Assembly (NCBI GenBank): GCA_001772005.1 | Contig: MERI01000093.1 | Location: forward strand, 8,463 to 72,462 | Length of the DNA: 64,000 nucleotides | Reading direction: 5' to 3' | Source of the DNA: Betaproteobacteria bacterium RIFCSPLOWO2_12_FULL_62_58 | Lineage (GTDB): Bacteria > Pseudomonadota > Gammaproteobacteria > Burkholderiales > SG8-41 | In this document: positions 1-64,000 of the stretch, in pieces | Layout: each line of letters starts with the position of its first letter | Position numbering within the stretch: position 1 is the stretch's first letter | Program-made: the position numbers and the translations under genes | The notes under the pieces: generated by a model | Database searches by the model: none | The model's input: the letters and a program-made list of their open reading frames with translations, nothing else | Told to the model about the DNA's origin: nothing

Positions 1-77
1 ATCCTTGATCCTGAATCCTTGATCCTGAATCCTTGATCCTGAATCCTTGATCCTGAATCCTTGATCCTGAATCCTGA
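1..77. repeat. Tandem 14-bp (2x7) repeat array downstream of hisF
   Basis: Five perfect copies of the 14-mer atccttgatcctga, itself two related heptamers, followed by a partial copy. The array ends three bases before the hisF stop codon. It may continue beyond the left window edge. The same unit recurs at 61282-61379. Confidence 0.95.
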
Positions 78-79
78 TT

Positions 80-877
80 TTACAACCTAACCTCGATTCC
101 GTGCCGCGCCATGTAGTCCTTGGCCTCGCGCACCGTGTATTCGCCGTAGTGGAAAATGCTCGCCGCCAGCACCGCGTCGGCGCGGCCCTTGACAATGCCG
201 TCCACCAGGTGATCGAGACTGCCGACCCCGCCGCTCGCGATCACCGGGATGTCGAGCGCATCGGAAAATGCACGCGTCAACTCCAGATCAAAGCCATTCC
301 TCGTGCCATCGCGATCCATGCTGGTGAGGAGTATCTCGCCCGCTCCGAACCGCTGCATCTTTCGTCCCCACTCCAGTGCGTCGAGCCCGGTTGGCCTGCG
401 TCCACCGTGCGTGAACACCTCCCAGCGCAACGCTCGATCGCCCGCCCCCGAAATGGGAAACCGGGGGCCGGCGACGCGCTTGGCATCGACGGCCACCACG
501 ATGCACTGCGAGCCGTAGCGGTCGGTGGCATCCGCGACAAGTTGCGGGTTCTGCACCGCCGCCGTGTTGATGCTCACCTTGTCGGCGCCGGCGTTCAAAA
601 GCCGGCGCACGTCGTCCACCGAGCGCACGCCACCGCCGACCGTGAGCGGAATGAACACCTGCGCGGCGACCCTTTCGACGATGTGCAGGATCAGGTCGCG
701 CCCGTCGCTGCTCGCCGTGATGTCGAGGAAAGTGACTTCGTCCGCGCCCTGCTCATCGTAACGTCGCGCGATTTCGACCGGGTCTCCGGCGTCGCGCAGG
801 CCGACGAACTTGACGCCCTTCACCACACGGCCGGCGGTGACGTCGAGGCACGGAATTACGCGCTTCGCAAGACCCAT
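80..877 (-). CDS. hisF: Imidazole glycerol phosphate synthase cyclase subunit HisF
   Basis: With HisH it converts PRFAR plus ammonia to imidazole glycerol phosphate and AICAR, in the cytoplasm. A 265-residue (beta/alpha)8 barrel starting [13 protein letters not shown], with the catalytic Asp in CLDV and the second in VDAKR. The phosphate loops VGGGV and ASGGV are present. It is longer than the usual 252-258 residues because of about a dozen extra residues after VDAKR ([12 protein letters not shown]), in the beta-hairpin loop that precedes FTHGGRR. The DNA of that insertion is itself hairpin-forming (about 441-475). Last histidine gene of the minus-strand run; ATG start is unambiguous. Confidence 0.97.
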
Positions 878-882
878 GGTAA

Positions 883-956
883 ATCAGGATTCAGGATCGA
901 GGGAAGAACGACGGCGACGAGCTCTTGCTTGCTCCTTGATCCTTGATCCTCATTCC
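883..956. repeat. Paired heptamer arms between hisA and hisF
   Basis: Left run gattcag/gatcgag (883-903) and right run of ccttgat units (931-956) are reverse complements, separated by about 27 bp. The right run includes the final codons and the stop of hisA (950-952). An RNA from this operon would fold here. Confidence 0.8.
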
Positions 957-1699
957 TTGCTCTTACTGAGTTTGTCGGCGAGCTTCTGGGCCTCAGCGAA
1001 ATTCAGCGTGCCTTGATACACCGCGCGACCGGTAATGGCGCCGATGATGCCTTCCGGCTCCACCTTGCACAGCGCCTTGATGTCGTCGAGATTGGTGATG
1101 CCGCCGCTTGCAATCACCGGCACCGTGAGTTCGCGTGCCAGCGTCACGGTCGCCTTGATGTTGACGCCGGTCAGCATGCCATCGCGCCCGATGTCGGTAT
1201 AGATGACCGCCTCCACGCCATAATCCTCGAACTTCCGGGCGAGATCGACGACGTCGTGGCCGGTCATCTTCGACCAGCCGTCGACCGCCACCTTGCCGTC
1301 CTTGGCGTCAAGCGCGACCAGGATGTGCCCCGTGAACGCGCTGCACGCGTCGTGCAGGAAACCCGGGGTCTTCACCGCCGCGGTACCGATGATGATGTAG
1401 CTCACGCCGGAATCGAGGTACTTCTCGATGGTGTCCAGATCGCGGATGCCGCCGCCCAGCTGGACCGGAATCTTGTCACCGACCGCGGTGGTGATGGCCT
1501 TGATCGCCTGTTCGTTCTTCGGCCGTCCCGCGGCCGCACCGTTGAGATCGACCACGTGCAGGCGCCGCGCGCCCTGGTCGAGCCAGTGTTTGGCCGTCGC
1601 GCCCGGATCGTTGGAAAACACGGTGGCATCGTCCATGTCGCCCTGTTTCAGGCGCACGCACTTACCGTCCTTCAGGTCAATGGCAGGAATGATCAGCAT
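950..1699 (-). CDS. hisA: HisA, ProFAR isomerase
   Basis: 1-(5-phosphoribosyl)-5-[(5-phosphoribosylamino)methylideneamino]imidazole-4-carboxamide isomerase, the fourth step of histidine synthesis. 249 residues, (beta/alpha)8 barrel, paralogue of HisF. Start [12 protein letters not shown] carries the first catalytic Asp (D8); the second lies in VALDAKDG. Phosphate-binding motifs QLGGGIR and IASGGI are present. I chose the ATG at 1699 rather than longer upstream reading because MLIIPAIDL is the family N-terminus. It overlaps hisH by 7 nt, so translation is probably coupled. Confidence 0.97.
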
Positions 1700-2385
1700 T
1701 TCATGGCACCGGTGAGCGACAGCGGATTCCCGCCGGCGGCTTTGGCGGCCGGCTGCCACGCGACAAAATTGGCGAGCAGGCGCAATCCCGCGGCGTGACT
1801 TTTTTCCGGGTGAAACTGCACCGCAAAAATATTGCCGCTTGCCACCGCGCAGGCAAACGAAAAGGGATAGAGGCTGTAGCCCGCCACGAGGCGTGGGTCG
1901 GCCGGCTCGACGTAATAGCTGTGCACGAAATAGAAGCGGCTGCCCGAAGCTATGCCTTCCCAAAGCGGGTGCGCCATGGACTGGTGCACTTCGTTCCAGC
2001 CCATGTGCGGTACCTTGAGCTTTTCACCGTCGGCGTCGACCATCGCCGCGGCGGGAAAACGCCGCACTTTCCCCGGCAGCAGGCCGAGCCCTGCGACGTC
2101 GCCCTCCTCGCTGCGGTCGAACAGCATCTGCAGACCGATGCAGATGCCGAGAAAGGGCTTGTCGCGCGCGGCGGCAACAACCGCGTCGCGCAACCCGCGC
2201 GCTTCCATTTCGCGCATGCAGTCGGGCATCGCGCCCTGTCCCGGGAACACCACGCGTGCGGCGCGCGCCACCGCCGCGGGATCGCTGGTCACCGCGACCT
2301 TGAGGCGCGGCGCAACGTGTTCAATGGCTTTCGATACCGAGCGCAGATTGCCCATGCCGTAGTCGATGACAGCGATGTCAGTCAT
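1693..2385 (-). CDS. hisH: HisH, glutamine amidotransferase subunit of IGP synthase
   Basis: Class I glutaminase that feeds ammonia to HisF. 230 residues. The nucleophile is Cys82 in FLGICIGLQ, and the His of the triad is in VQFHPEKS, both in expected places. It starts [17 protein letters not shown]. It overlaps hisA at its 3' end. Upstream it is separated from hisB by a heptamer repeat array, unusual inside an operon that is otherwise tight. Confidence 0.97.
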
Positions 2386-2394
2386 GAAGCGTTG

Positions 2395-2514
2395 AGGGTT
2401 CAGGGTTCAAGGTTCAAGGTTCAGGGTTCAGGGTTCAAGGTTCAGCGTTGGGCGTAACAGCGCATCACGATCAGATCCCCGAGCTGACAACTTTCAACTC
2501 TGAACCCTGAACTT
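2395..2514. repeat. Paired ggttcag/ggttcaa heptamer array between hisB and hisH
   Basis: At least seven heptamers of the form ggttcaR run from 2395 to 2446. A shorter reverse-complement run (ctgaaccctgaact) occupies 2491-2514 and reaches the hisB stop codon (2513-2515). Confidence 0.9.
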
Positions 2515-3100
2515 ATAAACTGCCTTTGGTGGACGGCAACACGCCTTCGATGCGCGGATCACGCTCGACCGCCATGCGCAGCGCCCGGCCGAACGCCTTG
2601 AACGCCGTCTCGGCCTGGTGATGGGCGTTCTCGCCCTTGAGGTTGTCGACGTGCAGAGTGACCTGGGCGTGGTTGACGAAGCCCTGGAAGAACTCGCGTA
2701 CCAGGTCGACGTCGAACTCGCCGATGCGGGCGCGCACGAATTCCACGTTCATCGCCAGGCCCGGCCGTCCCGAAAGATCGACCACGACGCGCGACAAGGC
2801 CTCGTCGAGCGGCACGTAGGCGTGGCCATAGCGGCGCACACCCCGCTTGTCGCCGACCGCCTTGGTGAAAGCCTGGCCGAGCGTGATGCCGATGTCCTCG
2901 ACGGTGTGGTGGGCGTCGATGTGCACGTCGCCCTTGGCCGCGATGTCGAGGTCGAACACGCCGTGACGCGCGACCTGATCCAGCATGTGGTCGAGGAACG
3001 GCACGCGGGTGGCAAGTTGCGACTTGCCGGTGCCGTCAAGATTCAGCCTTACGCTGATCTCGGTTTCCAGCGTCTTGCGGGTGACTTGAGCCTCACGCAT
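2513..3100 (-). CDS. hisB: HisB, imidazoleglycerol-phosphate dehydratase
   Basis: Dehydrates IGP to imidazole acetol phosphate. 195 residues, the monofunctional form (no HAD phosphatase domain), as in most betaproteobacteria. The two metal-binding repeats are visible: H64-H65-T-V-E68-D69 and NAHHQAE near residue 165. Both halves of the duplicated fold are complete. ATG start at 3100 gives [15 protein letters not shown]. The histidinol-phosphatase needed for the pathway is not in this window. Confidence 0.97.
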
Positions 3101-3193
3101 GGCTGTGCCTGCAATGGATTACTCGGTATGGAAAACGAACGATGGGAGCTGGGCGTTGACCGATTGACTCAATGGGCCGGGAAATACGCGATT

Positions 3194-4270
3194 TCAGAGA
3201 TTCGACAATGTTGCCCGCAAAGATTCGAGAAAACGCCCGTTTTCTTCCGGCGTGCCGACAGTGACGCGCAGGCAATCCACGAGTGACGGATGAGAGCCAT
3301 TGAGATTCTTGATCAGAACGCCGCGTTGCTTGAGGCCGTTGAACACCCCGTCCGCCATGCCGGTCCTGAACAGGATGAAATTGGCGTCGCTCGGGAAAGG
3401 CCGCACTCCCGGCAGCCGCTTCAACTCGTCAAAAAGTCGCGTCCGCTCCGCTGTGATCGCCGCCGCCTGCTGCGCGAGAAGATCCTGGTGCCTCAACACT
3501 TTCTCCGCAACCAGCTGGGTCAGCACGTTGACATTATACGGCAATCGCACCTTGTCGACATGCGCGAGCCACGCGTTGCCGCCGGCCAGCAGGCCCAGCC
3601 GCAGCCCGGCCAGGCCGGATTTCGACAGCGTGCGCATCACCAACAGGTTCGGGTAGTCGGTCAGGCGCGGCATGAAAGTCCTGCCGGCGAAGGCATGATA
3701 AGCCTCGTCGACAACGACCGGGCCGGGAGCAGCGTCGATGACGCGCGCCACGGCCGTCGCGTCAAACAGGTTGCCGGTCGGATTATTGGGATAGGCGATG
3801 AAAACGAGCGCCGGCTGGTGCTCGGCGATGGCCGCCACGACGCGGTCGGCGTCGAGAGCAAACTCGGGCGTGAGCGGCACGCCGACATAGCGCACGCCGC
3901 AGAACGTTGCGATCATGCGGAACATCACGAACGAGGGTTCGAACCCCAGCACCGCGGCGCCCGGCCGGGCGGCAGCCATGATCAGCATCTGGATGAGTTC
4001 GTCCGAACCGTTGCCGAGCAGCACGTCCATCCCGGGCGGAATCCCCATGGCCACACGCAGACACGCCTTGAGCCGCGCCGCACCGGGGTCGGGATAGCGG
4101 TTGAGCGCGGCCGATTCCACGAGCCGCGCGATTTCGACCTGCACGTCCGCCGGGAGACGGTACGGGTTTTCCATCGCGTCGAGCTTCACCATGCCCGCGG
4201 CTTCGGGCACGTGGTACGCGGTCAGCGCGCGGATTTCGTCGCGGATGATGTCTTCGGGTGTTTTCGGCAT
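3194..4270 (-). CDS. hisC: HisC, histidinol-phosphate aminotransferase
   Basis: PLP-dependent class II aminotransferase converting imidazole acetol phosphate to histidinol phosphate. 358 residues. Visible landmarks are MENPY near residue 33, YPNNPTG at 160-166, the Asp-Tyr pair VVDEAYHAF, and the PLP lysine K217 in TLSKSG. A 93-bp gap without a recognisable feature separates it from hisB; upstream a repeat-filled 101-bp gap separates it from hisD. Confidence 0.96.
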
Positions 4271-4278
4271 AAAAGGTG

Positions 4279-4376
4279 ATTAACCGCCAAGACGCTAAGG
4301 CGCAAAGGGGTCGCAAAGAGGACAATTATCGAGTTACTTTGCGTTATCTCTGCGCCTTCGCGCCTCTGCGGTTAGG
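4279..4376. repeat. Inverted cgcaaag-type repeat between hisD and hisC
   Basis: Left arm aaccgccaagacgctaagg and following cgcaaag units (4279-4322) are mirrored by an imperfect reverse complement (4339-4376, ending tctgcggttagg). Similar sequence occurs near 6370-6460 and 51150-51195. Confidence 0.75.
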
Positions 4377-5676
4377 TTTTTTTCATGCGGTATTCGGCCG
4401 ACTTCGCGTGCGCCGGCAATCCCTCGCCGCGCGCAAGCTCTGCCGCGATTTTGCCGAGCGTTTGCGCTCCCGCGCGCGAGACGCCGATCACGCTCGAGCG
4501 CTTCTGGAAATCGTAGACGCCCAAAGGCGAAGAAAAGCGCGCCGTGCGCGAGGTCGGCAGCACGTGGTTGGGGCCGGCGCAGTAATCGCCGACCGCCTCC
4601 GATGCATAGCGCCCCAGAAAGATCGCGCCGGCGTGCCGGATCCTGGGCAGCAGCGCCTGCGGCTCGGCAACCGACAGCTCGAGGTGCTCGGGCGCGATGC
4701 GGTTGGCGAGCGCGCACGCTTCGTCGAGATCGCGAACCTTGATAAGCGCGCCGCGCCCCGCGAGCGAGGCGCGGATGATGTCGCGCCGCGCCATGCCGGC
4801 GAGCTGGCGCGCGATGCTCGCCGCCACCGCATCGACGAACGCGGCGTCCGGAGTGAGCAGTATCGCCTGCGCCAGCTCGTCGTGCTCGGCCTGCGAAAAG
4901 AGATCCATTGCGATCCAGTCGGCGTCGGTGGCGCCGTCGCACACCACCAGGATTTCCGAAGGACCCGCCACCATGTCGATGCCGACCACGCCGAATACGC
5001 GCCGTTTGGCCGCAACGACATAAGCGTTGCCGGGACCGACGATCTTGTCGACCTGGGGAATAGTTGCGGTGCCGTAAGCGAGCGCGGCGACCGCCTGCGC
5101 GCCGCCGATCGTGAACACGCGGTCGACACCGCAGATCGCAGCCGCGGCAAGCACTAGTTGGTTCTTCTCGCCGCCGGGTGCCGGCACGGTCATGACGATT
5201 TCACGCACGCCGGCGACCTTTGCCGGCACCGCATTCATGATTACCGAGGACGGATAAGCGGCCTTGCCGCCCGGCACGTAGATGCCGACGCGGTCGATCG
5301 GCGTGACTTGCTGGCCGAGCTCGGTGCCGTCGGGCTCGGTGTAGCGCCACGACCGCGCGACCTGTTTTTCATGGTAGGCGCGGACCCGCATCTCCGCCTC
5401 CGCCAATGCCCCGCGCTGCGCCGGCGGCAGGCCGGCCAGCGCTTGTCCGAGCGCCGCGCGCGGCACTTCGAGCGCTCCCAACGCTTGCACATCCATTCGG
5501 TCGAAGCGGCGCGTGTATTCGAGCACGGCGGCGTCCCCGCGTGCCCTGACGTCGGCGAGAATGGCGGCAACCGTGGCGTCGACCTGCGGATCCTGCGCCG
5601 CCTCGAAGGCCAGCAGCTCCGCCAGCCGCGCGTCGAAGTCCGGCTGCGCCGTGTCAAGCCGTCGGATGGCAATCAT
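4372..5676 (-). CDS. hisD: HisD, histidinol dehydrogenase
   Basis: Bifunctional zinc enzyme oxidising histidinol to histidine in two NAD-dependent steps. 434 residues, full length. The signature region [12 protein letters not shown] and [10 protein letters not shown], the VGPGNAYV loop, the GPSEILV segment and the C-terminal [11 protein letters not shown] are all present. ATG at 5676 overlaps the hisG stop by 4 nt (ATGA), so the two are coupled. Neighbour order hisG-hisD-hisC is conserved in betaproteobacteria. Confidence 0.97.
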
Positions 5677-6308
5677 GCGGTAGCGCGCGCGAACGCGTCG
5701 AGCAGAGGCTGGATGGCGCTGCGCCTGAGCTTCAAAGCGGCCTGGTTGACGATGAGCCGCGCGCTTACCGGCGCGATTTCCTCCACCGCCTTCAGATTGT
5801 TGGCCCTGAGCGTGTTGCCGGTGCTCACCAGGTCGACGATGGCATCGGCGAGCCCGACCAGCGGCGCCAGTTCCATCGAGCCGTAGAGCTTGATCAGATC
5901 GACGTGCACGCCTTTTTCAGCGAAGTGCTCGCGCGCGGTCTGCACGTACTTGGTGGCCACGCGGAGCCTTGCGCCGTGTCGCACCGCGCGCTGGTAATCA
6001 AAGCCGTTCGGCACTGCCACCATCATGCGGCAGCGCGCGATCTTGAGATCGAGCGGCCGATACAGCCCCTGGCCGCCGTGTTCGTCGAGCACGTCCTGGC
6101 CGGCAACACCGAGGTCCGCCGCGCCGTATTGCACATAGGTCGGCACATCGGCTGCGCGCACGATGATGACGCGCACGTCGCGCCGGTTCGTCTTCAGAAT
6201 CAGCTTGCGCGAAGTCTCCGGATCCTCGCGCACGGCGATGCCCGCCGCCTTGAGCAGCGGCAGCGTCTCGTCAAAAATGCGGCCCTTGGAGAGCGCGATC
6301 GTAATCAC
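5673..6308 (-). CDS. hisG: HisG, ATP phosphoribosyltransferase (short form)
   Basis: First committed step of histidine synthesis (ATP plus PRPP to phosphoribosyl-ATP). 211 residues: the short HisG lacking the C-terminal ACT-like regulatory domain, a class that needs HisZ as regulatory partner; hisZ is not in the window. Motifs include [15 protein letters not shown] at the N-terminus and the PRPP-binding [15 protein letters not shown]. The start is GTG at 6308. First histidine gene of the run, following murA with a 163-bp gap. Confidence 0.96.
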
Positions 6309-6471
6309 GGCAACCCAATGATGTAAAAAGGAAAGCGGATTTTACCGCAAAGCGGGATGAGGCGTCGAAGGAGATAAAAGAAACCGCCGATAAACGCAGA
6401 TGAAGATAAAATCTGCGGCCTAATTGTTCTTCTGGTTTTCCTCTGCGCCCTCTGCGTTCCCGTTTTTTGCT
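6309..6471. other. Intergenic region murA-hisG with repeat-like arms
   Basis: No gene. It contains a segment with aaccgccgataaacgcagatg (about 6380-6400, interrupted) and, further on, ctctgcgccctctgcgttcc (6442-6461), which resembles the hisD-hisC gap repeat. AT-richer than the surrounding genes. No clear promoter identified. Confidence 0.5.
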
Positions 6472-7740
<1,269 letters not shown>

Positions 7741-7974
7741 TCATTTGCCCCATTCTTCGGGCGTAAGCGTGCGCATTGACAGCGCGTGGATCTCCTCGCG
7801 CATGCGGTCGCCGAGCACCCTATAGACGAGCTGATGCTGTTGGATCTTCGACTTGCCGCGAAACGCGGGGCTCACGATGACCGCCTCGAAGTGATGGCCG
7901 TCGCCCGCAACCTCGACGAATTCACACTCAAGGCCGGACTCGATGTATTGCTTGATTTGATTGGGCTCAACCAT
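7741..7974 (-). CDS. ibaG: BolA/IbaG family protein
   Basis: 77-residue BolA-like protein. The family works with monothiol glutaredoxins in Fe-S handling, and IbaG is linked to acid stress and envelope genes. Visible: the fold segment GDGHHFEAVIVSPAFRGKS with the conserved His pair, then QQHQLVYRVLGDRM. A position directly upstream of murA and downstream of mla genes is the usual IbaG location. ATG at 7974 is the only sensible start. Confidence 0.92.
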   Translation of the reverse strand: MVEPNQIKQYIESGLECEFVEVAGDGHHFEAVIVSPAFRGKSKIQQHQLVYRVLGDRMREEIHALSMRTLTPEEWGK

Positions 7975-7985
7975 AAAGGAAACAA

Positions 7986-8143
7986 GTGAAACGTGAAATG
8001 TGAAATGTGAAAAGTGATCCCCCCCACCCCCGGATCAAGTCCGGGGCAGGCTCTAACCCGGCCATCTCGCCTGCTGCGCAGGCTCTCCCCCGGTAGCGGG
8101 GAAGAGGCCATTTCGTTTCACGTTTCACGTTTCACCATTCACG
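7986..8143. repeat. Paired gtgaaat heptamer arms flanking a GC-rich core
   Basis: Left run of five gtgaaaN heptamers (7986-8018) and right run of cgtttca heptamers (8114-8143) are reverse complements. The 95-bp core contains its own small palindromes (ccccggatcaagtccgggg at about 8028-8046). Confidence 0.9.
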
Positions 8144-8147
8144 CACG

Positions 8148-8903
8148 TCAGTGGCGCAACTTGTAGCCGGTCTTGATCAGCCAGAGTGTGAGCAATGATA
8201 AGGCGAAAAAACACACTGCGACAATCGCGAGGCTGATCCAGGGCGACACATCGGCGTGCCCGAAGAAGCCGTAGCGGAAGCCGTCGATCATGAAGAAGAT
8301 CGGATTGAGGTGCGAGAGTTTCTGCCAGAACGGCGGCAGCGAGTGGATCGAATAAAACACGCCGGACAGGAAAGTGAGCGGCAGGATGATGAAGTTCTGG
8401 AACGCCGCGAGCTGGTCGACTTTATCCGACTGGATGCCGGCGATGATGCCGAGCGCGCCCATGATGCCGCTGCCGAACAGGGCGAACGTGAGCGCCCACA
8501 GCGGATGCGCCAGCGGCAAGTCGACGAACCACACTGCCGCCAGGAACACGCCGCAGCCCACCACCAATCCGCGCGCCGCGGCGGCCAGCAGATAAGCGAG
8601 GAAAAACTCGCGGTGCGACAGCGGCGGCAGCAGCACGAAAATGATGTTGCCGGTCATTTTCGACTGCATCAGGCTGGAGGAGCTGTTGGCAAACGCGTTC
8701 TGCAGCACCGACATCATGGCCAGCCCGGGGATCAGAAATGCAGAGTAATCGACTCCTGGAAAGACATCGACGCGGCCGCGCAGCGTGTGCGCGAACACCA
8801 GCAGGTAGAGCAAGGCAGCCATTACCGGTGCGAGTACGGTCTGCACGTTCACCTTCCAGAAGCGCAGCCATTCCTTGTAGAACAGGGTATAGAAGCCAAT
8901 CAT
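8148..8903 (-). CDS. ABC-2 type transporter permease (YadH-like)
   Basis: Inner-membrane permease of an ABC exporter, partner of the ATPase at 9078-9980. 251 residues with about six hydrophobic segments and the ABC-2 signature region around FLSGVFYSIHSLPPFWQKLSHLNP. The N-terminus GFYTLFYKEWLRFWKV is typical of the YadH/NodJ branch. The substrate is unknown. In betaproteobacteria this pair usually sits between mlaB and ibaG, as here, which suggests an envelope role. Confidence 0.9.
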   Translation of the reverse strand: MIGFYTLFYKEWLRFWKVNVQTVLAPVMAALLYLLVFAHTLRGRVDVFPGVDYSAFLIPGLAMMSVLQNAFANSSSSLMQSKMTGNIIFVLLPPLSHREFFLAYLLAAAARGLVVGCGVFLAAVWFVDLPLAHPLWALTFALFGSGIMGALGIIAGIQSDKVDQLAAFQNFIILPLTFLSGVFYSIHSLPPFWQKLSHLNPIFFMIDGFRYGFFGHADVSPWISLAIVAVCFFALSLLTLWLIKTGYKLRH

Positions 8904-8911
8904 CGGATGTC

Positions 8912-9083
8912 GGTGAACGGGTGAACGAGTGAACGGGTGAACGAGTAATCCGCAGCCACGCCAAAGATGCGGTTAACGGTTAATACTCGTTAATGCCAAG
9001 GACAACATCACGTCCTCTCGCCCGCAAATCGTCTTCATGCCGCGCGATACCCGTTCACTCGTTCACTATTCACTTGTTCACGC
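8912..9083. repeat. Paired 8-bp repeat arms (ggtgaacg) between ABC permease and ATPase
   Basis: Four 8-mers RgtgaacG (8912-8944) and a mirrored run cgttcactcgttcac (9050-9083). The right run contains the stop codon of the ATPase gene (9078-9080). The period is 8 rather than 7. Confidence 0.9.
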
Positions 9084-9980
9084 CTTATGCATAATCTGCA
9101 CAAACACTTCCTCGAGGTCGGGCTGCATCACTTCCATCTCCTGCACCCGCACCTGCGCCGCGCGCAGCTGCGCCATCAGGTTCTCGACTTCGATGTAGTC
9201 CTTGAGCGCGAACCGGTAGGCGCCGTCTTCGCGGCGTTCCACGACCAGCGGCTCGAGCGCGTCCGGCAGGCGCCCGGAGGCGATCCTTAATTCGACGTAG
9301 CAGCCGGAATGCAGGCGGAGCAGGTTCTGCGTGGTGTCGAGCGCGACGACCTGGCCCTGCTTCAGCATCGCGATACGACCGCACAGCGCCTCGGCTTCTT
9401 CCAGGTAATGCGTGGTGAGCACGATGGTATGGCCGTCGCGATTGAGCCGGCGGACGAATTTCCACAGCGCCTGCCGCAGCTCGACGTCGACGCCTGCGGT
9501 CGGCTCGTCGAGCACGATTACCGGCGGCTTGTGCACCAGCGCCTGCGCGACCAGCACCCGGCGCTTCATGCCGCCCGACAGCGCGCGCATGTTGGTATCG
9601 GCTTTCTCGGTGAGGTCGAGATGGTGCATGACCTCGTCGATCCAGCCGCGATTATCGCGCATGCCGAAATACCCCGACTGGATGGTCAGCGTCTCACGCA
9701 CCGTGAAGAAGGGATCGAACACCAGCTCCTGCGGCACCACGCCGAGTGCGCGCCGCGCCTCGCGGTACGCCCCGCGCACGTCAAAGCCCATCACGCGCGC
9801 GCTGCCATGCGTCGCCAGCGCGAGTCCGGCAAGGATGTGGATCAGCGTCGTCTTGCCGGCGCCGTTGGGCCCGAGCAGCCCGAAAAACTCGCCTTGCTGA
9901 ATTTCAAGACTGATGCCCGCCAGAGCCTGCAGCTGACCGTAATTCTTGGAAACCTGTTCGACCTGGATTGCGGGAATCAT
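9078..9980 (-). CDS. ABC-2 type transporter ATP-binding protein (YadG-like)
   Basis: ATPase subunit partnering the permease at 8148-8903. 300 residues. Walker A GPNGAGKT at 37-44, Q-loop near VVPQELVFD, signature LSGGMKRR, Walker B VIVLDEPTAGVD, H-loop TTHYLEEAE. The C-terminal 75 residues form the regulatory extension common in this subfamily. The stop codon is contributed by the flanking repeat array. Confidence 0.92.
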   Translation of the reverse strand: MIPAIQVEQVSKNYGQLQALAGISLEIQQGEFFGLLGPNGAGKTTLIHILAGLALATHGSARVMGFDVRGAYREARRALGVVPQELVFDPFFTVRETLTIQSGYFGMRDNRGWIDEVMHHLDLTEKADTNMRALSGGMKRRVLVAQALVHKPPVIVLDEPTAGVDVELRQALWKFVRRLNRDGHTIVLTTHYLEEAEALCGRIAMLKQGQVVALDTTQNLLRLHSGCYVELRIASGRLPDALEPLVVERREDGAYRFALKDYIEVENLMAQLRAAQVRVQEMEVMQPDLEEVFVQIMHKA

Positions 9981-9992
9981 GATGCCCGTAAA

Positions 9993-10057
9993 GGGTTATG
10001 GGTGATGAGTGATGGATGGTGAGTTAACCCATTACCCATTTCCCATTACCCATCACC
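9993..10057. repeat. Paired gggtgat / cccatta heptamer arms upstream of mlaB end
   Basis: Left run (9993-10022, gggttatgggtgatgag) and right run (10028-10057, cccattaccc) are reverse complements separated by about 5 bp, giving a compact hairpin. The right run supplies the last glycine codons and the TGA of mlaB (10053-10055). Confidence 0.9.
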
Positions 10058-10334
10058 CGCCTAGCAAATCGGAGACGCCGTAGAGGGCCGCGAGACTCTT
10101 GAGATTGGCGGACAGATTGGCGAATTCGACCTTGCGGCCACTGCGCTGCGCCGTGCGGCGCCACTCGAGCAGCAGACTCACGGCCGCCGAGTCCACTTCG
10201 GTCACGCCGGCAAGGTCGACGACGATACGGGGTCCCGTAGGCAGCAGGCGCGAGCCCTCGTCGAGCACCGCGACCACGTTGTCCATGGTCAGGGGCCCCT
10301 GCAGCGTGCAGCGGTCACCATCGCAGGAAATCAT
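10053..10334 (-). CDS. mlaB: MlaB-like STAS domain protein
   Basis: Small cytoplasmic STAS protein that binds MlaF and supports the MlaFEDB complex. 93 residues: LQGPLTMDNVVAVLDEG, then the STAS core VVDLAGVTEVDSAAVSLLL. ATG overlaps the mlaC stop by 4 nt. The last residues are encoded by a repeat array, so the extreme C-terminus may vary between strains. Confidence 0.88.
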   Translation of the reverse strand: MISCDGDRCTLQGPLTMDNVVAVLDEGSRLLPTGPRIVVDLAGVTEVDSAAVSLLLEWRRTAQRSGRKVEFANLSANLKSLAALYGVSDLLGG

Positions 10335-10966
10335 TTCACGGTCGCCTGCGCCTGCTGGACAAGCGCCTTGTTCTTCTCGGCAAGCGCCTTGATGAGACCG
10401 TCGATGCCGTTCTTCTGGATTTCGGTGTTAAAGGTGTTGCGGTAATTTTCCACGAGGCTGATGCCTTCGATTTTGACGTTGTAGACTTTCCAGCCCTGGT
10501 CCGTTTTCTCCATGCTGTAATCGACGGCGACCGGCTGCCCGCTCGGCTGCTTGATGAGCGATTTGACCACCACGTCGTCATCGCCCGGCGCCAGCTTGAG
10601 CGGACGGTACTCGATGATCTGATTCTTGTACTGCGTGAACGCGGCGGTATAAGTACGCACCAGCAGCACGCGGAATTCGCTGGTCAGCGCTTTGCGCTGT
10701 CCAGGGTTGGCCTGACTCCAGTTCTTGCCCATCGCGAGCCGGGTCATGGTGGTGAAACTGAAATGCGGCGCGATCTTGGTTTCGATCAGCTCATATACCT
10801 TTTTGTGGCTTCCGGCCTGAATGTCCTTGTCGGCACGGATGATTGCCGTCACCTCGTCGGTGACGGCTTTCGCCAGCGCGTCCGGCGCCATCGTCTGCGC
10901 ACGGGCCGGGATGGCCGCCAGGAAACATACCGAAAGAATCAACAGGAACAATCGGTTGCGCATCAT
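10331..10966 (-). CDS. mlaC: MlaC, periplasmic phospholipid carrier
   Basis: Shuttles phospholipids between outer-membrane MlaA and the inner-membrane MlaFEDB complex. 211 residues with a signal peptide (FLLILSVCFLAAIPARA, cleavage about residue 23). MlaC/Ttg2D motifs: KIAPHFSFTTMTRLAMG and NPGQRKALTSEF. The start is an ATG-ATG pair preceded by ggagaa. MlaA/VacJ is not encoded in this window. Confidence 0.94.
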   Translation of the reverse strand: MMRNRLFLLILSVCFLAAIPARAQTMAPDALAKAVTDEVTAIIRADKDIQAGSHKKVYELIETKIAPHFSFTTMTRLAMGKNWSQANPGQRKALTSEFRVLLVRTYTAAFTQYKNQIIEYRPLKLAPGDDDVVVKSLIKQPSGQPVAVDYSMEKTDQGWKVYNVKIEGISLVENYRNTFNTEIQKNGIDGLIKALAEKNKALVQQAQATVK

Positions 10967-10994
10967 TTTCTCCGTAACAGGTCAGCCGCGCCGG

Positions 10995-11465
10995 TCATTT
11001 CTTGGAGTCGCCTTCAGCCGCCTTGCTGTAAAGGAACTGGCTGATGAGTTTTTCCAGCACCACCGCCGATTGCGTGAGCTTGATCGTTTCGTCCTGGGCG
11101 AGCATCTTGTCATCGCCGCCGCCTTCGAGCCCTATATATTGCTCGCCGAGCAGCCCCGAAGTCAGGATCGACGCGGTGGTGTCCTTCGGAAATTTGTAGT
11201 TCTTCTCGATTCTCAGCGCCACACGGGCGGTGAACCGGTCGTTATTGAAGGTGATTTCGGCAACGCGACCCACCACTACGCCGGCGCTTTTCACCGGCGC
11301 GCGCGGCTTCAGCCCGCCGATATTGTCAAAATTCGCATAGAGCTGGTAGGTATCGGCCACGCTGAAGCCGCTCATGTTTCCCACCTTGAGCGCCAGGACC
11401 AGCAACGCGCCGATGCCCGCGCAAACGAAAAGTCCCACCCACAAGTCGAGCATCGAACGTTCCAT
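10995..11465 (-). CDS. mlaD: MlaD, MCE-domain lipid transport protein
   Basis: Membrane-anchored MCE protein that forms a hexameric ring on MlaE. 156 residues: one N-terminal TM helix (LWVGLFVCAGIGALLVLAL), then a single MCE domain with NIGGLKPRAPVKSAGVVVG and the conserved LLGEQYIGLEGG. I take ATG at 11465, not the TTG one codon earlier, because TGATG overlaps the mlaE stop and gives [11 protein letters not shown]. Confidence 0.94.
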   Translation of the reverse strand: MERSMLDLWVGLFVCAGIGALLVLALKVGNMSGFSVADTYQLYANFDNIGGLKPRAPVKSAGVVVGRVAEITFNNDRFTARVALRIEKNYKFPKDTTASILTSGLLGEQYIGLEGGGDDKMLAQDETIKLTQSAVVLEKLISQFLYSKAAEGDSKK

Positions 11466-12259
11466 CAAGCCCCCCGAAACATGAATGAGGTCAATATGAA
11501 ATCCAGGCCCAGAACAGCGAGCGATGACGTGACCACGGTGCGCGTCGTGGCGCCGGACACGCCTTCCGCCGTCGGCGGCGCGTCGTAACCCTCGAACAGC
11601 GCGATCCAGGTCACGGCAACGCCGAACACGAAACTCTTGATCACGCCGTTCAGAATATCCTCGCGGAAATCAACCGCGTTCTGCATCTGCGACCAGAACG
11701 AGCCTTCGTCGACGCCGATCAGCACCACCCCGACCAGGTAGCCGCCGAACACACCCATGGCGCTGAACATCGCGGCGAGCAGCGGCATCGAAATGACGCC
11801 CGCCCAGAAACGCGGCGCCACCACCCTTGCAATCGGATCCACCGCCATCATTTCCATTGCCGACAATTGTTCCGTCGCCTTCATCAGACCGATCTCCGCG
11901 GTCATCGCCGACCCGGCACGGCTCGCAAACAGCAGCGCCGACACCACCGGGCCCAGTTCACGCACCAGCGACAACGCCACCAGCACGCCGAGCGCGGATT
12001 CCGAGCCGTAGGTCTGCAAGGTCTGAAAACCCTGCAATCCCAACACCATGCCGACGAAAAGTCCCGACACCAGGATGATGATCAGCGACAGGACGCCGGT
12101 GAAGTATAGCTCGCGGATGACGAGGCGCAGGCGGCGGAAGCTGGTCCCGGAATGCAGCAACGTGAGCGTGATGAAGCGCGCCGCGTAACCCAATCGCAGG
12201 ACGCCCTCAATCGTGACGTGGCCGATCCTGCGCACCGAAATGACCGCGCGTTCAGGCAT
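11465..12259 (-). CDS. mlaE: MlaE, lipid ABC transporter permease
   Basis: Integral-membrane permease of the Mla system. 264 residues, five to six hydrophobic segments. Family landmarks: [33 protein letters not shown] and the [21 protein letters not shown] coupling-helix region (split here for length). Overlaps mlaF by 8 nt and mlaD by 1 nt, so the operon is translationally coupled. Confidence 0.95.
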
Positions 12260-13064
12260 TATGCGCCTCCAGCTTCAGGTCCTTCGCATAATTCGCGCTC
12301 GGATATTGAAACGGCACCGGCCCGTCGGCCTCGCCGTGCATGAACTGGTGGACCAGAGGATCGGTTGCCGCACGCATGTCTCCGGGCGTGCCGTGGGCAA
12401 CGATCTTGCCGTCCGACACGTAATAGACGTAATCGACGAGTTCCAGCGTTTCCTCCACATCGTGCGTCACCACAATGGAGGTCGCGCCCAGCGCATCGTT
12501 GAGCCGCCGGATCAAGTTTCTGATCACGCCGAGCGAAATCGGGTCGAGGCCGGTGAACGGCTCGTCGTACATGATCAGCATGGGATCGAGCGCGATCGCG
12601 CGCGCCAATGCCACCCGCCGCGCCATGCCGCCGGACAGCTGGGACGGCATCAGCCGATGCGCGCCGCGCAGGCCGACAGCGTGCAGTTTCATCATCACCA
12701 GATCGCGGATAATGCGCTCCGGCAGATGGGTATGCTCGCGCATCTGGAACGCCACGTTGTCGAACACCGACAAGTCGGTGAACAAGGCGCCGAACTGGAA
12801 CAGCATGCCCATGCGGCGGCGCATCCGGTAGATTCCGTCCTGGTCGAGCTCGTTGACCAGCCGGCCGTCCACCTTGACCTGACCCTGGCCCGGTTTCATC
12901 ACGCCGCCGATCAGGCGCAGCAACGTGGTCTTGCCCGAACCGCTGATGCCCATGATCGCCACCACTTTGCCGCGCGGGATGGCCATGTTGATCCCGGTCA
13001 GGATCGGGCGCCGGTCGTAGGCAAAGTTGACGTCGGTGATTTCGATCAGGTTGTCCGTCGCCAC
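12252..13064 (-). CDS. mlaF: MlaF, lipid ABC transporter ATPase
   Basis: Cytoplasmic ATPase of MlaFEDB, powering phospholipid movement across the envelope. 270 residues. Walker A GISGSGKT, signature LSGGMARR, Walker [14 protein letters not shown], switch His in [11 protein letters not shown] start at 13064. First gene of the minus-strand unit; a plausible promoter lies 27-56 bp upstream. Confidence 0.95.
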
Positions 13065-13090
13065 GAGGATTCAGCCACTAAAAAGTGCAA

Positions 13091-13120
13091 ATTTTAAACC
13101 AGTTTCAGCAACCCGACCAA
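13091..13120 (-). promoter_or_regulatory. Candidate sigma-70 promoter of the mla operon
   Basis: On the minus strand, -35-like TTGGTC (13120-13115) and -10 TAAAAT (13096-13091) with an 18-bp spacer. The predicted start is about 20 nt before the mlaF GTG. The surrounding region is AT-rich. The -35 matches consensus poorly. Confidence 0.45.
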
Positions 13121-13187
13121 TTAAGATGCCTGGATGCCGCGCGCCCGCACTGGCATGATATGCCGTTTACGCTCCAGATTCGCTCCC

Positions 13188-14249
13188 ATGCGCTTCGATT
13201 TGTTCTACGAGCTGGCGGTCCCCGCCGATTGCGGCCGCAGCGAGGCCGAGGTTTACGCCGATGCGCTGGCCGAGATCGAACTTGCGGACCGGCTGGGCTA
13301 TCGCTGCGCGTGGCTGGTCGAACACCACTTCATGCGCGGCTACTCGCACTCTTCCAAGCCCGAACTTGTGCTCGCGGCGGCGGCGCAGCGCACGCGCAAC
13401 ATCCGCCTCGGTCATGCGGTGATTCCGCTGCCGCTGCATCACCCGGTGCACGTCGCGGAACGCCTGGCCACCCTTGACATCTTGTCCTGCGGCCGGCTCG
13501 AGCTCGGCATCGGGCGCGGGTTTTCGCCGCGCGAATACGCGGTGTTCGGCGTGCCGATGGAAGCAAGCCGCGAACTGGCCGAAGAAAGCCTCGACATCCT
13601 GCGCCTGAGCTTCTCGGCGCATCCTGTTACCTACCGCGGCCGGCACTACCGGCTGGATGCGCTCGACATCGTGCCGCGCGCCATCCAGCAACCGCATCCG
13701 CCGCTATGGACGGCGGCGGTGAGCCCCGGCACCTACCCGTGGGCGGCCACGCGCGGGCTCGGCGTGCTGTCCGGCCCGTTCAAGCCGTGGTTCATGGTGA
13801 AACACGACATCGGCAACTTCCGCGCAGCGTGGCAGGGCCGTGAAGCGCCGCGCATCGGCATGACGCTCGGCGTGCTGTGCCTGAAGGATGGAAAACACGC
13901 GCGCGCGCTGGCGCAGCCGGCCTTCACCTGGTTCTACCGCGAACTCTACAAAACGACGCTGCCGGTGCTGGAGCAACTCTACCCGAGCTACGAGCAGATT
14001 CATGAGCTCGGGCGCTTTCGCCAGTTGATGAAGCTCGGCATCGACTTCGGCCTCGCCGACACCTTCGGCTTGACCGTCGTCGGCGACCCGGAAGGTTGTG
14101 TCGCCAAACTTCAAAAATACGCCGCGGCCGGCGTCACCCATGTGCTGTGCGCGTTCGGCGCAGGTGCGGTCGAAACCAGCATCGTGCGCGAATCGATGGA
14201 ACTCTTCGCACGGGAAGTGATGCCCGCGTTCGATAGGATTGAGGATTGA
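13188..14249 (+). CDS. LLM class flavin-dependent oxidoreductase
   Basis: Bacterial luciferase-like monooxygenase, using reduced flavin to oxidise an unidentified substrate. 353 residues from MRFDLFYELAVPADCG. Family segments: LGYRCAWLVEHHF, LGHAVIPLPLHHPVHVAERLATLD and GRLELGIGRGFSPREY. I prefer ATG 13188 over the upstream in-frame ATG 13134 because the conserved beta-1 strand starts there. The final codons (aggattgaggattga) are themselves heptamer repeat. It is divergent from the mla operon and followed by an SDR gene; function in vivo is unknown. Confidence 0.85.
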   Translation: MRFDLFYELAVPADCGRSEAEVYADALAEIELADRLGYRCAWLVEHHFMRGYSHSSKPELVLAAAAQRTRNIRLGHAVIPLPLHHPVHVAERLATLDILSCGRLELGIGRGFSPREYAVFGVPMEASRELAEESLDILRLSFSAHPVTYRGRHYRLDALDIVPRAIQQPHPPLWTAAVSPGTYPWAATRGLGVLSGPFKPWFMVKHDIGNFRAAWQGREAPRIGMTLGVLCLKDGKHARALAQPAFTWFYRELYKTTLPVLEQLYPSYEQIHELGRFRQLMKLGIDFGLADTFGLTVVGDPEGCVAKLQKYAAAGVTHVLCAFGAGAVETSIVRESMELFAREVMPAFDRIED

Positions 14250-14313
14250 GCGGCAGGCTTGATCGCGCATATGTGTTGCCCTCGATCCTCCATCCTCGAT
14301 CCTCGATCCTGAC
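14239..14313. repeat. Heptamer array spanning the LLM gene stop codon
   Basis: aggattgaggattga (14239-14253) includes the TGA at 14247-14249. A mirrored run of tcgatcc heptamers follows at 14281-14310, ending just before the next ATG. Confidence 0.8.
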
Positions 14314-14318
14314 GCGCC

Positions 14319-15206
14319 ATGCGCGTCTTCGTCACCGGCTCCAGCGCGCATCTCGCGCAGGCGCTATTGCCAAAGCTGTGCGCGAACCCGGATGTCGAAC
14401 GCGTCACCGGGATCGACCGCCTTCGACCCCGATTCCGCCATCCGAAATTTGCAGTCTCGCAACTCGATATTCGCGATCCCCGGCTTGCCGCGCTGGTTGC
14501 CGGTCACGATGCCCTGGTGCATCTCGCTTTTATCGTGCTGCGCGGCCGGATGGACGAACGCGAGATGTTCGACATCAACGTCAACGGCAGCTACAAGGTG
14601 TTTCATGCCGCGCGCGAGGCCGGCGCGAAGCGTCTGATCCATATGTCGAGCGCCGCAGTGTATGGCAGCGGCGTGCATGTGAGCGAGGAAACATCATTCG
14701 ATCCACTGCCGCGGTTCCTCTACGCCCGGCACAAAGCGCACCTGGAGCAGATGCTGGCGATCGAATTTCCCGAATGCGTGCGGCTGCGGCCGCACGTGGT
14801 CCTGGGTCCGAACGCTCAGCCGCTGCTCAAACGGCTGCTCAACCAGCCGTGCTATGTGCGGCTGCCCGAGCCCCACCCGCTGCTGCAATGCGTGCACGAG
14901 GACGACGTGGCGCAGGCGGTGCTGCTCGCCCTCGCGCGCGATGTGAAGGGGCCATTCAACCTCGCGGTCGAGGACAATTTCAGTTTCCGCGAGGCCATCA
15001 GGCGCCGGCACCGCCTGAGCATTCCTCTGCCCCTGTCCACCGCGCGCGCGGGACTTAACATGGCGTGGAAGATGTTCGGGTGGGGCGGCGAACCGGCGTG
15101 GATCGAAGGGCTCACCAGGACGCTGCTGCTCGACTGCCGCCGCGCTGCGGTCGAGTTCGGCTGGCGCAGCAGCTACTCGGCTGCCGAAGTGCTGGCGCAG
15201 ACTTGA
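14319..15206 (+). CDS. NAD(P)-dependent epimerase/dehydratase (extended SDR)
   Basis: Nucleotide-sugar-epimerase-like extended SDR of 295 residues. N-terminal Rossmann strand MRVFVTG, Asp-containing DIRD segment, HLAF (canonical HLAA), HMSSAAVYGSG and the catalytic YARHK (YxxxK). The glycine motif is degenerate: TGxxGxxG reads T6-G7-S-S-A10-H-L-A13, with two glycines replaced by alanine, so nucleotide binding may be altered. The substrate is unknown. The 3' end of the gene lies in a repeat that recurs at 16512. Confidence 0.82.
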   Translation: MRVFVTGSSAHLAQALLPKLCANPDVERVTGIDRLRPRFRHPKFAVSQLDIRDPRLAALVAGHDALVHLAFIVLRGRMDEREMFDINVNGSYKVFHAAREAGAKRLIHMSSAAVYGSGVHVSEETSFDPLPRFLYARHKAHLEQMLAIEFPECVRLRPHVVLGPNAQPLLKRLLNQPCYVRLPEPHPLLQCVHEDDVAQAVLLALARDVKGPFNLAVEDNFSFREAIRRRHRLSIPLPLSTARAGLNMAWKMFGWGGEPAWIEGLTRTLLLDCRRAAVEFGWRSSYSAAEVLAQT

Positions 15207-15289
15207 AAACCCAAAAGCTGGAACGCAAAGCACGCGAAGGTTCACGAAGGACGCAAAGGAAAAACGAGAATCAAAAAACTGAATCAGCA
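15186..15289 (+). repeat. Direct repeat, left copy, flanking cassette island
   Basis: About 100 bp beginning in the last codons of the epimerase gene. The stretch from ccaaaagctggaacgcaaag onward is almost identical to 16536-16611, 1,325 bp away. Recombination between the copies would delete everything between them. Confidence 0.9.
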
Positions 15290-15405
15290 AGACACCACGG
15301 ACGGTTGGCATGCCGAATTAAGGAAGCAACGCTTGACGTTCGCGGTGACCCGGACCAGTGAACGCAGGGAGCAGCACTTCCAAAGTGTCGATGTCGGCCA
15401 CGCCG
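15290..15405. other. Non-coding stretch after yggL
   Basis: Lies downstream of yggL on the minus strand, where a second attC would be expected. A possible R'' box (CTTTAAC) overlaps the yggL stop, but no convincing long stem or GTTRRRY partner was found. Confidence 0.4.
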
Positions 15406-15744
15406 TTAAAGCGGGCGTTCCTCGTTCCGCCCATACCACGCGTCAGTAAGTGGACCAACCTCAACTGCCTCAATCTCTGGCCGTGAACGTAGCCAATCGC
15501 CAACGCCCTCTCGATGTTCTTCCGTCGCTGAGCCACGACCCCAGGCCGTTATGAACCCTTCAGTGCTCCCGCCGAAGGCCAGTCCGTTTCGTTCAATTGC
15601 CTCAAGGATAAAGGCATTCCAGAACTTCTCGCTGTCCCTATCCGATAGCCCGCGATGTAACCGAAATGACACCTCAAAACCGAGCTCCTGAAATTCACCG
15701 ATGCGAAGCTTCTTACGAAGACGACCGCTGCGATGTTTCGGCAT
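15406..15744 (-). CDS. yggL: YggL family (DUF469) 50S ribosome-binding protein
   Basis: 112 residues from MPKHRSGRLRKKL. It matches the E. coli YggL pattern: N-terminal basic RSxRLRKKL, then IGEFQELGFEVSFR, a central acidic helix, IERNGLAFGGS, and TEEHREGVGDWL. YggL associates with the large ribosomal subunit; its precise role is unsettled. I take the ATG at 15744 instead of the preceding TTG. Its start is 11 bp from an attC site, and its codon use is less GC-rich than neighbours, consistent with a mobile gene cassette. Confidence 0.88.
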   Translation of the reverse strand: MPKHRSGRLRKKLRIGEFQELGFEVSFRLHRGLSDRDSEKFWNAFILEAIERNGLAFGGSTEGFITAWGRGSATEEHREGVGDWLRSRPEIEAVEVGPLTDAWYGRNEERPL

Positions 15745-15754
15745 CAATTCACGC

Positions 15755-15812
15755 CTTTAACGCCGGGCTTCACTGGCGGCTGCAGGCCGCCCGGTGGAAG
15801 CCATCGTTAGAC
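15755..15812 (-). mobile_element. Integron attC recombination site
   Basis: On the minus strand it begins with R'' GTCTAAC and ends with R' GTTAAAG. Between them GGCTTCCAC pairs with GTGAAGCC (one extra base on the left arm, the expected extrahelical base), then GGCGGC/GCCGCC around a CTGCA loop. It lies 5 bp after the toxin stop and 10 bp before yggL, exactly where a cassette boundary should be. Confidence 0.85.
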
Positions 15813-15817
15813 TCCGC

Positions 15818-16159
15818 TCAAAGCGATAGGACGAGACGAATTCCATCATCTACCGCGGCCAGCAGTCGGGGTGGAATCCTTCCGACGCGCTGAGTGAGAA
15901 ACGACTTGTCGACCGTAATAATTTGAGAAACGTTCACGACGGAGGGTTTCGACAGCCCCACCCCCCCTTTGGCTGGGAGCCGGAAATTTCCAGGTGCGTC
16001 CGCCAGTCGAAGATTGGACGTGATTACGGCAGCGATGACGGTGCTTATGCGGCTTTCGTTAAAGCTGTTTGCCGAGATGATGAGCAGCGGCCTTCGGAAC
16101 CCGGGACCAGACCCGGAGGGCTCAGGAAGGGAAGCCCACCAGATCTCCCCGCGACGCAT
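15818..16159 (-). CDS. MazF/PemK-type endoribonuclease toxin
   Basis: 113-residue toxin: MRRGEIWWASLPEPSGSGPG is the MazF/ChpK N-terminus with the conserved RGEIWW strand, followed by RRPLLIISAN and a C-terminal helix. Family members cleave mRNA at short motifs. Start is 2 nt after the antitoxin stop. The TGA is 5 bp from the attC, so antitoxin, toxin and attC form one gene cassette. Confidence 0.88.
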   Translation of the reverse strand: MRRGEIWWASLPEPSGSGPGFRRPLLIISANSFNESRISTVIAAVITSNLRLADAPGNFRLPAKGGVGLSKPSVVNVSQIITVDKSFLTQRVGRIPPRLLAAVDDGIRLVLSL

Positions 16160-16161
16160 CG

Positions 16162-16401
16162 CTACTCATCCCGGGCGACGGAGCGTTGCTGCAGCGAGGC
16201 GAGTCCGCGGTCAAGGGAGGAGATTTCCTTCGCGGGGCCATAGATTTCGTTAAGGCGGGAGGTGACCAGGTCATCGCGATGTTTCTCAACGAGCGCCGCC
16301 AGCGCCTTCGAGTAGAGCTCGCTACGGGAAACGCCAAGCCGCGCAGCTAATTGTTCAGCCGACTGAAAAACGCGATCAGGAATTGAAATTGCTGTTTTCA
16401 T
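16162..16401 (-). CDS. Ribbon-helix-helix antitoxin (MazE/PemI-like)
   Basis: 79-residue partner of the toxin at 15818-16159. MKTAISIPDRVFQSAEQLA is a ribbon-helix-helix DNA-binding N-terminus; the C-terminal half is the toxin-neutralising tail. A strong promoter overlaps an 18-bp palindrome directly upstream, as expected for autoregulation. No ribosome binding site is visible and the predicted transcription start is at or next to the ATG, so the mRNA is probably leaderless. Confidence 0.87.
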   Translation of the reverse strand: MKTAISIPDRVFQSAEQLAARLGVSRSELYSKALAALVEKHRDDLVTSRLNEIYGPAKEISSLDRGLASLQQRSVARDE

Positions 16402-16407
16402 GGAGTG

Positions 16408-16435
16408 AGTATAACACTGGTTATACCTTTGTCAA
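16408..16435 (-). promoter_or_regulatory. Promoter and operator of the cassette toxin-antitoxin
   Basis: Minus strand: -35 TTGACA (16435-16430), 16-bp spacer, -10 TATACT (16413-16408). The perfect palindrome gtataac-actg-gttatac (16409-16426) covers the -10 and spacer. The start codon A is 7 nt beyond the -10. Confidence 0.82.
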
Positions 16436-16511
16436 TTCCCACCAGCGGGGTCTATTTGGGGGTCGGGGCGGGGGGCATGGTCACCCTTGGCGGAGCAGCC
16501 ATACCGCTGCG

Positions 16512-16614
16512 TCAATGCTGGCACAGAGTTAAAACCCAAAAGCTGGAACGCAAAGCACGCGAAGGTTCACGAAGGACGCAAAGGAAAAACGAGAATCAAG
16601 AAACCGAATCAGCA
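16512..16614 (+). repeat. Direct repeat, right copy, flanking cassette island
   Basis: Matches 15186-15289. The homology even covers the bases corresponding to the epimerase C-terminal codons (tgctggcacaga against tgctggcgcaga), so the right copy includes a gene-end remnant. Confidence 0.9.
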
Positions 16615-16724
16615 TGTTAATCATGCCTGATCGATCGGCGCGTTTTGTTCAATGTCATTGGAGTTAGCGCTCTTCGCCTCACGCCTTTCTCCTCTCTTCT
16701 CTCGCCTTTCATTCATTTTTCATG

Positions 16725-16782
16725 TTCTTCCTTCGCGTCCTTCGTTTTTCCTTTGCGCCCTTCGCGTTCCAGCTTTTCAACC
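16725..16782 (-). repeat. Inverted partial copy of the island-flanking repeat
   Basis: Reverse complement reads aaaagctggaacgcgaaggg followed by cgcaaaggaaaaacga, the same family as 15211 and 16536 but diverged. It abuts the stop codon of the diiron gene (16783-16785). Confidence 0.75.
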
Positions 16783-17643
16783 TCAGCCCAGCCGAGGGCG
16801 AAGCCCGTAGCCTTCGAGCATCCGGAGCGTTGGGGCGAGGCACTGCGCAACGAAGCGCCGGCGCACCGGGTTGCGCGCCGCCGTCCTGCGCCACCACTTG
16901 CCGTGCGTGAGACCTGCAAGTTCATAGAAGCGCGGCGGCGGCAGATAGAAGGTATCGACAAACTGCCCGAGCAGCAGGTTCATGACCGGCGTCAGCAAGA
17001 GTCTCCGCCACGGCGGGCAGTCTTTCAGCGCGGCTTCCACTCTGCTGCGCGCGGCGGCGATGTGGCGCGCCTCATCGACGATGTGCAGGGTGCAGATCTG
17101 CCTGATCGCCGGGTTGAGCGCCGCGGCGTCAGTCCGCACATAGCGGTTGAACTTGTCGGGCACGTCTTCGGCAATCACCGTGGCAAGCCAGAACAGCGCC
17201 CCGCTCGCCGGCGCATGGCGCGCGAGCCAGTCGGCAACGCCGGGCGCGCGCCACGCGCCCGGCGCCAATGCGAGCCCGCTCGCCTCGATCGCCTTGAGGA
17301 ACATGAGGCTATGCCCCGCTTCTTCGCGCAACTCGTGCAGGAAATATTCGTACTCGGCGCGCGGCAGCGTAGCATCGAGCCTGCGCGACACGCGTTGCAC
17401 GAACACGCTTTCCAGCCACAGGCCGGTATGGATGACGTTGATGAACTCGTACTGCGACATGCGCTGCCTGACATCCACCGCGAGCGTGTCGTATTCGGGC
17501 AGACCGTAAAGCGACAGCGCCGGCTCCGGCAGCCAGAAACTCGTCACGTCCAGCCTGGACCAGTCGATCGCCGCGAGCGGATCGCGATACGGGCCGCTGT
17601 TGCCGGAGAGCTGCCTGAGCAGCGCGAGGTCTGCGTTCTGCAT
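16783..17643 (-). CDS. AurF-like diiron oxygenase family protein
   Basis: 286-residue ferritin-like protein. All seven carboxylate/histidine ligands of the AurF (p-aminobenzoate N-oxygenase) type appear: E78, E108xxH111, E159, and H187-x3-E191-x2-H194. This predicts an oxygen-activating diiron site; the substrate is unknown, and no natural-product genes are adjacent. I chose ATG 17643, not the upstream in-frame GTG, because a TATAAT (17655-17650) lies just before it. Divergent from an ABC ATPase gene across a heptamer array. Confidence 0.8.
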   Translation of the reverse strand: MQNADLALLRQLSGNSGPYRDPLAAIDWSRLDVTSFWLPEPALSLYGLPEYDTLAVDVRQRMSQYEFINVIHTGLWLESVFVQRVSRRLDATLPRAEYEYFLHELREEAGHSLMFLKAIEASGLALAPGAWRAPGVADWLARHAPASGALFWLATVIAEDVPDKFNRYVRTDAAALNPAIRQICTLHIVDEARHIAAARSRVEAALKDCPPWRRLLLTPVMNLLLGQFVDTFYLPPPRFYELAGLTHGKWWRRTAARNPVRRRFVAQCLAPTLRMLEGYGLRPRLG

Positions 17644-17653
17644 GACGAAATTA

Positions 17654-17722
17654 TACCGCTTGCCGCTCACCGCTCACCGCTTACCGTTTGTAGCTCACCA
17701 TTCACTGTTTACCATTCACCCG
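17654..17722. repeat. Heptamer array in divergent promoter region
   Basis: Runs of ctcaccg/cttaccg heptamers (17660-17688) then ttcactg/ttaccattcaccc. One orientation only. It separates the divergent diiron and ABC genes and must contain or abut both promoters. Confidence 0.85.
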
Positions 17723-17743
17723 GTTTGGGATAAGTTACAGCGC

Positions 17744-18478
<735 letters not shown>

Positions 18479-18574
18479 GCCGCGGCCTCCGGACCCAAAA
18501 CACGCTACTGCTCCCCGGCGTTGCGATCTGGCACAATATCCCCACAGCCAATAAGGCGCAGGAGCGCAAACCCG

Positions 18575-20029
18575 GTGGCAGACCCGTCCAAACCCGAATT
18601 GCTGATCGTCGACGACGATCCGTTGATCACCGACACGCTCAACTTCGTGCTGGGCAAGGACTTCTCCGTCTACGTCGCCGATTCGCGCCCGCAAGTAAAG
18701 AGCCTGCTGCGGCAGCTCGACCATCCGCCGCAGCTGGCGCTCATCGATCTGGGCCTGCCGCCCACGCCGCACCGCCCCGACGAGGGCTTTCGCCTCATCA
18801 GCGAACTGATCGCCTACTCGCCGGGCATCAAGATCGTCGTGCTGTCGGGCCAGAGCGACGAAACCAACGCGCGCCACGCGCGAACCCTCGGCGCGATCGA
18901 GTTCGTCGCCAAGCCGTGCGAGCCGGAAACGCTGAAGAAACTGCTCAAACGCGCTTTCGAAATCCGCGATGCCGAGCTCGGGGCCGCGCCCGAAGGCGGG
19001 CTCCTGGGCAGAAGCCTGCTCGTCGAGAAGCTGCGCCAGCAGATCGGCCAGTTCGCCAACGCGCCGTTCCCGGTGCTGATCGAAGGCGAATCGGGCAGCG
19101 GCAAGGAGCTGGTGGCGAAAGCCCTGCACTTGATGAGCCGCCGCGCAGCGCGGCCGTTCCTGGCGCTGAATTGCGCCGCGATTTCGCCGACGCTGGTCGA
19201 GCCCACGTTGTTCGGATACGCCAAAGGCGCGTTCACCGGCGCGACCACCGCGCGCGCCGGCTATTTCGAGGACGCGCACGACTCGACGCTCTTCCTCGAC
19301 GAGATCGGGGAGCTGCCGCTCGAGTTGCAGGCGAAGCTCTTGCGCGTGCTCGAGAACGGCGAATTCCAGCGTGTCGGCGAAACCCAGAGCCGCGTGTCGA
19401 ACGCGCGCGTGATCGCCGCCACCAACCGCGACATGCGCGCCGAAATCCGGGCCGGGCGTTTCCGCGCCGACCTCTACCACCGGCTTTCGGTATTCACGGT
19501 CAACGTGCCGGCGCTGCGCGACCTGGGCGACGACAAGTGCATGCTGCTCGACCATTATCGCGAGTTCTACGCGCGGCAGGCCGGGGCGGAGCCGTTCGAG
19601 TTCGACCGCAACGCGATGGACCTGTGGCTCGACTACAGCTTCCCCGGCAACGTGCGCGAATTGAGAAACATCGTGATCCGGCTCACCACGAAGTATGCCG
19701 GTCAAAAGGTCAACGCCGAGCAGCTGCAGTCCGAACTCGACATGGAGAGCATGGACATCGATCTGCCGGGGCTGCCGACGGGACAGGACTTCAAATCGCT
19801 GCTGGACGCCGCCAGGCGCCATCTGCAGGTGCAGAAGAACTTCAATCTCGACTTCACCATGCGGCAGTGGGAACGCGGCTACGTCGAGGCGGCGCTGGCG
19901 ATCACCCAGGGCAACCTCACCCAGGCGGCGAAGCTCCTCGGCATCCACCGCACGACGCTCTACAGCAGAATGCAGAACTATGCGAACCAGGGCGAGTCCG
20001 ACCCGGCTGCGTCCTCATCGGCAAAATGA
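18575..20029 (+). CDS. Sigma-54-dependent response regulator (NtrC family, PrsR-like)
   Basis: 484 residues. Receiver domain 8-125 with acidic pocket D13-D15 and phospho-acceptor D58 in LIDLG; AAA+ domain with Walker A GESGSGKE and sigma-54 contact loop GAFTGAT; C-terminal Fis-type helix-turn-helix [20 protein letters not shown]. The receiver resembles regulators of exopolysaccharide/PEP-CTERM loci. GTG start at 18575 has aggag 9 nt upstream. It leads the pilus operon and is the natural activator of the sigma-54 promoter at 36404. The kinase at 32870 is a candidate partner. Confidence 0.9.
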
Positions 20030-20080
20030 TGTCCACCGCCCGCTGATCAACCGCGCCCGCCGACGGAACCGATCTCATAA

Positions 20081-21151
20081 ATGTATTACAGCCATTTCGG
20101 GTTGAACCAGGCGCCGTTCAAGATCACGCCGAACACCGAATTCTTCTTCAGCGGCGGCAACCGCGGGCCGATACTGGAGGCGTTGATCTACACGATCACC
20201 CACGGCGAGGGCATCGTCAAGGTGACCGGCGAAGTGGGCAGCGGCAAGACCATGCTGTGCACCATGCTGCAGACGCGCCTGCCCCAGCATATCGAAACCG
20301 TCTACCTCGCCCATCCCAACGTCTCGCCCGAGGAAATTCTGCACGCGATCGCCTTCGAGCTGCAGCTTGGGCCAGCCCGCGGCGCGGCGCGGCTCGAGGT
20401 GATGCACTTGCTGCAGGACTATCTGCTCAAGCGTCACGCCGAAGGCAAGCGCGTGGTGGTGTTCGTCGAGGAGTCGCAGAGCATGCCGCTCGCGACCCTC
20501 GAGGAGATCCGGCTGCTGTCCAACCTCGAGACGCGCAACGACAAGCTGCTGCAGATCGTGCTGTTCGGCCAGCCCGAGCTCGATGACAATTTGCGCCGGC
20601 CCAACATCCGCCAACTGAGGGAGCGCATTGCCCACAGCTTCCGGCTCGAACCGCTCCATGCCGGGGAAATCCACGAATACGTGATGTTCCGCCTGCGCGC
20701 GGCCGGCTACCGCGGGCCGGACCTGTTCTCCGACGCAGTCATCAAGTACATCGCGCGCGCTTCGGCTGGGCTCACGCGCCGCGTCAACCTGATCGCCGAC
20801 AAGGCCTTGCTCGCGGCGTTTTCGGAGAACACCCATACCATCAAGTTGAAGCACGTCGAGGCGGCGGTGCGCGATAGCGAATTCAGCCAGCACCAAGCGC
20901 TGCGGGTAAAGCCGCAACTTGCATGGGGAGCGGCACTGGTGCTCGCGGGCGCAGCGATCGGCGTTGTCGTCTATGCGCTGATTCTGCACGGCGGCGGCAA
21001 TGACAGCCCGGCTGCTGCTGGAGCCAAGACGGCCCCGCTGCTGCTGGAGCCAAGACGGCCCCCGTTGCGCCTGACCAGCCAGCCGCGGCCGCCCGGCCTG
21101 CCACCGTTCCAGCCGTCGCCAAGGCGTCCCCTGCTGCCGGCACTGCAGTGA
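20081..21151 (+). CDS. ExeA/MshM-like AAA ATPase, 5' part of a split AAA-SPOR gene
   Basis: 356-residue reading: AAA ATPase with Walker A GEVGSGKT 50-57, Walker B VVVFVEES, then a TM helix (WGAALVLAGAAIGVVVYAL) about residue 285-303, then frame-shifted Pro/Arg-rich tail. Family members (GspA/ExeA, MshM) couple ATP hydrolysis to secretin or pilus assembly, with a periplasmic peptidoglycan-binding end. A 26-bp tandem duplication at 21011-21062 throws the frame out; with one copy removed the gene reads through into the SPOR domain as a 522-residue protein. Confidence 0.88.
   Translation: MYYSHFGLNQAPFKITPNTEFFFSGGNRGPILEALIYTITHGEGIVKVTGEVGSGKTMLCTMLQTRLPQHIETVYLAHPNVSPEEILHAIAFELQLGPARGAARLEVMHLLQDYLLKRHAEGKRVVVFVEESQSMPLATLEEIRLLSNLETRNDKLLQIVLFGQPELDDNLRRPNIRQLRERIAHSFRLEPLHAGEIHEYVMFRLRAAGYRGPDLFSDAVIKYIARASAGLTRRVNLIADKALLAAFSENTHTIKLKHVEAAVRDSEFSQHQALRVKPQLAWGAALVLAGAAIGVVVYALILHGGGNDSPAAAGAKTAPLLLEPRRPPLRLTSQPRPPGLPPFQPSPRRPLLPALQ
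21011..21062 (+). repeat. 26-bp perfect tandem duplication causing a frameshift
   Basis: gctgctgctggagccaagac plus ggcccc occurs at 21011-21036 and again at 21037-21062. 26 is not a multiple of 3. After the second copy the original frame would read AKTAPVAPDQPAAAARPATV, a normal Ala/Pro linker continuing into the next ORF; the frame in use reads LLLEPRRPPLRL and stops at 21149-21151. Confidence 0.95.
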
Positions 21152-21675
21152 GTAATGCCGAGACGAACAAGAAAAAACCTGTAATATCCGCCAAAGCTTC
21201 AGCGAGTGCGGTCGCGAACCCGTCCCAGGGCGCCAAGGCGGGCATGCCTGCGTCAACGCCGACTGCCGTTGCTGCCACGCCCGCGCCAAGCGCGGTTCCG
21301 ATGGGGAAACTCCCGCCCCGGCCGCCGGGTAACGAGCCGGGATTGGTGGAACAACGCCTTGCCGCCACCCAGGAATGGCTGGCCAACGCCGCCCAAACCA
21401 CATACAGTATTCAACTGATGGGCATCGATAATGAAGAACAGCTGAAGAACCATCTCGACGACATTGCGAAATTCGTTGAAGTGAACAGGGTTTTTTTGTA
21501 TCGTACCATTGCCAACCGCAAGGCGTCGCTCACGCTCTTGTACGGCAGTTTCAGCGACCGCCGCGCAGCGCAGGATGCGCTCGAGAAATTGTCTCCGTCG
21601 CTGAAGGCGAATCGACCGATTCTGCGCACCGTGCGAGGGATACGCACGGAACTCGAGCGGCACCGGAGTTCTTGA
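21148..21675 (+). CDS. SPOR-domain protein, 3' part of the split AAA-SPOR gene
   Basis: 175 residues from a GTG that overlaps the preceding TGA (GTGA). The first 60 residues are Ala/Pro/Lys linker. The C-terminal part TYSIQLMGIDNEEQLKNHL ... LTLLYGSFSDRRAAQDALEKL is a SPOR domain, which binds denuded septal or pilus-adjacent peptidoglycan. It has no signal or TM of its own, so as a separate product it would be cytoplasmic and probably useless; function needs fusion to the upstream AAA-TM part, by frameshift or duplication loss. Confidence 0.85.
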   Translation: MSNAETNKKKPVISAKASASAVANPSQGAKAGMPASTPTAVAATPAPSAVPMGKLPPRPPGNEPGLVEQRLAATQEWLANAAQTTYSIQLMGIDNEEQLKNHLDDIAKFVEVNRVFLYRTIANRKASLTLLYGSFSDRRAAQDALEKLSPSLKANRPILRTVRGIRTELERHRSS

Positions 21676-21742
21676 GCGACACGCCGCGGCAGAAAGTCTT
21701 GCTGAATCGCGCACATCGGCGGTTGAGCGGGGGAGAAGCGAG

Positions 21743-23665
21743 ATGATGCAAGCAGAGTCTGCGCCCGGTTGTGCGCCGGTCAGCACGGCATCGCCAGCGT
21801 TGGGCGACGCGAGCCCCGCTGCCGTTGAGCTTGGCAAGAATTCCGGGCTGGCCTGCGGTTTGATGCTGTCGCTGATGCTGGCGAGCTGCGCCGACATCCG
21901 TCCCTATGTCCCGCCTTCGGAAGGCCATATCGCTGCACCGCAGGTCAAGCCCGAACCGGAAAAGGCGATCCCGCCGCTGGCGCGGGTGAGCACGTTCGTG
22001 CCTCCGCCGCGGCCGGCGGTCAAGCCGCAGACCTACAGCGTCGTCGTCAATGAAGTGCCGGTGAAGGAATTGCTGCTGGCGCTCGGCCGCGACACCAAGC
22101 AGAACATCGACATCCATTCCGGTCTGCAAGGGCTGGTGAGCCTCAACGCGATCAACGAGACGCTGCCGGCGATCCTCGACCGTATCGCGAAGCAGGTCGA
22201 CATGCGTTACCGCGTCGAGGGTGGCACCATCATCGTTTCGCCTGACACGCCGTACATGAGGACCTACCGCATCAACTACGTGAACATGACGCGCGATACC
22301 ACTTCGACCATCGGCGTTTCGGGCGAGATCACCGCATCTGCGCCCGGGACAGGGGCTTCAGGCGGCGCGGCAGGTACGGCTCCCAGCGGCGCGACCAGCG
22401 GTTCCAGCATTGTGGTGCGCACGGTGTCCAAGAACGACTTCTGGGATGCGCTGCGCGAAAACATCCGCGCCATCCTCGCCTCCACCCGCGCACGCAGCCT
22501 GAGCGCGGAAGACAAGGCCGTGGCAGCCGAGGAGCGCAGGACGGCGCGCGAGCAAGCGCTCAAGCAGGCCGAGGCGGTGGCGCGGGCCGGGCAGGGAGCA
22601 ACCACATTGTTCAACACCGCCTTCCGCGGCCAGAGCCAGCAACAAGCGGGGGACGTGCGCGACGATATCATCATCAATGCGGTGAGCGGGACCGTCAGCG
22701 TGCTGGGCACCGAAAAGCAGCACCAGATCATCCAGCAGCATATCGACAGCATCACCGCCTCGGTTCAACGCCAGGTGCTGATCGAGGCGACCATCGTCGA
22801 GGTCACATTATCGGAAGGATACCAGGGCGGCATCGACTGGAGCCGGCTCGCGGTAGGCGGGGGCATTACGTTTGCGCAGGCACTGCTCGGCGGCTTCGGC
22901 GCGGCGGCCGTGGCAGCCGGCGCGACCGCCGGCAACGCCATCGCTATCGGCTATCAGAATCCGAGCTCGAGCGTCGGCAACATCAGCGTAACCATCAAGC
23001 TGCTGCAGGAGTTCGGCAACGTGAAAGTGTTGTCGAGTCCGAAGCTGATGGCGCTCAACAACCAGACGGCGCTGCTCAAGGTCGTCGACAACGTGGTCTA
23101 CTTCGAAATCCAGGCGCAGACTACCCAGAGTCAGACAACGGCGCTTACGACCTTCAACACTACGCCCAAGACTGTGTCGGTCGGTGTGGTGATGGGTGTG
23201 ACACCGCAGATTAACGACGATGGCCGCGTTCTGCTCACCGTGCGGCCGACGATTTCACGCGTGGTGAGATTCGTCAATGACCCCAACCCGACGCTGGCCA
23301 ATCCCTGCGGCTCGGACAAACCGTGCCCGGAAAGGGCCGTGGCCAGCCCGGTGCCCGAAGTGCAGACGCGCGAAATGGAATCAGTGCTGCAGGTCGGCAG
23401 CGGGCAGACCGTGATTCTCGGCGGACTGATGCAGGATGAGATCGCCCGAAGCCGCGAGCAATTGCCGGGCGCAGATCGGGCCGGCGTCGCGGGTGAAGCG
23501 CTGCGGTTCCGCAACGAGCGTGTCGCCAAAACCGAACTGGTGATCTTCCTGCGCCCCACCGTCATCGCCAACCCCTCGCTGGAAAGCGATGAACTGAAAT
23601 TCTTCCAGCGCTTCCTGCCGCAATCTGAGAAGCCACCTGTCGAGAACACCGGCGCTGCGCCATGA
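21743..23665 (+). CDS. mshL: MshL-like secretin of the MSHA-type pilus
   Basis: Outer-membrane secretin through which the pilus emerges. 640 residues. A lipobox LASC with Cys49 follows an unusually long, weakly charged N-region. STN/N0 domain about 100-180 (VPVKELLLALGRDTKQNIDI), an extended N1-type domain with an Ala/Arg-rich helical insert, and the C-terminal secretin domain with VLSSPKLMALNNQTALLKV and VILGGLMQDEI. ATG-ATG start follows gggagaag. The stop overlaps the next ATG (ATGA). Confidence 0.9.
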   Translation: MMQAESAPGCAPVSTASPALGDASPAAVELGKNSGLACGLMLSLMLASCADIRPYVPPSEGHIAAPQVKPEPEKAIPPLARVSTFVPPPRPAVKPQTYSVVVNEVPVKELLLALGRDTKQNIDIHSGLQGLVSLNAINETLPAILDRIAKQVDMRYRVEGGTIIVSPDTPYMRTYRINYVNMTRDTTSTIGVSGEITASAPGTGASGGAAGTAPSGATSGSSIVVRTVSKNDFWDALRENIRAILASTRARSLSAEDKAVAAEERRTAREQALKQAEAVARAGQGATTLFNTAFRGQSQQQAGDVRDDIIINAVSGTVSVLGTEKQHQIIQQHIDSITASVQRQVLIEATIVEVTLSEGYQGGIDWSRLAVGGGITFAQALLGGFGAAAVAAGATAGNAIAIGYQNPSSSVGNISVTIKLLQEFGNVKVLSSPKLMALNNQTALLKVVDNVVYFEIQAQTTQSQTTALTTFNTTPKTVSVGVVMGVTPQINDDGRVLLTVRPTISRVVRFVNDPNPTLANPCGSDKPCPERAVASPVPEVQTREMESVLQVGSGQTVILGGLMQDEIARSREQLPGADRAGVAGEALRFRNERVAKTELVIFLRPTVIANPSLESDELKFFQRFLPQSEKPPVENTGAAP

Positions 23666-24876
23666 GCCTGTTGATGAAGGCCTTGGAAAAGGCCGCCAAG
23701 GACCGGGGCGAGGTACAGACCGAGCACGCGGCGACTGCCGCCTCGACTCGGCCCAAGCCCGAACTATCGCTTGCGCTCGAGCTGCTGGCGGCGGACACGC
23801 CTTCTCCGCAGATGAAAGAGGAAGCCCCGCCCAAGCCGGGCCCCGGGCAACGTACGTCGGCCGCGGCGCCGTCACGCGAACAGGCGCGGGCTGCAAGCGT
23901 GATGCAAGCCGGGGGCCGGCCGGCTGGCGGCCTCGGCATCTATGTGCGCACCCATCCTCTGGTCGTCTTTGGCACGTTCGCCGCGCTGTTTGCGATCGGC
24001 TTCGGCACCTACGTCTACCTGCAGATCGTCCACCCCGCCGTGTTTATCCGTCAGACCCCGGCACCCAAACCACCGCTACCGCTCAGTCAGGCGCCGCCTC
24101 CGAGTCCCGTCGCGCCGCAACCGATCGCGACAGCTCCGCTGCTGCAGTCGACTGTGCCGGAAGCACCGCCGCAGCCGCCCGTGCGCGCCGCCGCACCCGC
24201 ACAGCAACCCGAACCGCCCGCGGCGTCGGTGTCGCAGAAGCCCGAACCCGGCTCGTCGCGAAACACCGTTGTCGTGAGCCGCGGCAACGCCGCGCCGCCG
24301 ACCGTCAACCCGCTGCTTACCGAAGCGTATACCGCGCTTCAGGCCGGCCGCCTGGACACCGCGCAGCGCTTATATGCCCAACTCGTACGCGCCGAACCGA
24401 AAAGCATCGACGCCTTGCTGGGTCTCGCCGCCATCTCGCTGCAGGAAGGGAAGACAGAGGATACCGCTCGATATTATCTGCAGATCCTCGAGCTCGACCC
24501 GCGGCACGCGCTTGCGCAATCAGGCCTGATCGGGCTCATGGGCCGGGCCGATCCACTCGCCGCGGAATCGCGCCTCAAGCAGCTGATCGCGCGCGAGCCC
24601 TCCGCGTTCCTGTATTTCACGCTCGGCAATCTGTACGCCGACCAGTCGCTGTGGGCCCCGGCCCAGCAGGCCTATTTCCAGGCCCATCACCTCGAGCCGA
24701 ACAACCCGGACTATGCCTATAACCTCGCCGTGGGCCTCGAACACTTGAGCCAGTCCCGTCTCGCGCTCGGCTTTTACCGCCGGGCCGTGCAACTTGCCAC
24801 CGCCCGCGGCCACGCCAACTTCAACCCTGCCCAGGCCCAGGAGCGCATCGGCAAACTCGCCACGCAGGTAGAATAG
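23662..24876 (+). CDS. mshN: MshN-like TPR protein
   Basis: 404 residues: cytoplasmic N-terminus MSLLMKALEKAAKDRG (typical of MshN/GspB-like proteins), TM helix about 97-118, long Pro-rich periplasmic linker 130-215, then about five TPR-like helical pairs (TEAYTALQAGRLDTAQRLYA onward). In MSHA systems MshN is an assembly component thought to bridge membranes. Overlaps mshL by 4 nt. Confidence 0.85.
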   Translation: MSLLMKALEKAAKDRGEVQTEHAATAASTRPKPELSLALELLAADTPSPQMKEEAPPKPGPGQRTSAAAPSREQARAASVMQAGGRPAGGLGIYVRTHPLVVFGTFAALFAIGFGTYVYLQIVHPAVFIRQTPAPKPPLPLSQAPPPSPVAPQPIATAPLLQSTVPEAPPQPPVRAAAPAQQPEPPAASVSQKPEPGSSRNTVVVSRGNAAPPTVNPLLTEAYTALQAGRLDTAQRLYAQLVRAEPKSIDALLGLAAISLQEGKTEDTARYYLQILELDPRHALAQSGLIGLMGRADPLAAESRLKQLIAREPSAFLYFTLGNLYADQSLWAPAQQAYFQAHHLEPNNPDYAYNLAVGLEHLSQSRLALGFYRRAVQLATARGHANFNPAQAQERIGKLATQVE

Positions 24877-24894
24877 TCGGCCAGGAAAGCTCCC

Positions 24895-26598
24895 ATGGCC
24901 GAACAGCGAAAAAAATTCCGGCTCGGCGATCTGCTCGTGCAGCAGGGACTGATCTCCACCGATCAGCTCGCGATCGCGCTCGCCGAGCAACGCAACAACA
25001 ATATCCCGATCGGGCGCCTGCTGGTGCGGCTCGGTTTCGTTACGGAAACCGCGATCCGCGACATCATGTCGCGCACCATTGGCCAGGAGTCGATCGATCT
25101 GACCCAGGTCGTCGCCGATTCCGAAGCATTGAAAATGGTGCCGCAGGAATTCGCGCGTCGCAACCGCCTGCTGCCGATCGCCTACGACCCCATGGAGCAG
25201 GTGCTGACGATCGCCACCGCGGAGATTTTCAACGTGGTGGCGATGGACCAGCTGCGCGCGATGCTCGGCGGGCAGATCGAGGTCAAGCCCCAGTTCGCGA
25301 GCGAGGACCAGCTCGAAACCTTTATCGACCAGTTCTACGGCTTCGAGCTGTCGGTCGACGGCATCCTGCACGAGATCGAGACCGGGGAAATCGATTACGA
25401 GAGCGTGCAGGCCGGCGGCGACGAATACACGCAGCCGATGGTGCGGCTGGTCAACGCGTTGCTGGTCGACGCGGTCAAGCGCGGCGCCTCCGACATCCAC
25501 TTCGAGCCCGAGTACGCGTTCCTGCGCATCCGCTTCCGCATCGACGGGGTCCTGGAAACGGTGAGGAGCCTGCACAAGACCTACATGCCGGGCATCACGG
25601 TGCGGCTTAAAGTGGTGAGCGACATGAACATCGCCGAAACGCGCGCGCCACAGGACGGGCGGCTGTCGCTGACGTTGAGCGGCCGGCAGATCGATTTCCG
25701 GGTTTCGACCCAACCCACGATCTACGGCGAGAACATCGTGTTGCGCATACTCGATCGCGAAAAATCGATCATCAGCCTCGATCGCATGAACCTGGCCGCG
25801 GAAACGCTCGCGAAACTCAACCTCATGCTGGCGCGCCCCGAAGGCATCCTGATCGTGACCGGCCCCACCGGCAGCGGCAAGACCACCACGCTCTACTCGC
25901 TGCTGGCGCAGGTCAACGACGAAACGGTCAACATCATGACGCTCGAAGATCCCGTCGAGTATCCGTTGACGCTGATGCGGCAGACTTCGGTCAATGAAGT
26001 CGCGCGCATGGACTTCGCCAACGGCATCCGCTCCATCATGCGCCAGGACCCGGACATCATCCTGGTCGGAGAAGTACGCGACAAGGAAACCGCGGAAATG
26101 GCGTTTCGCGCGGCAATGACCGGCCACCAGGTGTTCACCACGCTGCACACCAACTCCGCGCTCGGCGCCTTCCCGCGGCTTCTGGACATCGGCATCCAGC
26201 CCGACATCATGGCCGGCAACATCATCGGCGTCATCGCCCAGCGCCTGGTGCGCGTGCTCTGCCCGCACTGCAAGGAGGCCTACGCGCCGTCCGCGGAGGA
26301 ACGTCTGCTGCTCGGGCGTGCCGCGGAATCGGTGTCGTATCTGTACCGGCCGGTCGGCTGCAAACAGTGCGAGAACAAGGGATACAGGGGCCGCGCCGCG
26401 ATCATGGAACTGCTGGTGATGGACAGCGACCTCGACGAATTGGTGGCCCGCCGCGCGACGGTCAAGGACTTGCGCGCTGCGGCGATGGCGAGAAACTTCC
26501 GCCCACTGGCGAACGAAGGGCTCCAACGCGTTGTCGATGGCACCACCAGCCTCGCCGAAGTCTCGCGCGCGGTGGACCTCACCGGACGGTATGGTTAA
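24895..26598 (+). CDS. mshE: MshE-like pilus assembly ATPase with c-di-GMP-binding MshEN domain
   Basis: Hexameric motor ATPase for pilus extension, cytoplasmic. 567 residues. The N-terminus carries a full 24-residue MshEN motif, R9-L-G ... G18 ... L25 ... L29 ... Q32, and a second diverged copy from I39. This domain binds cyclic di-GMP in characterised MshE proteins. Then GspE core: Walker A GPTGSGKTTT, Asp box, Walker B VGEVRDKETAE, and the zinc-type CPHC...CKQC module. All catalytic parts are present. Confidence 0.92.
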   Translation: MAEQRKKFRLGDLLVQQGLISTDQLAIALAEQRNNNIPIGRLLVRLGFVTETAIRDIMSRTIGQESIDLTQVVADSEALKMVPQEFARRNRLLPIAYDPMEQVLTIATAEIFNVVAMDQLRAMLGGQIEVKPQFASEDQLETFIDQFYGFELSVDGILHEIETGEIDYESVQAGGDEYTQPMVRLVNALLVDAVKRGASDIHFEPEYAFLRIRFRIDGVLETVRSLHKTYMPGITVRLKVVSDMNIAETRAPQDGRLSLTLSGRQIDFRVSTQPTIYGENIVLRILDREKSIISLDRMNLAAETLAKLNLMLARPEGILIVTGPTGSGKTTTLYSLLAQVNDETVNIMTLEDPVEYPLTLMRQTSVNEVARMDFANGIRSIMRQDPDIILVGEVRDKETAEMAFRAAMTGHQVFTTLHTNSALGAFPRLLDIGIQPDIMAGNIIGVIAQRLVRVLCPHCKEAYAPSAEERLLLGRAAESVSYLYRPVGCKQCENKGYRGRAAIMELLVMDSDLDELVARRATVKDLRAAAMARNFRPLANEGLQRVVDGTTSLAEVSRAVDLTGRYG

Positions 26599-26603
26599 CG
26601 CGA

Positions 26604-26687
26604 AATGATGAACGATGAATGATGAGTGCAGAATGAAAATCCTGCCGTTTACCATTCACCGTTCCGCATTCATCATTCCGCATTGAT
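26604..26687. repeat. Paired heptamer arms between mshE and mshG
   Basis: Left run aaatgatgaacgatgaatg (26605 on) and right run ccattcaccgttccgcattc (26652 on) are imperfect reverse complements. They separate genes otherwise expected to be contiguous. Confidence 0.85.
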
Positions 26688-26696
26688 TTCGACGCT

Positions 26697-27905
26697 GTGG
26701 CAACCTTTCAGTACAAAGCCGTAGACAAAGCGGGGCGTCCGGCGCGTGGTGCGGTGGACGCCGCCAACGAAGGCGATCTTGAGTTGCGTCTGCGGCGCAT
26801 GGGACTCGACCTCATCACCTACAAGCAGGTCGACGAGAAAAACTCCTCCTTCGCCGCCGGCGGCAAGATCACGCGCCAGGACCTGATCAACTTCTGTTTC
26901 GACATGGAACAGATGAATCGATCGGGCATCCCGCTGATCGACGGCCTGCGCGACCTGCGCGACACGGTCGACAGCCCGCGCTTTCGCGAAGTGCTCACGG
27001 TAATGACCGAAGATATGGAGGGCGGCAAGGTCATGTCCCAGTGCCTGGCGGCCCATCCGGAAGTGTTCGACAACGTGTTCGTGAGCCTCGTCAAGGCCGG
27101 GGAGCAAACCGGCCGCATGGCCGAAGTGTTCGAAAACCTCGTTTCCTCGCTCAAGTGGCAGGACGAGCTTGTCTCGCAGACCAAGCGGTTGCTGATCTAC
27201 CCCGCGATGGTGCTGGTCGTCGTCATCGCCGTCGTCGTGTTTTTGCTGGTGTTTCTGGTGCCGCAGGTGGTCAGCTTGCTCAAGACCATGGGCATTGCGC
27301 TGCCGGTTCAGACCAAGGTGCTGATCTTTGCCTCGAACGTCGTAATCGCTTACTGGCCGATCGTTTTCGGCGCCCCGGCGCTGGCGGCAATCGTTCTAGT
27401 ATTCGTGGTCAGGCGCAATCCCGCGGTCGCCTACCTGTGGGACTACACCAAACTGCACCTTCCCCTCACCGGGCCCATCCTGCAGAAGATCATTCTGGCG
27501 CGCTTTGCAAATTTCTTCGCACTGATGTACCAGTCCGGCATCACGGTGCTGGACGCGATCAGGACCGGCGAGGAAATCGTCGGCAATCGCGTGTTGGCCG
27601 ACGGCCTCATGCGCGCCGGTCAGCAGATCTCGGCGGGCGAGAGCCTCACCGAAGCATTCCGGAACCTCGGCCTGTTCCCGCCGCTGGTGATCCGCATGCT
27701 GCACGTGGGCGAGAACACCGGCGCGCTCGACACCGCGCTGAATAACATCAATTACTTCTACACCCGCGACGTGCGCGAATCCGTGGACAAGGCACTGAAG
27801 CTGCTTGAACCGAGCCTGACGCTCGGCCTGGGCATGGTGCTGGCGCTGATCATGTGGTCGGTGCTGTCACCGGTGTATGATATTTTGGGCAAGTTGAAGT
27901 TCTAG
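26697..27905 (+). CDS. mshG: MshG-like inner-membrane platform protein
   Basis: GspF/PilC-type polytopic platform that couples the ATPase to pilin polymerisation. 402 residues, starting at GTG 26697 (reads VATFQYKAVDKAGRPARG). Two GspF repeats: first with GIPLIDGLRDLRDTVDSPRF, second with SGITVLDAIRTGEEIVGN, each followed by hydrophobic helices; the C-terminal GLGMVLALIMWSVLSPVYD is the usual ending. Confidence 0.92.
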   Translation: MATFQYKAVDKAGRPARGAVDAANEGDLELRLRRMGLDLITYKQVDEKNSSFAAGGKITRQDLINFCFDMEQMNRSGIPLIDGLRDLRDTVDSPRFREVLTVMTEDMEGGKVMSQCLAAHPEVFDNVFVSLVKAGEQTGRMAEVFENLVSSLKWQDELVSQTKRLLIYPAMVLVVVIAVVVFLLVFLVPQVVSLLKTMGIALPVQTKVLIFASNVVIAYWPIVFGAPALAAIVLVFVVRRNPAVAYLWDYTKLHLPLTGPILQKIILARFANFFALMYQSGITVLDAIRTGEEIVGNRVLADGLMRAGQQISAGESLTEAFRNLGLFPPLVIRMLHVGENTGALDTALNNINYFYTRDVRESVDKALKLLEPSLTLGLGMVLALIMWSVLSPVYDILGKLKF

Positions 27906-27987
27906 TGAAAGGTGAAACGAGATGAGACCCCTGCCGCGAGGTTGCGCCGCGCCGAACGTTTCACTTTTCACTTTTCACTTTTCACCG
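27904..27987. repeat. Paired gtgaaag / cttttca heptamer arms
   Basis: gtgaaaggtgaaacgag (27905-27921) and three cttttca heptamers with flanks (27955-27987). The left run begins at the mshG stop. Confidence 0.85.
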
Positions 27988-27994
27988 AAGCAGC

Positions 27995-29560
27995 ATGGCT
28001 GACAAACTCCTGATCTGCGTCTCAGCCCAACAGGCGACGGCGGCGCACTGGCGCGGCCGCAGGCTCGCTGATTGCCGGGTATTCAACAACGATGACGCCG
28101 GACTCGAGGCATTCGGGGAATTCCTGGCGCCGTTTTCCGGCGTGCCGGCGTACATCATGGTCGATGCGGTCGAGGAGGACTATCGCTTCGAGACCCTGCC
28201 GCACGCCTTCGGTTCCGAACGCAGCGAAATGGTCCGCCGCAAGCTCAAGCAACATTACCGAAACGGCCCGTACAACACCGCCTGGCTGCTGGGCCGCAAC
28301 CGTGGCCGGCGGCGTGATGATCGATATCTGTTCTCGGCGCTGACCAACCCCGACCTTGTCGGCGGATGGCTGCAGGCGATTGCCGCGCAGGGGCTTCCGG
28401 TCGCCGGCATTTTCCTGCTGCCGATGGTGAGCACCGCCCTCCTCGACGCACTGGGGTTGAGGGCGGCCAATCTGCTCCTCGTCTCGCAGCACAGCGGGGG
28501 ATTGCGGCTCACCTTCTTTCGCGACCGCCAGTTCCGCCTCAGCCGTCTGACACGCGCCGACAGCGGCAAAGGCGGCAACCATGCCCGCTTCATCACCGAC
28601 GAAATTTCGAACACCCGCATCTACCTGCATGCTCTGCGCGCGGCCAGACTCGACGAGCACCTCACCGTGCTCCTGCTTGACCGCAACGACGAGTTGATCG
28701 AGGCCGCGCAGAACATCGCGCGTGACAATCCAAGCCTGGAATGCGTGCGCATGGGCCGCCGGGACCTTGCTTCCCAGCTCAACATCGCGGAACCGCTGCT
28801 CGGCCTCGCTTCCGATGTGATTTATCTGCAACTCCTCGGACTCAAGGCACCCGCGAGCAACCTCGCGTCCGCCAATGTCACGGTGGGATTCCGCCGCCAT
28901 CAGGTACGGCGCGCGATCTACGCCGCGGCCGGAGCGGTGGCGCTCGTCGCCGCCGGCTGGAGCGGAATCAACGTATGGCAGACGGTCGACGCGCATGCGC
29001 AGCGGGCGGAATCAGCGCGGCAGACCGCCCTGCTGCAAGCGCAGTATCGGGAAGCGACCCGTCAATTTCCGGCGGCGCCGACCTCGGCCGATAATCTGAA
29101 AAAGGCAGTGGAGGTCGCGCACAAGTTGAGGAAGAGCGTGCGCGCGCCTGAAATGCTGATGGGCATCGTCAGCAAAGCGCTGGAAACGAGTCCCGACATC
29201 GTGATCAGGGAATTCGCCTGGAAATACGGTCTTTCCGAGATCGGGACCGGCGGTTCCGGAATCGGCGCGGCGCCCAGCGCTGCCCCCGCCCCCGGCGGCG
29301 TTGCCCCGACGCGCAAACAGAGCGGGCTGGTCGAAGGCGAAATCAGGCCGTTCCGCGGCGACTACCGCGCGGCGATTGAAACGATCAATGCGTTTGCCAA
29401 CCGGCTCGCTGCCGATCCGGCGGTCGCGGAAGTGCGCGTCATGAAGCTGCCGCTCAATATCAATCCGACGTTGGCGCTGTCGGGCAACACGCTCGACAGC
29501 CGCGAACCATCGGGCAGCGCGGATTTCAGGCTGCTGCTGGTGCTGAAGCCGAACGTATGA
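27995..29560 (+). CDS. Pilus inner-membrane assembly protein, actin-like (MshI/PilM-GspL type)
   Basis: 521 residues. The first about 280 residues look like the cytoplasmic actin-like fold of PilM/GspL/MshI proteins (LLICVSAQQATAAHW, then a VRRKLKQHYRNGPYN segment). A TM helix follows at about 308-328 (AIYAAAGAVALVAAGWSGI), then a periplasmic coiled region and a ferredoxin-like C-terminal domain. Assigned by position before a PilO-like gene and by architecture; sequence signatures are weak. Overlaps the next gene by 4 nt. Confidence 0.72.
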   Translation: MADKLLICVSAQQATAAHWRGRRLADCRVFNNDDAGLEAFGEFLAPFSGVPAYIMVDAVEEDYRFETLPHAFGSERSEMVRRKLKQHYRNGPYNTAWLLGRNRGRRRDDRYLFSALTNPDLVGGWLQAIAAQGLPVAGIFLLPMVSTALLDALGLRAANLLLVSQHSGGLRLTFFRDRQFRLSRLTRADSGKGGNHARFITDEISNTRIYLHALRAARLDEHLTVLLLDRNDELIEAAQNIARDNPSLECVRMGRRDLASQLNIAEPLLGLASDVIYLQLLGLKAPASNLASANVTVGFRRHQVRRAIYAAAGAVALVAAGWSGINVWQTVDAHAQRAESARQTALLQAQYREATRQFPAAPTSADNLKKAVEVAHKLRKSVRAPEMLMGIVSKALETSPDIVIREFAWKYGLSEIGTGGSGIGAAPSAAPAPGGVAPTRKQSGLVEGEIRPFRGDYRAAIETINAFANRLAADPAVAEVRVMKLPLNINPTLALSGNTLDSREPSGSADFRLLLVLKPNV

Positions 29561-30165
29561 ACCCGACCGATCTAAAGGCGTTGCAGACCCCGCTTCTGGT
29601 GCTGCTTGCGGCAGCGCTCGCAGCTACTGGCGCGGTTTATTACACGGACATCCTGCTCAAGCAAGCCCAGCAGCAACTCACGCAACAGGAGACGCAGTTA
29701 AGGGAAGCCCGCACCCGGCTGTATAGATCAGGGGAAGAAAGGGAAGTCATCGTCCGCTATCTCGGGAGCTACCAGCAACTGCAGCGCATCGGCTTCGTCG
29801 GCGATGAGCAGCGCATCAACTGGCTCGACGGCCTGCGGCTTACCAATCAGCAGGCCGACCTGTTCGGGGCCGACTATCAGATCAGCGCGCAGCGTCCTTA
29901 CCCGTATGCGAGCGAACTAAACCCTGGACAGCTCGCACTCAATCAGTCGGTGATGAAGCTGCGCTTCCGCCTCCTGCATGAAGAGGATCTGATGCGGTTT
30001 TTCAACACGCTCGCACGCGCAGGCGCGGGGCTGTTTTCGATCGACACGTGCAGCCTGAAGCGCATCGACGCGAGCGGGGTGATCCGCAATCAGCCGAACC
30101 TCGCCGCCGACTGCGAGCTTTCGTGGATCACCGCCAAGCCCGTGGGCGCGGAGACGAAGCCATGA
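29557..30165 (+). CDS. PilO/MshJ-like assembly protein
   Basis: 202 residues: short cytoplasmic start, one TM helix (TPLLVLLAAALAATGAVYY), coiled coil with many Gln (LKQAQQQLTQQETQLREART), then a small alpha/beta periplasmic domain. This is the bitopic plan of PilN/PilO/MshJ, which link the actin-like protein to the secretin. ATGA overlaps at both ends. Confidence 0.72.
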   Translation: MNPTDLKALQTPLLVLLAAALAATGAVYYTDILLKQAQQQLTQQETQLREARTRLYRSGEEREVIVRYLGSYQQLQRIGFVGDEQRINWLDGLRLTNQQADLFGADYQISAQRPYPYASELNPGQLALNQSVMKLRFRLLHEEDLMRFFNTLARAGAGLFSIDTCSLKRIDASGVIRNQPNLAADCELSWITAKPVGAETKP

Positions 30166-30710
30166 CACGCGCCCTGCTCGCACTCGCGCTCGCGTTGGCG
30201 GCCGGCGGGGTGCCCGCCGCCGAGCCGCTCGGGCGCCTTTTTTTCACGCCAGTCCAGCGCGCCCAGCTTGACGCCGCTCGCAGCCAGAAAAGCCGCGGTA
30301 CGCTCGCGTTGGAACAGGAAGAAGCGGCACCGGTGCCGGAAGTGGTCACCTATGGCGGGATCGTTCGCCGCAACGACGGCAAAACGACGGTGTGGATCAA
30401 CAATCGCGCCGTAAATGATGGGAAGCCTGCCGACAGGCTGCCGGTCGCGAGCCGCGTACGCCCCGACGGCAGCATCAATCTTGAAGTGCCGCAGACCAAT
30501 CGCAGCGTCAATCTGAAAGTCGGTCAGAGCGTTGAGATCGTGTCGGGTACCATCGAGGAACCTTACGCGCGCAGCCACGTCGCCGCCAAGCCCGTGCCCA
30601 AGACAGCGGCAAGCCGCGACAATAGTGCAGCAGCGAAACCCGAAGGCGCATCGCAGCCCCCGCCGGGCACGCGCAAGGACCCGGACGAAAATGACCAGGA
30701 CCGCCGCTAG
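30162..30710 (+). CDS. MshK/PilP-like periplasmic protein
   Basis: 182 residues with a signal peptide (RALLALALALAAGGVPAAE). Core region VVTYGGIVRRNDGKTTVWINNR resembles the beta-strand core of MshK/PilP/GspC proteins that contact the secretin. The C-terminal third is low-complexity Lys/Ala/Pro. Starts within the previous stop (ATGA) and overlaps the next gene by 20 nt. Confidence 0.68.
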   Translation: MTRALLALALALAAGGVPAAEPLGRLFFTPVQRAQLDAARSQKSRGTLALEQEEAAPVPEVVTYGGIVRRNDGKTTVWINNRAVNDGKPADRLPVASRVRPDGSINLEVPQTNRSVNLKVGQSVEIVSGTIEEPYARSHVAAKPVPKTAASRDNSAAAKPEGASQPPPGTRKDPDENDQDRR

Positions 30711-31926
30711 GCGACTCTCAGGCGACCGCGACGCGGTGGTGCATAAAGCAGCGTTTTCCGCGCCTCAACGCGGTCAAGCGCTCATCATCGTGCTCGTGCT
30801 GCTCGCCGTGGGAGCGACCGCGCTCATTTTCACGCTCGCAACGCCAGCGACGACGACAATAGAAAACGACAAAAAAACAGCTGCGGCGCTGGCGCAGGGG
30901 AGGGATGCGTTGATTGGGTACGCCGCAGCAGATAATCGCCCGGGTTCACTTCCTTGCCCCGATATCAACAATAACGGGAGTGCGGAGTCGCCTATCCCGA
31001 CAGATTGCCCAGGCTATGTTGCGGGCAGTAGTGTCTATGTCGGACGACTGCCTTGGCGCACGCTGCGGCTGCCAGACCTACGCGACGGGAGCGGCGAACG
31101 ATTGTGGTATGCGGTGTCGCGCGAGTTTGCGAGAAATTCCTCTTCCTGCGGATCCTGTCCTTTGAATAGCGACACTTCCGGACTGTTGACAGTCAGCGGT
31201 AGTGCTAGCGGAATCATCGCCATTGTATTTTCGGCCGGTGCTGTGGTTAACGCCCAAGTCAGAGGTACGGTCAATGAAAATACCGCTGCAAATTATCTTG
31301 AAGGCGGCAACGAAAACGGCGCCACGACTTCCATTTTTTTTGCGAGTTCCACTTCTTCTTTCAACGATAAGCTTCTCACGATTACCAGCGACGATCTTTT
31401 TTCGGTGGTTACTATGCGCGTAGCGCGCGAAGTGCGCGCCGCTCTGAATCAGTACTACGCAAGGACCGGCGTCTTCCCGAGCGCCAACCAGTACTCGGAT
31501 AACACTTACAAATGCCATCCCACCACTTACGATGGGCGGATTCCGCTCAACATCACCGTCGGCTGCGCGGTGCCTCCAGCCAACTTTGCCGATTGGGCAC
31601 TCGGTGAGCTGCCCCCGTGGTTCGTGTCCAACAACTGGAACCTCGTGGTGCACTACGCGGTTTCAAGCTGGTGCGCCAGCACAAATGCCTCGGACATTTC
31701 CCAGTGCAGCTCGGCCGGCGGCCTGACGGTCACGGGAGTAACCACGAAGGGGCGGGCGCTCATCATCGCCACTGGCCGCCGCCTCGGCGCTCAAGTTCGC
31801 CCCTGCTCTTCCGCGTCAAACTGCCTCGAAGACGTGGAAAATGCGAACGGCGACACACTCTTCGTGCCGCCTGTACGCTCGGCCTTGAACAACGATCGAC
31901 TGCTCCTCGTCGCTGAAGCGCCATGA
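30691..31926 (+). CDS. Minor pilin-like protein (PilX/GspK type)
   Basis: 411 residues. After a 29-residue leader region a class III-like signal RG-QALIIVLVLLAVGATAL appears, with hydrophobic helix but no Glu at +5, the PilX/GspK pattern for tip-located minor pilins. The rest is a large Cys-containing periplasmic domain (paired Cys in SSCGSCP and later). Start ATG 30691 chosen to keep the signal near the N-terminus. Overlaps the next prepilin by 4 nt. Base composition is lower in GC than the neighbours. Confidence 0.72.
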   Translation: MTRTAARRLSGDRDAVVHKAAFSAPQRGQALIIVLVLLAVGATALIFTLATPATTTIENDKKTAAALAQGRDALIGYAAADNRPGSLPCPDINNNGSAESPIPTDCPGYVAGSSVYVGRLPWRTLRLPDLRDGSGERLWYAVSREFARNSSSCGSCPLNSDTSGLLTVSGSASGIIAIVFSAGAVVNAQVRGTVNENTAANYLEGGNENGATTSIFFASSTSSFNDKLLTITSDDLFSVVTMRVAREVRAALNQYYARTGVFPSANQYSDNTYKCHPTTYDGRIPLNITVGCAVPPANFADWALGELPPWFVSNNWNLVVHYAVSSWCASTNASDISQCSSAGGLTVTGVTTKGRALIIATGRRLGAQVRPCSSASNCLEDVENANGDTLFVPPVRSALNNDRLLLVAEAP

Positions 31927-32687
31927 AGAACGCGCACGGATTTACTCTGATAGAAATGGCGGTCGCCCTCGTGGTGATCGCGTTGTTGCTCGGCAGCATC
32001 CTGGTGCCGCTCGCCACGCAGGTCGAGCAGCGCCAGATTTCAGACACCAAGAAGCACCTCGAAGAAATTAAAGAAGCATTGATCGGGTTCGCGATAGCCA
32101 ACGGCCGGCTGCTATGTCCGGCTTCAGCAACCAGCAATGGCGCAGAGAGCTTCGTTGGCGTTGTCGGGGCTAGTGCCTGCACGACATACAACGGCTTCGT
32201 TCCGGCGGCAACGCTGGGAATTTCACCAGTTGATGATCAAGGCTTTGCCATTGATCCATGGGGCAATCGCATCCGCTACTCTGTGACTAATTGGGTACCG
32301 AGCACACCGCCATCCTGCGCCCCGTCTACGCCGCCATTTACCACAACGGGCGGCATGAGTACTAATTGGTCGTGCCCATTAGCGCCGAACTTGAACGTGT
32401 GCTCTACCGCAACCGGTATCAGCGGTTCGATTTGCGCCGCCGGAACCGCGCTGACTACCGGTGCACCGGTAGTCATTTACTCCACGGGAAAGAACGGGGG
32501 GTATGGAGGAACTGGTCTGGACGAGGCAGCTAATCCCAATCCGAATAGCACGGACAACGATCGAGCATTCGTCAGCCATGTACCCACGCCTTCCACTGCT
32601 CCAAACGGCGAGTTCGACGACATCATGACTTGGTTGTCGCCGAACATTCTGTACAACCGCATGGTCGCGGCAGGAAAGCTGCCCTGA
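31923..32687 (+). CDS. Type IV prepilin-like protein, large
   Basis: 254 residues with an ideal prepilin signal: MKNAHG|FTLIE, Glu at +5, then a hydrophobic helix. The long C-terminal domain has several Cys and many Thr/Ser/Asn. Probably a minor pilin or MSHA-like subunit assembled by the upstream machinery. No prepilin peptidase is in the window, so processing must use one encoded elsewhere. Confidence 0.85.
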   Translation: MKNAHGFTLIEMAVALVVIALLLGSILVPLATQVEQRQISDTKKHLEEIKEALIGFAIANGRLLCPASATSNGAESFVGVVGASACTTYNGFVPAATLGISPVDDQGFAIDPWGNRIRYSVTNWVPSTPPSCAPSTPPFTTTGGMSTNWSCPLAPNLNVCSTATGISGSICAAGTALTTGAPVVIYSTGKNGGYGGTGLDEAANPNPNSTDNDRAFVSHVPTPSTAPNGEFDDIMTWLSPNILYNRMVAAGKLP

Positions 32688-32694
32688 CAGGCAC

Positions 32695-32872
32695 GTGAGA
32701 ACGTCAGAGCGGGAGAGCGACAAAATCCGCGAGAGCGTGAAAGCGACAAAATCCGTGAGGGCGTGAGAGCGTGAGCGCGAGAATTGGAAATCCCCCTCCC
32801 GATCTCCCGACTTCACGACCTCCCGGCTTTTCGACCTCCCGATCTCCCGCTCTTACGATCTCCCGGCTTCTA
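32695..32872. repeat. Long paired 8-bp repeat arms between convergent pilin and kinase genes
   Basis: Left arm built of gagagcgt/gaaagcga units (32695-32782); right arm of ctcccgat/ctcccggc units (32796-32872). Arms are imperfect complements. The right arm reaches the kinase stop codon (32870-32872). The array lies between convergent genes, so it could act as a bidirectional terminator. Confidence 0.9.
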
Positions 32873-34579
32873 CGGCCCTTCTCCCTCCCGCGTCAGCACG
32901 AAACAAACCCTGCCGGGCTCGTTGGCGGCGATTGCGAGGCGATAGCCGAGCTCGCCCGCCTGCTTCGCGGCGTGGTAAAGACCGACCCCAAGGCCGGTCC
33001 GTGAACCGACCGGCGCCGCCAATACTTGCGCCGCAACGCTCTTCGGTATCGCCGCGCCGTTGTCACATACCGTGAGCGTGCCGCCACGCGCCGGCGAAAA
33101 CGTCACCTGCACCTGCACCCCGTTGCCGTCCGCCTTCTTGACGAGCGCGTTCTCGATCAGGTTGTCGGCGACGCTGTCGAACAGTTCCGACGGGATCTTG
33201 ACGTTCCTGGCCGGGCCATCGACGGTGAACTGGATGTTGCGGCCGTTGAAGCGCTGAATCAGCCCCTCCCACCAGATCCCCGCGTCGACATCGCTCAAAT
33301 CGACCTGCTGCGGCGCCTTCAGCTTGTCGAGCGTGGTGTTGAGCCGTTGGGTGATCTGCGGCAGCTGCCGCTGCACCAGCGCCTGCAATGCGGCGGCCTG
33401 CTCTGCGGTGCTGGTCTCGGCCGCAGCGCACAGCGAGCGCAGCGACTGCAGCATATTTTTCACGTCGTGCGTGAGCCGCGCGCCGGTTTCGTAGATCGCC
33501 TGCGTATAGGCGTTCTGGCGCTGGATCTGTTCGCGCCGCTTGGCCTCGTAGAAATGCCCGACCATCTGCGTGAGCAGCTTCAGATGGAGCAGCACGGCGG
33601 GAGAGAGCGGCCAGCGCGTGAAGATCTTCAACTGCAGATCCTGGATGGAAAATTCGGCGCAGTGTTGCGACCGCGTGCCGAATTCACCCTGTCCGAGCCG
33701 CGCCGCCCACGCCACACCCGAGACCCACGGCAGTTCGAGCATGTGCTGCAAGGCCAGCGCAAGAAAGCGTTGCGGCTGGTATTCCTGCTCCGCGAGGTCC
33801 GCGAGCTGTTGCACCCAGCGCTCGAACGGCAGGCCCAGGCTCATCAGGTAGCGCGACAGCATGTGCCCGAGACCGGAGAAGCCGCTGTGCGGGTTCCACA
33901 GCCAGGACAACGCAACCAGCAGCAAGGCGATCACGAACAGCGCCTGCGCCAGCGCCACCGGATAATCGCCATGGCTGACCTGTTTCACGACGAAGCTGCC
34001 GAGCACCAGTGCCACCACCAGCAGAAACAGCAGCATGCTGTAGAAGAGATCGACCGCGAGCGGCGACGGCGAGCGCCGCGTCTCGAAGCGCATCAACACG
34101 ATGGCGAGCGGGATAACAGGCAAGCCGTAGCGGACCAGCATGGTCTGCGCAGCGCCGAGGACCAGATCGGTGAAGAGTTGCGGCACCACCCACATGAGCA
34201 TCATGGATAGCAGATAGAACGCCGCCAGGACCGATGCCAGCCGCTGGCGCCGGTCGGTGATGCCCGGCACCGAGCCGCCGATCAGTCCGAACAGCACGGC
34301 GATCCACACCGCCATCAGCCACCAGTTGTTCCACGCCGCGAGCAGGATACCTACGATCACCACCAGAATGGCGTTGCGGGGCTCGACCTCGCGCTCGCCG
34401 CGCCACACCGGCTGCCACAACAGGAACAAGCCGAAATGCGCCAGCAGGAAGGCGCGCGGCCACCATTCGCTGATGTCCCAGGCGAGCGCGGCGTGCAGCG
34501 CAAGCAGCATCAGCCCCATCGACCACTGCGGGCGAGCCGCGCTGAAGCGTTGCTGGAGGCTGACTGCCGAAGCGTTCAT
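32870..34579 (-). CDS. Membrane sensor histidine kinase
   Basis: 569 residues from MNASAVSLQQ. Seven or eight TM helices in residues 20-228, a GAF-like segment about 255-340, then HisKA with phospho-acceptor H371 in ARLTHDVKNMLQSL, N box DNLIENAL, G1 DNGAAIPKS and G2 GLGVGLYHAA. No receiver domain. It sits antisense inside the pilus locus, and the only response regulator in the window is the sigma-54 activator at 18575, which makes it a candidate partner. The signal sensed is unknown. Confidence 0.87.
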   Translation of the reverse strand: MNASAVSLQQRFSAARPQWSMGLMLLALHAALAWDISEWWPRAFLLAHFGLFLLWQPVWRGEREVEPRNAILVVIVGILLAAWNNWWLMAVWIAVLFGLIGGSVPGITDRRQRLASVLAAFYLLSMMLMWVVPQLFTDLVLGAAQTMLVRYGLPVIPLAIVLMRFETRRSPSPLAVDLFYSMLLFLLVVALVLGSFVVKQVSHGDYPVALAQALFVIALLLVALSWLWNPHSGFSGLGHMLSRYLMSLGLPFERWVQQLADLAEQEYQPQRFLALALQHMLELPWVSGVAWAARLGQGEFGTRSQHCAEFSIQDLQLKIFTRWPLSPAVLLHLKLLTQMVGHFYEAKRREQIQRQNAYTQAIYETGARLTHDVKNMLQSLRSLCAAAETSTAEQAAALQALVQRQLPQITQRLNTTLDKLKAPQQVDLSDVDAGIWWEGLIQRFNGRNIQFTVDGPARNVKIPSELFDSVADNLIENALVKKADGNGVQVQVTFSPARGGTLTVCDNGAAIPKSVAAQVLAAPVGSRTGLGVGLYHAAKQAGELGYRLAIAANEPGRVCFVLTREGEGP

Positions 34580-34657
34580 CCCACCCCTGTATCGCTCGGT
34601 GCGCCGGCGGCACACCAACTTTCGCTATACTCTGGACCCATCGTGGCCCGATCTTTC

Positions 34658-35428
34658 ATGAACCAGAGAATCACGACCATCGCCCGCTACACCCTGCTCG
34701 AGGCCATGCGCACGCGGCTGCCGGGACTGGCGGTAGCTGCGATCGTGCTGCTCGTCGCCGCGAGCTTCTTCGTGCAGCAGATCGCCATCACCGAGAGCGC
34801 CCGCATGCAGGCCGGAACTTATGGGGCGGGCATGCGGCTCGCCTGCGTTTTCATCGCGGGATTGCATGTGCTCGCGAGCATCATCCGCGAATTCAACGAC
34901 AAGGGTCTCGACGTCGCGCTCGCGCTCGATGTGCCGCGCGGCCATTATATCCTCGGCAAGCTGGCTGGTTTTCTCGTAATCGGCGCGCTCCTCGCCGCGG
35001 CGGTCAGCCTGCCGCTCGCTTTTTTGGCAACGCCGGAAGCCGCGCTGCAGTGGGGCCTGTCGCTCGCGCTGGAACTCGGCATCGTCATCGCGCTCGCCCT
35101 GTTCTGTATCGTCACCTTCAACCAGCTGATGCCGGCCGCGGGCTTCGTGCTGGCATTTTACCTGCTTGCACGCACACTGACGGCGATTCGCCTGATGGGC
35201 GCCCACCCGCTCACTGGCGCCGACGCTCCCTCGCACCAGATCATCCAGCTGCTCGTCGAGGGCCTGGCGCTGGTGATGCCGGCGCTGGACCATTGGACCC
35301 GGACCGCCTGGCTGGTCAACCAGCATGCCCCATGGCCCGATATCGGCGGGCTGGCCGGTCAAAGCGCGTTATACATCGCGCTGCTGGCGGCGGCGGCAAT
35401 GTTCGACTTCTACCGCAAAAATTTTTAA
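34658..35428 (+). CDS. ABC-2 type permease-like membrane protein
   Basis: 256 residues, about six TM helices; N-terminus RITTIARYTLLEAMRTRLPG resembles ABC-2 permeases of the multidrug or gliding type. The nearest unpaired ATPase is at 17744. A TATACT lies about 30 bp upstream. Followed 34 bp later by another membrane-anchored gene, probably co-transcribed. Function not known. Confidence 0.65.
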   Translation: MNQRITTIARYTLLEAMRTRLPGLAVAAIVLLVAASFFVQQIAITESARMQAGTYGAGMRLACVFIAGLHVLASIIREFNDKGLDVALALDVPRGHYILGKLAGFLVIGALLAAAVSLPLAFLATPEAALQWGLSLALELGIVIALALFCIVTFNQLMPAAGFVLAFYLLARTLTAIRLMGAHPLTGADAPSHQIIQLLVEGLALVMPALDHWTRTAWLVNQHAPWPDIGGLAGQSALYIALLAAAAMFDFYRKNF

Positions 35429-35462
35429 GGGCCTCTCTCAAGAATTTTAAAGTGAAATTGGA

Positions 35463-36191
35463 ATGAAACGCAGCGAAGAACGCACGGTCAGCCAGGTGCC
35501 TCGGCCGGTGCTCGGCCTGCTCGTCATCGCGTTTTGCCTGCAAGTGGCATGGCAGGCGCTGCAACCGAGGCCGAGCGCGAGCGCGGAGGCGCTGCCGGCG
35601 CCCGTTCCGGTGGCGATGCTGAGGGCGATCAGCCTGGGCGAGCCCATAGCGCTTGCGCAGTTGCTCACGCTTTATCTGCAGGCGTTCGACAGCCAGCCCG
35701 GCATCAGCATCCCTTTCCGCGATCTCGATTACCCGCGCGTCATCGCATGGCTTGACGCGATACTCGGCCTCGATCCCGCCGGGCAATACCCCCTCCTGAT
35801 GGCGTCCCAGCTCTACGCGCAGGTGCCGGTCGAGGCCAAACAGCGCCTGATGCTGGATTTCGTCCATCGCGAGTTTCTGCGCGATCCCGATCGGCGCTGG
35901 CGCTGGCTTGCCCATTGCGCGATCGTGGCCAAGCACCGGCTCCGGGACATGCCGCTCGCCCTCAGCTACGCCGATGACATTGCGCGCCACGCCCGCGCCG
36001 CGTCCAACTGGGCGCGCCAGATGCGGATTTTCATCCTGGAAGACATGGGGGAACTGGACAGCGCAACCATCCTCCTGGGTGGCCTGCTGGCGAGCGGCGA
36101 AATCACCGACTCCAGAGAAATCCACTTCCTCACCCAACGGCTGGAGGAGATGAAAATCGCCGGAAAATCGTCATCTATGTCGAAAAACTGA
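35463..36191 (+). CDS. Membrane-anchored hypothetical protein
   Basis: 242 residues, not recognised. One N-terminal TM helix (VLGLLVIAFCLQVAWQAL) follows a basic start; the rest is helical, with repeated Ala/Leu/Arg blocks that could be TPR-like, for example AIVAKHRLRDMPLALSYADD. Co-directional with the ABC-2 permease gene 34 bp upstream and lying before the major pilin promoter. May be an accessory of the permease or of the pilus. Confidence 0.6.
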   Translation: MKRSEERTVSQVPRPVLGLLVIAFCLQVAWQALQPRPSASAEALPAPVPVAMLRAISLGEPIALAQLLTLYLQAFDSQPGISIPFRDLDYPRVIAWLDAILGLDPAGQYPLLMASQLYAQVPVEAKQRLMLDFVHREFLRDPDRRWRWLAHCAIVAKHRLRDMPLALSYADDIARHARAASNWARQMRIFILEDMGELDSATILLGGLLASGEITDSREIHFLTQRLEEMKIAGKSSSMSKN

Positions 36192-36340
36192 CACTTTCTC
36201 GGCTGGGGCGCTTGCGTAACTTTCCTTATTTTTCAAGCGTAAAGCTGATAGAATGTGAGACTCCACTTGAACTCATGAACCGGAAGAATCCAGATAATCT
36301 TGGTTTTATTCATCATGTTATAACGCGACATCGCAGTAAT

Positions 36341-36356
36341 CTGGCAAATTTGACAG
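36341..36356. promoter_or_regulatory. Candidate sigma-54 activator binding site
   Basis: CTGGCAAATTTGACAG is a 16-bp palindrome with one mismatched pair, centred about 82 bp upstream of the predicted transcription start, the usual distance for an NtrC-family upstream activator site. Confidence 0.55.
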
Positions 36357-36403
36357 CTGCATCAGAATTCATTGTGAGCAGAAACTTTACCGGATTCTCG
36401 CTA

Positions 36404-36418
36404 TGGCATGTTTCTTGC
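36404..36418 (+). promoter_or_regulatory. Sigma-54 (-24/-12) promoter of the pilin gene
   Basis: TGGCATGTTTCTTGC matches the consensus TGGCAC-N5-TTGC with correct 10-bp spacing between the GG and GC dinucleotides. Predicted start about 36430, giving a 32-nt leader with an aggaga ribosome binding site before ATG 36462. Confidence 0.85.
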
Positions 36419-36461
36419 CCATCCGATATTCCATTGTGAGTGACCACTTGAGGAGAAAACC

Positions 36462-37130
36462 ATGCGCAGGCACCGCGGCTTTACCTTGATCGAAATCGCG
36501 ATCGTGCTGGTGATTATCGGGCTGCTGCTCGGCGGCGTGCTCAAAGGCCAGGAGTTAATTACGAGCGCGCGCGTGCGGAATCTGATCGCGCAGCAGGATG
36601 GCGTCAAAGCCGCCTATTTCGGTTTCCTGGATCGCTACCGCGCATTGCCGGGGGACTACGGCCAGGCCAAAGCTAACATCCCGGCTTGCGCCAGCTGCCA
36701 AGAGGGCAACAACAACGGACAGATCACCACTGCTGCGGCTGGCGCACCCAATGAAGAGCAGATTTCTGCGTGGGAGCACCTCTCCAAGGCCGGCTTCATC
36801 ACCGGCAGCTACGTCTATTCCGGAACCGCGGCGCCCAGCAATACCCCGGTGAATCCGTACGGCGGCCTCACTCAACTCGTGTTTGACAACGTGTACCAGG
36901 ATGCCTCCCCCGTCAACAGGCACAACCTGAAAACCGGAAACAACATTCCGTCCGATATACTCGCTGAGGTAGACCGCAAAGTGGATGATGGACTAGGCAA
37001 TGCCGGACAGTTGCGATTCTCGACTTTTGGGGGCGCTACTAACGCCGGTCAAGAATGCTTCAATACTACCAGTGGCGCTTGGCAATCGGCCACTCCCAAC
37101 GCTAACTGTGGCGCAACGACGTTGTTTTGA
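36462..37130 (+). CDS. Type IV prepilin, probable major pilin
   Basis: 222 residues. Signal MRRHRG|FTLIE with Glu+5, then IAIVLVIIGLLLGGVL and a globular domain with a Cys pair in ACASCQ and a second pair near the C-terminus. It is monocistronic, with its own sigma-54 promoter and a strong terminator, the arrangement expected for an abundant pilin. Upstream ribosome binding site gaggaga. Lower GC than surrounding genes, typical of pilins. Confidence 0.87.
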   Translation: MRRHRGFTLIEIAIVLVIIGLLLGGVLKGQELITSARVRNLIAQQDGVKAAYFGFLDRYRALPGDYGQAKANIPACASCQEGNNNGQITTAAAGAPNEEQISAWEHLSKAGFITGSYVYSGTAAPSNTPVNPYGGLTQLVFDNVYQDASPVNRHNLKTGNNIPSDILAEVDRKVDDGLGNAGQLRFSTFGGATNAGQECFNTTSGAWQSATPNANCGATTLF

Positions 37131-37181
37131 CGGATTGATTGAGCGTTGAGCATTTAGAATCGAGAGTTCCGAGTTTTTGTT

Positions 37182-37211
37182 AAAAAAGCCCGCGGTCCCG
37201 TGGGCTTTTTT
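37182..37211. terminator. Bidirectional intrinsic terminator
   Basis: aaaaaagcccgcgg followed by tc and ccgtgggctttttt: a stem of about 14 bp with one mismatch, flanked by A and T runs on each side. It serves the pilin gene (plus) and the antiporter gene (minus, stop at 37211). Confidence 0.93.
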
Positions 37212-39178
37212 CAGCCCTGCAGCAGTTTCATTTCCGCGGCCGCCAGGTCTTCTTCCACTCCGAGCAGCACCAGGACGTCCGCTTCTTCGATGCGGGTGTC
37301 GGCAACCGGCGTCACGGTGCGTACGTTGCGCCGACGTACCGCGGTGACTTCGACATTGAGGCTCGCCAGATCGATCCCGCTTAGCGTCTTGCCGATCGCC
37401 GCCGCCCCCGGCGTGATCGCCACCGAATGCAGCCGCGGCTGCAGCGCCTGGTCTTCGCTATCGCCCTCGTCGGTGATGCCGCGGAAGAAGCCGCGGAACA
37501 GGCTGTAGCGATGTTCGCGCGTTTCGCGGATGCGCCGCAGCACGCGGTTCAAAGGCACACCGAGCAACATCAGCGTGGTCGATGCGAGCATGAGGCTGCC
37601 CTCCATGATCTCCGCGACGACCTCGGCGGCGCCCGCCGCCTTCAGCCGCTCGATGTCGTTGTCGTCGAACGTGCGCACGACCACGGGCAATCCCGGGCGC
37701 AGCTCCTGCACGAGGCCGAGAATCTTGAGCGCCGAGCCGGTGTCGGAATAAGTGATCGCCAGCGCTTTCGCGCGCAGCAATCCCGCGGCGATCAGCACCT
37801 CGCGGCGCGCCGCGTCACCGAACACCACGCTCTCTCCCGCCGCCACCGCCTCGCGGATACGATGCGGATCGATGTCGAGCGCGATGAACGGGATCTTCTC
37901 CTGCTCCAGGAAGCGCGCCAGATTCTGGCCGCTGCGCCCATAACCGCACACAACGACATGCTTGTCCGCGGCCATGGACTGCACCGCGATGCTGTGCAAT
38001 TGCATCGCGCGGTTGGTCCATTCGGCGGGGATCCAGCGCCGCACGATGTGCCCGCTGCGCTCGATGATGAACGGCGCGATCAGCATGGACAGCACCATCG
38101 CCGCGAGCACCGGCTGCAAAGTCCGCGGCCCGATCAAGCTCAGGTTGCTGGCATGCGCCAGCAGCACAAAGCCGAATTCGCCGCAGGCGCCGAGCGCCAG
38201 CCCGGTGCGCAAAGCGACGCCCCAATCGCTGCCGAACACCCGGCTCAGGCCGAAAATCAGCAGTGTCTTCATCACCACCAGCGCGACCAGCAGCACGCTG
38301 ACCCAGCCGCTTTCGACCACCACGCGCAAATCAAGCTGCATCCCGATGGTCACGAAAAAAAGCCCCAGCAGGACGTCGCGGAAAGGCTTGATGTCTTCCT
38401 CGACCTGGTAGCGGTATTCCGTCTCCGAAATCAGCATGCCGGCGACGAATGCGCCCAGCGCGAGCGAGAGCCCCGCCATTTCAGTCACAAACGCGACGCC
38501 CAGGGTGACCAGCAGCACGTTGAGCACGAATAGCTCCGGCGATTTCCGCCGCGCCACCAGATGAAACCACCTGCGCATCACCCACTGGCCGAAAAAGAGT
38601 AGTACCGCCAGCACGATTGCCGCCTTGAGCAGCGCGGCGCCCAGGTTCACGGCGAGGTTTTCAGGCGGCGCGGCAAGCGCCGGGATGATGATCAGCAGCG
38701 GCACCACGGCGAGATCCTGGAACAGCAGGATGCCGATGATCTGGCGGCCGTGGGGCGAATTGAGCTCGAGGCGCTCGGCAAGCAGCCGGGCAAGAATCGC
38801 CGTCGACGACATCGCAAGAGCGCCGCCGAGCACGATTCCCGCCTGCCACGGGATGTTCAGCGCCATTGCACCCGCAAGCACGATGGTCAGCGTCAGAACC
38901 ACTTGCGCGGCACCAAGCCCGAACACGACGCGGCGCATCGTAATCAGCTTCGGCAGGCTGAATTCGAGCCCGATGCTGAACATCAGGAATACGACGCCGA
39001 TCTCGGCCAGGTTACGCACTGCATCGGTGCTGTGAATCCAGCCCAATGCGTGCGGCCCGATGCCGACCCCGACGATCAGGTAGCCCAGCACCGTCGGCAG
39101 CCTGAGCGAGCGGAACACGACCACGACCAGCACCGCGGCCGCGAGCAGGATCAACACCGGTTGCAGAGTAGTTTGCAT
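37211..39178 (-). CDS. KefB/CPA2-type cation:proton antiporter with RCK domains
   Basis: 655 residues from MQTTLQPVLILL. Residues 1-380 hold about 12 TM helices of the CPA2 exchanger fold (GYLIVGVGIGPHALGWI; MFSIGLEFSLPKL). Then a TrkA-N (RCK) nucleotide-binding domain with VVVCGYGRSGQNLARFLE and a TrkA-C domain near 575-655. This is the plan of KefB/KefC-like potassium efflux antiporters regulated by nucleotides or glutathione adducts. No KefG/KefF partner is adjacent. An N-terminally longer reading is not needed. Confidence 0.88.
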   Translation of the reverse strand: MQTTLQPVLILLAAAVLVVVVFRSLRLPTVLGYLIVGVGIGPHALGWIHSTDAVRNLAEIGVVFLMFSIGLEFSLPKLITMRRVVFGLGAAQVVLTLTIVLAGAMALNIPWQAGIVLGGALAMSSTAILARLLAERLELNSPHGRQIIGILLFQDLAVVPLLIIIPALAAPPENLAVNLGAALLKAAIVLAVLLFFGQWVMRRWFHLVARRKSPELFVLNVLLVTLGVAFVTEMAGLSLALGAFVAGMLISETEYRYQVEEDIKPFRDVLLGLFFVTIGMQLDLRVVVESGWVSVLLVALVVMKTLLIFGLSRVFGSDWGVALRTGLALGACGEFGFVLLAHASNLSLIGPRTLQPVLAAMVLSMLIAPFIIERSGHIVRRWIPAEWTNRAMQLHSIAVQSMAADKHVVVCGYGRSGQNLARFLEQEKIPFIALDIDPHRIREAVAAGESVVFGDAARREVLIAAGLLRAKALAITYSDTGSALKILGLVQELRPGLPVVVRTFDDNDIERLKAAGAAEVVAEIMEGSLMLASTTLMLLGVPLNRVLRRIRETREHRYSLFRGFFRGITDEGDSEDQALQPRLHSVAITPGAAAIGKTLSGIDLASLNVEVTAVRRRNVRTVTPVADTRIEEADVLVLLGVEEDLAAAEMKLLQG

Positions 39179-39293
39179 GGTGCGCGAAATGAAACAGTTT
39201 CCTGAATAATGCCTTATCGACAACGAATTGCAAGCGCAGCGCCATGCCTCGCGCGGGCGGGCGATGCGACCACATCTGCTATACTTTGCTGCG

Positions 39294-40298
39294 ATGAACA
39301 GGCTTGAACCCAGCGACGGAACGGACACCTCCGGGCACGGCGCGATCGCGATGGCGCGCGAAGTGCTGGAAATAGAAGCCAGGGCGATTTCCGGCCTGAT
39401 CGCCAGGCTCGATGATCGTTTCGCGCAGGCGGTGGAGCTTATTCTCAATTGCCGCGGCCGCGTTGTGGTGAGCGGCATCGGCAAGTCGGGTCATGTCGCG
39501 CGCAAGATCGCTTCGACCATGGCGAGCACCGGGACGCCGGCCTTCTTCGTGCACCCGGCGGAAGCCAGCCACGGCGATCTCGGCATGGTCACGCGCGACG
39601 ACGTGTTCGTTGCGCTGTCGAACTCCGGCGAGAGCGCGGAGCTGCTGGCGATCGTCCCGCTGCTCAAGCGCCAGGGCGCGAAACTGGTGACGTTGACGGG
39701 CAACCCGCAGTCGAGCCTGGCGCAGGAATCCGATGTGCACATTTATGCGGGGGCCGAGAAGGAAGCCTGTCCGCTCAATCTCGCTCCGACCGCCAGCACC
39801 ACCGCCGCGCTCGCCCTGGGCGATGCGCTCGCGGTCGCGCTGATGCGGGCGAAGGGATTCACGCGTGACGAATTCGCGCTTTCCCACCCGGGCGGCACGC
39901 TCGGACGAAAACTCCTCACGCATGTGCGCGACGTGATGCGCACCGGAGACGGCGCACCGTGCGTCTCTCATAACGAAACGTTCATGGGAGCGATACGTGA
40001 AATGTCGCGCGGCGGGATGGGAATGACGGCGATCCTCGACGACGAGCAGCGCGTGATCGGGATCTTCACCGACGGCGACCTGCGGCGCACGCTGGAGAAA
40101 GGCGCCGACCTGGAGCGCACCCGGATCACGGACGTAATGACGCCGCGGCCGCGCACGATCGCGTCTGAAAAACTCGCCGCGGAAGCGGTGGAAATCATGG
40201 AACGCAACAAAGTGAATCAATTGCTGGTGGTGGATCAGAACCGGCGTCTGCTCGGCGCCCTCAACATGCACGATCTGTTCCGCGCGAAGGTGATCTGA
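39294..40298 (+). CDS. kdsD: KdsD, arabinose-5-phosphate isomerase
   Basis: Converts ribulose-5-P to arabinose-5-P, the first step to Kdo for LPS. 334 residues: SIS domain with VVSGIGKSGHVARKIASTM and the loop HPAEASHGDLG, followed by two CBS domains (200-334). First gene of kdsD-kdsC-lptC-lptA-lptB, a conserved LPS cluster. An extended -10 (TGCTATACT) ends 8 bp before the ATG, implying a very short or absent leader. Confidence 0.95.
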   Translation: MNRLEPSDGTDTSGHGAIAMAREVLEIEARAISGLIARLDDRFAQAVELILNCRGRVVVSGIGKSGHVARKIASTMASTGTPAFFVHPAEASHGDLGMVTRDDVFVALSNSGESAELLAIVPLLKRQGAKLVTLTGNPQSSLAQESDVHIYAGAEKEACPLNLAPTASTTAALALGDALAVALMRAKGFTRDEFALSHPGGTLGRKLLTHVRDVMRTGDGAPCVSHNETFMGAIREMSRGGMGMTAILDDEQRVIGIFTDGDLRRTLEKGADLERTRITDVMTPRPRTIASEKLAAEAVEIMERNKVNQLLVVDQNRRLLGALNMHDLFRAKVI

Positions 40299-40318
40299 GA
40301 AGCAGGATTCGGCTGTCA

Positions 40319-40350
40319 GCTCACCGCTTACCGCTCACCGCTCACCGCTT
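40319..40350. repeat. Heptamer array between kdsD and kdsC
   Basis: Four ctcaccg/cttaccg heptamers immediately before the kdsC start codon. Single orientation, so no mirrored arm. The same unit occurs at 17660-17688 and in 46445-46486. Confidence 0.85.
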
Positions 40351-40352
40351 TC

Positions 40353-40877
40353 ATGCAAGACATCTACGACAGGGCCAAACGCATCCGCCTCGCGGCATTC
40401 GACGTGGACGGCGTGCTGACCGACGGCACGCTTTATTTCAGCGCTTCCGGTGAGGAGCTGAAGGCATTCCACGTGCGCGATGGCCACGGCATGAAAATGC
40501 TCCAGGCAGGCGGCGTTCAGCTTGCCATCATCACCAGCCGCCAATCGCGCTGCGTCGAGCTGCGCGCAAAGGGTCTCGGCATCGATCTGGTCTACCAGGG
40601 GACCGCCGACAAGCACGCGGCCTTCCAGGATGTGCTGGCGCGGCTCGGGCTCGATGCCGCGGCCGCGGCTTACATGGGCGACGACGTCGTCGATCTGCCG
40701 ATACTCAGGCGCTGCGGACTGGCCGTGGCGGTGCCGGACGCCCCGGCCGCGGTGCGCCGCCAGGCGCACTATGTCACGCGGGAGCGCGGCGGGCGCGGCG
40801 CCGTGCGCGAATTGTGCGAACTCGTCCTCTACGCGCAAGGCGCATTCGAGCGGCAGCTCGCCCCGTACCTGGAATGA
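40353..40877 (+). CDS. kdsC: KdsC, Kdo-8-phosphate phosphatase
   Basis: HAD phosphatase removing phosphate from Kdo-8-P. 174 residues, no cap domain. Catalytic Asp pair D17/D19 in FDVDGVLTDG, Thr/Ser loop in IITSRQS, Lys in GTADKHAAF, and GDDVVDLP metal Asp. ATG follows the heptamer array with no obvious Shine-Dalgarno. Confidence 0.95.
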   Translation: MQDIYDRAKRIRLAAFDVDGVLTDGTLYFSASGEELKAFHVRDGHGMKMLQAGGVQLAIITSRQSRCVELRAKGLGIDLVYQGTADKHAAFQDVLARLGLDAAAAAYMGDDVVDLPILRRCGLAVAVPDAPAAVRRQAHYVTRERGGRGAVRELCELVLYAQGAFERQLAPYLE

Positions 40878-40906
40878 ACCCGCGCGGACAAACGATTGGG
40901 CAGTAA

Positions 40907-41506
40907 ATGAACGAGCGACTCACGGCCTGGTTTCCACTGCTGCTGCTGACAGTGCTGGCGGGGCTTACTTTCTGGCTTGACCGCTTCGTGCAACCAACGG
41001 TGTCCACGCGCGGGGCCGCGGGCCGTCACGATCCGGACTATTTCGTCGACGGGCTGTCGGCGGTTCGGATGGGTCCCGACGGCAAGATCAAGCACACGCT
41101 GTCTGCCGACGAAATGGTGCACTACCCCGATGACGACAGCACCCATCTTCGGTCTCCCAGGTTTGTGAACCATGCGGCGGCGCAGGCCCCGGTCACGATC
41201 ACGGCCAAAGATGCGCTGCTGTCGAGCGAAGGCGAAAACATCTACTTTCACAACGACGTGCGCGTCACGCGCGCGCGCTATGCGGACAAGAGCATGCTCG
41301 AGATGCGGACCAGCTACCTGCACGTCATCCCCGATGACAACGTCGCCAGGACCGACCGCGCGGTGACCATCACCGACGGCAATACCATCGTCAACGCGGT
41401 TGGCTTAGAATGGAACAGCGAGACCCGGGTTCTAAGACTGTTCTCCAGCGTCAAAGGTACTTACCATGATCCCAACAAATCGACCCGCGGCGTCCCCGGC
41501 GGCTGA
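40907..41506 (+). CDS. lptC: LptC, LPS export protein
   Basis: Bitopic inner-membrane subunit of the LptB2FGC complex that hands LPS to LptA. 199 residues: TM helix WFPLLLLTVLAGLTFWL near the N-terminus, then a periplasmic beta-jellyroll with GPDGKIKHTLSADEMVHY. Overlaps lptA by 41 nt. Confidence 0.9.
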   Translation: MNERLTAWFPLLLLTVLAGLTFWLDRFVQPTVSTRGAAGRHDPDYFVDGLSAVRMGPDGKIKHTLSADEMVHYPDDDSTHLRSPRFVNHAAAQAPVTITAKDALLSSEGENIYFHNDVRVTRARYADKSMLEMRTSYLHVIPDDNVARTDRAVTITDGNTIVNAVGLEWNSETRVLRLFSSVKGTYHDPNKSTRGVPGG

Positions 41507-42116
41507 CCGCCGTCGCGCCATCCTCGCCATCCTCGCCACGTGCTGTGCGCTGCTGCTCGCCACCGCAAGCCATGCCGAGAAAGCCGACCGCGACAAACCG
41601 ATCAATCTCGAAGCGGACCGCGTCACCGTCGACGACGCCAAGCAGGTCTCGATATTCGACGGCAATGTGGTGCTGACGCAGGGCACGATGGTGATCCGCG
41701 GCTACCGCATGGAAGTGCGCCAGGATAACGACGGCTTCAAACGCGGAACGGCATGGGGAGACCTCGCTTACTTTCGCCAGAAACGGGAGGGCTTTGACGA
41801 GTACATCGAGGGCTGGGCCGAACGCATAGAATACGACGGCCGCGCCGACAAAATGCAGATGTTCGTCCGCGCCTACATGAAGCGCGGGGAGGATGAAGTG
41901 CGTGGCAACTACATCTCGTACGACGCCGCCACCGAGTTCTTTCAGGTCATCGGCGGCGGCGCCAAGGCCGCCACACCCAACAACCCGGATGGCCGCGTGC
42001 GCGCGGTGCTCCAGCCGAAGTCCAAGCAAAAGCCCCCAGCCGCGGCGCCTGTTTCCCTGCAGCCTGCGGACAAAATCAGCGCGCCGCGCGAAGAAATCGG
42101 TGCCCCCAAGAAATAA
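41466..42116 (+). CDS. lptA: LptA, periplasmic LPS transport protein
   Basis: Forms the periplasmic bridge for LPS. 216 residues with signal peptide ([20 protein letters not shown]) then jellyroll strands: [34 protein letters not shown], and a [13 protein letters not shown] strand. The 40-residue C-terminus is a Pro/Ala/Lys tail. lptF and lptG are elsewhere. Confidence 0.93.
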
Positions 42117-42189
42117 TCAATTGTCCGCGGGCGCCGATCCGGTGCCGCTGCTCGCCGCAGCGACCGATGACTCGCAGCGCTTCCCGCAG

Positions 42190-42912
42190 GTGAGCGAACT
42201 CAAGGCCGAGCGGTTGAAAAAGCGCTACCGCGCGCGCGTCGTCGTGAAGGATGTCTCGCTCGAGGTGCGCAGCGGCGAAGTGATCGGGCTCCTCGGTCCG
42301 AACGGCGCGGGCAAGACGACCTGTTTCTACATGATGGTGGGGCTGGTGCCGACGGACGGCGGCGACCTTTATCTCGACGGCAGGAGGCTCACGCACATGC
42401 CGATTCACCGCCGCGCGCGCCTCGGATTGAGCTATCTGCCGCAGGAAACCTCGATATTCCGGCGGCTCTCGGTCGCCGACAATGTGCGCGCGGTGCTCGA
42501 GCTGCACAACGATGACCCCGACCAGATCCGCAACAAGCTCGACGATCTGCTGCACGACCTGCACATTGGGCACCTGCGCGACAGCCCGGCGGTGAGCCTG
42601 TCGGGCGGCGAGCGGCGGCGCGTCGAGATCGCCCGCGCACTGGCCACCCGGCCGCGTTTCATCCTGCTCGACGAACCGTTCGCCGGCATTGACCCGATCG
42701 CGGTCCTGGATATCCAGAAAATCATAGGGTTTTTGAAGGAACGCGGCATCGGTGTGCTGATCACCGACCACAATGTGCGGGAAACGCTCGGTATCTGCGA
42801 TCGTGCTTACATCATTAGCGACGGGAGCGTGCTTGCATGCGGCAAACCCGAGGAAATCGTTTATAATGAGAACGTCAGAAAGGTTTACCTGGGAGAGCAT
42901 TTCCGCCTCTAG
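42190..42912 (+). CDS. lptB: LptB, LPS export ATPase
   Basis: Cytoplasmic ATPase of the LPS exporter. 240 residues from GTG 42190 ([16 protein letters not shown]), the usual family length; an in-frame TTG at 42121 would add 23 residues without family support. Walker A GPNGAGKT 36-43, SYLPQE Q-loop, signature LSGGERRR, Walker [14 protein letters not shown]-loop ITDHNVRET. Followed by rpoN as in most proteobacteria. Confidence 0.95.
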
Positions 42913-42994
42913 GGCCGCGTGTCTGCAGCCGGGGGAGGACCGCAGTCCGGGAACACACGGAGGCTCAGCGATAGCCTTTGCACCGCCGACACGC

Positions 42995-44416
42995 ATGAAG
43001 CACTCCCTACAACTCCGGCTATCACAACACCTCACGCTCACCCCCCAGCTGCAGCAGTCGATCCGTCTGCTGCAGCTCTCGACGCTGGAGCTCAACCAGG
43101 AACTGGATCGCTTCCTGCAGGAGAACCCGCTGCTCGAGCGCGATGATGACATCGGCGAGGAACCGCCCGAGCGGCGTGCCGCCGGCGAGAGCGACGCCTC
43201 GCCCGGTCCCGCGGACGAAAGCGGCGCGGAGCGCGAGCCCGAGAACTTCGAATTCAACGCGATTGACGACGTGTCGTTCGGAAGAATACGCGACGACGCA
43301 GAGGATGGCGACTTTCCGCAGATCGCGGCCGATACCCCCACGCTGCGCGTCCACCTGTTGTCGCAACTTTCCCTCACCAATCTGTCGCAGCGCGACCACA
43401 AGCTGGTCACGCTGCTCATCGATTCGCTCGACGATGACGGCTATCTCGCGCACGACATCCCGGAATTGCTCGCCATGCTCCCCCAGGAACTGGCGGTCGA
43501 GCCCGATGAGATGCAGGTCGCGCTCAGGCATCTGCATAATCTGGAACCGGCCGGGGTGGGCGCCCGAAACTTGTCCGAGTGCCTTGCGCTGCAGCTTGCG
43601 GCGTTGCCGGAATGCACGCCATACCGGGCCCAGGCGCTGGAAATTGTCAGGAACCATCTGGCGGCCCTTGCTGCCCGCGATTTCGGCAAGCTAAGGAGGG
43701 TGCTGCGCTGCGACGACAGCTGCCTGCGCGCGGTGCAGAAACTGATCACGGGTCTCGACCCGAAACCGGGCCGCGATTTCTCGTCCGAGGAAACGCGCTA
43801 TATCGTGCCGGACGTGATCGTCAGCAAGGTGAAGGGCGTATGGGTCGCTTCCCTCAATGCCGAAGCGATGCCGCGACTGAGGGTCAACCGGCTCTACGCC
43901 GACATCCTGGGCCGCAACCGCAATGCCGGCTCACAGCAGCTTGCGAGCCAGCTGCAGGAAGCGAAGTGGCTGATCAAGAACGTGCAACAACGCTTCGACA
44001 CCATATTGCGCGTGTCGCAGGCCATCGTCGACCGGCAGCGGAATTTTTTCGAGCACGGCGCGGTGGCGATGCGGCCGCTGGTGCTGCGCGAAATCGCGGA
44101 AACGCTGGATCTGCACGAATCGACCGTGTCGCGCGTTACCACCCAGAAGTTCATGCGCACGCCGCGCGGCATTTTCGAGCTCAAGTACTTCTTCGGCAGT
44201 CACGTGACGACCGAGGCCGGCGGGGCGGCGTCCAGCACCGCGATCCGCGCGCTGATCAAGCAGCTGGTGAACGCTGAAAATCCGCGCAAGCCGTTAAGCG
44301 ACAGCCAGATTTCCGAGATCCTCGGGCAGCAGGGCATGGTCGTTGCCCGCCGGACGGTGGCGAAGTATCGTGAATTCTTGCAGATCTTGCCGGGCAATTT
44401 GAGAAAGGCACTCTAG
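42995..44416 (+). CDS. rpoN: RNA polymerase sigma-54 factor
   Basis: 473 residues. Region I Gln/Leu-rich activator-response segment (RLSQHLTLTPQLQQSIRLLQ), acidic region II (about 50-95), core-binding region, HTH (SESTVSRVTTQK-like stretch LHESTVSRVT) and the RpoN box ARRTVAKYRE at 451-460. It serves the NtrC-type regulator at 18575 and the promoter at 36404 within this same window. The stop codon is embedded in a REP-like hairpin. Confidence 0.97.
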   Translation: MKHSLQLRLSQHLTLTPQLQQSIRLLQLSTLELNQELDRFLQENPLLERDDDIGEEPPERRAAGESDASPGPADESGAEREPENFEFNAIDDVSFGRIRDDAEDGDFPQIAADTPTLRVHLLSQLSLTNLSQRDHKLVTLLIDSLDDDGYLAHDIPELLAMLPQELAVEPDEMQVALRHLHNLEPAGVGARNLSECLALQLAALPECTPYRAQALEIVRNHLAALAARDFGKLRRVLRCDDSCLRAVQKLITGLDPKPGRDFSSEETRYIVPDVIVSKVKGVWVASLNAEAMPRLRVNRLYADILGRNRNAGSQQLASQLQEAKWLIKNVQQRFDTILRVSQAIVDRQRNFFEHGAVAMRPLVLREIAETLDLHESTVSRVTTQKFMRTPRGIFELKYFFGSHVTTEAGGAASSTAIRALIKQLVNAENPRKPLSDSQISEILGQQGMVVARRTVAKYREFLQILPGNLRKAL

Positions 44417-44449
44417 GCGTTTATCGGACTTAGCCGCGACAAACTCCTG
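44414..44449. repeat. REP-like hairpin at the rpoN stop codon
   Basis: taggcgtttatcgg-acttagc-cgcgacaaactcctg: imperfect palindrome and a diverged copy of the perfect one at 48025-48060. In both the element begins at the TAG stop of the upstream gene. Confidence 0.75.
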
Positions 44450-44474
44450 ATGCAAAACCGGCGCCAGGACGATT

Positions 44475-44612
44475 GAAAAGAGGATGACGGATATGCGAAT
44501 TTACCCCTGTTTTTCTTCATATTCGGCCGTTTCGGGTGGGTTTTCCTCCGAATGGTCAGCCGGTCTTGCTTTTAGCAGCCTGTACGGACTGTCAAGTCCG
44601 ACAGGCTGCTAG
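44475..44612. repeat. 138-bp intergenic element, copy 1
   Basis: Aligns over its whole length, without gaps, to 61105-61242 at about three-quarters identity. It ends in a stem agcagcctgt/acaggctgct with an inner cggact/agtccg pair (44574-44610). It lies upstream of hpf, and its right end is 16 bp from the ATG, so it will be in the mRNA leader. Confidence 0.85.
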
Positions 44613-44628
44613 ACAGAAGGACTCCGCC

Positions 44629-44955
44629 ATGAACCTGCATCTCAGCGGCCACCACCTCCAGATCACCCCGGCGATCCGTGACTACGTCGCCGCCAAGCTT
44701 GCCCGCATCACGCATCATTTCGACCACGCGATCGACGTCAACATCATCCTTTCGGTCGAGAAACTGCGGCAGAAAATCGAAGCCAGCGTGCGTGTGCGCG
44801 GCAAGGACATCTTCTGCGAGAGCATTGATGCCGACATGTATGCGGCCATCGACAGCCTGGTCGACAAGCTCGATCGCACCATCATCAAGCACAAGGAAAA
44901 GAACCTCGAGCACCGGCACGCCGAAATGCCGCGCAAGCACCCCGGCGTTCAGTGA
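44629..44955 (+). CDS. hpf: Ribosome hibernation-promoting factor (short HPF)
   Basis: 108 residues, starting MNLHLSGHHLQITPAIRDYV. Short HPF/YfiA fold: beta-alpha-beta-beta-beta-alpha with basic C-terminus (RTIIKHKEKNLEHRHAEMPR). Binds the 30S decoding site and promotes 100S dimers in stationary phase. ATG 44629 with agaagga ribosome binding site. rpoN-hpf-ptsN is the standard order. Confidence 0.94.
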   Translation: MNLHLSGHHLQITPAIRDYVAAKLARITHHFDHAIDVNIILSVEKLRQKIEASVRVRGKDIFCESIDADMYAAIDSLVDKLDRTIIKHKEKNLEHRHAEMPRKHPGVQ

Positions 44956-45012
44956 ACGAGCGGATGTCCCGCACCCGCCGGGCGGGATTCCCATCACCAC
45001 AAACATTACATC

Positions 45013-45498
45013 ATGAATCTGATCTCTCCCCTCCTGCCGGTGTCGAACATCACGCTCGACCTCGACGTTTCCAGCAAGAAGCGCGTCTTCGAGCAGGCCG
45101 GCCTGCTGTTCGAAAACAACCACAACATCGCGCGCAGCGTGGTATTCGACAGCCTGTTTGCGCGCGAGAAACTGGGCTCGACCGGGCTCGGGCAAGGCAT
45201 CGCGATTCCGCACGGCAGGATCAAGGGGCTCAAGGAAGCGATCGGCGCGATCGTCAGGATGAAACAGCCGATCCCGTTCGACGCGCCCGACGGCCAGAAC
45301 GTCAACCTGATCTTCGTGCTGCTGGTCCCGGACCGCGCGACCGACCTGCACTTGCAGATCCTCTCGGAGCTGGCGCAGATGTTCAGCGACAAACCGTTCC
45401 GCGAACGCCTGCTCAACGCCCCGGACGCGGCCCACCTCCACCAACTGATCGCCGAATGGCAGCCCCATGCCGCAAGTCAGCATAGCCCGGTTGTTTGA
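45013..45498 (+). CDS. ptsN: PtsN, EIIA-Ntr of the nitrogen PTS
   Basis: 161 residues, EIIA fructose-type fold with the phospho-accepting H67 in IAIPHGR. Part of the regulatory phosphotransfer PtsP-NPr-EIIA(Ntr), controlling potassium and nitrogen-related functions. Overlaps hprK by 32 nt, so the two are translationally linked. Confidence 0.95.
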   Translation: MNLISPLLPVSNITLDLDVSSKKRVFEQAGLLFENNHNIARSVVFDSLFAREKLGSTGLGQGIAIPHGRIKGLKEAIGAIVRMKQPIPFDAPDGQNVNLIFVLLVPDRATDLHLQILSELAQMFSDKPFRERLLNAPDAAHLHQLIAEWQPHAASQHSPVV

Positions 45499-46408
45499 GG
45501 ACAACCGCGACAAGCTGAAGCTGGAATGGATCGCCGGGCGCAGCGGCGGCGCCAAAGGCCTCAACAGCGAACTCACCAAGGATTCGTCCAAGGGCCTGAT
45601 CGGTCATCTCAACTTCATTCATCCCAACCTGATCCAGGTGCTGGGAGGATCGGAAGTCGATCACCTCAACAACCTCGAACCCGTAACCTGCAGCAGGATC
45701 CTGAGTGAGGTCGCCACGCGTGAGCTGGCATGCTTCATCATCGCCGGCGTCGGCCGGGCGCCGGCGCCGCTCATCGCCGTGGCCGACGCCACCCAGACGC
45801 CGCTCTTCCTGTCGCCGGTGCCGAGCGTGGAACTGATGTGGATGCTGCGCCCCTATCTTGTGCGGGCGCTCGCCGAGTCGGCCACCATGCACGGCGTGTT
45901 TCTCGACGTGCTGGGCATGGGCGTGCTGATCACCGGTGACTCCGGCGTGGGAAAAAGCGAACTTGCCCTGGAGCTGATCAGCCGCGGCAGCGGCCTGATT
46001 GCCGACGACGTGGTCGAACTCTATCGCCTGGGGCCCGAAACCATCGAAGGCCGCTGCCCTGCGCTGCTCAAGGATTTTCTCGAAGTGCGGGGCCTCGGCG
46101 TGCTTAACATCCGTACCATCTTCGGCGAGGCGGCGCTCAGGCCGCGCAAGAACGTGAAGCTCATCGTGCACCTGGAGCGGCCGGGCCCCGAACGCGTGCC
46201 GATGGAGCGGCTGCCGCTCAAGCCCGGCGACGAGCAGGTAATGGGCGTGGATATCCGCAAGGTAACGATACCGGTGGCAGCGGGACGCAACCTCGCGGTG
46301 CTGACCGAGGCCGCGGTGCGCAACTACGTCCTGCAGCTGCGCGGCATCGACAGCACCCGGGAATTCATCGCGCGTCAGGCGCAGCAATTGAACGGCGAAA
46401 AGCCGTAA
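45467..46408 (+). CDS. hprK: HPr kinase/phosphorylase
   Basis: 313 residues. N-terminal domain 1-125, C-terminal kinase with GDSGVGKS at 157-164 and the conserved His in MHGVFLD; the HPrK/P signature LEVRGLGVLNI is present. Phosphorylates and dephosphorylates Ser46 of HPr-like proteins. The stop codon (46406-46408) lies in the following repeat array. In betaproteobacteria it typically pairs with ptsN and rapZ as here. Confidence 0.95.
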   Translation: MPQVSIARLFEDNRDKLKLEWIAGRSGGAKGLNSELTKDSSKGLIGHLNFIHPNLIQVLGGSEVDHLNNLEPVTCSRILSEVATRELACFIIAGVGRAPAPLIAVADATQTPLFLSPVPSVELMWMLRPYLVRALAESATMHGVFLDVLGMGVLITGDSGVGKSELALELISRGSGLIADDVVELYRLGPETIEGRCPALLKDFLEVRGLGVLNIRTIFGEAALRPRKNVKLIVHLERPGPERVPMERLPLKPGDEQVMGVDIRKVTIPVAAGRNLAVLTEAAVRNYVLQLRGIDSTREFIARQAQQLNGEKP

Positions 46409-46486
46409 GCGGCGAACAGTAAGCGGTAAGCCGCAGAGAAACCCTAACCGCTCACCGTTTTCCGCTGACCGCTCACCGCTTACAGC
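46404..46486. repeat. Paired gtaagcg / ctcaccg heptamer arms between hprK and rapZ
   Basis: Left run gtaagcggcgaacagtaagc (46405 on) and right run of ctcaccg/ctgaccg heptamers (46445-46486) are imperfect reverse complements. The hprK TAA is inside the left arm. Confidence 0.88.
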
Positions 46487-46498
46487 TGGCCCCAACGC

Positions 46499-47335
46499 AT
46501 GCAGCTCATTCTCATCACCGGTCTGTCCGGTTCGGGCAAGAGTGTCGCACTCAATGTCCTCGAGGACAGCAGTTTCTACTGTGTCGACAATCTGCCGGCG
46601 AAACTGCTGCCCGAACTGGTCGGGTTTCTCACCGCGGCCGGCTATGAGCGTGTTGCGCTCAGCATCGACGTGCGCGGCGGGACTACGCTCACGGAATTAC
46701 CGCGACAAATCGCAGACCTCAAGCGCGCCGGCGTTGAAGTGAGCGTGCTGTTCCTGGATGCCAAGGCCGATACGCTGATCAAGCGCTATTCGGAAACGCG
46801 GCGGCGCCATCCGCTTTCCGACAGCGCACTCACCCTGCCCGAATGCATCGCGCGCGAGCGCGAGCTGCTCACGGACATCGCCGATCTCGCGCACCGCGTC
46901 GATACCAGCGACCTTTCCCCCAACACGCTGCGCAGTTGGGTCAAGGATTTTGTCGGGCTCGCCGGCTCGGGCCTCACGCTGCTGTTCGAGTCGTTCGGAT
47001 ATAAGAACGGCATTCCGCTCGACGCCGATCTGGTATTCGACGTGCGCTGTCTGCCCAACCCTCACTACGATCCGCAACTGCGGCCGCTTACCGGCAAGGA
47101 TCAGACGGTAATCGACTTTCTAAGCGCCAACTCCGATACGCAGAAGATGCTCGACGACATCCGGCGTTTCGTGGAAAACTGGCTGCCGTCCTTCAACCGC
47201 GACAACCGCAGCTATCTCACGGTCGCGGTCGGCTGCACCGGCGGGCGGCACCGGTCGGTCTATCTCGCCGAGGTCCTCGCCGGCCACTTCCGCACGCAGA
47301 CCCCGGTGCTGGTCAGGCATCGGGAATTGTCGTAG
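46499..47335 (+). CDS. rapZ: RapZ, RNase adapter / nucleotide-binding protein
   Basis: 278 residues. Walker A GLSGSGKS at 8-15, then [17 protein letters not shown]-terminal RNA-binding/receptor domain with [13 protein letters not shown]. In enterobacteria RapZ controls glucosamine-6-P synthase through small-RNA decay; here the role is inferred only from the family. Flanked on both sides by heptamer arrays. Confidence 0.94.
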
Positions 47336-47428
47336 AAGCGGTGAACGGTGAGCGGTGAGCGGTGAGCGGTGAACAGTGAACAGACCAACCCGCTACCCAG
47401 CTCCGATCACCGATCACCGTTCACGCCG
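47336..47428. repeat. Paired ggtgagc / gatcacc heptamer arms after rapZ
   Basis: Left run gcggtgaacggtgagcggtg onward (47339-47383, six heptamers) and right run gatcaccgatcaccgttcac (47407-47426). Arms are reverse complements with a loop of about 20 bp. Confidence 0.92.
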
Positions 47429-47436
47429 TTCAACTC

Positions 47437-48027
47437 ATGGCCGCGGCACAACAGGAAATTTTCATTTTTCCCCTCCACACCGTTCTGTTCCCCGACGGCG
47501 TGCTGCCGCTCAAGGTGTTCGAGCAGCGCTACCTGGAGATGACCAAGGCCTGCCTGCGCGACAATGCGCCGTTCGGGGTCTGCCTCATCCGGGAGGGCCG
47601 CGAAGTCGGCGCACCCGCCGTGCCGGAAACGGTGGGCTGTCTTGCCGCGATTACCCAATGGGACATGCCGCAACTCGGCCTTTTTCAGCTGGTAACACGC
47701 GGCGGCGAGCGCTTCCGCATCCTTGGGACCCGCATTGCGCGCAACGGCCTGATTTCCGCCGACGTCGAGATGCTGCCCGCGGAAGCGCCGGCGGCGGCGA
47801 TGGACCAGACCTGCCGCGAGGTGCTCGGTTTGATCATCGAGAAGGTCGGCGCGGAGAACTTCCCGGCGCCGATCAGGCTTGACGACGCGGCGTGGATCGC
47901 CTACCGCCTGGCGGAAATCCTGCCCATCGACACGACCGTCAAACAGCAACTGCTGGAACTCCAGGACGCGGCGGAGCGCCTCGCCCGCGTGCGCCACGTC
48001 CTCGCCGAACAGGGTCTTGCCGGCTAG
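47437..48027 (+). CDS. LON substrate-binding domain protein
   Basis: 196 residues comprising only the N-terminal (substrate-binding) domain of Lon: FIFPLHTVLFPDGVLPLKVF, EQRYLEM, then GCLAAITQWD. No ATPase or protease domain. Such stand-alone proteins are common near rapZ in betaproteobacteria; the role is unknown. Its TAG stop is the first base-triplet of a perfect hairpin shared with the converging gene. Confidence 0.88.
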   Translation: MAAAQQEIFIFPLHTVLFPDGVLPLKVFEQRYLEMTKACLRDNAPFGVCLIREGREVGAPAVPETVGCLAAITQWDMPQLGLFQLVTRGGERFRILGTRIARNGLISADVEMLPAEAPAAAMDQTCREVLGLIIEKVGAENFPAPIRLDDAAWIAYRLAEILPIDTTVKQQLLELQDAAERLARVRHVLAEQGLAG

Positions 48028-48060
48028 GAGTTTGTCGGACTTGGCCCCGACAAACTCCTA
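48025..48060. terminator. Perfect 14-bp palindrome between converging genes
   Basis: taggagtttgtcgg - acttggcc - ccgacaaactccta. The left TAG is the stop of the LON-domain gene and the right cta is the stop (TAG on minus) of the 5-FCL gene. No T tract follows, so it may be a REP element acting as a terminator or 3'-end protector. Sequence relative of 44414-44449. Confidence 0.8.
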
Positions 48061-48807
48061 ACGCTCGTCCGGCTCGCCGAAGTAGCCCGGAAACTCGTGC
48101 GCATAGCACGCCGGCGAACTGTAGCCGCCCGGCGCCTCGTCTCCGTGGCGCCGCGGCAGGCCGCGCGTCTCAAGCAGGTGCGCCGCGCGCTCGCGGCATC
48201 GCGCGATGTCGAGGGGCGTAAGCGAACCGCTATCGGCGGCGTAAACCGCCGCCTCCGTCACGACAAAATCCATCCGGATATCGTGCGGCTGCGGAAAAAT
48301 CGTTTCCAGCCGCAATAGTTCATAGCTCACGCCGATCGCAAGCGGACGCGGCGCGAGCGCGGCCAGCGTGCGGTCGAAATAACCGCCGCCGTAGCCGAGG
48401 CGATATCCCTGAGTGTCGAAGCCGGTCATCGGCACCACTGCCGCATCCGGCAGCAGGATTTCAGTGCCCGCGGGCACCGGAATGTCGTAGATGCCGGGCG
48501 CCATCGGCGCGCCCGGCCACCACTTGCGGAATCTGAGCGGCGAGCCTTTCGCCACGACTTCGGGCAGCACTGCGGTGGCGCCGCGTTGGCGCCAGTAGCG
48601 GATCGCGAAGCGCGCGTCGAACTCTCCTTTATACGGCCAGCAGAAGCCAACCACCATCCCGGCAAGCATCGGGAAGCTCTGTTCCAGCAGTTCGGTAATG
48701 CGCTCGTTCCAGTGCCGGCGCGTTTCGCGGTCGAGCGCCGCACGCCGCGCGATCAGTTCCGAGCGCCGCGCCTTGCGCCACGCTTTGATTTCGGTCCAGT
48801 CCTTCAT
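48058..48807 (-). CDS. 5-formyltetrahydrofolate cyclo-ligase family protein
   Basis: 249 residues from ATG 48807 (an upstream TTG would add six residues). 5-FCL fold: IKAWRKARRSELIARRAALD, substrate loop FCWPYKGEFD, and the signature YRLGYGGGYFDRTLA. Converts 5-formyl-THF to methenyl-THF with ATP. The C-terminal 40 residues (ARCRERAAHLLETRG onward) extend past the usual 190-200 length. Confidence 0.9.
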   Translation of the reverse strand: MKDWTEIKAWRKARRSELIARRAALDRETRRHWNERITELLEQSFPMLAGMVVGFCWPYKGEFDARFAIRYWRQRGATAVLPEVVAKGSPLRFRKWWPGAPMAPGIYDIPVPAGTEILLPDAAVVPMTGFDTQGYRLGYGGGYFDRTLAALAPRPLAIGVSYELLRLETIFPQPHDIRMDFVVTEAAVYAADSGSLTPLDIARCRERAAHLLETRGLPRRHGDEAPGGYSSPACYAHEFPGYFGEPDER

Positions 48808-48827
48808 CCGGTCATTGTTGGACAAGT

Positions 48828-48856
48828 TTGGTACACCTCACTCCCGCCTTTATACT
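48828..48856 (+). promoter_or_regulatory. Sigma-70-type promoter of the thioredoxin-fold gene
   Basis: TTGGTA (48828-48833), 17-bp spacer, TATACT (48851-48856). Predicted start about 48863. Confidence 0.7.
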
Positions 48857-48916
48857 ACGGGCGGGATCAACATGAAAACCCGCGCGGTTCCGCCGTGCGG
48901 GGATGGAGCCGCCGCC

Positions 48917-49951
48917 ATGCGCCACCGTTATCTGCTGCCGATTGCGCTTGCGTTGGCGTGCATGGCCCCCGGATACGCCGCACAGCCTGCGCCTGAAACC
49001 TTCGACCCGGGTCCTCACGTGATCGATATCCCGTCCTGGTTCCGTGAAACGTTCCTCGATTTGCGCGAAGACATCGGAGAAGCGGCCAAGGCGCAAAAAC
49101 GGCTCATGATCTATTTCGGCCAGGACGGCTGCCCCTACTGCCGGGAGCTGATGCGGGTCAATTTCAGCCAGAAAACGATCGTCGACAAGACCCGCCGGCA
49201 TTTCGACGCGGTCGCGCTCAACATCTGGGGCGACCGTGAAGTCACGTGGATCGACAGCAAGGTCCGCAGCGAGAAGGAGTTTGCCGCGTTCCTGAAAGTG
49301 CAGTTCACGCCTACCCTGCTGTTCCTCGACGAGAAAGGCAGCGTCGCGCTGCGGCTGAACGGCTACTATCCGCCGCACAAATTCAACGTCGCGCTCGATT
49401 ACGTCTCGGGTAAACATGAGGGTAGGGTCAGCTTTGCCGACTACCTGCAGCGCAATGTCAAGGAAGCCGACAGCGGCACGCTGCACGAGCAGCCGTTCTT
49501 CCTGAAGCCGCCGTTCAATTTGGACCGTTCACGCCGGCCGGCGACGAAGCCGCTCGCGGTGCTGTTCGAGCAGAAACACTGCGCGGCGTGCGACGAGATG
49601 CACGCTCTGGGCTTCAAGGACCAGGCGACGCTGGCGCTCCTCGGCAGGTTCGACGTGGCACGCCTTGAACTCTTCGGCAAACAGCCGGTGGTGACACCCG
49701 CCGGCAGGAATCTGGCTGAAGAGCAGTGGGCGCTCGAGCTTAAAGTGGCGTACACACCGACCATCGTGTTTTTCGACGGGCAAGGCAAGGAAGTGTTCCG
49801 CATCGAAGCCTATCTGAGGCCGTTTCACCTCGCCTCGAGCTTCGACTACGTCGCGAGCGGCGCCTACCGGACGCAGCCGAATTTCCAACGCTTCATCCAG
49901 GGGCGCGCCGAGAACATCCGCGAGCGCGGCGGCAAGATCGAGCTGTGGTAA
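48917..49951 (+). CDS. Periplasmic protein with two thioredoxin-like domains
   Basis: 344 residues with signal peptide (RHRYLLPIALALACMAPGYA). Domain 1 has C72-P-Y-C75 in FGQDGCPYCRELM with cis-Pro loop QFTPTLLF (P132); domain 2 has C222-A-A-C225 in EQKHCAACDEM with AYTPTIVFF. Looks like a tandem SoxW/DsbE-like thiol oxidoreductase. I prefer ATG 48917 to ATG 48872 because it puts the signal peptide at the N-terminus. Substrate unknown. Confidence 0.82.
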   Translation: MRHRYLLPIALALACMAPGYAAQPAPETFDPGPHVIDIPSWFRETFLDLREDIGEAAKAQKRLMIYFGQDGCPYCRELMRVNFSQKTIVDKTRRHFDAVALNIWGDREVTWIDSKVRSEKEFAAFLKVQFTPTLLFLDEKGSVALRLNGYYPPHKFNVALDYVSGKHEGRVSFADYLQRNVKEADSGTLHEQPFFLKPPFNLDRSRRPATKPLAVLFEQKHCAACDEMHALGFKDQATLALLGRFDVARLELFGKQPVVTPAGRNLAEEQWALELKVAYTPTIVFFDGQGKEVFRIEAYLRPFHLASSFDYVASGAYRTQPNFQRFIQGRAENIRERGGKIELW

Positions 49952-50428
49952 GAATAGACACGATTAAGGAAGCTCTGCATGAGCCGGCGAAGCACCTGAT
50001 TCCGTCATTCCGGCGCAAGAGTTTTGATCGTCGCAGAGTCAGAGTAACTTTTTCGCGGACACGTTCGTCGGTAGGACTACTTCGATAACCATCTGGTGTC
50101 GTGAGTCATTATTTCTTTGCAGAATCCTTGGAGTCGCTCGTGTCGATAAGCTGTAGGTCAGGTTGCCGCATCGGCGGCTACCTGACGCCAAGCGGACTTC
50201 GTCCCCGTTCGTCCCGAGCCTCCTTCGACAAGCTCAGGACAGGCTTCGTCTCCGTCCCCGTTCGTCCCGAGCGTAGCAGCGAAGCGACGAAGTCGAGGGA
50301 TGAACGGGGACTACGCTCGCCGTCGCACTTGCCGTGCTGCCGGCAAGCGCCGGTGTGATCGCTCCTTGGTTGCCGCTGCAGCGCGCATTGCGCTATCATC
50401 GAAACCAAGGTCTTTATATGGAATCGCC
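49952..50428. other. 477-bp non-coding region with REP-like palindromes
   Basis: No supported gene. It holds fragments of known dispersed repeat types: gtcattccggcgcaag (about 50014), ccttcgacaagctcaggaca (50222-50241), and a palindrome ccccgttcgtccc/gggatgaacgggg (50256-50268 with 50297-50309). Short ORFs here are repeat-derived. Confidence 0.75.
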
Positions 50429-50671
50429 ATGACCACTCTGGAAATCAATCTGCCCGACGAGCTTGCGCGCCGAGCGCAGGAGGCCGGGCTTCTGACCTCG
50501 GAGGCGATCGCAAAGCTCTTAGGCGAGGCGATGGAGCGCCAGCAAGGAATCGACGAGTTGTTTGCGGCGATGGACCGCATGGCGGCAGTGGAAGGCGAGC
50601 CCATGACCGAGGACGAGATCCAGGCCGAGATCGACACGGCCCGAGCAGAACGGCGTGCGCGCCGTTGCTGA
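50429..50671 (+). CDS. Antitoxin of a PIN-type toxin-antitoxin pair
   Basis: 80 residues, MTTLEINLPDELARRAQEAG: ribbon-helix-helix-like start, then a helical acidic C-terminus (EDEIQAEIDTARAERRARR) expected to wrap the toxin. Overlaps the toxin gene by 17 nt. No operator palindrome could be confidently identified upstream. Confidence 0.8.
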   Translation: MTTLEINLPDELARRAQEAGLLTSEAIAKLLGEAMERQQGIDELFAAMDRMAAVEGEPMTEDEIQAEIDTARAERRARRC

Positions 50672-51074
50672 CACCAACACCGTCGTCTCGGGACTACTCT
50701 GGTACGGGGCACCGAGGACGTTCCTCGATACGGCGCGGGCCGGAGCAATTTCCCTTTACACGAGCGGCGCGTTGCTGGCGGAACTTGCTGACGTGTTGCC
50801 GCGGGCGAAACTTGCCAAGCGTGTAGCGGCTTCGGGCATGAGCGTGAAGGAACTTGCTCGCCGATATGCGTTGCTTGCACAGCGAATCACTCCTGCCGAA
50901 ATCGACCCGGTGGTGCTCGCCGATGCCGATGACGATGCCGTGATCGCCTGCGCGCTGGCTGCCCGTGCCGACCTCATCGTCTCTGGCGACAAACGCGTGC
51001 GTAACCTCAAGACCTATCACGGCATCCGCATCGTCGGCGTGAACGAAGCACTCGCCCTGATCGCCAAGCCCTGA
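50655..51074 (+). CDS. PIN-domain ribonuclease toxin
   Basis: 139 residues from GTG 50655. PIN active-site acids: D6 in VADTNTVVSGLL, E in LLAELADVL, D's in DADDDAVIACAL, and SGDKRV. This is the PIN_3 branch annotated as putative toxin component. Expected Mg-dependent RNase, silenced by the upstream antitoxin. Confidence 0.85.
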   Translation: MRAVADTNTVVSGLLWYGAPRTFLDTARAGAISLYTSGALLAELADVLPRAKLAKRVAASGMSVKELARRYALLAQRITPAEIDPVVLADADDDAVIACALAARADLIVSGDKRVRNLKTYHGIRIVGVNEALALIAKP

Positions 51075-51207
51075 AGCGACAACGCCCGCACAAAGGCGGG
51101 CGCTCAAACAGAAACCGTGGTGCGTCCCCTATTACTTTCGCACTTGAAATTTATTGTTTTCTTGGCGGTCTTGGCATCTTGGCGGTTAAAGTGTTTGATC
51201 TTACGAA
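51075..51207. other. Intergenic hairpin and repeat remnant
   Basis: cgcccgc-acaaag-gcgggcg hairpin (51083-51102) without a T tract follows the PIN gene, then an AT-rich stretch and a cttggcggtcttggcatctt repeat remnant (51159-51178) related to the hisD-hisC gap. Confidence 0.6.
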
Positions 51208-52239
51208 TCACAGGCTCGCGAGGATGCGCTTGACCGGCGTAGGCACAGCCGCGGATTTTGCCTCCTCGATGGTCAACCAGACATGGCCGGGCTCGGCGGC
51301 ACGCGGCGCGAGCCGCACGACACGCAGGCGCTGTGGCCGGATGCTGAGCCGGAAGTGTGTGAATCCGTGCTCGAGCACCGGCAGCGATTGCGCTGCCCCC
51401 ACGCTTGCGCCGAAACGCTGCGCGCAGATCTTTCCTACGTCGTCATCCGGCGCCGCTTCCGGGAAACACCATAGCCCGCCCCAGATGCCCGCAGCGGGCC
51501 GTTTTTCGAGCAGGACCTCCCCTGCATGCTGCAACACCAGCATCACGGTTTGCCGGTGCGGCAAAGCCTTCTTCGGTCTGGGCGCGGGAATCCGCCCGGT
51601 CAGCCCTCTGCCGTGGGCGACGCAGCCGGTGGCGAGCGGGCAGGATGAGCAGCGCGGCTGCCGCCGCGTGCAGACGGCGGCGCCCAAGTCCATCAGCCCC
51701 TGCGTGTAGGCCGCGACGTGCTGCTTCGGCAGCAGCGATTCGGCCTTGCGCCACAGCGACTCCTCGACGCGTTTGTCGCCGGGATAACCGCGAACGCCGT
51801 AATAGCGCGTCAGCACGCGCTTCACGTTGCCATCGAGAATCGCGCGCCGTTCGCCGAAGGCAAAGGCACAGATCGCGGCCGCGGTCGAGCGCCCGATTCC
51901 CGGCAGCGCGACGACGTCGTTGAAACGCGGCGGGAATTTTCCACCGTGCTCACCGCGGATGATCCGCGCGGCGCGGTGCAGGTTGCGCGCGCGCGAGTAG
52001 TAGCCGAGCCCGCTCCACAACGTGAGCACTTCGTCGAGCGGCGCTTGCGCGAGGGATTCAACGCTCGGAAAGCGCGCGAGCAAACGCCGGTAGTACGGGA
52101 TCACGGTCGCGACCTGGGTCTGCTGCAACATGACTTCCGACACCCAGATCGGATACGGGTCGCGCGTGCCCTGCCACGGCAGATCGTGCCGCCCGTGGCG
52201 CTTCTGCCAGGCGATCAGCTTAGCCGCGAAACTAGGCAT
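51208..52239 (-). CDS. mutY: MutY, A/G-specific adenine DNA glycosylase
   Basis: Removes adenine opposite 8-oxoguanine. 343 residues. Catalytic Glu E35 in WVSEVMLQQTQV, helix-hairpin-helix LPGIGRSTAAAI with the Asp in ILDGNVKR, and 4Fe-4S cysteines C-x6-C-x2-C-x5-C in CTRRQPRCSSCPLATGC; the C-terminal NUDIX-like domain (LLEKRPAAGIWGGLWCFPE) reads 8-oxoG. Convergent-free: it shares the minus strand with the AsmA gene upstream, separated by a heptamer array. Confidence 0.96.
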   Translation of the reverse strand: MPSFAAKLIAWQKRHGRHDLPWQGTRDPYPIWVSEVMLQQTQVATVIPYYRRLLARFPSVESLAQAPLDEVLTLWSGLGYYSRARNLHRAARIIRGEHGGKFPPRFNDVVALPGIGRSTAAAICAFAFGERRAILDGNVKRVLTRYYGVRGYPGDKRVEESLWRKAESLLPKQHVAAYTQGLMDLGAAVCTRRQPRCSSCPLATGCVAHGRGLTGRIPAPRPKKALPHRQTVMLVLQHAGEVLLEKRPAAGIWGGLWCFPEAAPDDDVGKICAQRFGASVGAAQSLPVLEHGFTHFRLSIRPQRLRVVRLAPRAAEPGHVWLTIEEAKSAAVPTPVKRILASL

Positions 52240-52242
52240 GCT

Positions 52243-52339
52243 TGGTTATGGGTTATGGGTAATGAGTAATTGGCAATGCGTAAAGGCAAAATCTTGTATT
52301 CACTCATCACCCATCACCCATCACCGATCACGCATCACC
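52243..52339. repeat. Paired gggttat / catcacc heptamer arms between asmA-like and mutY
   Basis: Left run ggttatgggttatgggtaat (52244-52263) and right run catcacccatcacccatcac (52304-52323) continuing to 52339. The right arm encodes the last residues (VMRDR) and the TGA of the AsmA-like gene. Confidence 0.92.
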
Positions 52340-53847
52340 CCGAGCTTGCCCTTCACCGCTTGCTCGACTTTCTGCTTGGTGACGTCGATCCTCACATTCG
52401 ACGCTTTGAGATTCGCCGCCTTGAGGGAACCGATCTTGATGCTGCCGGTCGCGTTAAGGCCCTTGAGCGCCGAAAAATCGAATGGCTGTTCGGGCTTGGC
52501 CTTGGGATCGGTTTTCGGCAGGTAACGGTCGGCGTCGAGTTGGTCGATGTTGATGTCGAACGTGTAAAACGGCGGTGTAAACTTCGCGAGTCCCGCTCTG
52601 CCGCTGATGTTGCTGTCATCGAACCTGGTCGCGAAGGTGAGGCTGGCGGTCTGTTTGGCAAAATCGGCCTGGGCAGCGCCGTTGATCGTTGCGGCGATCC
52701 GGTTCTTGGGCAGCTTTGGATTATTGACATTAACTGTCGCCACGAGCTTGGCGAGCTCGATGCGCTCCATCTCGACGCTGCCGGCGAGCGGGCTCGTGAT
52801 TTTCGCTTTGACCGTCACCCCCTCCTGCTGCATGTCGAGGTTCGCAGTCATCTGCCCGGCCTGGAACGCTTTGGCCGTGCCCTCGATTGCCGGAATTTCG
52901 ACTTTGGCGGTGAGCTTGCTCTTCGCCTCGCTCATCGCGGCGTCGAGCGTGATCCTGTCGCCGCTCACCTTGTCCTTGGTGATGTTGAGCTTGGGCAGCG
53001 CGAACTTGACGTTGAGATCGCCGCCCGCCTGTTTACCCGTCACCGCGACCGCAAGCTTCGACGCCGAGAATTCCTTGGTCGCGGGCCGGGCATCGACGTC
53101 GCCTTTGGCGCTCACCACCAGGTTGCTGAAGCCGGCGGCAGTGCCTTTGGCGTTCAAATCGAGCCCGTCCAGCACGTAGCGCTGCTTCTCGAGATCGAAA
53201 GTAAGCCGCGTCTTGAGCGCGGTCTCGAGGTCGAGCCTGGGCGTGTCGCTGTGCGCGGCGAACGCGAGTTCGACGTTCGTCGGCACGCCGCTGGCGATAC
53301 GGCCGGTCTTGAGATTGACTTTGGACAGCGCGTATTTTGCGCCGGCCGACTGATCGGTGAACGTGAGCGCCGAGTTTTCAATCAGCACATGGTCAATGTC
53401 GATCATGAACTGCGCTTCCGCGCCCCTGGGGGCGGGCGCCGCTTTGCCCCCGCCTCCCGCCAGATCGTCGACGTTGGTCTTGCCGTCCTTGAAGCGCACG
53501 ATGTCCGCGCGCAGGTTCTTGACTTCGACCGCGTCGACCACCACCCGCCTGGAGAGCAGCGGCAGCAGCTTCACCGCGATGCGCATTTCCTCAAGGCCGG
53601 CGAACTCCTTATCGCTCGCGCGCTCCGACAGCGTCGCTTTCCCCATCCGCCCGCCGACGCTTGGAAAGAGGGAGAGCTTGATCTCGCCGTCGAGCTTGAG
53701 GGTGCGCTGCGTCTTGTCCTTGACCGCCCGCACGATCTGCGGCTTGTACTGGTTGGGGTCGAACGTCGCCGCCGCATAGGCCAGCACTGCGCCGATTACC
53801 ACGATCAGGCCACCCACTGCAAACAGCGCGTACTTGAAAATTTTCAT
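52321..53847 (-). CDS. AsmA-like protein, apparently short at the C-terminus
   Basis: 508 residues: TM anchor FKYALFAVGGLIVVIGAVLA, then the AsmA N-terminal beta-taco repeats (FDPNQYKPQIVRAVKDKTQR, LKLDGEIKLSLFPSVG). AsmA-family proteins sit in the inner membrane and are implicated in envelope lipid traffic. Many relatives run to 600-750 residues with a further C-terminal AsmA domain; here the protein ends soon after LKASNVRIDV, and its last five residues come from a repeat array. A deletion or truncation is likely but cannot be proven without relatives. Confidence 0.75.
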   Translation of the reverse strand: MKIFKYALFAVGGLIVVIGAVLAYAAATFDPNQYKPQIVRAVKDKTQRTLKLDGEIKLSLFPSVGGRMGKATLSERASDKEFAGLEEMRIAVKLLPLLSRRVVVDAVEVKNLRADIVRFKDGKTNVDDLAGGGGKAAPAPRGAEAQFMIDIDHVLIENSALTFTDQSAGAKYALSKVNLKTGRIASGVPTNVELAFAAHSDTPRLDLETALKTRLTFDLEKQRYVLDGLDLNAKGTAAGFSNLVVSAKGDVDARPATKEFSASKLAVAVTGKQAGGDLNVKFALPKLNITKDKVSGDRITLDAAMSEAKSKLTAKVEIPAIEGTAKAFQAGQMTANLDMQQEGVTVKAKITSPLAGSVEMERIELAKLVATVNVNNPKLPKNRIAATINGAAQADFAKQTASLTFATRFDDSNISGRAGLAKFTPPFYTFDINIDQLDADRYLPKTDPKAKPEQPFDFSALKGLNATGSIKIGSLKAANLKASNVRIDVTKQKVEQAVKGKLGVMRDR

Positions 53848-53886
53848 GGTTCGACTGCAAGTCTAGACGCGTTGAGCGGCGGCCGG

Positions 53887-56265
53887 TCAGGTCGCCGCCG
53901 CGCGCACCTCGTGTATGTCGGTATAGCCGGCAAGGCATTTTTCGATGCCGTCCTGCTTCAGGGTGCGCATGCCGCCGCGGATCGCCGCCGCCCGCAGTTC
54001 GCTCGCTGTCGCCCGTTGCTGCATTATCTGCCGCATCCCGGGCGTGGCGACCAGCAACTCGTGGAGGCCGATTCTGCCGCGGTATCCGGTCTTGCGGCAT
54101 TCACTGCAACCGATCGCTTCATAAATCATCAATGACCCGCCGAAATCCCGTTTCCACTCCGCGATCACGTCGGCCGGCTTGATCTCCGTGTCGTAGCAGT
54201 ACTCCTCGGCAAGGGCGCTCACTTCCTGGTCGGCGGCAAGCCGGTTGGTGCGGCATTTGGCGCACAGCCTCCAAGCCAGGCGCTGCGCGAGCACGCCAAG
54301 CAGGGAATCGGTAAAACTGAAGGGGTCTATCCCCATATCGAGGAGGCGCACGACAGTCTCCGGCGCGCTGTTGGTGTGCAGCGTGGAGAAGACGAGGTGC
54401 CCGGTAAGGGACGCCTCGACCGCGATGCCCGCGGTCTCCTGATCGCGCATTTCGCCGACCATGATCACGTCGGGATCCGCGCGCAAAAAAGCTCGCATCA
54501 CCGTTGCGAAATCCCAGCCTATCCTCGAGTTGACCTGCACCTGCCTCAGTCCCGGCTGGGTAATCTCGACAGGGTTTTCGGCAGTCCAGATCTTGATCCC
54601 GGGCACATTGAGAACGCTGATGAGTGAGTGCAGCGTGGTGGTCTTTCCAGACCCGGTGGGACCGACCGCAAGAATGAGGCCGTGCGGCTTTTCCAGAAGC
54701 TGCTTGATCGCGCTCAGCACCGATTCGCGCAGGCCCAGTTTGGTTATGGGCAGCGGCTCGCCCATCGTGAGCAGGCGCATCACCACATCTTCCAGACCGT
54801 CCTGGGTGGGCACGGTCACGACGCGCAGCTCCACTTTCGCAGGCCCGAAACGCTGGAAATTGATGCGGCCATCCTGCGCGCGCCGATGCTCCGAGATATC
54901 GAGGTCGGCCATGATCTTGAGCCGGGAAACGGTCGCGCTTCGAAAATTATGGGGCAACCGCAGATATTCGGAGAGCACGCCATCCTTGCGGAACCGGATC
55001 ACCACGCCCGTCTTCCCGGGGTTGGCTTCGACGTGAATGTCCGAGGCGCCGGCGGAGTGTGCATCGACAATTATCTTGTTAACCAGCCTCACAAGCGTGT
55101 TGTCGGTTTCTTTGATCGCCTCCTCCCTTGACTCCGCCTCGGGATGGATCTCGGCGCGCAACTGCTCTGCGATCTCCTCCACCCCATGCTCGCCGGACGT
55201 GGCGCCGTAGTAAGTCGTGATGGCCTGATAGATATCCTCGATGGTCGCCATCACCGGCGTCACTTGCACCTGGGCGTAGAAGCGGACACGCTCTATCGGC
55301 TCCGGGTCGAGTGGATTGATCATCGCCAGCACCAGCGTTCCCTCGTCGTAGCACAGCGGCACCACATGGCATTTCCGCACCAGCTCGTCCGGCAGCACTT
55401 TGAGCACCGCCGGATCGATATCGAACCTGGTAAGGTCTACGAACGGGATGCCCAGCTTCTGAGACAGCACATGGTACAGCTGCTCCCTCGAAAGGTAACC
55501 AAGGTCGAGCAGGATCTCCCCGAGCGGCTTCTTGCGATTTTTGCCCTGTAATTCGAGCGCCACGTCGAGCTGCACCCGGGTAATCAGGCTCAACTCAATC
55601 AGTGCGTCACCGAGCTTGATCGCCGGCATCGCGCGCTCCCGTTCGAGCGCCGCGTGCAACTGCTCGTGCGAGATCACCTTGTGCTCAGCGAGAAGCTCGC
55701 CGAGCTTCTGCTCCCGCAACTCCTTCTGCCTCCCCAGGCCTTTCCCGACCTCGCTGCTGGTAAGGATTTTCTGCTCGATCAGGGTCTCGCCGATCAGCGG
55801 GCCGATCTGCTCTCTCTTGATCGAACTCGCCGGGATGAAAGTCCGGATCACGGCATCGTAGGAGTTAACCACGAACAGGAACAGGCCGGACTCCTGCATG
55901 TCGAAGCCGGTGGTTTCCGCCGCCAGCACGTTGCCGTTCACAAATTCCACCCGGAACGATTGTTTCTCCGATGGCTTGACCACCTGCCCGCGCCGCTCGA
56001 TCTCGTTCATCTCCGTCCGCGGCCGGAGCACCAGCGGCCGGTTCAGCCGCAGCTGTTCGATGTCGGTAAGCTGGACGCTGATATTGGCCCGCTCCTTCTT
56101 CGGCACGAACTCCACCACGCCATGCGAAGGCAGGAAGCGGGTAAGGAGTCCTTCAAGCTTCCGCCCGTCCAGAAAATGCAGCACCGCCGGCTCGTGCTGG
56201 TCGATTTCGCCCGCGGTGACCGCCTCGTAGTAATGTGGAATAGGCCACTGGAAGTTGCTATACAT
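53887..56265 (-). CDS. GspE/PilB-family ATPase with four tandem MshEN-type motifs
   Basis: 792 residues. N-terminal 140 residues form a novel-looking or PilZ-like beta domain (AVLHFLDGRKLEGLLTRFLP). Then four 24-residue motifs of the MshEN class repeat with exact 30-residue spacing: 157-180, 187-210, 217-240, 247-270. The motor core has Walker A GPTGSGKTTT, Walker B VGEMRDQETAG and cysteine pairs CAKC and CSEC. It stands alone, with no platform, pilin or secretin adjacent, so its machine is elsewhere or it acts with the locus at 20081-37130. Confidence 0.88.
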   Translation of the reverse strand: MYSNFQWPIPHYYEAVTAGEIDQHEPAVLHFLDGRKLEGLLTRFLPSHGVVEFVPKKERANISVQLTDIEQLRLNRPLVLRPRTEMNEIERRGQVVKPSEKQSFRVEFVNGNVLAAETTGFDMQESGLFLFVVNSYDAVIRTFIPASSIKREQIGPLIGETLIEQKILTSSEVGKGLGRQKELREQKLGELLAEHKVISHEQLHAALERERAMPAIKLGDALIELSLITRVQLDVALELQGKNRKKPLGEILLDLGYLSREQLYHVLSQKLGIPFVDLTRFDIDPAVLKVLPDELVRKCHVVPLCYDEGTLVLAMINPLDPEPIERVRFYAQVQVTPVMATIEDIYQAITTYYGATSGEHGVEEIAEQLRAEIHPEAESREEAIKETDNTLVRLVNKIIVDAHSAGASDIHVEANPGKTGVVIRFRKDGVLSEYLRLPHNFRSATVSRLKIMADLDISEHRRAQDGRINFQRFGPAKVELRVVTVPTQDGLEDVVMRLLTMGEPLPITKLGLRESVLSAIKQLLEKPHGLILAVGPTGSGKTTTLHSLISVLNVPGIKIWTAENPVEITQPGLRQVQVNSRIGWDFATVMRAFLRADPDVIMVGEMRDQETAGIAVEASLTGHLVFSTLHTNSAPETVVRLLDMGIDPFSFTDSLLGVLAQRLAWRLCAKCRTNRLAADQEVSALAEEYCYDTEIKPADVIAEWKRDFGGSLMIYEAIGCSECRKTGYRGRIGLHELLVATPGMRQIMQQRATASELRAAAIRGGMRTLKQDGIEKCLAGYTDIHEVRAAAT

Positions 56266-56461
56266 ATTCGCCTACAAAAAAACATTACGATGGTCCGCCA
56301 AGGCTAAACTGGCCGGTCCGGCATCATATTGATCCACGTCAATGCCTGAATCCGCGATCAGGTTACGGCCAGCCGGAGGACGTTGAAGCCGGAAGACGAC
56401 GACATCCACGGACCATGTGAACGATGACGGAACGAGCATGGGACAGCGGCCTTGTTTGATC
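56266..56461. other. Non-coding region between motor ATPase and tRNA-Gly
   Basis: About 195 bp. No ORF, array or terminator recognised. Any promoter for the ATPase gene must lie here on the minus strand, but no good -35/-10 pair was seen. Confidence 0.4.
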
Positions 56462-56535
56462 TGGAGCGGGTGATGGGGATCGAACCCACGTCTAAAGCTT
56501 GGGAAGCTTTCGTTCTACCATTGAACTACACCCGC
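56462..56535 (-). tRNA. tRNA-Gly, anticodon CCC
   Basis: Minus strand reads a full cloverleaf: acceptor GCGGGTG/CACCCGC, D arm with GTTC..GAAC, anticodon stem AAAGC/GCTTT around loop TTCCCAA (anticodon CCC, glycine GGG codons), T arm GTGGGTTCGATCCCCAT, discriminator T and genome-encoded CCA. 74 nt including CCA. Confidence 0.95.
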
Positions 56536-56545
56536 ACGGAACCCC

Positions 56546-56575
56546 ATTGTATGGGCACCGACACACCGCTTGCAA
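56546..56575 (-). promoter_or_regulatory. Promoter of tRNA-Gly
   Basis: Minus strand TTGCAA (56575-56570), 18-bp spacer, TACAAT (56551-56546), ending 10 bp before the mature tRNA 5' end. Confidence 0.65.
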
Positions 56576-56733
56576 CCCGCCGGCGCCTTGGGTACTGCTC
56601 GGGCATCGTGCTAGACTGCTTCGCGCAATAAGAAGGGGCGGCAGGTTGCACCGGCGACGCCCGTCACGATTCCCCGTAAAAATCTCGCCGGGCGTTTCAT
56701 ACCAAGTGTGGGCATCGCGAAAGGAGGATTCCA

Positions 56734-58035
56734 ATGTTTCACCCTGACTTCAAAACCCGTAAACCCGGCACCGGCGCTGCGCTATTCGCCGCCACGCTGT
56801 TCGCGCTCGCCACGCCCGGGGCCCACGCACAACAGCAACCGTCAGCTCAACCGGCGCAACCGGCGGCGGCGCCGAAACCGCAGGCGGAGCAGAAACCCCC
56901 GCCGCCGTCCTGGCAGCAAGGGCGCACTCCGGAACAGGCGAGTTCGACCTTGCACCCGTTCGCGATTCACGTGACCGGCAAGGCCGCGAAGGAATTGCCG
57001 GTGGACAAGCTCAAGGTCCCGGCCGGCTTCAAGGTCGAAGTCTGGGCCGAGGGCATCCCCGCGGCGCGTTCCCTCGCGCTCGGCGACAAGGGCACGGTAT
57101 TCGTAGGCACCCGCCAGGCGAAGGACGTGTATGCGGTCGTTGACCGCGGCGGCAAGCGCGAGGTGAAGACCATACTCAAGGGTCTCGATACGCCAAACGG
57201 GGTCGTCTTCAGCAAGGGCACGCTTTACGTCGCCGAGCGCCACCGCATCACGCGCTACGACGGCATCGAAGACAAGCTCGACAGCCCGCCCGAAGCCAAG
57301 GTCGTGATCGACGGCCTCGACCCGAGCAAGCAGCCCGGCCACTTCTGGAAGTTCCTCGCGCTGGGCCCGGACGGCAAGCTCTATTTCAACATCGGCGCGC
57401 CCGGCAACATCGTGATGCCGAACTACATGCAGGGCTCCATCATGCGCGTGGATCCCGTCAAGGGCGTGCTCGAGAACGTGGTGCTTGGCGTGCGCAACTC
57501 GGTCGGTTTCGACTGGCATCCCAAGACCAAGGAGCTGTGGTTCACCAACCACGGCCGCGACTGGCTGGGCGACGATTCACCGAACGACACGCTGCACCGG
57601 GTTGCGAAGACAGGCGTTCATTTCGGCTACCCCTTCTGCCACCAGGGCGACACGCTCGACCCCGAGTACGGCAAGAACCGCTCCTGCTCCGAGTTCACGC
57701 CGCCGGCGTTGAAACTCGGCGCCCACGTCGCGCCCATCGGCATGCGGTTTTACACCGGCAAGATGTTCCCGGCCGAGTACCGGGACAACATCTTCATCGC
57801 CTTGCGCGGCTCGTGGAATCGCACCGTCAAGCAGGGTTACAACGTCACGCGCGTGAGCTTTGACAAGGGCAAGCCGAAGATGGAGCCGTTCCTGAGGGGT
57901 TTCCTCCAGGACCCCAAGGCGGATCCTCCGATGTGGGGCCGGCCGGCGGATGTGCTGGTGATGCGCGACGGCTCGCTGCTCGTCTCGGATGACCACAACG
58001 GGATCATCTACCGCGTCAGCTACGGCAAGAAGTGA
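56734..58035 (+). CDS. PQQ-dependent sugar dehydrogenase-like protein (beta-propeller)
   Basis: 433 residues with signal peptide ending GAHA|QQQ, a Pro/Ala-rich linker, then a six-bladed propeller of the soluble glucose / L-sorbosone dehydrogenase family: VPAGFKVEVWAEGIPAARSLA, KVVIDGLD, GPDGKLYFNIGAPGN, VGFDWHPKTKELWFTNHGRD. Probably periplasmic, oxidising a sugar or aldehyde using PQQ. Strong aaggagg site before ATG 56734. Stop overlaps the diheme cytochrome gene by 4 nt (GTGA), strongly suggesting the cytochrome is its electron acceptor. Confidence 0.85.
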   Translation: MFHPDFKTRKPGTGAALFAATLFALATPGAHAQQQPSAQPAQPAAAPKPQAEQKPPPPSWQQGRTPEQASSTLHPFAIHVTGKAAKELPVDKLKVPAGFKVEVWAEGIPAARSLALGDKGTVFVGTRQAKDVYAVVDRGGKREVKTILKGLDTPNGVVFSKGTLYVAERHRITRYDGIEDKLDSPPEAKVVIDGLDPSKQPGHFWKFLALGPDGKLYFNIGAPGNIVMPNYMQGSIMRVDPVKGVLENVVLGVRNSVGFDWHPKTKELWFTNHGRDWLGDDSPNDTLHRVAKTGVHFGYPFCHQGDTLDPEYGKNRSCSEFTPPALKLGAHVAPIGMRFYTGKMFPAEYRDNIFIALRGSWNRTVKQGYNVTRVSFDKGKPKMEPFLRGFLQDPKADPPMWGRPADVLVMRDGSLLVSDDHNGIIYRVSYGKK

Positions 58036-58625
58036 ACGGTAGTCGCGGCAACAGCGGCGCGGCGGCGATGTTTGCCGCCGCGGTTCTTTTTTTGTTCGCC
58101 TGCGCCGCGCTTGCTGCCGATGGCATCCCCCGGAAAGCGGCGTCCTGCATCATCTGTCACGGCGCTGGCGGAAATTCGACCGACCCGGCGATGCCGTCCC
58201 TGGCCGGGCAGCCGGCGCAGTTCATTTCCACGCAGCTCTATCTGTTCCGCGAAGGCAACCGCAAGGACGCGCAAATGACGCCGATAGCCTCCGGCCTCTC
58301 GAACGCCGACATGAACGAGCTCGCGGCGTATTTCTCCAGCCAGAAACCGGCAGCCCCGTCGCGCAAGACCGCCCCGGAAAACGCCGCCGCCGGGCGGCGC
58401 CTTGCCGAACAGCATCACTGCGTGCAATGCCATGGCCCCGCGCTGCTCGGCCTGCAACACATTCCGCGCCTTGCCGGCCAGCAGTTCGCCTATTTGAAAA
58501 CGCAGTTGCGCGGGTTCAAGGCCGGCATCCGCTACGACACCGATGGCAACATGACGTCGGCCGTCCAGAGGCTGTCGGAGGCGGACATCGAAGTGCTGGC
58601 GGACTATCTCGCTGGCTTGAAATAA
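58032..58625 (+). CDS. Diheme cytochrome c (c4-like)
   Basis: 197 residues from GTG 58032. Signal peptide (FAAAVLFLFACAALAADG), then two class I domains with heme motifs CIICH and CVQCH and Met ligands in MPSLAG-type and NMTSAVQRLS stretches. Periplasmic electron carrier, presumably for the overlapping PQQ-type dehydrogenase, passing electrons to the respiratory chain. Confidence 0.9.
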   Translation: MNGSRGNSGAAAMFAAAVLFLFACAALAADGIPRKAASCIICHGAGGNSTDPAMPSLAGQPAQFISTQLYLFREGNRKDAQMTPIASGLSNADMNELAAYFSSQKPAAPSRKTAPENAAAGRRLAEQHHCVQCHGPALLGLQHIPRLAGQQFAYLKTQLRGFKAGIRYDTDGNMTSAVQRLSEADIEVLADYLAGLK

Positions 58626-58644
58626 CCCCCGCACGCGGACCCCT

Positions 58645-60780
58645 GTGCATCCTGCTGCTTCGATATCCGTTTTGTCCGGCTGCGTGCTGGCGGCGCTTGC
58701 GAATGGCGTAATCGCGCAGCAACCGCCCCAACCCGTGGCCGTGCAAGCGCCGGCCGCGCCACCCGCGCTGCTGCCGGAAGTCACGGTAAGCGCGACGCGC
58801 GTCGAGCACGACAGTTTCGACCTGCCGGTGTCGATCGACAGCATCAGCCGGCGCGCGATCCGCGGGGACAATCCGCAGGTCAACCTGTCGGAAGCGCTCA
58901 ACCGCGTGCCGGGCGTCGTCGCGCAGAACCGCCAGAATTACGCGCAGGACCTGCAGATCTCCTCGCGCGGCTTCGGCGCGCGCTCGACTTTTGGCGTGCG
59001 CGGCATCCGCCTGATCGCCGACGGCATCCCCGCCACCATGCCCGACGGGCAGGGCCAGGCCGCCTCTTTCAACCTCTCCTCGGCGCAGCGCATCGAAGTG
59101 CTGCGCGGGCCGTTTTCGAGTCTCTACGGCAACGCCGCGGGCGGCGTGATCCAGATCTTTACCGCCGACGGACCACCCGAGCCGACGCTTACCGGGAGCG
59201 CGTACGCCGGCAGCTACGACACGACGAAATTCGGCGTTCAGTTCGGCGGGCGACACGGGCCGATCAATTACCTGGCCGACGCCTCACGCTTCCAGACCGG
59301 GGGCTACCGCGACCACAGCGCGGCACGCCGCGACCAGCTCAACGCCAAGCTCAAGTTCGATGCCGGCGCGCACGGCGCCCTCACCCTCGTAGTCAACGCG
59401 CTCGACCAGCCGGAAACCCAGGACCCGCTGGGCCTCACCGCCGCCCAGGTCGCGCAGAACCCGCGCCAGGCCGGCGCCAACGCGCTTGCCTTCAATACCC
59501 GCAAGAGCATCGCGCAGAGCCAGGCCGGCCTCGTCTATGACCTCCAGCTCTCCACACGCGATGAACTCCAGGCACGCGTGTACTTCGGCGACCGCCAGGT
59601 CACGCAGTTTCTCGCGATTCCGCTCCCCGTCCAGAACGCGCCAACCTCCTCAGGCGGGGTGGTCGATCTCGATCGCGGCTACGGCGGCGCCGGCGTGCGG
59701 CTCACGCGCATCACCTCGTTCGCCGACGGGCCGCTCACCCTGAGCGTCGGTCTCGATTATGACCGCATGAGCGAGCGCCGCAACGGCTTTATCAACAATT
59801 TCGGCGTCGCCGCCGGCGTGAAGCGCGACGAAGACGACACCGTCAGCAATACCGACCTCTATGTGCAAGTGGAATGGCAGCCCGCGCCACGCTGGATCGC
59901 CTCAGCCGGCGTGCGCCACAGCCGCGTGCGCTTCGACTCGCGGGACTACTTCATTGCGCCGGGCAACCCCAACGACAGCGGGGCGGTCGATTTCGTGAGA
60001 ACCACGCCAGTGGCGGGCGTCGTGTTCAAGCTTGCCCCCACGATGAACCTGTACGGCAATTTCGGCAAAGGCTTCGAGACACCGACGTTCGCCGAGCTCG
60101 CCTATCGGCCGGGCGGTGCGACCGGGCTCAACTTCGCCCTGAAGCCGGCCAACAGCCTGCATCGCGAGATCGGCATTAAAACGCTGCTCGGCGCAGCGAG
60201 CCGGCTCAATATCGCGCTGTTCCGCATCGACGTCAAAGACGAAATTGTGGTTAACACCTCGATCGGTGGGCGCACCGATTTCAAGAACGCGGCGCAAACC
60301 CAGCGCGAAGGCCTGGAACTCGCGTGGGAGGGCCGCTTTGCACATGGCTTCGAGGCCGCGCTCGCTTACACCCTGCTCGATGCGCGCTTCACGCAACCGT
60401 TTGCGAGCGGCACGCCGCCGGCCACCGTGCCGGCGGGCAACAAGCTGCCGGGCGTGCCGCCGACGAACCTGTTCGGCGAGATCGTGTGGCGCCATCAGGC
60501 AAGCGGCTTCCACACCGGCGCCGAACTGCGCCACACCGGCAAGGTCTACGTCAACGACGCCAACAGCGGGTCCGCAGCGGCCTACACCGTGTGGAACCTG
60601 CGTGCCGGCTTCGAACAGCGCGGGAAAAGCTGGCGCGTGAGCGAGTTCCTGCGCATCGACAATGTCGCCGGCCGACGCTATGTCGGCTCGGTGATCGTCG
60701 CTGAAGCCAACGGCCGCTACTACGAACCTGCGCCTGAGCGCAATTTCCTGCTCGGGGTCAGCGCCGAACTCAAGTTTTGA
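58645..60780 (+). CDS. TonB-dependent outer-membrane receptor
   Basis: 711 residues from GTG 58645. Signal peptide, short Pro-rich region, then plug domain: LPEVTVSATRVEHDSFDLPV with the TonB-box-like ETVSAT variant, EALNRVPGVVAQNRQNYAQD and IEVLRGPFSSLYGNAAGGVI. A 22-strand barrel follows, ending in ELKF with terminal Phe. Just 19 bp after the cytochrome gene, so perhaps co-expressed; the ligand may be a substrate or cofactor (PQQ or a metal) for the dehydrogenase, but this is only inference from position. Confidence 0.9.
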   Translation: MHPAASISVLSGCVLAALANGVIAQQPPQPVAVQAPAAPPALLPEVTVSATRVEHDSFDLPVSIDSISRRAIRGDNPQVNLSEALNRVPGVVAQNRQNYAQDLQISSRGFGARSTFGVRGIRLIADGIPATMPDGQGQAASFNLSSAQRIEVLRGPFSSLYGNAAGGVIQIFTADGPPEPTLTGSAYAGSYDTTKFGVQFGGRHGPINYLADASRFQTGGYRDHSAARRDQLNAKLKFDAGAHGALTLVVNALDQPETQDPLGLTAAQVAQNPRQAGANALAFNTRKSIAQSQAGLVYDLQLSTRDELQARVYFGDRQVTQFLAIPLPVQNAPTSSGGVVDLDRGYGGAGVRLTRITSFADGPLTLSVGLDYDRMSERRNGFINNFGVAAGVKRDEDDTVSNTDLYVQVEWQPAPRWIASAGVRHSRVRFDSRDYFIAPGNPNDSGAVDFVRTTPVAGVVFKLAPTMNLYGNFGKGFETPTFAELAYRPGGATGLNFALKPANSLHREIGIKTLLGAASRLNIALFRIDVKDEIVVNTSIGGRTDFKNAAQTQREGLELAWEGRFAHGFEAALAYTLLDARFTQPFASGTPPATVPAGNKLPGVPPTNLFGEIVWRHQASGFHTGAELRHTGKVYVNDANSGSAAAYTVWNLRAGFEQRGKSWRVSEFLRIDNVAGRRYVGSVIVAEANGRYYEPAPERNFLLGVSAELKF

Positions 60781-60879
60781 ACTCCCGCGTTGGCGAGTTG
60801 CCAAACCCGGACCAAGCGGTAAAATTGCAGTTCGATACACCGCCGCTGCTTTCGGCTTGACTCTCCGTCCGCATTGCCC

Positions 60880-61083
60880 ATGATCTCGATCACCGTCAAC
60901 GGCGAACGCCGCCAGTTCGAGCAGGCGCTCAACTGCGCCGAATTGATCGCCCGGCTTGAACTCGCCGGCAAGCGGCTTGCGCTGGAGCGCAATGGCGAGA
61001 TCGTGCCGCGCAGCCGCTTACCCGAGGAGATGCTGGCGGACGGGGACCGGCTCGAGATCGTCGTCGCGGTCGGCGGCGGTTAG
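60880..61083 (+). CDS. thiS: ThiS, sulfur carrier for thiazole synthesis
   Basis: 67 residues, beta-grasp fold ISITVNGERRQFEQALN, ending in the essential Gly-Gly (VVAVGGG). The C-terminal glycine is adenylated then thiocarboxylated to give sulfur to ThiG. Start ATG 60880 rather than the TTG two codons earlier. Separated from thiG by a 298-bp gap filled with two repeat elements. Confidence 0.93.
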   Translation: MISITVNGERRQFEQALNCAELIARLELAGKRLALERNGEIVPRSRLPEEMLADGDRLEIVVAVGGG

Positions 61084-61104
61084 ACGGCTTGACCTAGGAG
61101 AATT

Positions 61105-61242
61105 GCAGAAGAGGATAACCGATATGCAAATTCACCCGCGCTTTTCCTCAAATTCGACCGCTTCGGCTGGGTTTATTATGAATTGTCAGCCGGTTTTGCT
61201 GTTAGCAGCCTGTTCGGGCTGTTACGTCCGACAGGCTGCTAG
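61105..61242. repeat. 138-bp intergenic element, copy 2
   Basis: Same length and order as 44475-44612, including the terminal stem agcagcctgt/acaggctgct (61204-61240). The inner stem is weaker than in copy 1. Sits between thiS and thiG. Confidence 0.85.
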
Positions 61243-61281
61243 GTCATTGCCCCGCAGCACCCACTGGCGCACACTAAACCC

Positions 61282-61379
61282 GAATCCTTGATCCTGAATC
61301 CTGAATCCTGAATCCTTGATCCTGAATCCTGAATCCTTGATCCTGCATCCTTGATCCTGACCCTGCCATGCTGACCCTG
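61282..61379. repeat. Heptamer array between thiS and thiG
   Basis: About twelve heptamers of the types ccttgat, cctgaat and finally ccctgcc, ending 2 bp before the thiG ATG. Same unit as the array at 1-77, 61 kb away. Confidence 0.92.
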
Positions 61380-61381
61380 CC

Positions 61382-62194
61382 ATGAAACCCCATGAAAACC
61401 TCGACCCGCTGGTGATCGCGGGCAAACCATATTCCTCGCGCCTGCTGGTCGGCACCGGCAAGTACAAGGACTTCGCCGAAACCAAGGCCGCGGTGGAAGC
61501 CAGCGGCGCACAGATCGTGACGGTCGCGATCCGCCGCACCAACATCGGCCAGAACCCGAATGAGCCGAGCCTGCTCGACGCGATCCCGCCGTCGAAATTC
61601 ACCATCCTGCCCAATACCGCCGGCTGCTACACTGGGGATGACGCGGTGCGCACGCTGCGGCTCGCGCGTGAGCTGCTCGACGGGCACGAGCTGGTCAAGC
61701 TCGAAGTGCTGGGCGACCCCAGGACGCTCTATCCGAACGTGGTCGAAACGATTGCCGCCGCCAAAACCCTGGTCAAAGATGGGTTCAAGGTGATGGTCTA
61801 CACCTCGGATGATCCGATCATTGCCAAGGAGCTCGAACAAATCGGCTGCGTCGCGGTCATGCCGCTCGCCTCCCTGATCGGCTCCGGCATGGGCATCCTC
61901 AATACGTGGAATCTGCAGATCATCATCGAGAACGCCGAGGTGCCGGTGCTGGTCGATGCCGGTGTGGGCACCGCCTCCGACGCGGCGATTGCGATGGAAT
62001 TGGGCTGCGATGGCGTATTGATGAACACCGCGATCGCCGCCGCCCGCAACCCGGTGCTGATGGCCTCGGCGATGAAGAAAGCGGTCGAGGCCGGACGCGA
62101 GGCTTTCCTCGCCGGACGCATGCCGAAGAAGCTCTACAGCGCAAGCCCGAGTTCACCGACTGGCGGGGTGATCGGCTCCACCGGCAAGCCCTAA
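61382..62194 (+). CDS. thiG: ThiG, thiazole synthase
   Basis: Forms the thiazole phosphate ring of thiamine from DXP, dehydroglycine (via ThiO or ThiH) and ThiS-thiocarboxylate. 270 residues, (beta/alpha)8 barrel. Landmarks: [25 protein letters not shown], catalytic Lys in [15 protein letters not shown], and [12 protein letters not shown]. No thiO, thiH, thiE or thiF in the window. Confidence 0.96.
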
Positions 62195-62237
62195 GAGTGC
62201 CCGGCGCGCGCGGTCGTGTGGCTAAACTGCGAGGCGC

Positions 62238-62918
62238 ATGACCGAACCGCATCGTCCGATCCGCAGCTACGTATTGCGCCAGGGGCGCGTGTCGAACGCG
62301 CAGCAGCGCGCCTATGATAGGCTGCTCCCCGAATTCGGTATCGCCTTCGCGCCGGAACTTCTCGATCTCGATCGCGTCTTCGGCCGCAGCGCGCCGAAAA
62401 TTCTGGAGATCGGCTTCGGCATGGGGGAAACCACCGCCGAGATCGCCGCGGCTCACCCGGAAAACGACTACCTCGGTATCGAAGTGCACACTCCCGGCGT
62501 GGGCAGCCTGCTCAAAAAAATCTATGAACGGGGACTGACCAATGTGCGCATCGTGCAGCACGACGCGGTTGAAGTGCTCACGCACATGATCCCCCTCCGC
62601 GCCTTCGACGGCGTGCACATCTTCTTTCCCGATCCCTGGCCCAAGAAGCGCCACCACAAGCGGCGGCTGATCCAGCCGGCGTTCGTCGCACTGCTGGTCG
62701 AGCGAATGAAGACGGGCGCGTATCTGCACGTCGCCACCGACTGGCAGGATTACGCCGAGCAGGTCCTCGCCGTGCTGTCCGGCGAACCACGGCTACGCAA
62801 TACGGCCGCAGGCTATGTGCAGCGCCCCGACTCCCGTCCCCCAACGAAATTCGAGCAGCGCGGCTTGAAACTCGGCCACGAGGTCTGGGACATCGTCTTC
62901 CGCCGCCGGCCCTCCTGA
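62238..62918 (+). CDS. trmB: TrmB, tRNA (guanine-N7-)-methyltransferase
   Basis: 226 residues. SAM-binding [16 protein letters not shown] and [12 protein letters not shown], catalytic motif [15 protein letters not shown]. Methylates G46 of tRNA. Near-consecutive with thiG, as frequently seen in betaproteobacteria. Confidence 0.96.
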
Positions 62919-63109
62919 CCGGGGATTGTCGTCCTCGCGAAGCCTGCCCTCGAGTATTTTAATCGGGGGGCGGGGACCCATACTGAGCCGCCACAGAGAC
63001 CGCTGCGAACCATGGATCAATGGTCAATAAAGGCGTCGGTTTGGCCCGCTGACGGCCCCGGCTACAGTGAACTTGATCGCGAGCCGCGGAATCCGATAAT
63101 GTGCATCGC
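62919..63109. other. Non-coding region before cysteine synthase gene
   Basis: 190 bp without a gene or array. It contains the putative cysteine synthase promoter at its right end and otherwise nothing recognised. Confidence 0.6.
63073..63100 (+). promoter_or_regulatory. Candidate promoter of the cysteine synthase gene
   Basis: TTGATC (63073-63078), 16-bp spacer, GATAAT (63095-63100). The start codon is only 10 bp downstream, so the leader is 0-4 nt. Confidence 0.55.
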
Positions 63110-64000
63110 ATGAACGTATTCGCGAACTCTATCGAAGCCATTGGCCGCACGCCGTTGATCCGGCTGCGGCGGGCATCCGAAGCCACCGGCTGCGAAATCG
63201 TCGGCAAGGCGGAGTTTCTCAACCCGGGCGGATCGGTCAAGGATCGCGCCGCGCTCTTCATCGTCAAGGACGCCGAGGAGCGTGGCCTTTTACGCCCTGG
63301 CGGCGTCATCGTCGAAGGCACCGCCGGCAACACCGGCATCGGGCTCGCGCTGGTGGCGAACGCGCGCGGCTACCGCACGGTCATCGTCATCCCGGACACG
63401 CAAAGCCAGGAGAAAAAGGACGCACTGCGCCAGTACGGCGCCGACCTGCGGGAAGTCCCGGCAGTGCCGTACGCGAACCTCAACAATTACGTCAAGGTTT
63501 CAGGGCGGCTCGCCGAGGTAATCGCGCAACGCGAACCCGCCGGTGCGATCTGGGCGAACCAGTTCGACAACGTGGCGAACCGCCGCGCGCACTACGCGAC
63601 GACGGGACCGGAGATCTGGCAACAGACCGCGGGAAATGTGGACGCCTTCATCTGCGCCGTGGGCACCGGCGGAACGCTGGCGGGCGTGGGCATGTACCTC
63701 AAGGAGCGGAAACCCGGCGTCGTGATCGGCATCGCCGATCCCATGGGCGCCGCGCTCTACAACTGGTACAAGCACGGCGAGCTCAAGGCCGAGGGCAGTT
63801 CGATTACGGAAGGTATCGGGCAGAGCCGCATCACGGCGAACCTCGAGGGCGCGCCGGTGGACGAGGCCTTCCAGATTCCCGATGACGAGGCGCTGGCCGT
63901 GGTTTTCGATCTACTGCGGCACGAGGGACTTCTGATGGGCACCTCCACCGGCATCAATGTCGCCGGCGCGATCCGCCTCGCCCGTCAGATGGGTCCCGGC
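63110..64000 (+). CDS. Cysteine synthase (O-acetylserine sulfhydrylase), 3' end cut by window
   Basis: 297 residues visible from ATG 63110, still open at the window end. PLP lysine K44 in NPGGSVKDRAA; GTAGNTGIGLA binds substrate; GTGGTLAGVG holds the PLP phosphate. The sequence after EFLNPGGSVKDR, with a long YANLNNYV insert, fits the CysK-like branch in many proteobacteria rather than classic E. coli CysK or CysM. About 25-35 residues are probably missing. Confidence 0.9.
   Translation, partial: MNVFANSIEAIGRTPLIRLRRASEATGCEIVGKAEFLNPGGSVKDRAALFIVKDAEERGLLRPGGVIVEGTAGNTGIGLALVANARGYRTVIVIPDTQSQEKKDALRQYGADLREVPAVPYANLNNYVKVSGRLAEVIAQREPAGAIWANQFDNVANRRAHYATTGPEIWQQTAGNVDAFICAVGTGGTLAGVGMYLKERKPGVVIGIADPMGAALYNWYKHGELKAEGSSITEGIGQSRITANLEGAPVDEAFQIPDDEALAVVFDLLRHEGLLMGTSTGINVAGAIRLARQMGPG

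Follow-up and report, generated by a model that had tools for sequence, protein, structure and literature searches.

A conserved single gene for an MshM/ExeA-like protein, with an AAA ATPase part and a SPOR domain, is split into two ORFs by a perfect 26-bp tandem duplication in the stretch of 64,000 nucleotides analysed here (the window). The split is very probably an ordinary gene-disrupting tandem duplication of very young age, which arose either by mutation in the cells that were sampled or as an error of local assembly. As the gene is in one piece in the relatives, these two origins, which we hold about equal, are the most likely, rather than an evolved on/off switch. The features concerned, all on the + strand, are:

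18521-20029, + strand: sigma-54 response regulator (receiver, Sigma54_activat and Fis HTH), upstream of the AAA gene
20081-21151, + strand: ORF1, MshM/ExeA-like AAA ATPase, 356 aa; AAA_22 at residues 41-170; TIGR03015 at 213.7 bits, which falls below the cut-off of 324.5
21011-21036, + strand: first 26-bp copy, part of the Ala/Pro linker and read in its normal frame
21037-21062, + strand: second 26-bp copy, frameshifting
21063-21147, + strand: linker stretch of the fused protein, out of frame in ORF1 (linker comparison)
21148-21675, + strand: ORF2, rest of the linker and SPOR domain, 175 aa; SPOR at residues 83-159
21743-23665, + strand: MshL-type secretin; TIGR02519 at 238.2 bits, cut-off 250.2
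23662-24876, + strand: TPR protein at the mshN position (profile matches)
24895-26598, + strand: MshE/GspE-like assembly ATPase with an MshEN domain
26697-27905, + strand: GspF/MshG-like inner-membrane platform protein
31923-32687, + strand: prepilin-type protein (N_methyl)

The two copies are identical and adjacent, with the sequence GCTGCTGCTGGAGCCAAGACGGCCCC. The match at period 26 spans exactly 52 bases, does not extend on either side, and its unit has no shared edge bases. As 26 is not a multiple of three, the second copy moves the downstream frame, which places ORF1 and ORF2 in different frames. With one copy removed, the reading is 1569 nt long, a multiple of three, and comprises 522 codons plus a stop codon, with no internal stop. 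The first-pass annotation had described perfect frame-shifting copies and a single 522-codon ORF upon removal of one of them, and both descriptions are exact. A chance repeat was rejected, with no self-matches of at least 20 bp at periods 12-100 in 20 order-2 Markov simulations of the window. Hairpin-promoted slippage was rejected too: DNA folding of 20990-21090 is no better than that of shuffled sequences (z -0.05). Many heptamer-based tandem repeats (e.g., ATCCTTGATCCTGA) are scattered in the window, at 1-75, 8913-8946, 27959-27985, 47337-47381 and 61282-61360, and repeats of this kind also lie at L070 8356-8500.

ORF1 contains a transmembrane helix at approximately residues 284-302 (19-residue hydropathy mean 2.62), and its C-terminus past the second repeat copy is an out-of-frame tail rich in Pro, Arg and Leu. 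The SPOR domain of ORF2 scores 27.1 bits with Pfam PF05036, above the gathering score of 21, and ORF2 matches the family SPOR profile with an E value of 3.7e-54. The GTG start of ORF2 overlaps the TGA stop of ORF1. ORF2 has no signal and no membrane helix (best 19-residue hydropathy mean 0.56), in agreement with the earlier description of a GTGA start and a SPOR domain without a signal; as assembled, it thus lacks what would take SPOR to the periplasm. Where AAA and SPOR are fused, as in the relatives, SPOR would be taken across the membrane by the part of the protein that precedes it. The normal gene product would begin with a cytoplasmic AAA ATPase and cross the membrane once by a helix; a low-complexity Ala/Pro linker would then lead to a periplasmic SPOR domain, for which peptidoglycan binding is expected. 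We propose that a single very young 26-bp duplication in the linker throws the SPOR part out of frame. Translation of the assembled sequence would then give the AAA part and the helix, followed by a short foreign tail of about 40 residues instead of SPOR, so that the SPOR function is probably lost; ORF2, if translated, would remain cytoplasmic. No backup paralogue was found in the same genome at E 0.001.

The AAA gene occupies the mshM position, beside homologues of MshL, MshE and MshG. The mandatory genes of MSH systems are mshA, mshE, mshG, mshL and mshM (PMC6668835). The gene order fits an MSHA-type pilus operon. As several models, TIGR02519 among them (238.2 of 250.2 bits), score under their equivalog cut-offs, MSHA-like is a safer label than MSHA proper.

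Homologues in other genomes reveal the unsplit state of the gene. The AAA and SPOR parts are fused, with a SPOR match, in 70 of 93 distinct homologues; G024, one of these 70, retains just half of the domain. No SPOR match was obtained for the other 23, which are mainly Shewanella MshM proteins, together with sequences cut by contig ends and the frameshifted L171. A search with ORF2 of 399 genomes of the order gave 117 match rows, about 108 of which lie in an open frame of at least 430 aa. The short SPOR matches are found at contig ends (G089, G200, G217, G012, G094 and G352), in a gene with a nonsense codon (G142), in a gene with a linker frameshift (G434) and in the window itself. The top-scoring nearest homologues, which belong to the same genus and are 82-87% identical in the AAA part, have AAA and SPOR in one frame. 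The same holds for every homologue from the same genus or family whose locus is complete; only sequences that stop at contig ends and the SPOR-truncated G024 depart from it. The linkers vary greatly in length and sequence between genomes. When the first 30 of the homologous loci were searched for perfect repeats, the window's own was the only one with the 26-bp repeat. The comparison with relatives suggested in the first-pass annotation thus speaks for its view that an AAA-SPOR gene of a pilus-type operon was split by the duplication, as does the MSHA-like gene order. Two conserved separate proteins, the outcome it had named as contrary, are not what the relatives show, and two conserved separate genes are ruled out by the fused relatives.

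Several relatives carry lesions of other kinds. In G434 (L227, G434:C36) the AAA frame ends at 369 aa and SPOR is in the +1 frame; this break has no tandem repeat, and the sister genomes G204 and G270 are fused. In L171 (CAMYML010000018.1, a gammaproteobacterial bin) the AAA frame closes at 412 aa and SPOR goes on in the +1 frame, and downstream of the break the linker also contains a 27-bp tandem repeat that stays in frame (ALDQAASTD). G024 (L034, G024:C59) seems to have lost the second half of its SPOR domain, and the secretin gene follows directly; the sister genome G029 is complete. In G142 (L225, G142:C13) a stop codon lies inside the AAA domain (LLSNL*TKQHKL) and the rest of the fused gene is open. 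The Shewanella MshM proteins (L175-L188, L190, L193, L194) end just past the helix at about 300 aa, without SPOR. As these proteins end there, SPOR is a lineage-specific part of the protein at the mshM position.

Next, we considered the age of the split. Between the window and its nearest relative, dN/dS is 0.126 for the AAA part and 0.132 for the SPOR part, and lineage-unique amino-acid changes are balanced (12 versus 13 and 9 versus 8). Therefore, no decay has accumulated, and an old pseudogene is ruled out, as selection is not relaxed in either half. Purifying selection on both halves, together with the two identical copies, means that the split is either very recent or present in the assembly only.

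The host bin (G000) comprises 5.88 Mb in 277 contigs, is 98.6% complete and 6.25% contaminated, and its nearest named relatives are betaproteobacterial metagenome bins. The chance that the split is an assembly error only is somewhat short of even. In that case, the 26-bp overlap of two sequence ends would have been kept twice at their join, and the true gene would hold a single copy. The source record is a short-contig bin, the gene is uniquely broken, and the purifying selection that persists on both halves is consistent with an error. The junctions show zero microhomology, as expected if an overlap was written twice, although microhomology can be missing from real duplications too. Many apparent frameshifts and pseudogenes in bacterial assemblies are errors, and assembler-made pseudogenes are common (PMC11017572). 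However, the site lies mid-contig and shows neither a gap nor a run of Ns, and duplications that break a gene in a similar way look rare in a 1.11-Mb sample of the bin. This sample does contain other perfect duplications whose unit is about 20 bp or longer, but most have a length divisible by three, are simple or REP-like, or lie at a contig end. The 26-bp duplication is the only one tied to the break of a recognised gene, the genes around the others in the 1.11 Mb being unannotated. As such duplications look rare in the sampled 1.11 Mb, the bin is not generally riddled with them, and general assembly decay was rejected as an explanation. One contig (G000:C130, L122 1-53) opens with a perfect 26-bp tandem repeat of a different sequence, possibly an assembly edge effect.

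A genuine mutation of recent date, which the sampled strain would carry fixed or at high frequency while tolerating the loss of SPOR, likewise stands slightly below an even chance. The mid-contig position and the scarcity of similar lesions in the 1.11-Mb sample argue for it, as does the independent damage in relatives (the frameshifts in G434 and L171, the truncated SPOR in G024 and the nonsense codon in G142). These lesions, however, likewise come from draft or binned assemblies. The Shewanella proteins that naturally lack SPOR are consistent with tolerance of its loss, and deletion of mshM in Vibrio cholerae does not lower pilus production (PMC4624765). On the other hand, SPOR is conserved across the family, so its loss should carry some cost.

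Perfect direct repeats of about 26 bp can collapse, and the first-pass annotation had raised a reversible phase-variation switch for pilus assembly beside a recent mutation and an assembly error. The latter two stand as possibilities; the switch finds no support. In such a switch, the duplication would form and collapse via slippage or recombination and toggle the full-length protein, which we consider unlikely. A frameshifting two-copy repeat is present in the one assembled sequence. In pneumococcus, as cited in PMC4022640 (Waite 2001, 2003), capsule genes are switched off by tandem duplications that arise spontaneously and are described as phase variation. The two cases share a duplication within an ORF that stops a gene for a surface structure, and this precedent means that the idea of a switch is not absurd; in that account, however, a phenotype and phase variation are reported, whereas the window is one assembled sequence only. 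The literature searched yielded no precedent for tandem-duplication switching in pilus genes closer than the pneumococcal capsule, and nothing on MSHA combined with phase variation and frameshift. Furthermore, a switching linker would be expected to keep a repeat, but the 26-bp repeat was seen in no homologue scanned and is not maintained among them. There are two copies only rather than a hypermutable array, from a single event in a single genome bin, and DNA folding around the site is ordinary. Neither G434 nor L171 shows a comparable duplication where its linker frame breaks, and both shift into the other frame. An effect on the pilus is also doubtful, since the V. cholerae mshM knockout keeps its pili (PMC4624765). 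Together with the SPOR-less MshM of Shewanella, this phenotype implies that the AAA-helix product may keep some function and that pili need not turn off. We infer that the duplication is not a maintained switch.

It is less likely still that the linker is a recurrent site of duplications and indels that detach SPOR, which would give a mixture of full-length and SPOR-less MshM and thereby tune the anchoring of the pilus machine to the wall. Least likely of all, and very improbable, are two genuine proteins, with ORF2 made separately by GTGA stop-start coupling or programmed -1 frameshifting: the ORF2 GTG does overlap the ORF1 TGA, but in the nearest relative the aligned position holds no start codon, no Shine-Dalgarno-like purine run lies upstream of the ORF2 start, ORF2 has no export signal or helix for a periplasmic domain, and the relatives are fused. 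Programmed frameshifting or coupling was rejected because the start at the site is not conserved and the few splits seen elsewhere shift into the other frame. As ORF2 lacks a ribosome-binding-like sequence and its GTG is unmatched in the nearest relative, it is probably no protein of its own.

A young disruption of a single gene, by mutation or by assembly, thus remains the preferred reading, and the intact protein can be compared with known systems. DamX-type proteins combine AAA and SPOR in some lineages in a cell-division context, unlike the gene in the window, which lies in a pilus operon. The MshM proteins of Vibrio and Shewanella MSHA-type operons share with it an AAA ATPase followed by one helix and the proximity of MshL, a TPR protein, MshE and a GspF/MshG-like protein. 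They differ in that MshM of Shewanella is about 300 aa long and has no SPOR, whereas the betaproteobacterial form has a linker and SPOR in the same frame. ExeA/GspA of type II secretion shares the AAA ATPase, the one helix and a periplasmic peptidoglycan-binding part; in the betaproteobacterial protein, this periplasmic domain is SPOR. As outlined in PMC4098917, ExeA binds peptidoglycan and helps secretin assembly. PMC4624765 counts MshM of V. cholerae among the ExeA-like proteins.

Our analysis cautions that one 26-bp duplication can make a conserved single gene look like two: annotated as it stands, the bin would show an AAA protein and, separately, an orphan SPOR protein. There is a small chance of polymorphism at the duplication site. 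If reads held both forms, an environmental betaproteobacterium would provide a rare example of switching through random tandem duplication, and the role of SPOR in pilus anchoring would become testable.

Follow-up and report, generated by a model that had tools for sequence, protein, structure and literature searches.

An orphan extension-type motor ATPase with four MshEN-type motifs and its clade in Beta- and Gammaproteobacteria

The motor gene and its surroundings

The window, i.e., the entire 64,000-nucleotide stretch of DNA analysed here, derives from a draft genome with 6% contamination and carries a gene for a 792-residue protein (Table 1). This protein possesses the features of the PilB/GspE-type extension ATPase superfamily (PF00437), namely a T2SSE domain, a Walker A motif, a catalytic Glu, a His box (at residue 621) and a tetracysteine whose CxxC pairs are located at residues 668 and 720, together with an Asp box at residue 561. 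The PF00437 match and these signatures bear out the first-pass annotation, in which the motor-ATPase identity, open reading frame, strand and coordinates were all correct. Based on its catalytic signatures, the protein is predicted to be a catalytically competent extension motor of the hexameric type.

As had also been noted, no pilus genes adjoin the motor, the neighbours being an AsmA-family gene, a MutY-type gene and a divergently oriented sorbosone-dehydrogenase-like gene. The last of these lies in a row with a cytochrome c gene and a gene for a TonB-dependent receptor (56734-60780). A conserved operon with AsmA and MutY was rejected, since this linkage is absent in relatives of the motor, whose neighbours vary by lineage.

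Table 1. Features of the motor gene, its protein product and the surrounding window.
Feature	Residues	Position in window	Strand	Basis or remark
GspE/PilB-superfamily motor ATPase	792 aa	53887..56265	-	Single ORF, Pfam and NCBIfam
N-terminal half-domain 1, weakly Sm/LSM-like	22-84	56014..56202	-	DUF6982/LSM/EDC3 profile matches
N-terminal half-domain 2, similar to half 1	98-156	55798..55974	-	hhalign P 1.4e-6
Motif M1 LIGETLIEQKILTSSEVGKGLGRQ	157-180	55726..55797	-	Gln24 kept; Q24 in 61/62
Motif M2 KLGELLAEHKVISHEQLHAALERE	187-210	55636..55707	-	Gln24 replaced by Glu; Gln in 56/62 relatives
Motif M3 KLGDALIELSLITRVQLDVALELQ	217-240	55546..55617	-	Contact residues intact; Q24 in 62/62
Motif M4 PLGEILLDLGYLSREQLYHVLSQK	247-270	55456..55527	-	Lys24 in 60/62 members
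MshEN C-terminal alpha/beta subdomain	271-357	55195..55455	-	Pfam PF05157, E 4.6e-19
T2SSE ATPase domain	386-787	53905..55110	-	Pfam PF00437, E 1.1e-109
Walker A GPTGSGKT	535-542	54640..54663	-	
Walker B/catalytic Glu DPDVIMVGEMRD	597-608	54442..54477	-	
Zinc tetracysteine, 56-residue span	668-723	54097..54264	-	Enlarged vs PilB/TfpB/MshE/GspE
AsmA-family gene		52321..53847	-	39 bp downstream of motor, likely same transcript
MutY-type glycosylase gene (HhH-GPD + NUDIX)		51208..52239	-	Next downstream
MSHA-type pilus genes (MshM-like AAA, MshL secretin, TPR, MshE, MshG)		20081..27905	+	Separate system, own motor, possible partner

The N-terminal region and the four MshEN-type motifs

The separate, beta-rich N-terminal domain that the first-pass annotation had placed ahead of the motifs was recovered as two tandem halves with weak matches to DUF6982, LSM and Hfq. 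The DUF6982 score of the window protein is 18.2 bits, below the curated Pfam cut-off of 24.5, while in a 60-row family alignment weak matches at E<=0.1 were obtained to DUF6982 in 30/60 rows, to LSM in 11/60 and to Hfq in five. The top PDB matches of the N-terminal profile are EDC3 LSM domains, at approximately 5e-5 (EDC3 4.6e-5), and our best guess is that this region folds as a tandem Sm-like (SH3-like) barrel. A literature search retrieved no paper mentioning DUF6982.

The four MshEN-type motifs, designated M1 to M4, start at residues 157, 187, 217 and 247, i.e., at the spacing of exactly 30 residues that had been reported for them. A loose motif pattern matches these four sites alone in the protein, and 20,000 shuffles of the 792 residues returned a mean of 0.13 matches and a maximum of four, on which basis a chance origin of the four repeats was rejected. 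The NCBIfam c-di-GMP motif model NF053729, a 53-residue two-motif model with a cut-off of 38 bits, matched two stretches of the protein well above that threshold (E 2e-20, 72.2 bits). The published relaxed c-di-GMP motif fits M3 and M4 alone in this protein, M1 and M2 failing to match.

Each MshE motif contacts one half of c-di-GMP through R1, L2, G3, L17, L21 and Q24 (PMC5013675); R, K and L are all permitted at the first position (PMC11731258). M4 of the window protein carries Pro1 and Lys24, and since Gln24 is also replaced in M2, no adjacent motif pair is Gln-complete; likewise, there is no adjacent pair in which both motifs keep L2, G3, L17, L21 and Gln24. In the GSPII-B domain of PilF, single Q-to-E changes lower the affinity from 6 nM to 460-950 nM, while the double change abolishes binding (PMC11731258). 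As one Gln is replaced in every adjacent pair of the window protein, weakened c-di-GMP binding is to be expected, and this member is predicted from its sequence to bind the ligand weakly, if at all.

Relatives and distribution

A paralogue of the same layout (828 aa) is encoded on contig 98 of the same genome (L001:2601-5087), where it adjoins an MHYT-PAS-GGDEF-EAL gene; in this paralogue the Gln of M2 is retained. Within the order, 20 of 300 genomes gave matches to residues 1-280, some of them partial. When 84,980 species genomes were scanned with a 5-row seed alignment, 80 loci were recovered in Beta- and Gammaproteobacteria, one record bearing the label Opitutaceae. The loci include isolates of Methylovorus, Collimonas, Massilia and Methylotenera. 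Merging yielded 91 distinct loci, of which 62 are non-redundant at 80%. The description of the motor as an orphan thus stands in that pilus-gene neighbours are absent from nearly all 91 related loci, although the paralogue and the family show that it is not one of a kind or isolated.

The closest relative, at 62% over the N-terminal region, is L049 (CAMDLH010000283.1), from a metagenome bin labelled Bordetella parapertussis, a label that is probably wrong; the M2 of L049 carries Leu at position 24. At another locus, L043:7107-11009, the frame of the four-motif motor stays open for some 480 residues further upstream, giving a 1300-aa ORF; the extension has no Pfam match and may be an artefact of an upstream start site.

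Genes encoding GGDEF or EAL domains are enriched close to the motor, representing 12 of 323 neighbours at a distance of at most two genes, that of the paralogue among them, vs 4 of 672 at greater distance (Fisher p 5e-4), where neighbours are longest-ORF picks with pattern tags and the loci are not phylogenetically independent.

Conservation and pairing of the motifs

Residues were counted in the 62 family members, non-redundant at 80%, drawn from 91 distinct aligned sequences. The 30/30/30 spacing is found in 54/62 members, M1 and M2 being 30 residues apart in 61/62 and M3 and M4 in all 62, while the M2-M3 linker differs by one residue in seven. Such near-confinement of length variation to the M2-M3 linker is as expected, at the level of sequence, of two rigid pairs with a looser joint. 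The four motifs would thus form two four-helix bundles, M1+M2 and M3+M4, amounting to a duplicated MshEN_N module.

While each of the four motifs keeps L2, G3, L17 and L21 in 60-61 of 62 members, Gln24 is distributed unevenly: it is near-invariant in M1 and M3, frequent in M2 (Table 1) and retained in the M4 of a single member, M4 having Lys instead in 60/62. Consequently, M1+M2 is Gln-complete in 55/62 members, as is M2+M3, compared to 1/62 for M3+M4, which occupies the MshE-like position. The altered pair is therefore the one at the position of the MshE site, and the better candidate site lies in the added repeats. Most relatives are accordingly predicted to possess at least one c-di-GMP site; Methylovorus mays and Collimonas provide examples of Gln-complete relatives.

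It may alternatively be argued that the region of the four motifs serves chiefly as a structural spacer or as a stator-docking module, c-di-GMP binding having been lost in the window protein and perhaps family-wide in M3+M4. M4 is in keeping with this, as it has R, K or L at position 1 in only 3/62 members in addition to lacking Gln24, and so are M1 and M2, which never match the published relaxed motif anywhere in the family; furthermore, c-di-GMP binding is known to be lacking in the Thermus PilF GSPII-A domain and in XpsE (PMC12002112, PMC5013675). However, the retention of Gln24 in M1, M3 and mostly M2 is hard to explain without a ligand, and PilF GSPII-B with a single Q-to-E change still bound at 460-950 nM (PMC11731258), so that we consider this explanation somewhat unlikely. 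We favour a motor whose output would be tuned by c-di-GMP bound in the duplicated MshEN_N module.

A separate clade of motor ATPases

In a maximum-likelihood tree (IQ-TREE) of 61 ATPase domains, all sampled four-motif motors form one clade with a GAF-domain type of motor (support 100/100), apart from PilB, TfpB, MshE and GspE; the sister position of this clade to PilB is weak (84/83). The zinc CxxC pairs span 55-69 residues in the clade vs 21-42 residues in the other classes where measurable. The established classes were rejected for the window motor individually: it scores 512 bits against canonical PilB (TIGR02538, cut-off 675.65) and has no pilC nearby, it reaches 391 bits against TfpB (NF053534, cut-off 850), which forms a separate clade, it lies outside both the MSHA operon and the MshE clade, and it falls outside the GspE clade. 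Pseudomonas aeruginosa PA3740 was also set aside as an assayed member, since, judging from the residue numbers published for its motif (55-62; PMC5013675), it probably has an MshEN with two motifs at its N-terminus.

The GAF-domain motor of the same genome, on contig 75, and its relatives share the enlarged zinc loop and the orphan status of the four-motif type, but a GAF domain replaces the N-terminal domain and the motifs, and the MshEN_N region of this type is devoid of c-di-GMP contact residues. That both types belong to one clade suggests that the motor was kept while the sensory front end was exchanged. On contig 75 (L003:4506-11591), the motor gene lies between genes for a CHASE2-adenylate/guanylate cyclase and for a GAF-HD phosphohydrolase (HD-GYP-like), the group possibly constituting a second-messenger-controlled motor cluster.

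A literature search, which included GAF-type and tandem-MshEN PilB proteins, found no paper describing the four-motif motor class. What is new is the clade of motors itself, along with its putatively Sm-like N-terminus and the uneven conservation between the two motif pairs.

Candidate partner pili

The genome encodes six extension-type motors vs three platform proteins, the latter being of PilC type (contig 168), GspF type (contig 59) and MshG type (contig 93). Among the motors, that of contig 255 is TfpB (904.7 bits), that of contig 59 is GspE, and the window encodes an MshE. No motor in this genome exceeds the PilB cut-off, and no PilB is found beside PilC: the contig 168 locus (L029:6454-8735) comprises pilC-pilD without pilB upstream. 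The TfpB orthologue (L002:6754-8562, minus strand) adjoins an ammonium-transporter-like gene in this genome without canonical PilB. PilB above the curated cut-off is likewise absent in the related genomes G131, G263, G169, G293, G046, G115, G190 and G002; in two of these, G115 and G190, every motor other than the four-motif type and its GAF relative has its own platform. Canonical PilB was, on the other hand, detected in 17 of 19 further carrier genomes, indicating that the four-motif motor is usually an extra.

The motor would drive pilin polymerisation via a platform protein encoded elsewhere, most likely PilC of the type IVa pilus and less likely MshG of the MSHA pilus, and may serve as an accessory motor for extension or as an alternative one, by analogy with TfpB of Acinetobacter. 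Since type IVa pilus genes are near-universal in the order, their co-presence in carriers is weak evidence of partnership; PilM is uninformative for the same reason, and PF07655 is too unspecific to mark MSHA.

A role as second motor of the MSHA-type pilus, in partnership with MshG and in addition to MshE, is suggested by the MSHA cluster some 28 kb from the motor in the window and by seven gammaproteobacterial loci in which MshM/MshL-type genes lie approximately 1-6 kb downstream on the same strand; in that gammaproteobacterial lineage, the location of the motor favours MSHA as a possible partner. Nevertheless, MSHA clusters have their own MshE (that of the window, at 24895-26598, accompanied by a platform protein), and, among the other betaproteobacterial carriers that were checked, the MSHA genes sit on different contigs or more than 500 kb away. 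Furthermore, no MshL match at 1e-40 was obtained in carriers G426, G428 and G429 (two Collimonas and one Lysobacteraceae carrier, with PilB and with MshL undetected), by which MSHA is ruled out as universal partner; the type IVa pilus could be one. We therefore regard the MSHA role as unlikely overall. The second c-di-GMP motif of the window MshE is itself imperfect, with Pro at position 1 and no Gln24, as in several betaproteobacterial MshE relatives.

With moderate confidence, we interpret the protein as an extension motor of an undescribed orphan clade that is accessory to a type IV pilus and tuned by c-di-GMP, binding probably being weakened in this particular member.

Comparison with known systems and significance

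In Thermus thermophilus PilF, likewise an extension ATPase, repeated MshEN-type motifs stand ahead of the motor part, and the GSPII-C domain, with three motifs, aligns with M2-M3-M4 and the C-subdomain of the window protein. However, PilF is the main pilus motor, and in it whole GSPII domains are repeated, each with a C-subdomain, whereas in the window protein the helical half only is duplicated and is preceded by a putative DUF6982/Sm-like domain. Vibrio cholerae MshE shares the 24-residue motifs, the C-subdomain and the ATPase superfamily, but has two motifs 29 residues apart at its N-terminus vs four, 30 apart, after a 156-residue domain in the window protein, whose M4 lacks Gln24 and whose ATPase lies outside the MshE clade. 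(MshEN_N)2 tandems and fusions of MshEN to many domains were noted by Wang et al. 2016 (PMC5013675). Acinetobacter TfpB, an orphan PilB-like motor additional to PilB, provides the precedent for an accessory motor and our working analogy for the role (PMC8213720), notwithstanding its separate clade and the NF053534 score of the window protein, 391 against a cut-off of 850.

The first-pass annotation had proposed that four motifs could give two sites or a cooperative sensor; this is plausible for the family, where M1 and M2 both carry Gln in 55/62 members, and is weakened for the window protein by Glu in M2 and Lys in M4. Two cooperative sites acting as a threshold sensor would accord with the maintenance of four motifs across the family and the constant 30-residue spacing within M1-M2 and M3-M4, yet are very unlikely given that M3+M4 is not Gln-complete in 61/62 members and that PilF, with three GSPII domains, one of them with three motifs, bound two c-di-GMP with affinities that speak against extensive cooperativity (PMC11731258).

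More broadly, it is possible, and we propose it tentatively, that this distinct clade of orphan motors, beside or instead of PilB, keeps the enlarged-zinc-loop motor while its sensory front end is exchangeable, being either tandem Sm-like halves with two c-di-GMP bundles or a GAF domain, and that members with intact M1+M2 and altered M3+M4 read c-di-GMP via the added bundle, the bundle at the MshE position being used otherwise. Correspondingly, the working c-di-GMP site is predicted to be formed, in most members, by the added motif pair and not by that at the MshE position. The clade is conserved in Beta- and Gammaproteobacteria and lies outside the curated motor families tested. Some bacteria have a surplus of pilus extension motors over platforms that awaits explanation (PMC11656802); orphan motors whose sensory domains can be exchanged, and through which second messengers would control a pilus machine already in place, are a candidate answer.
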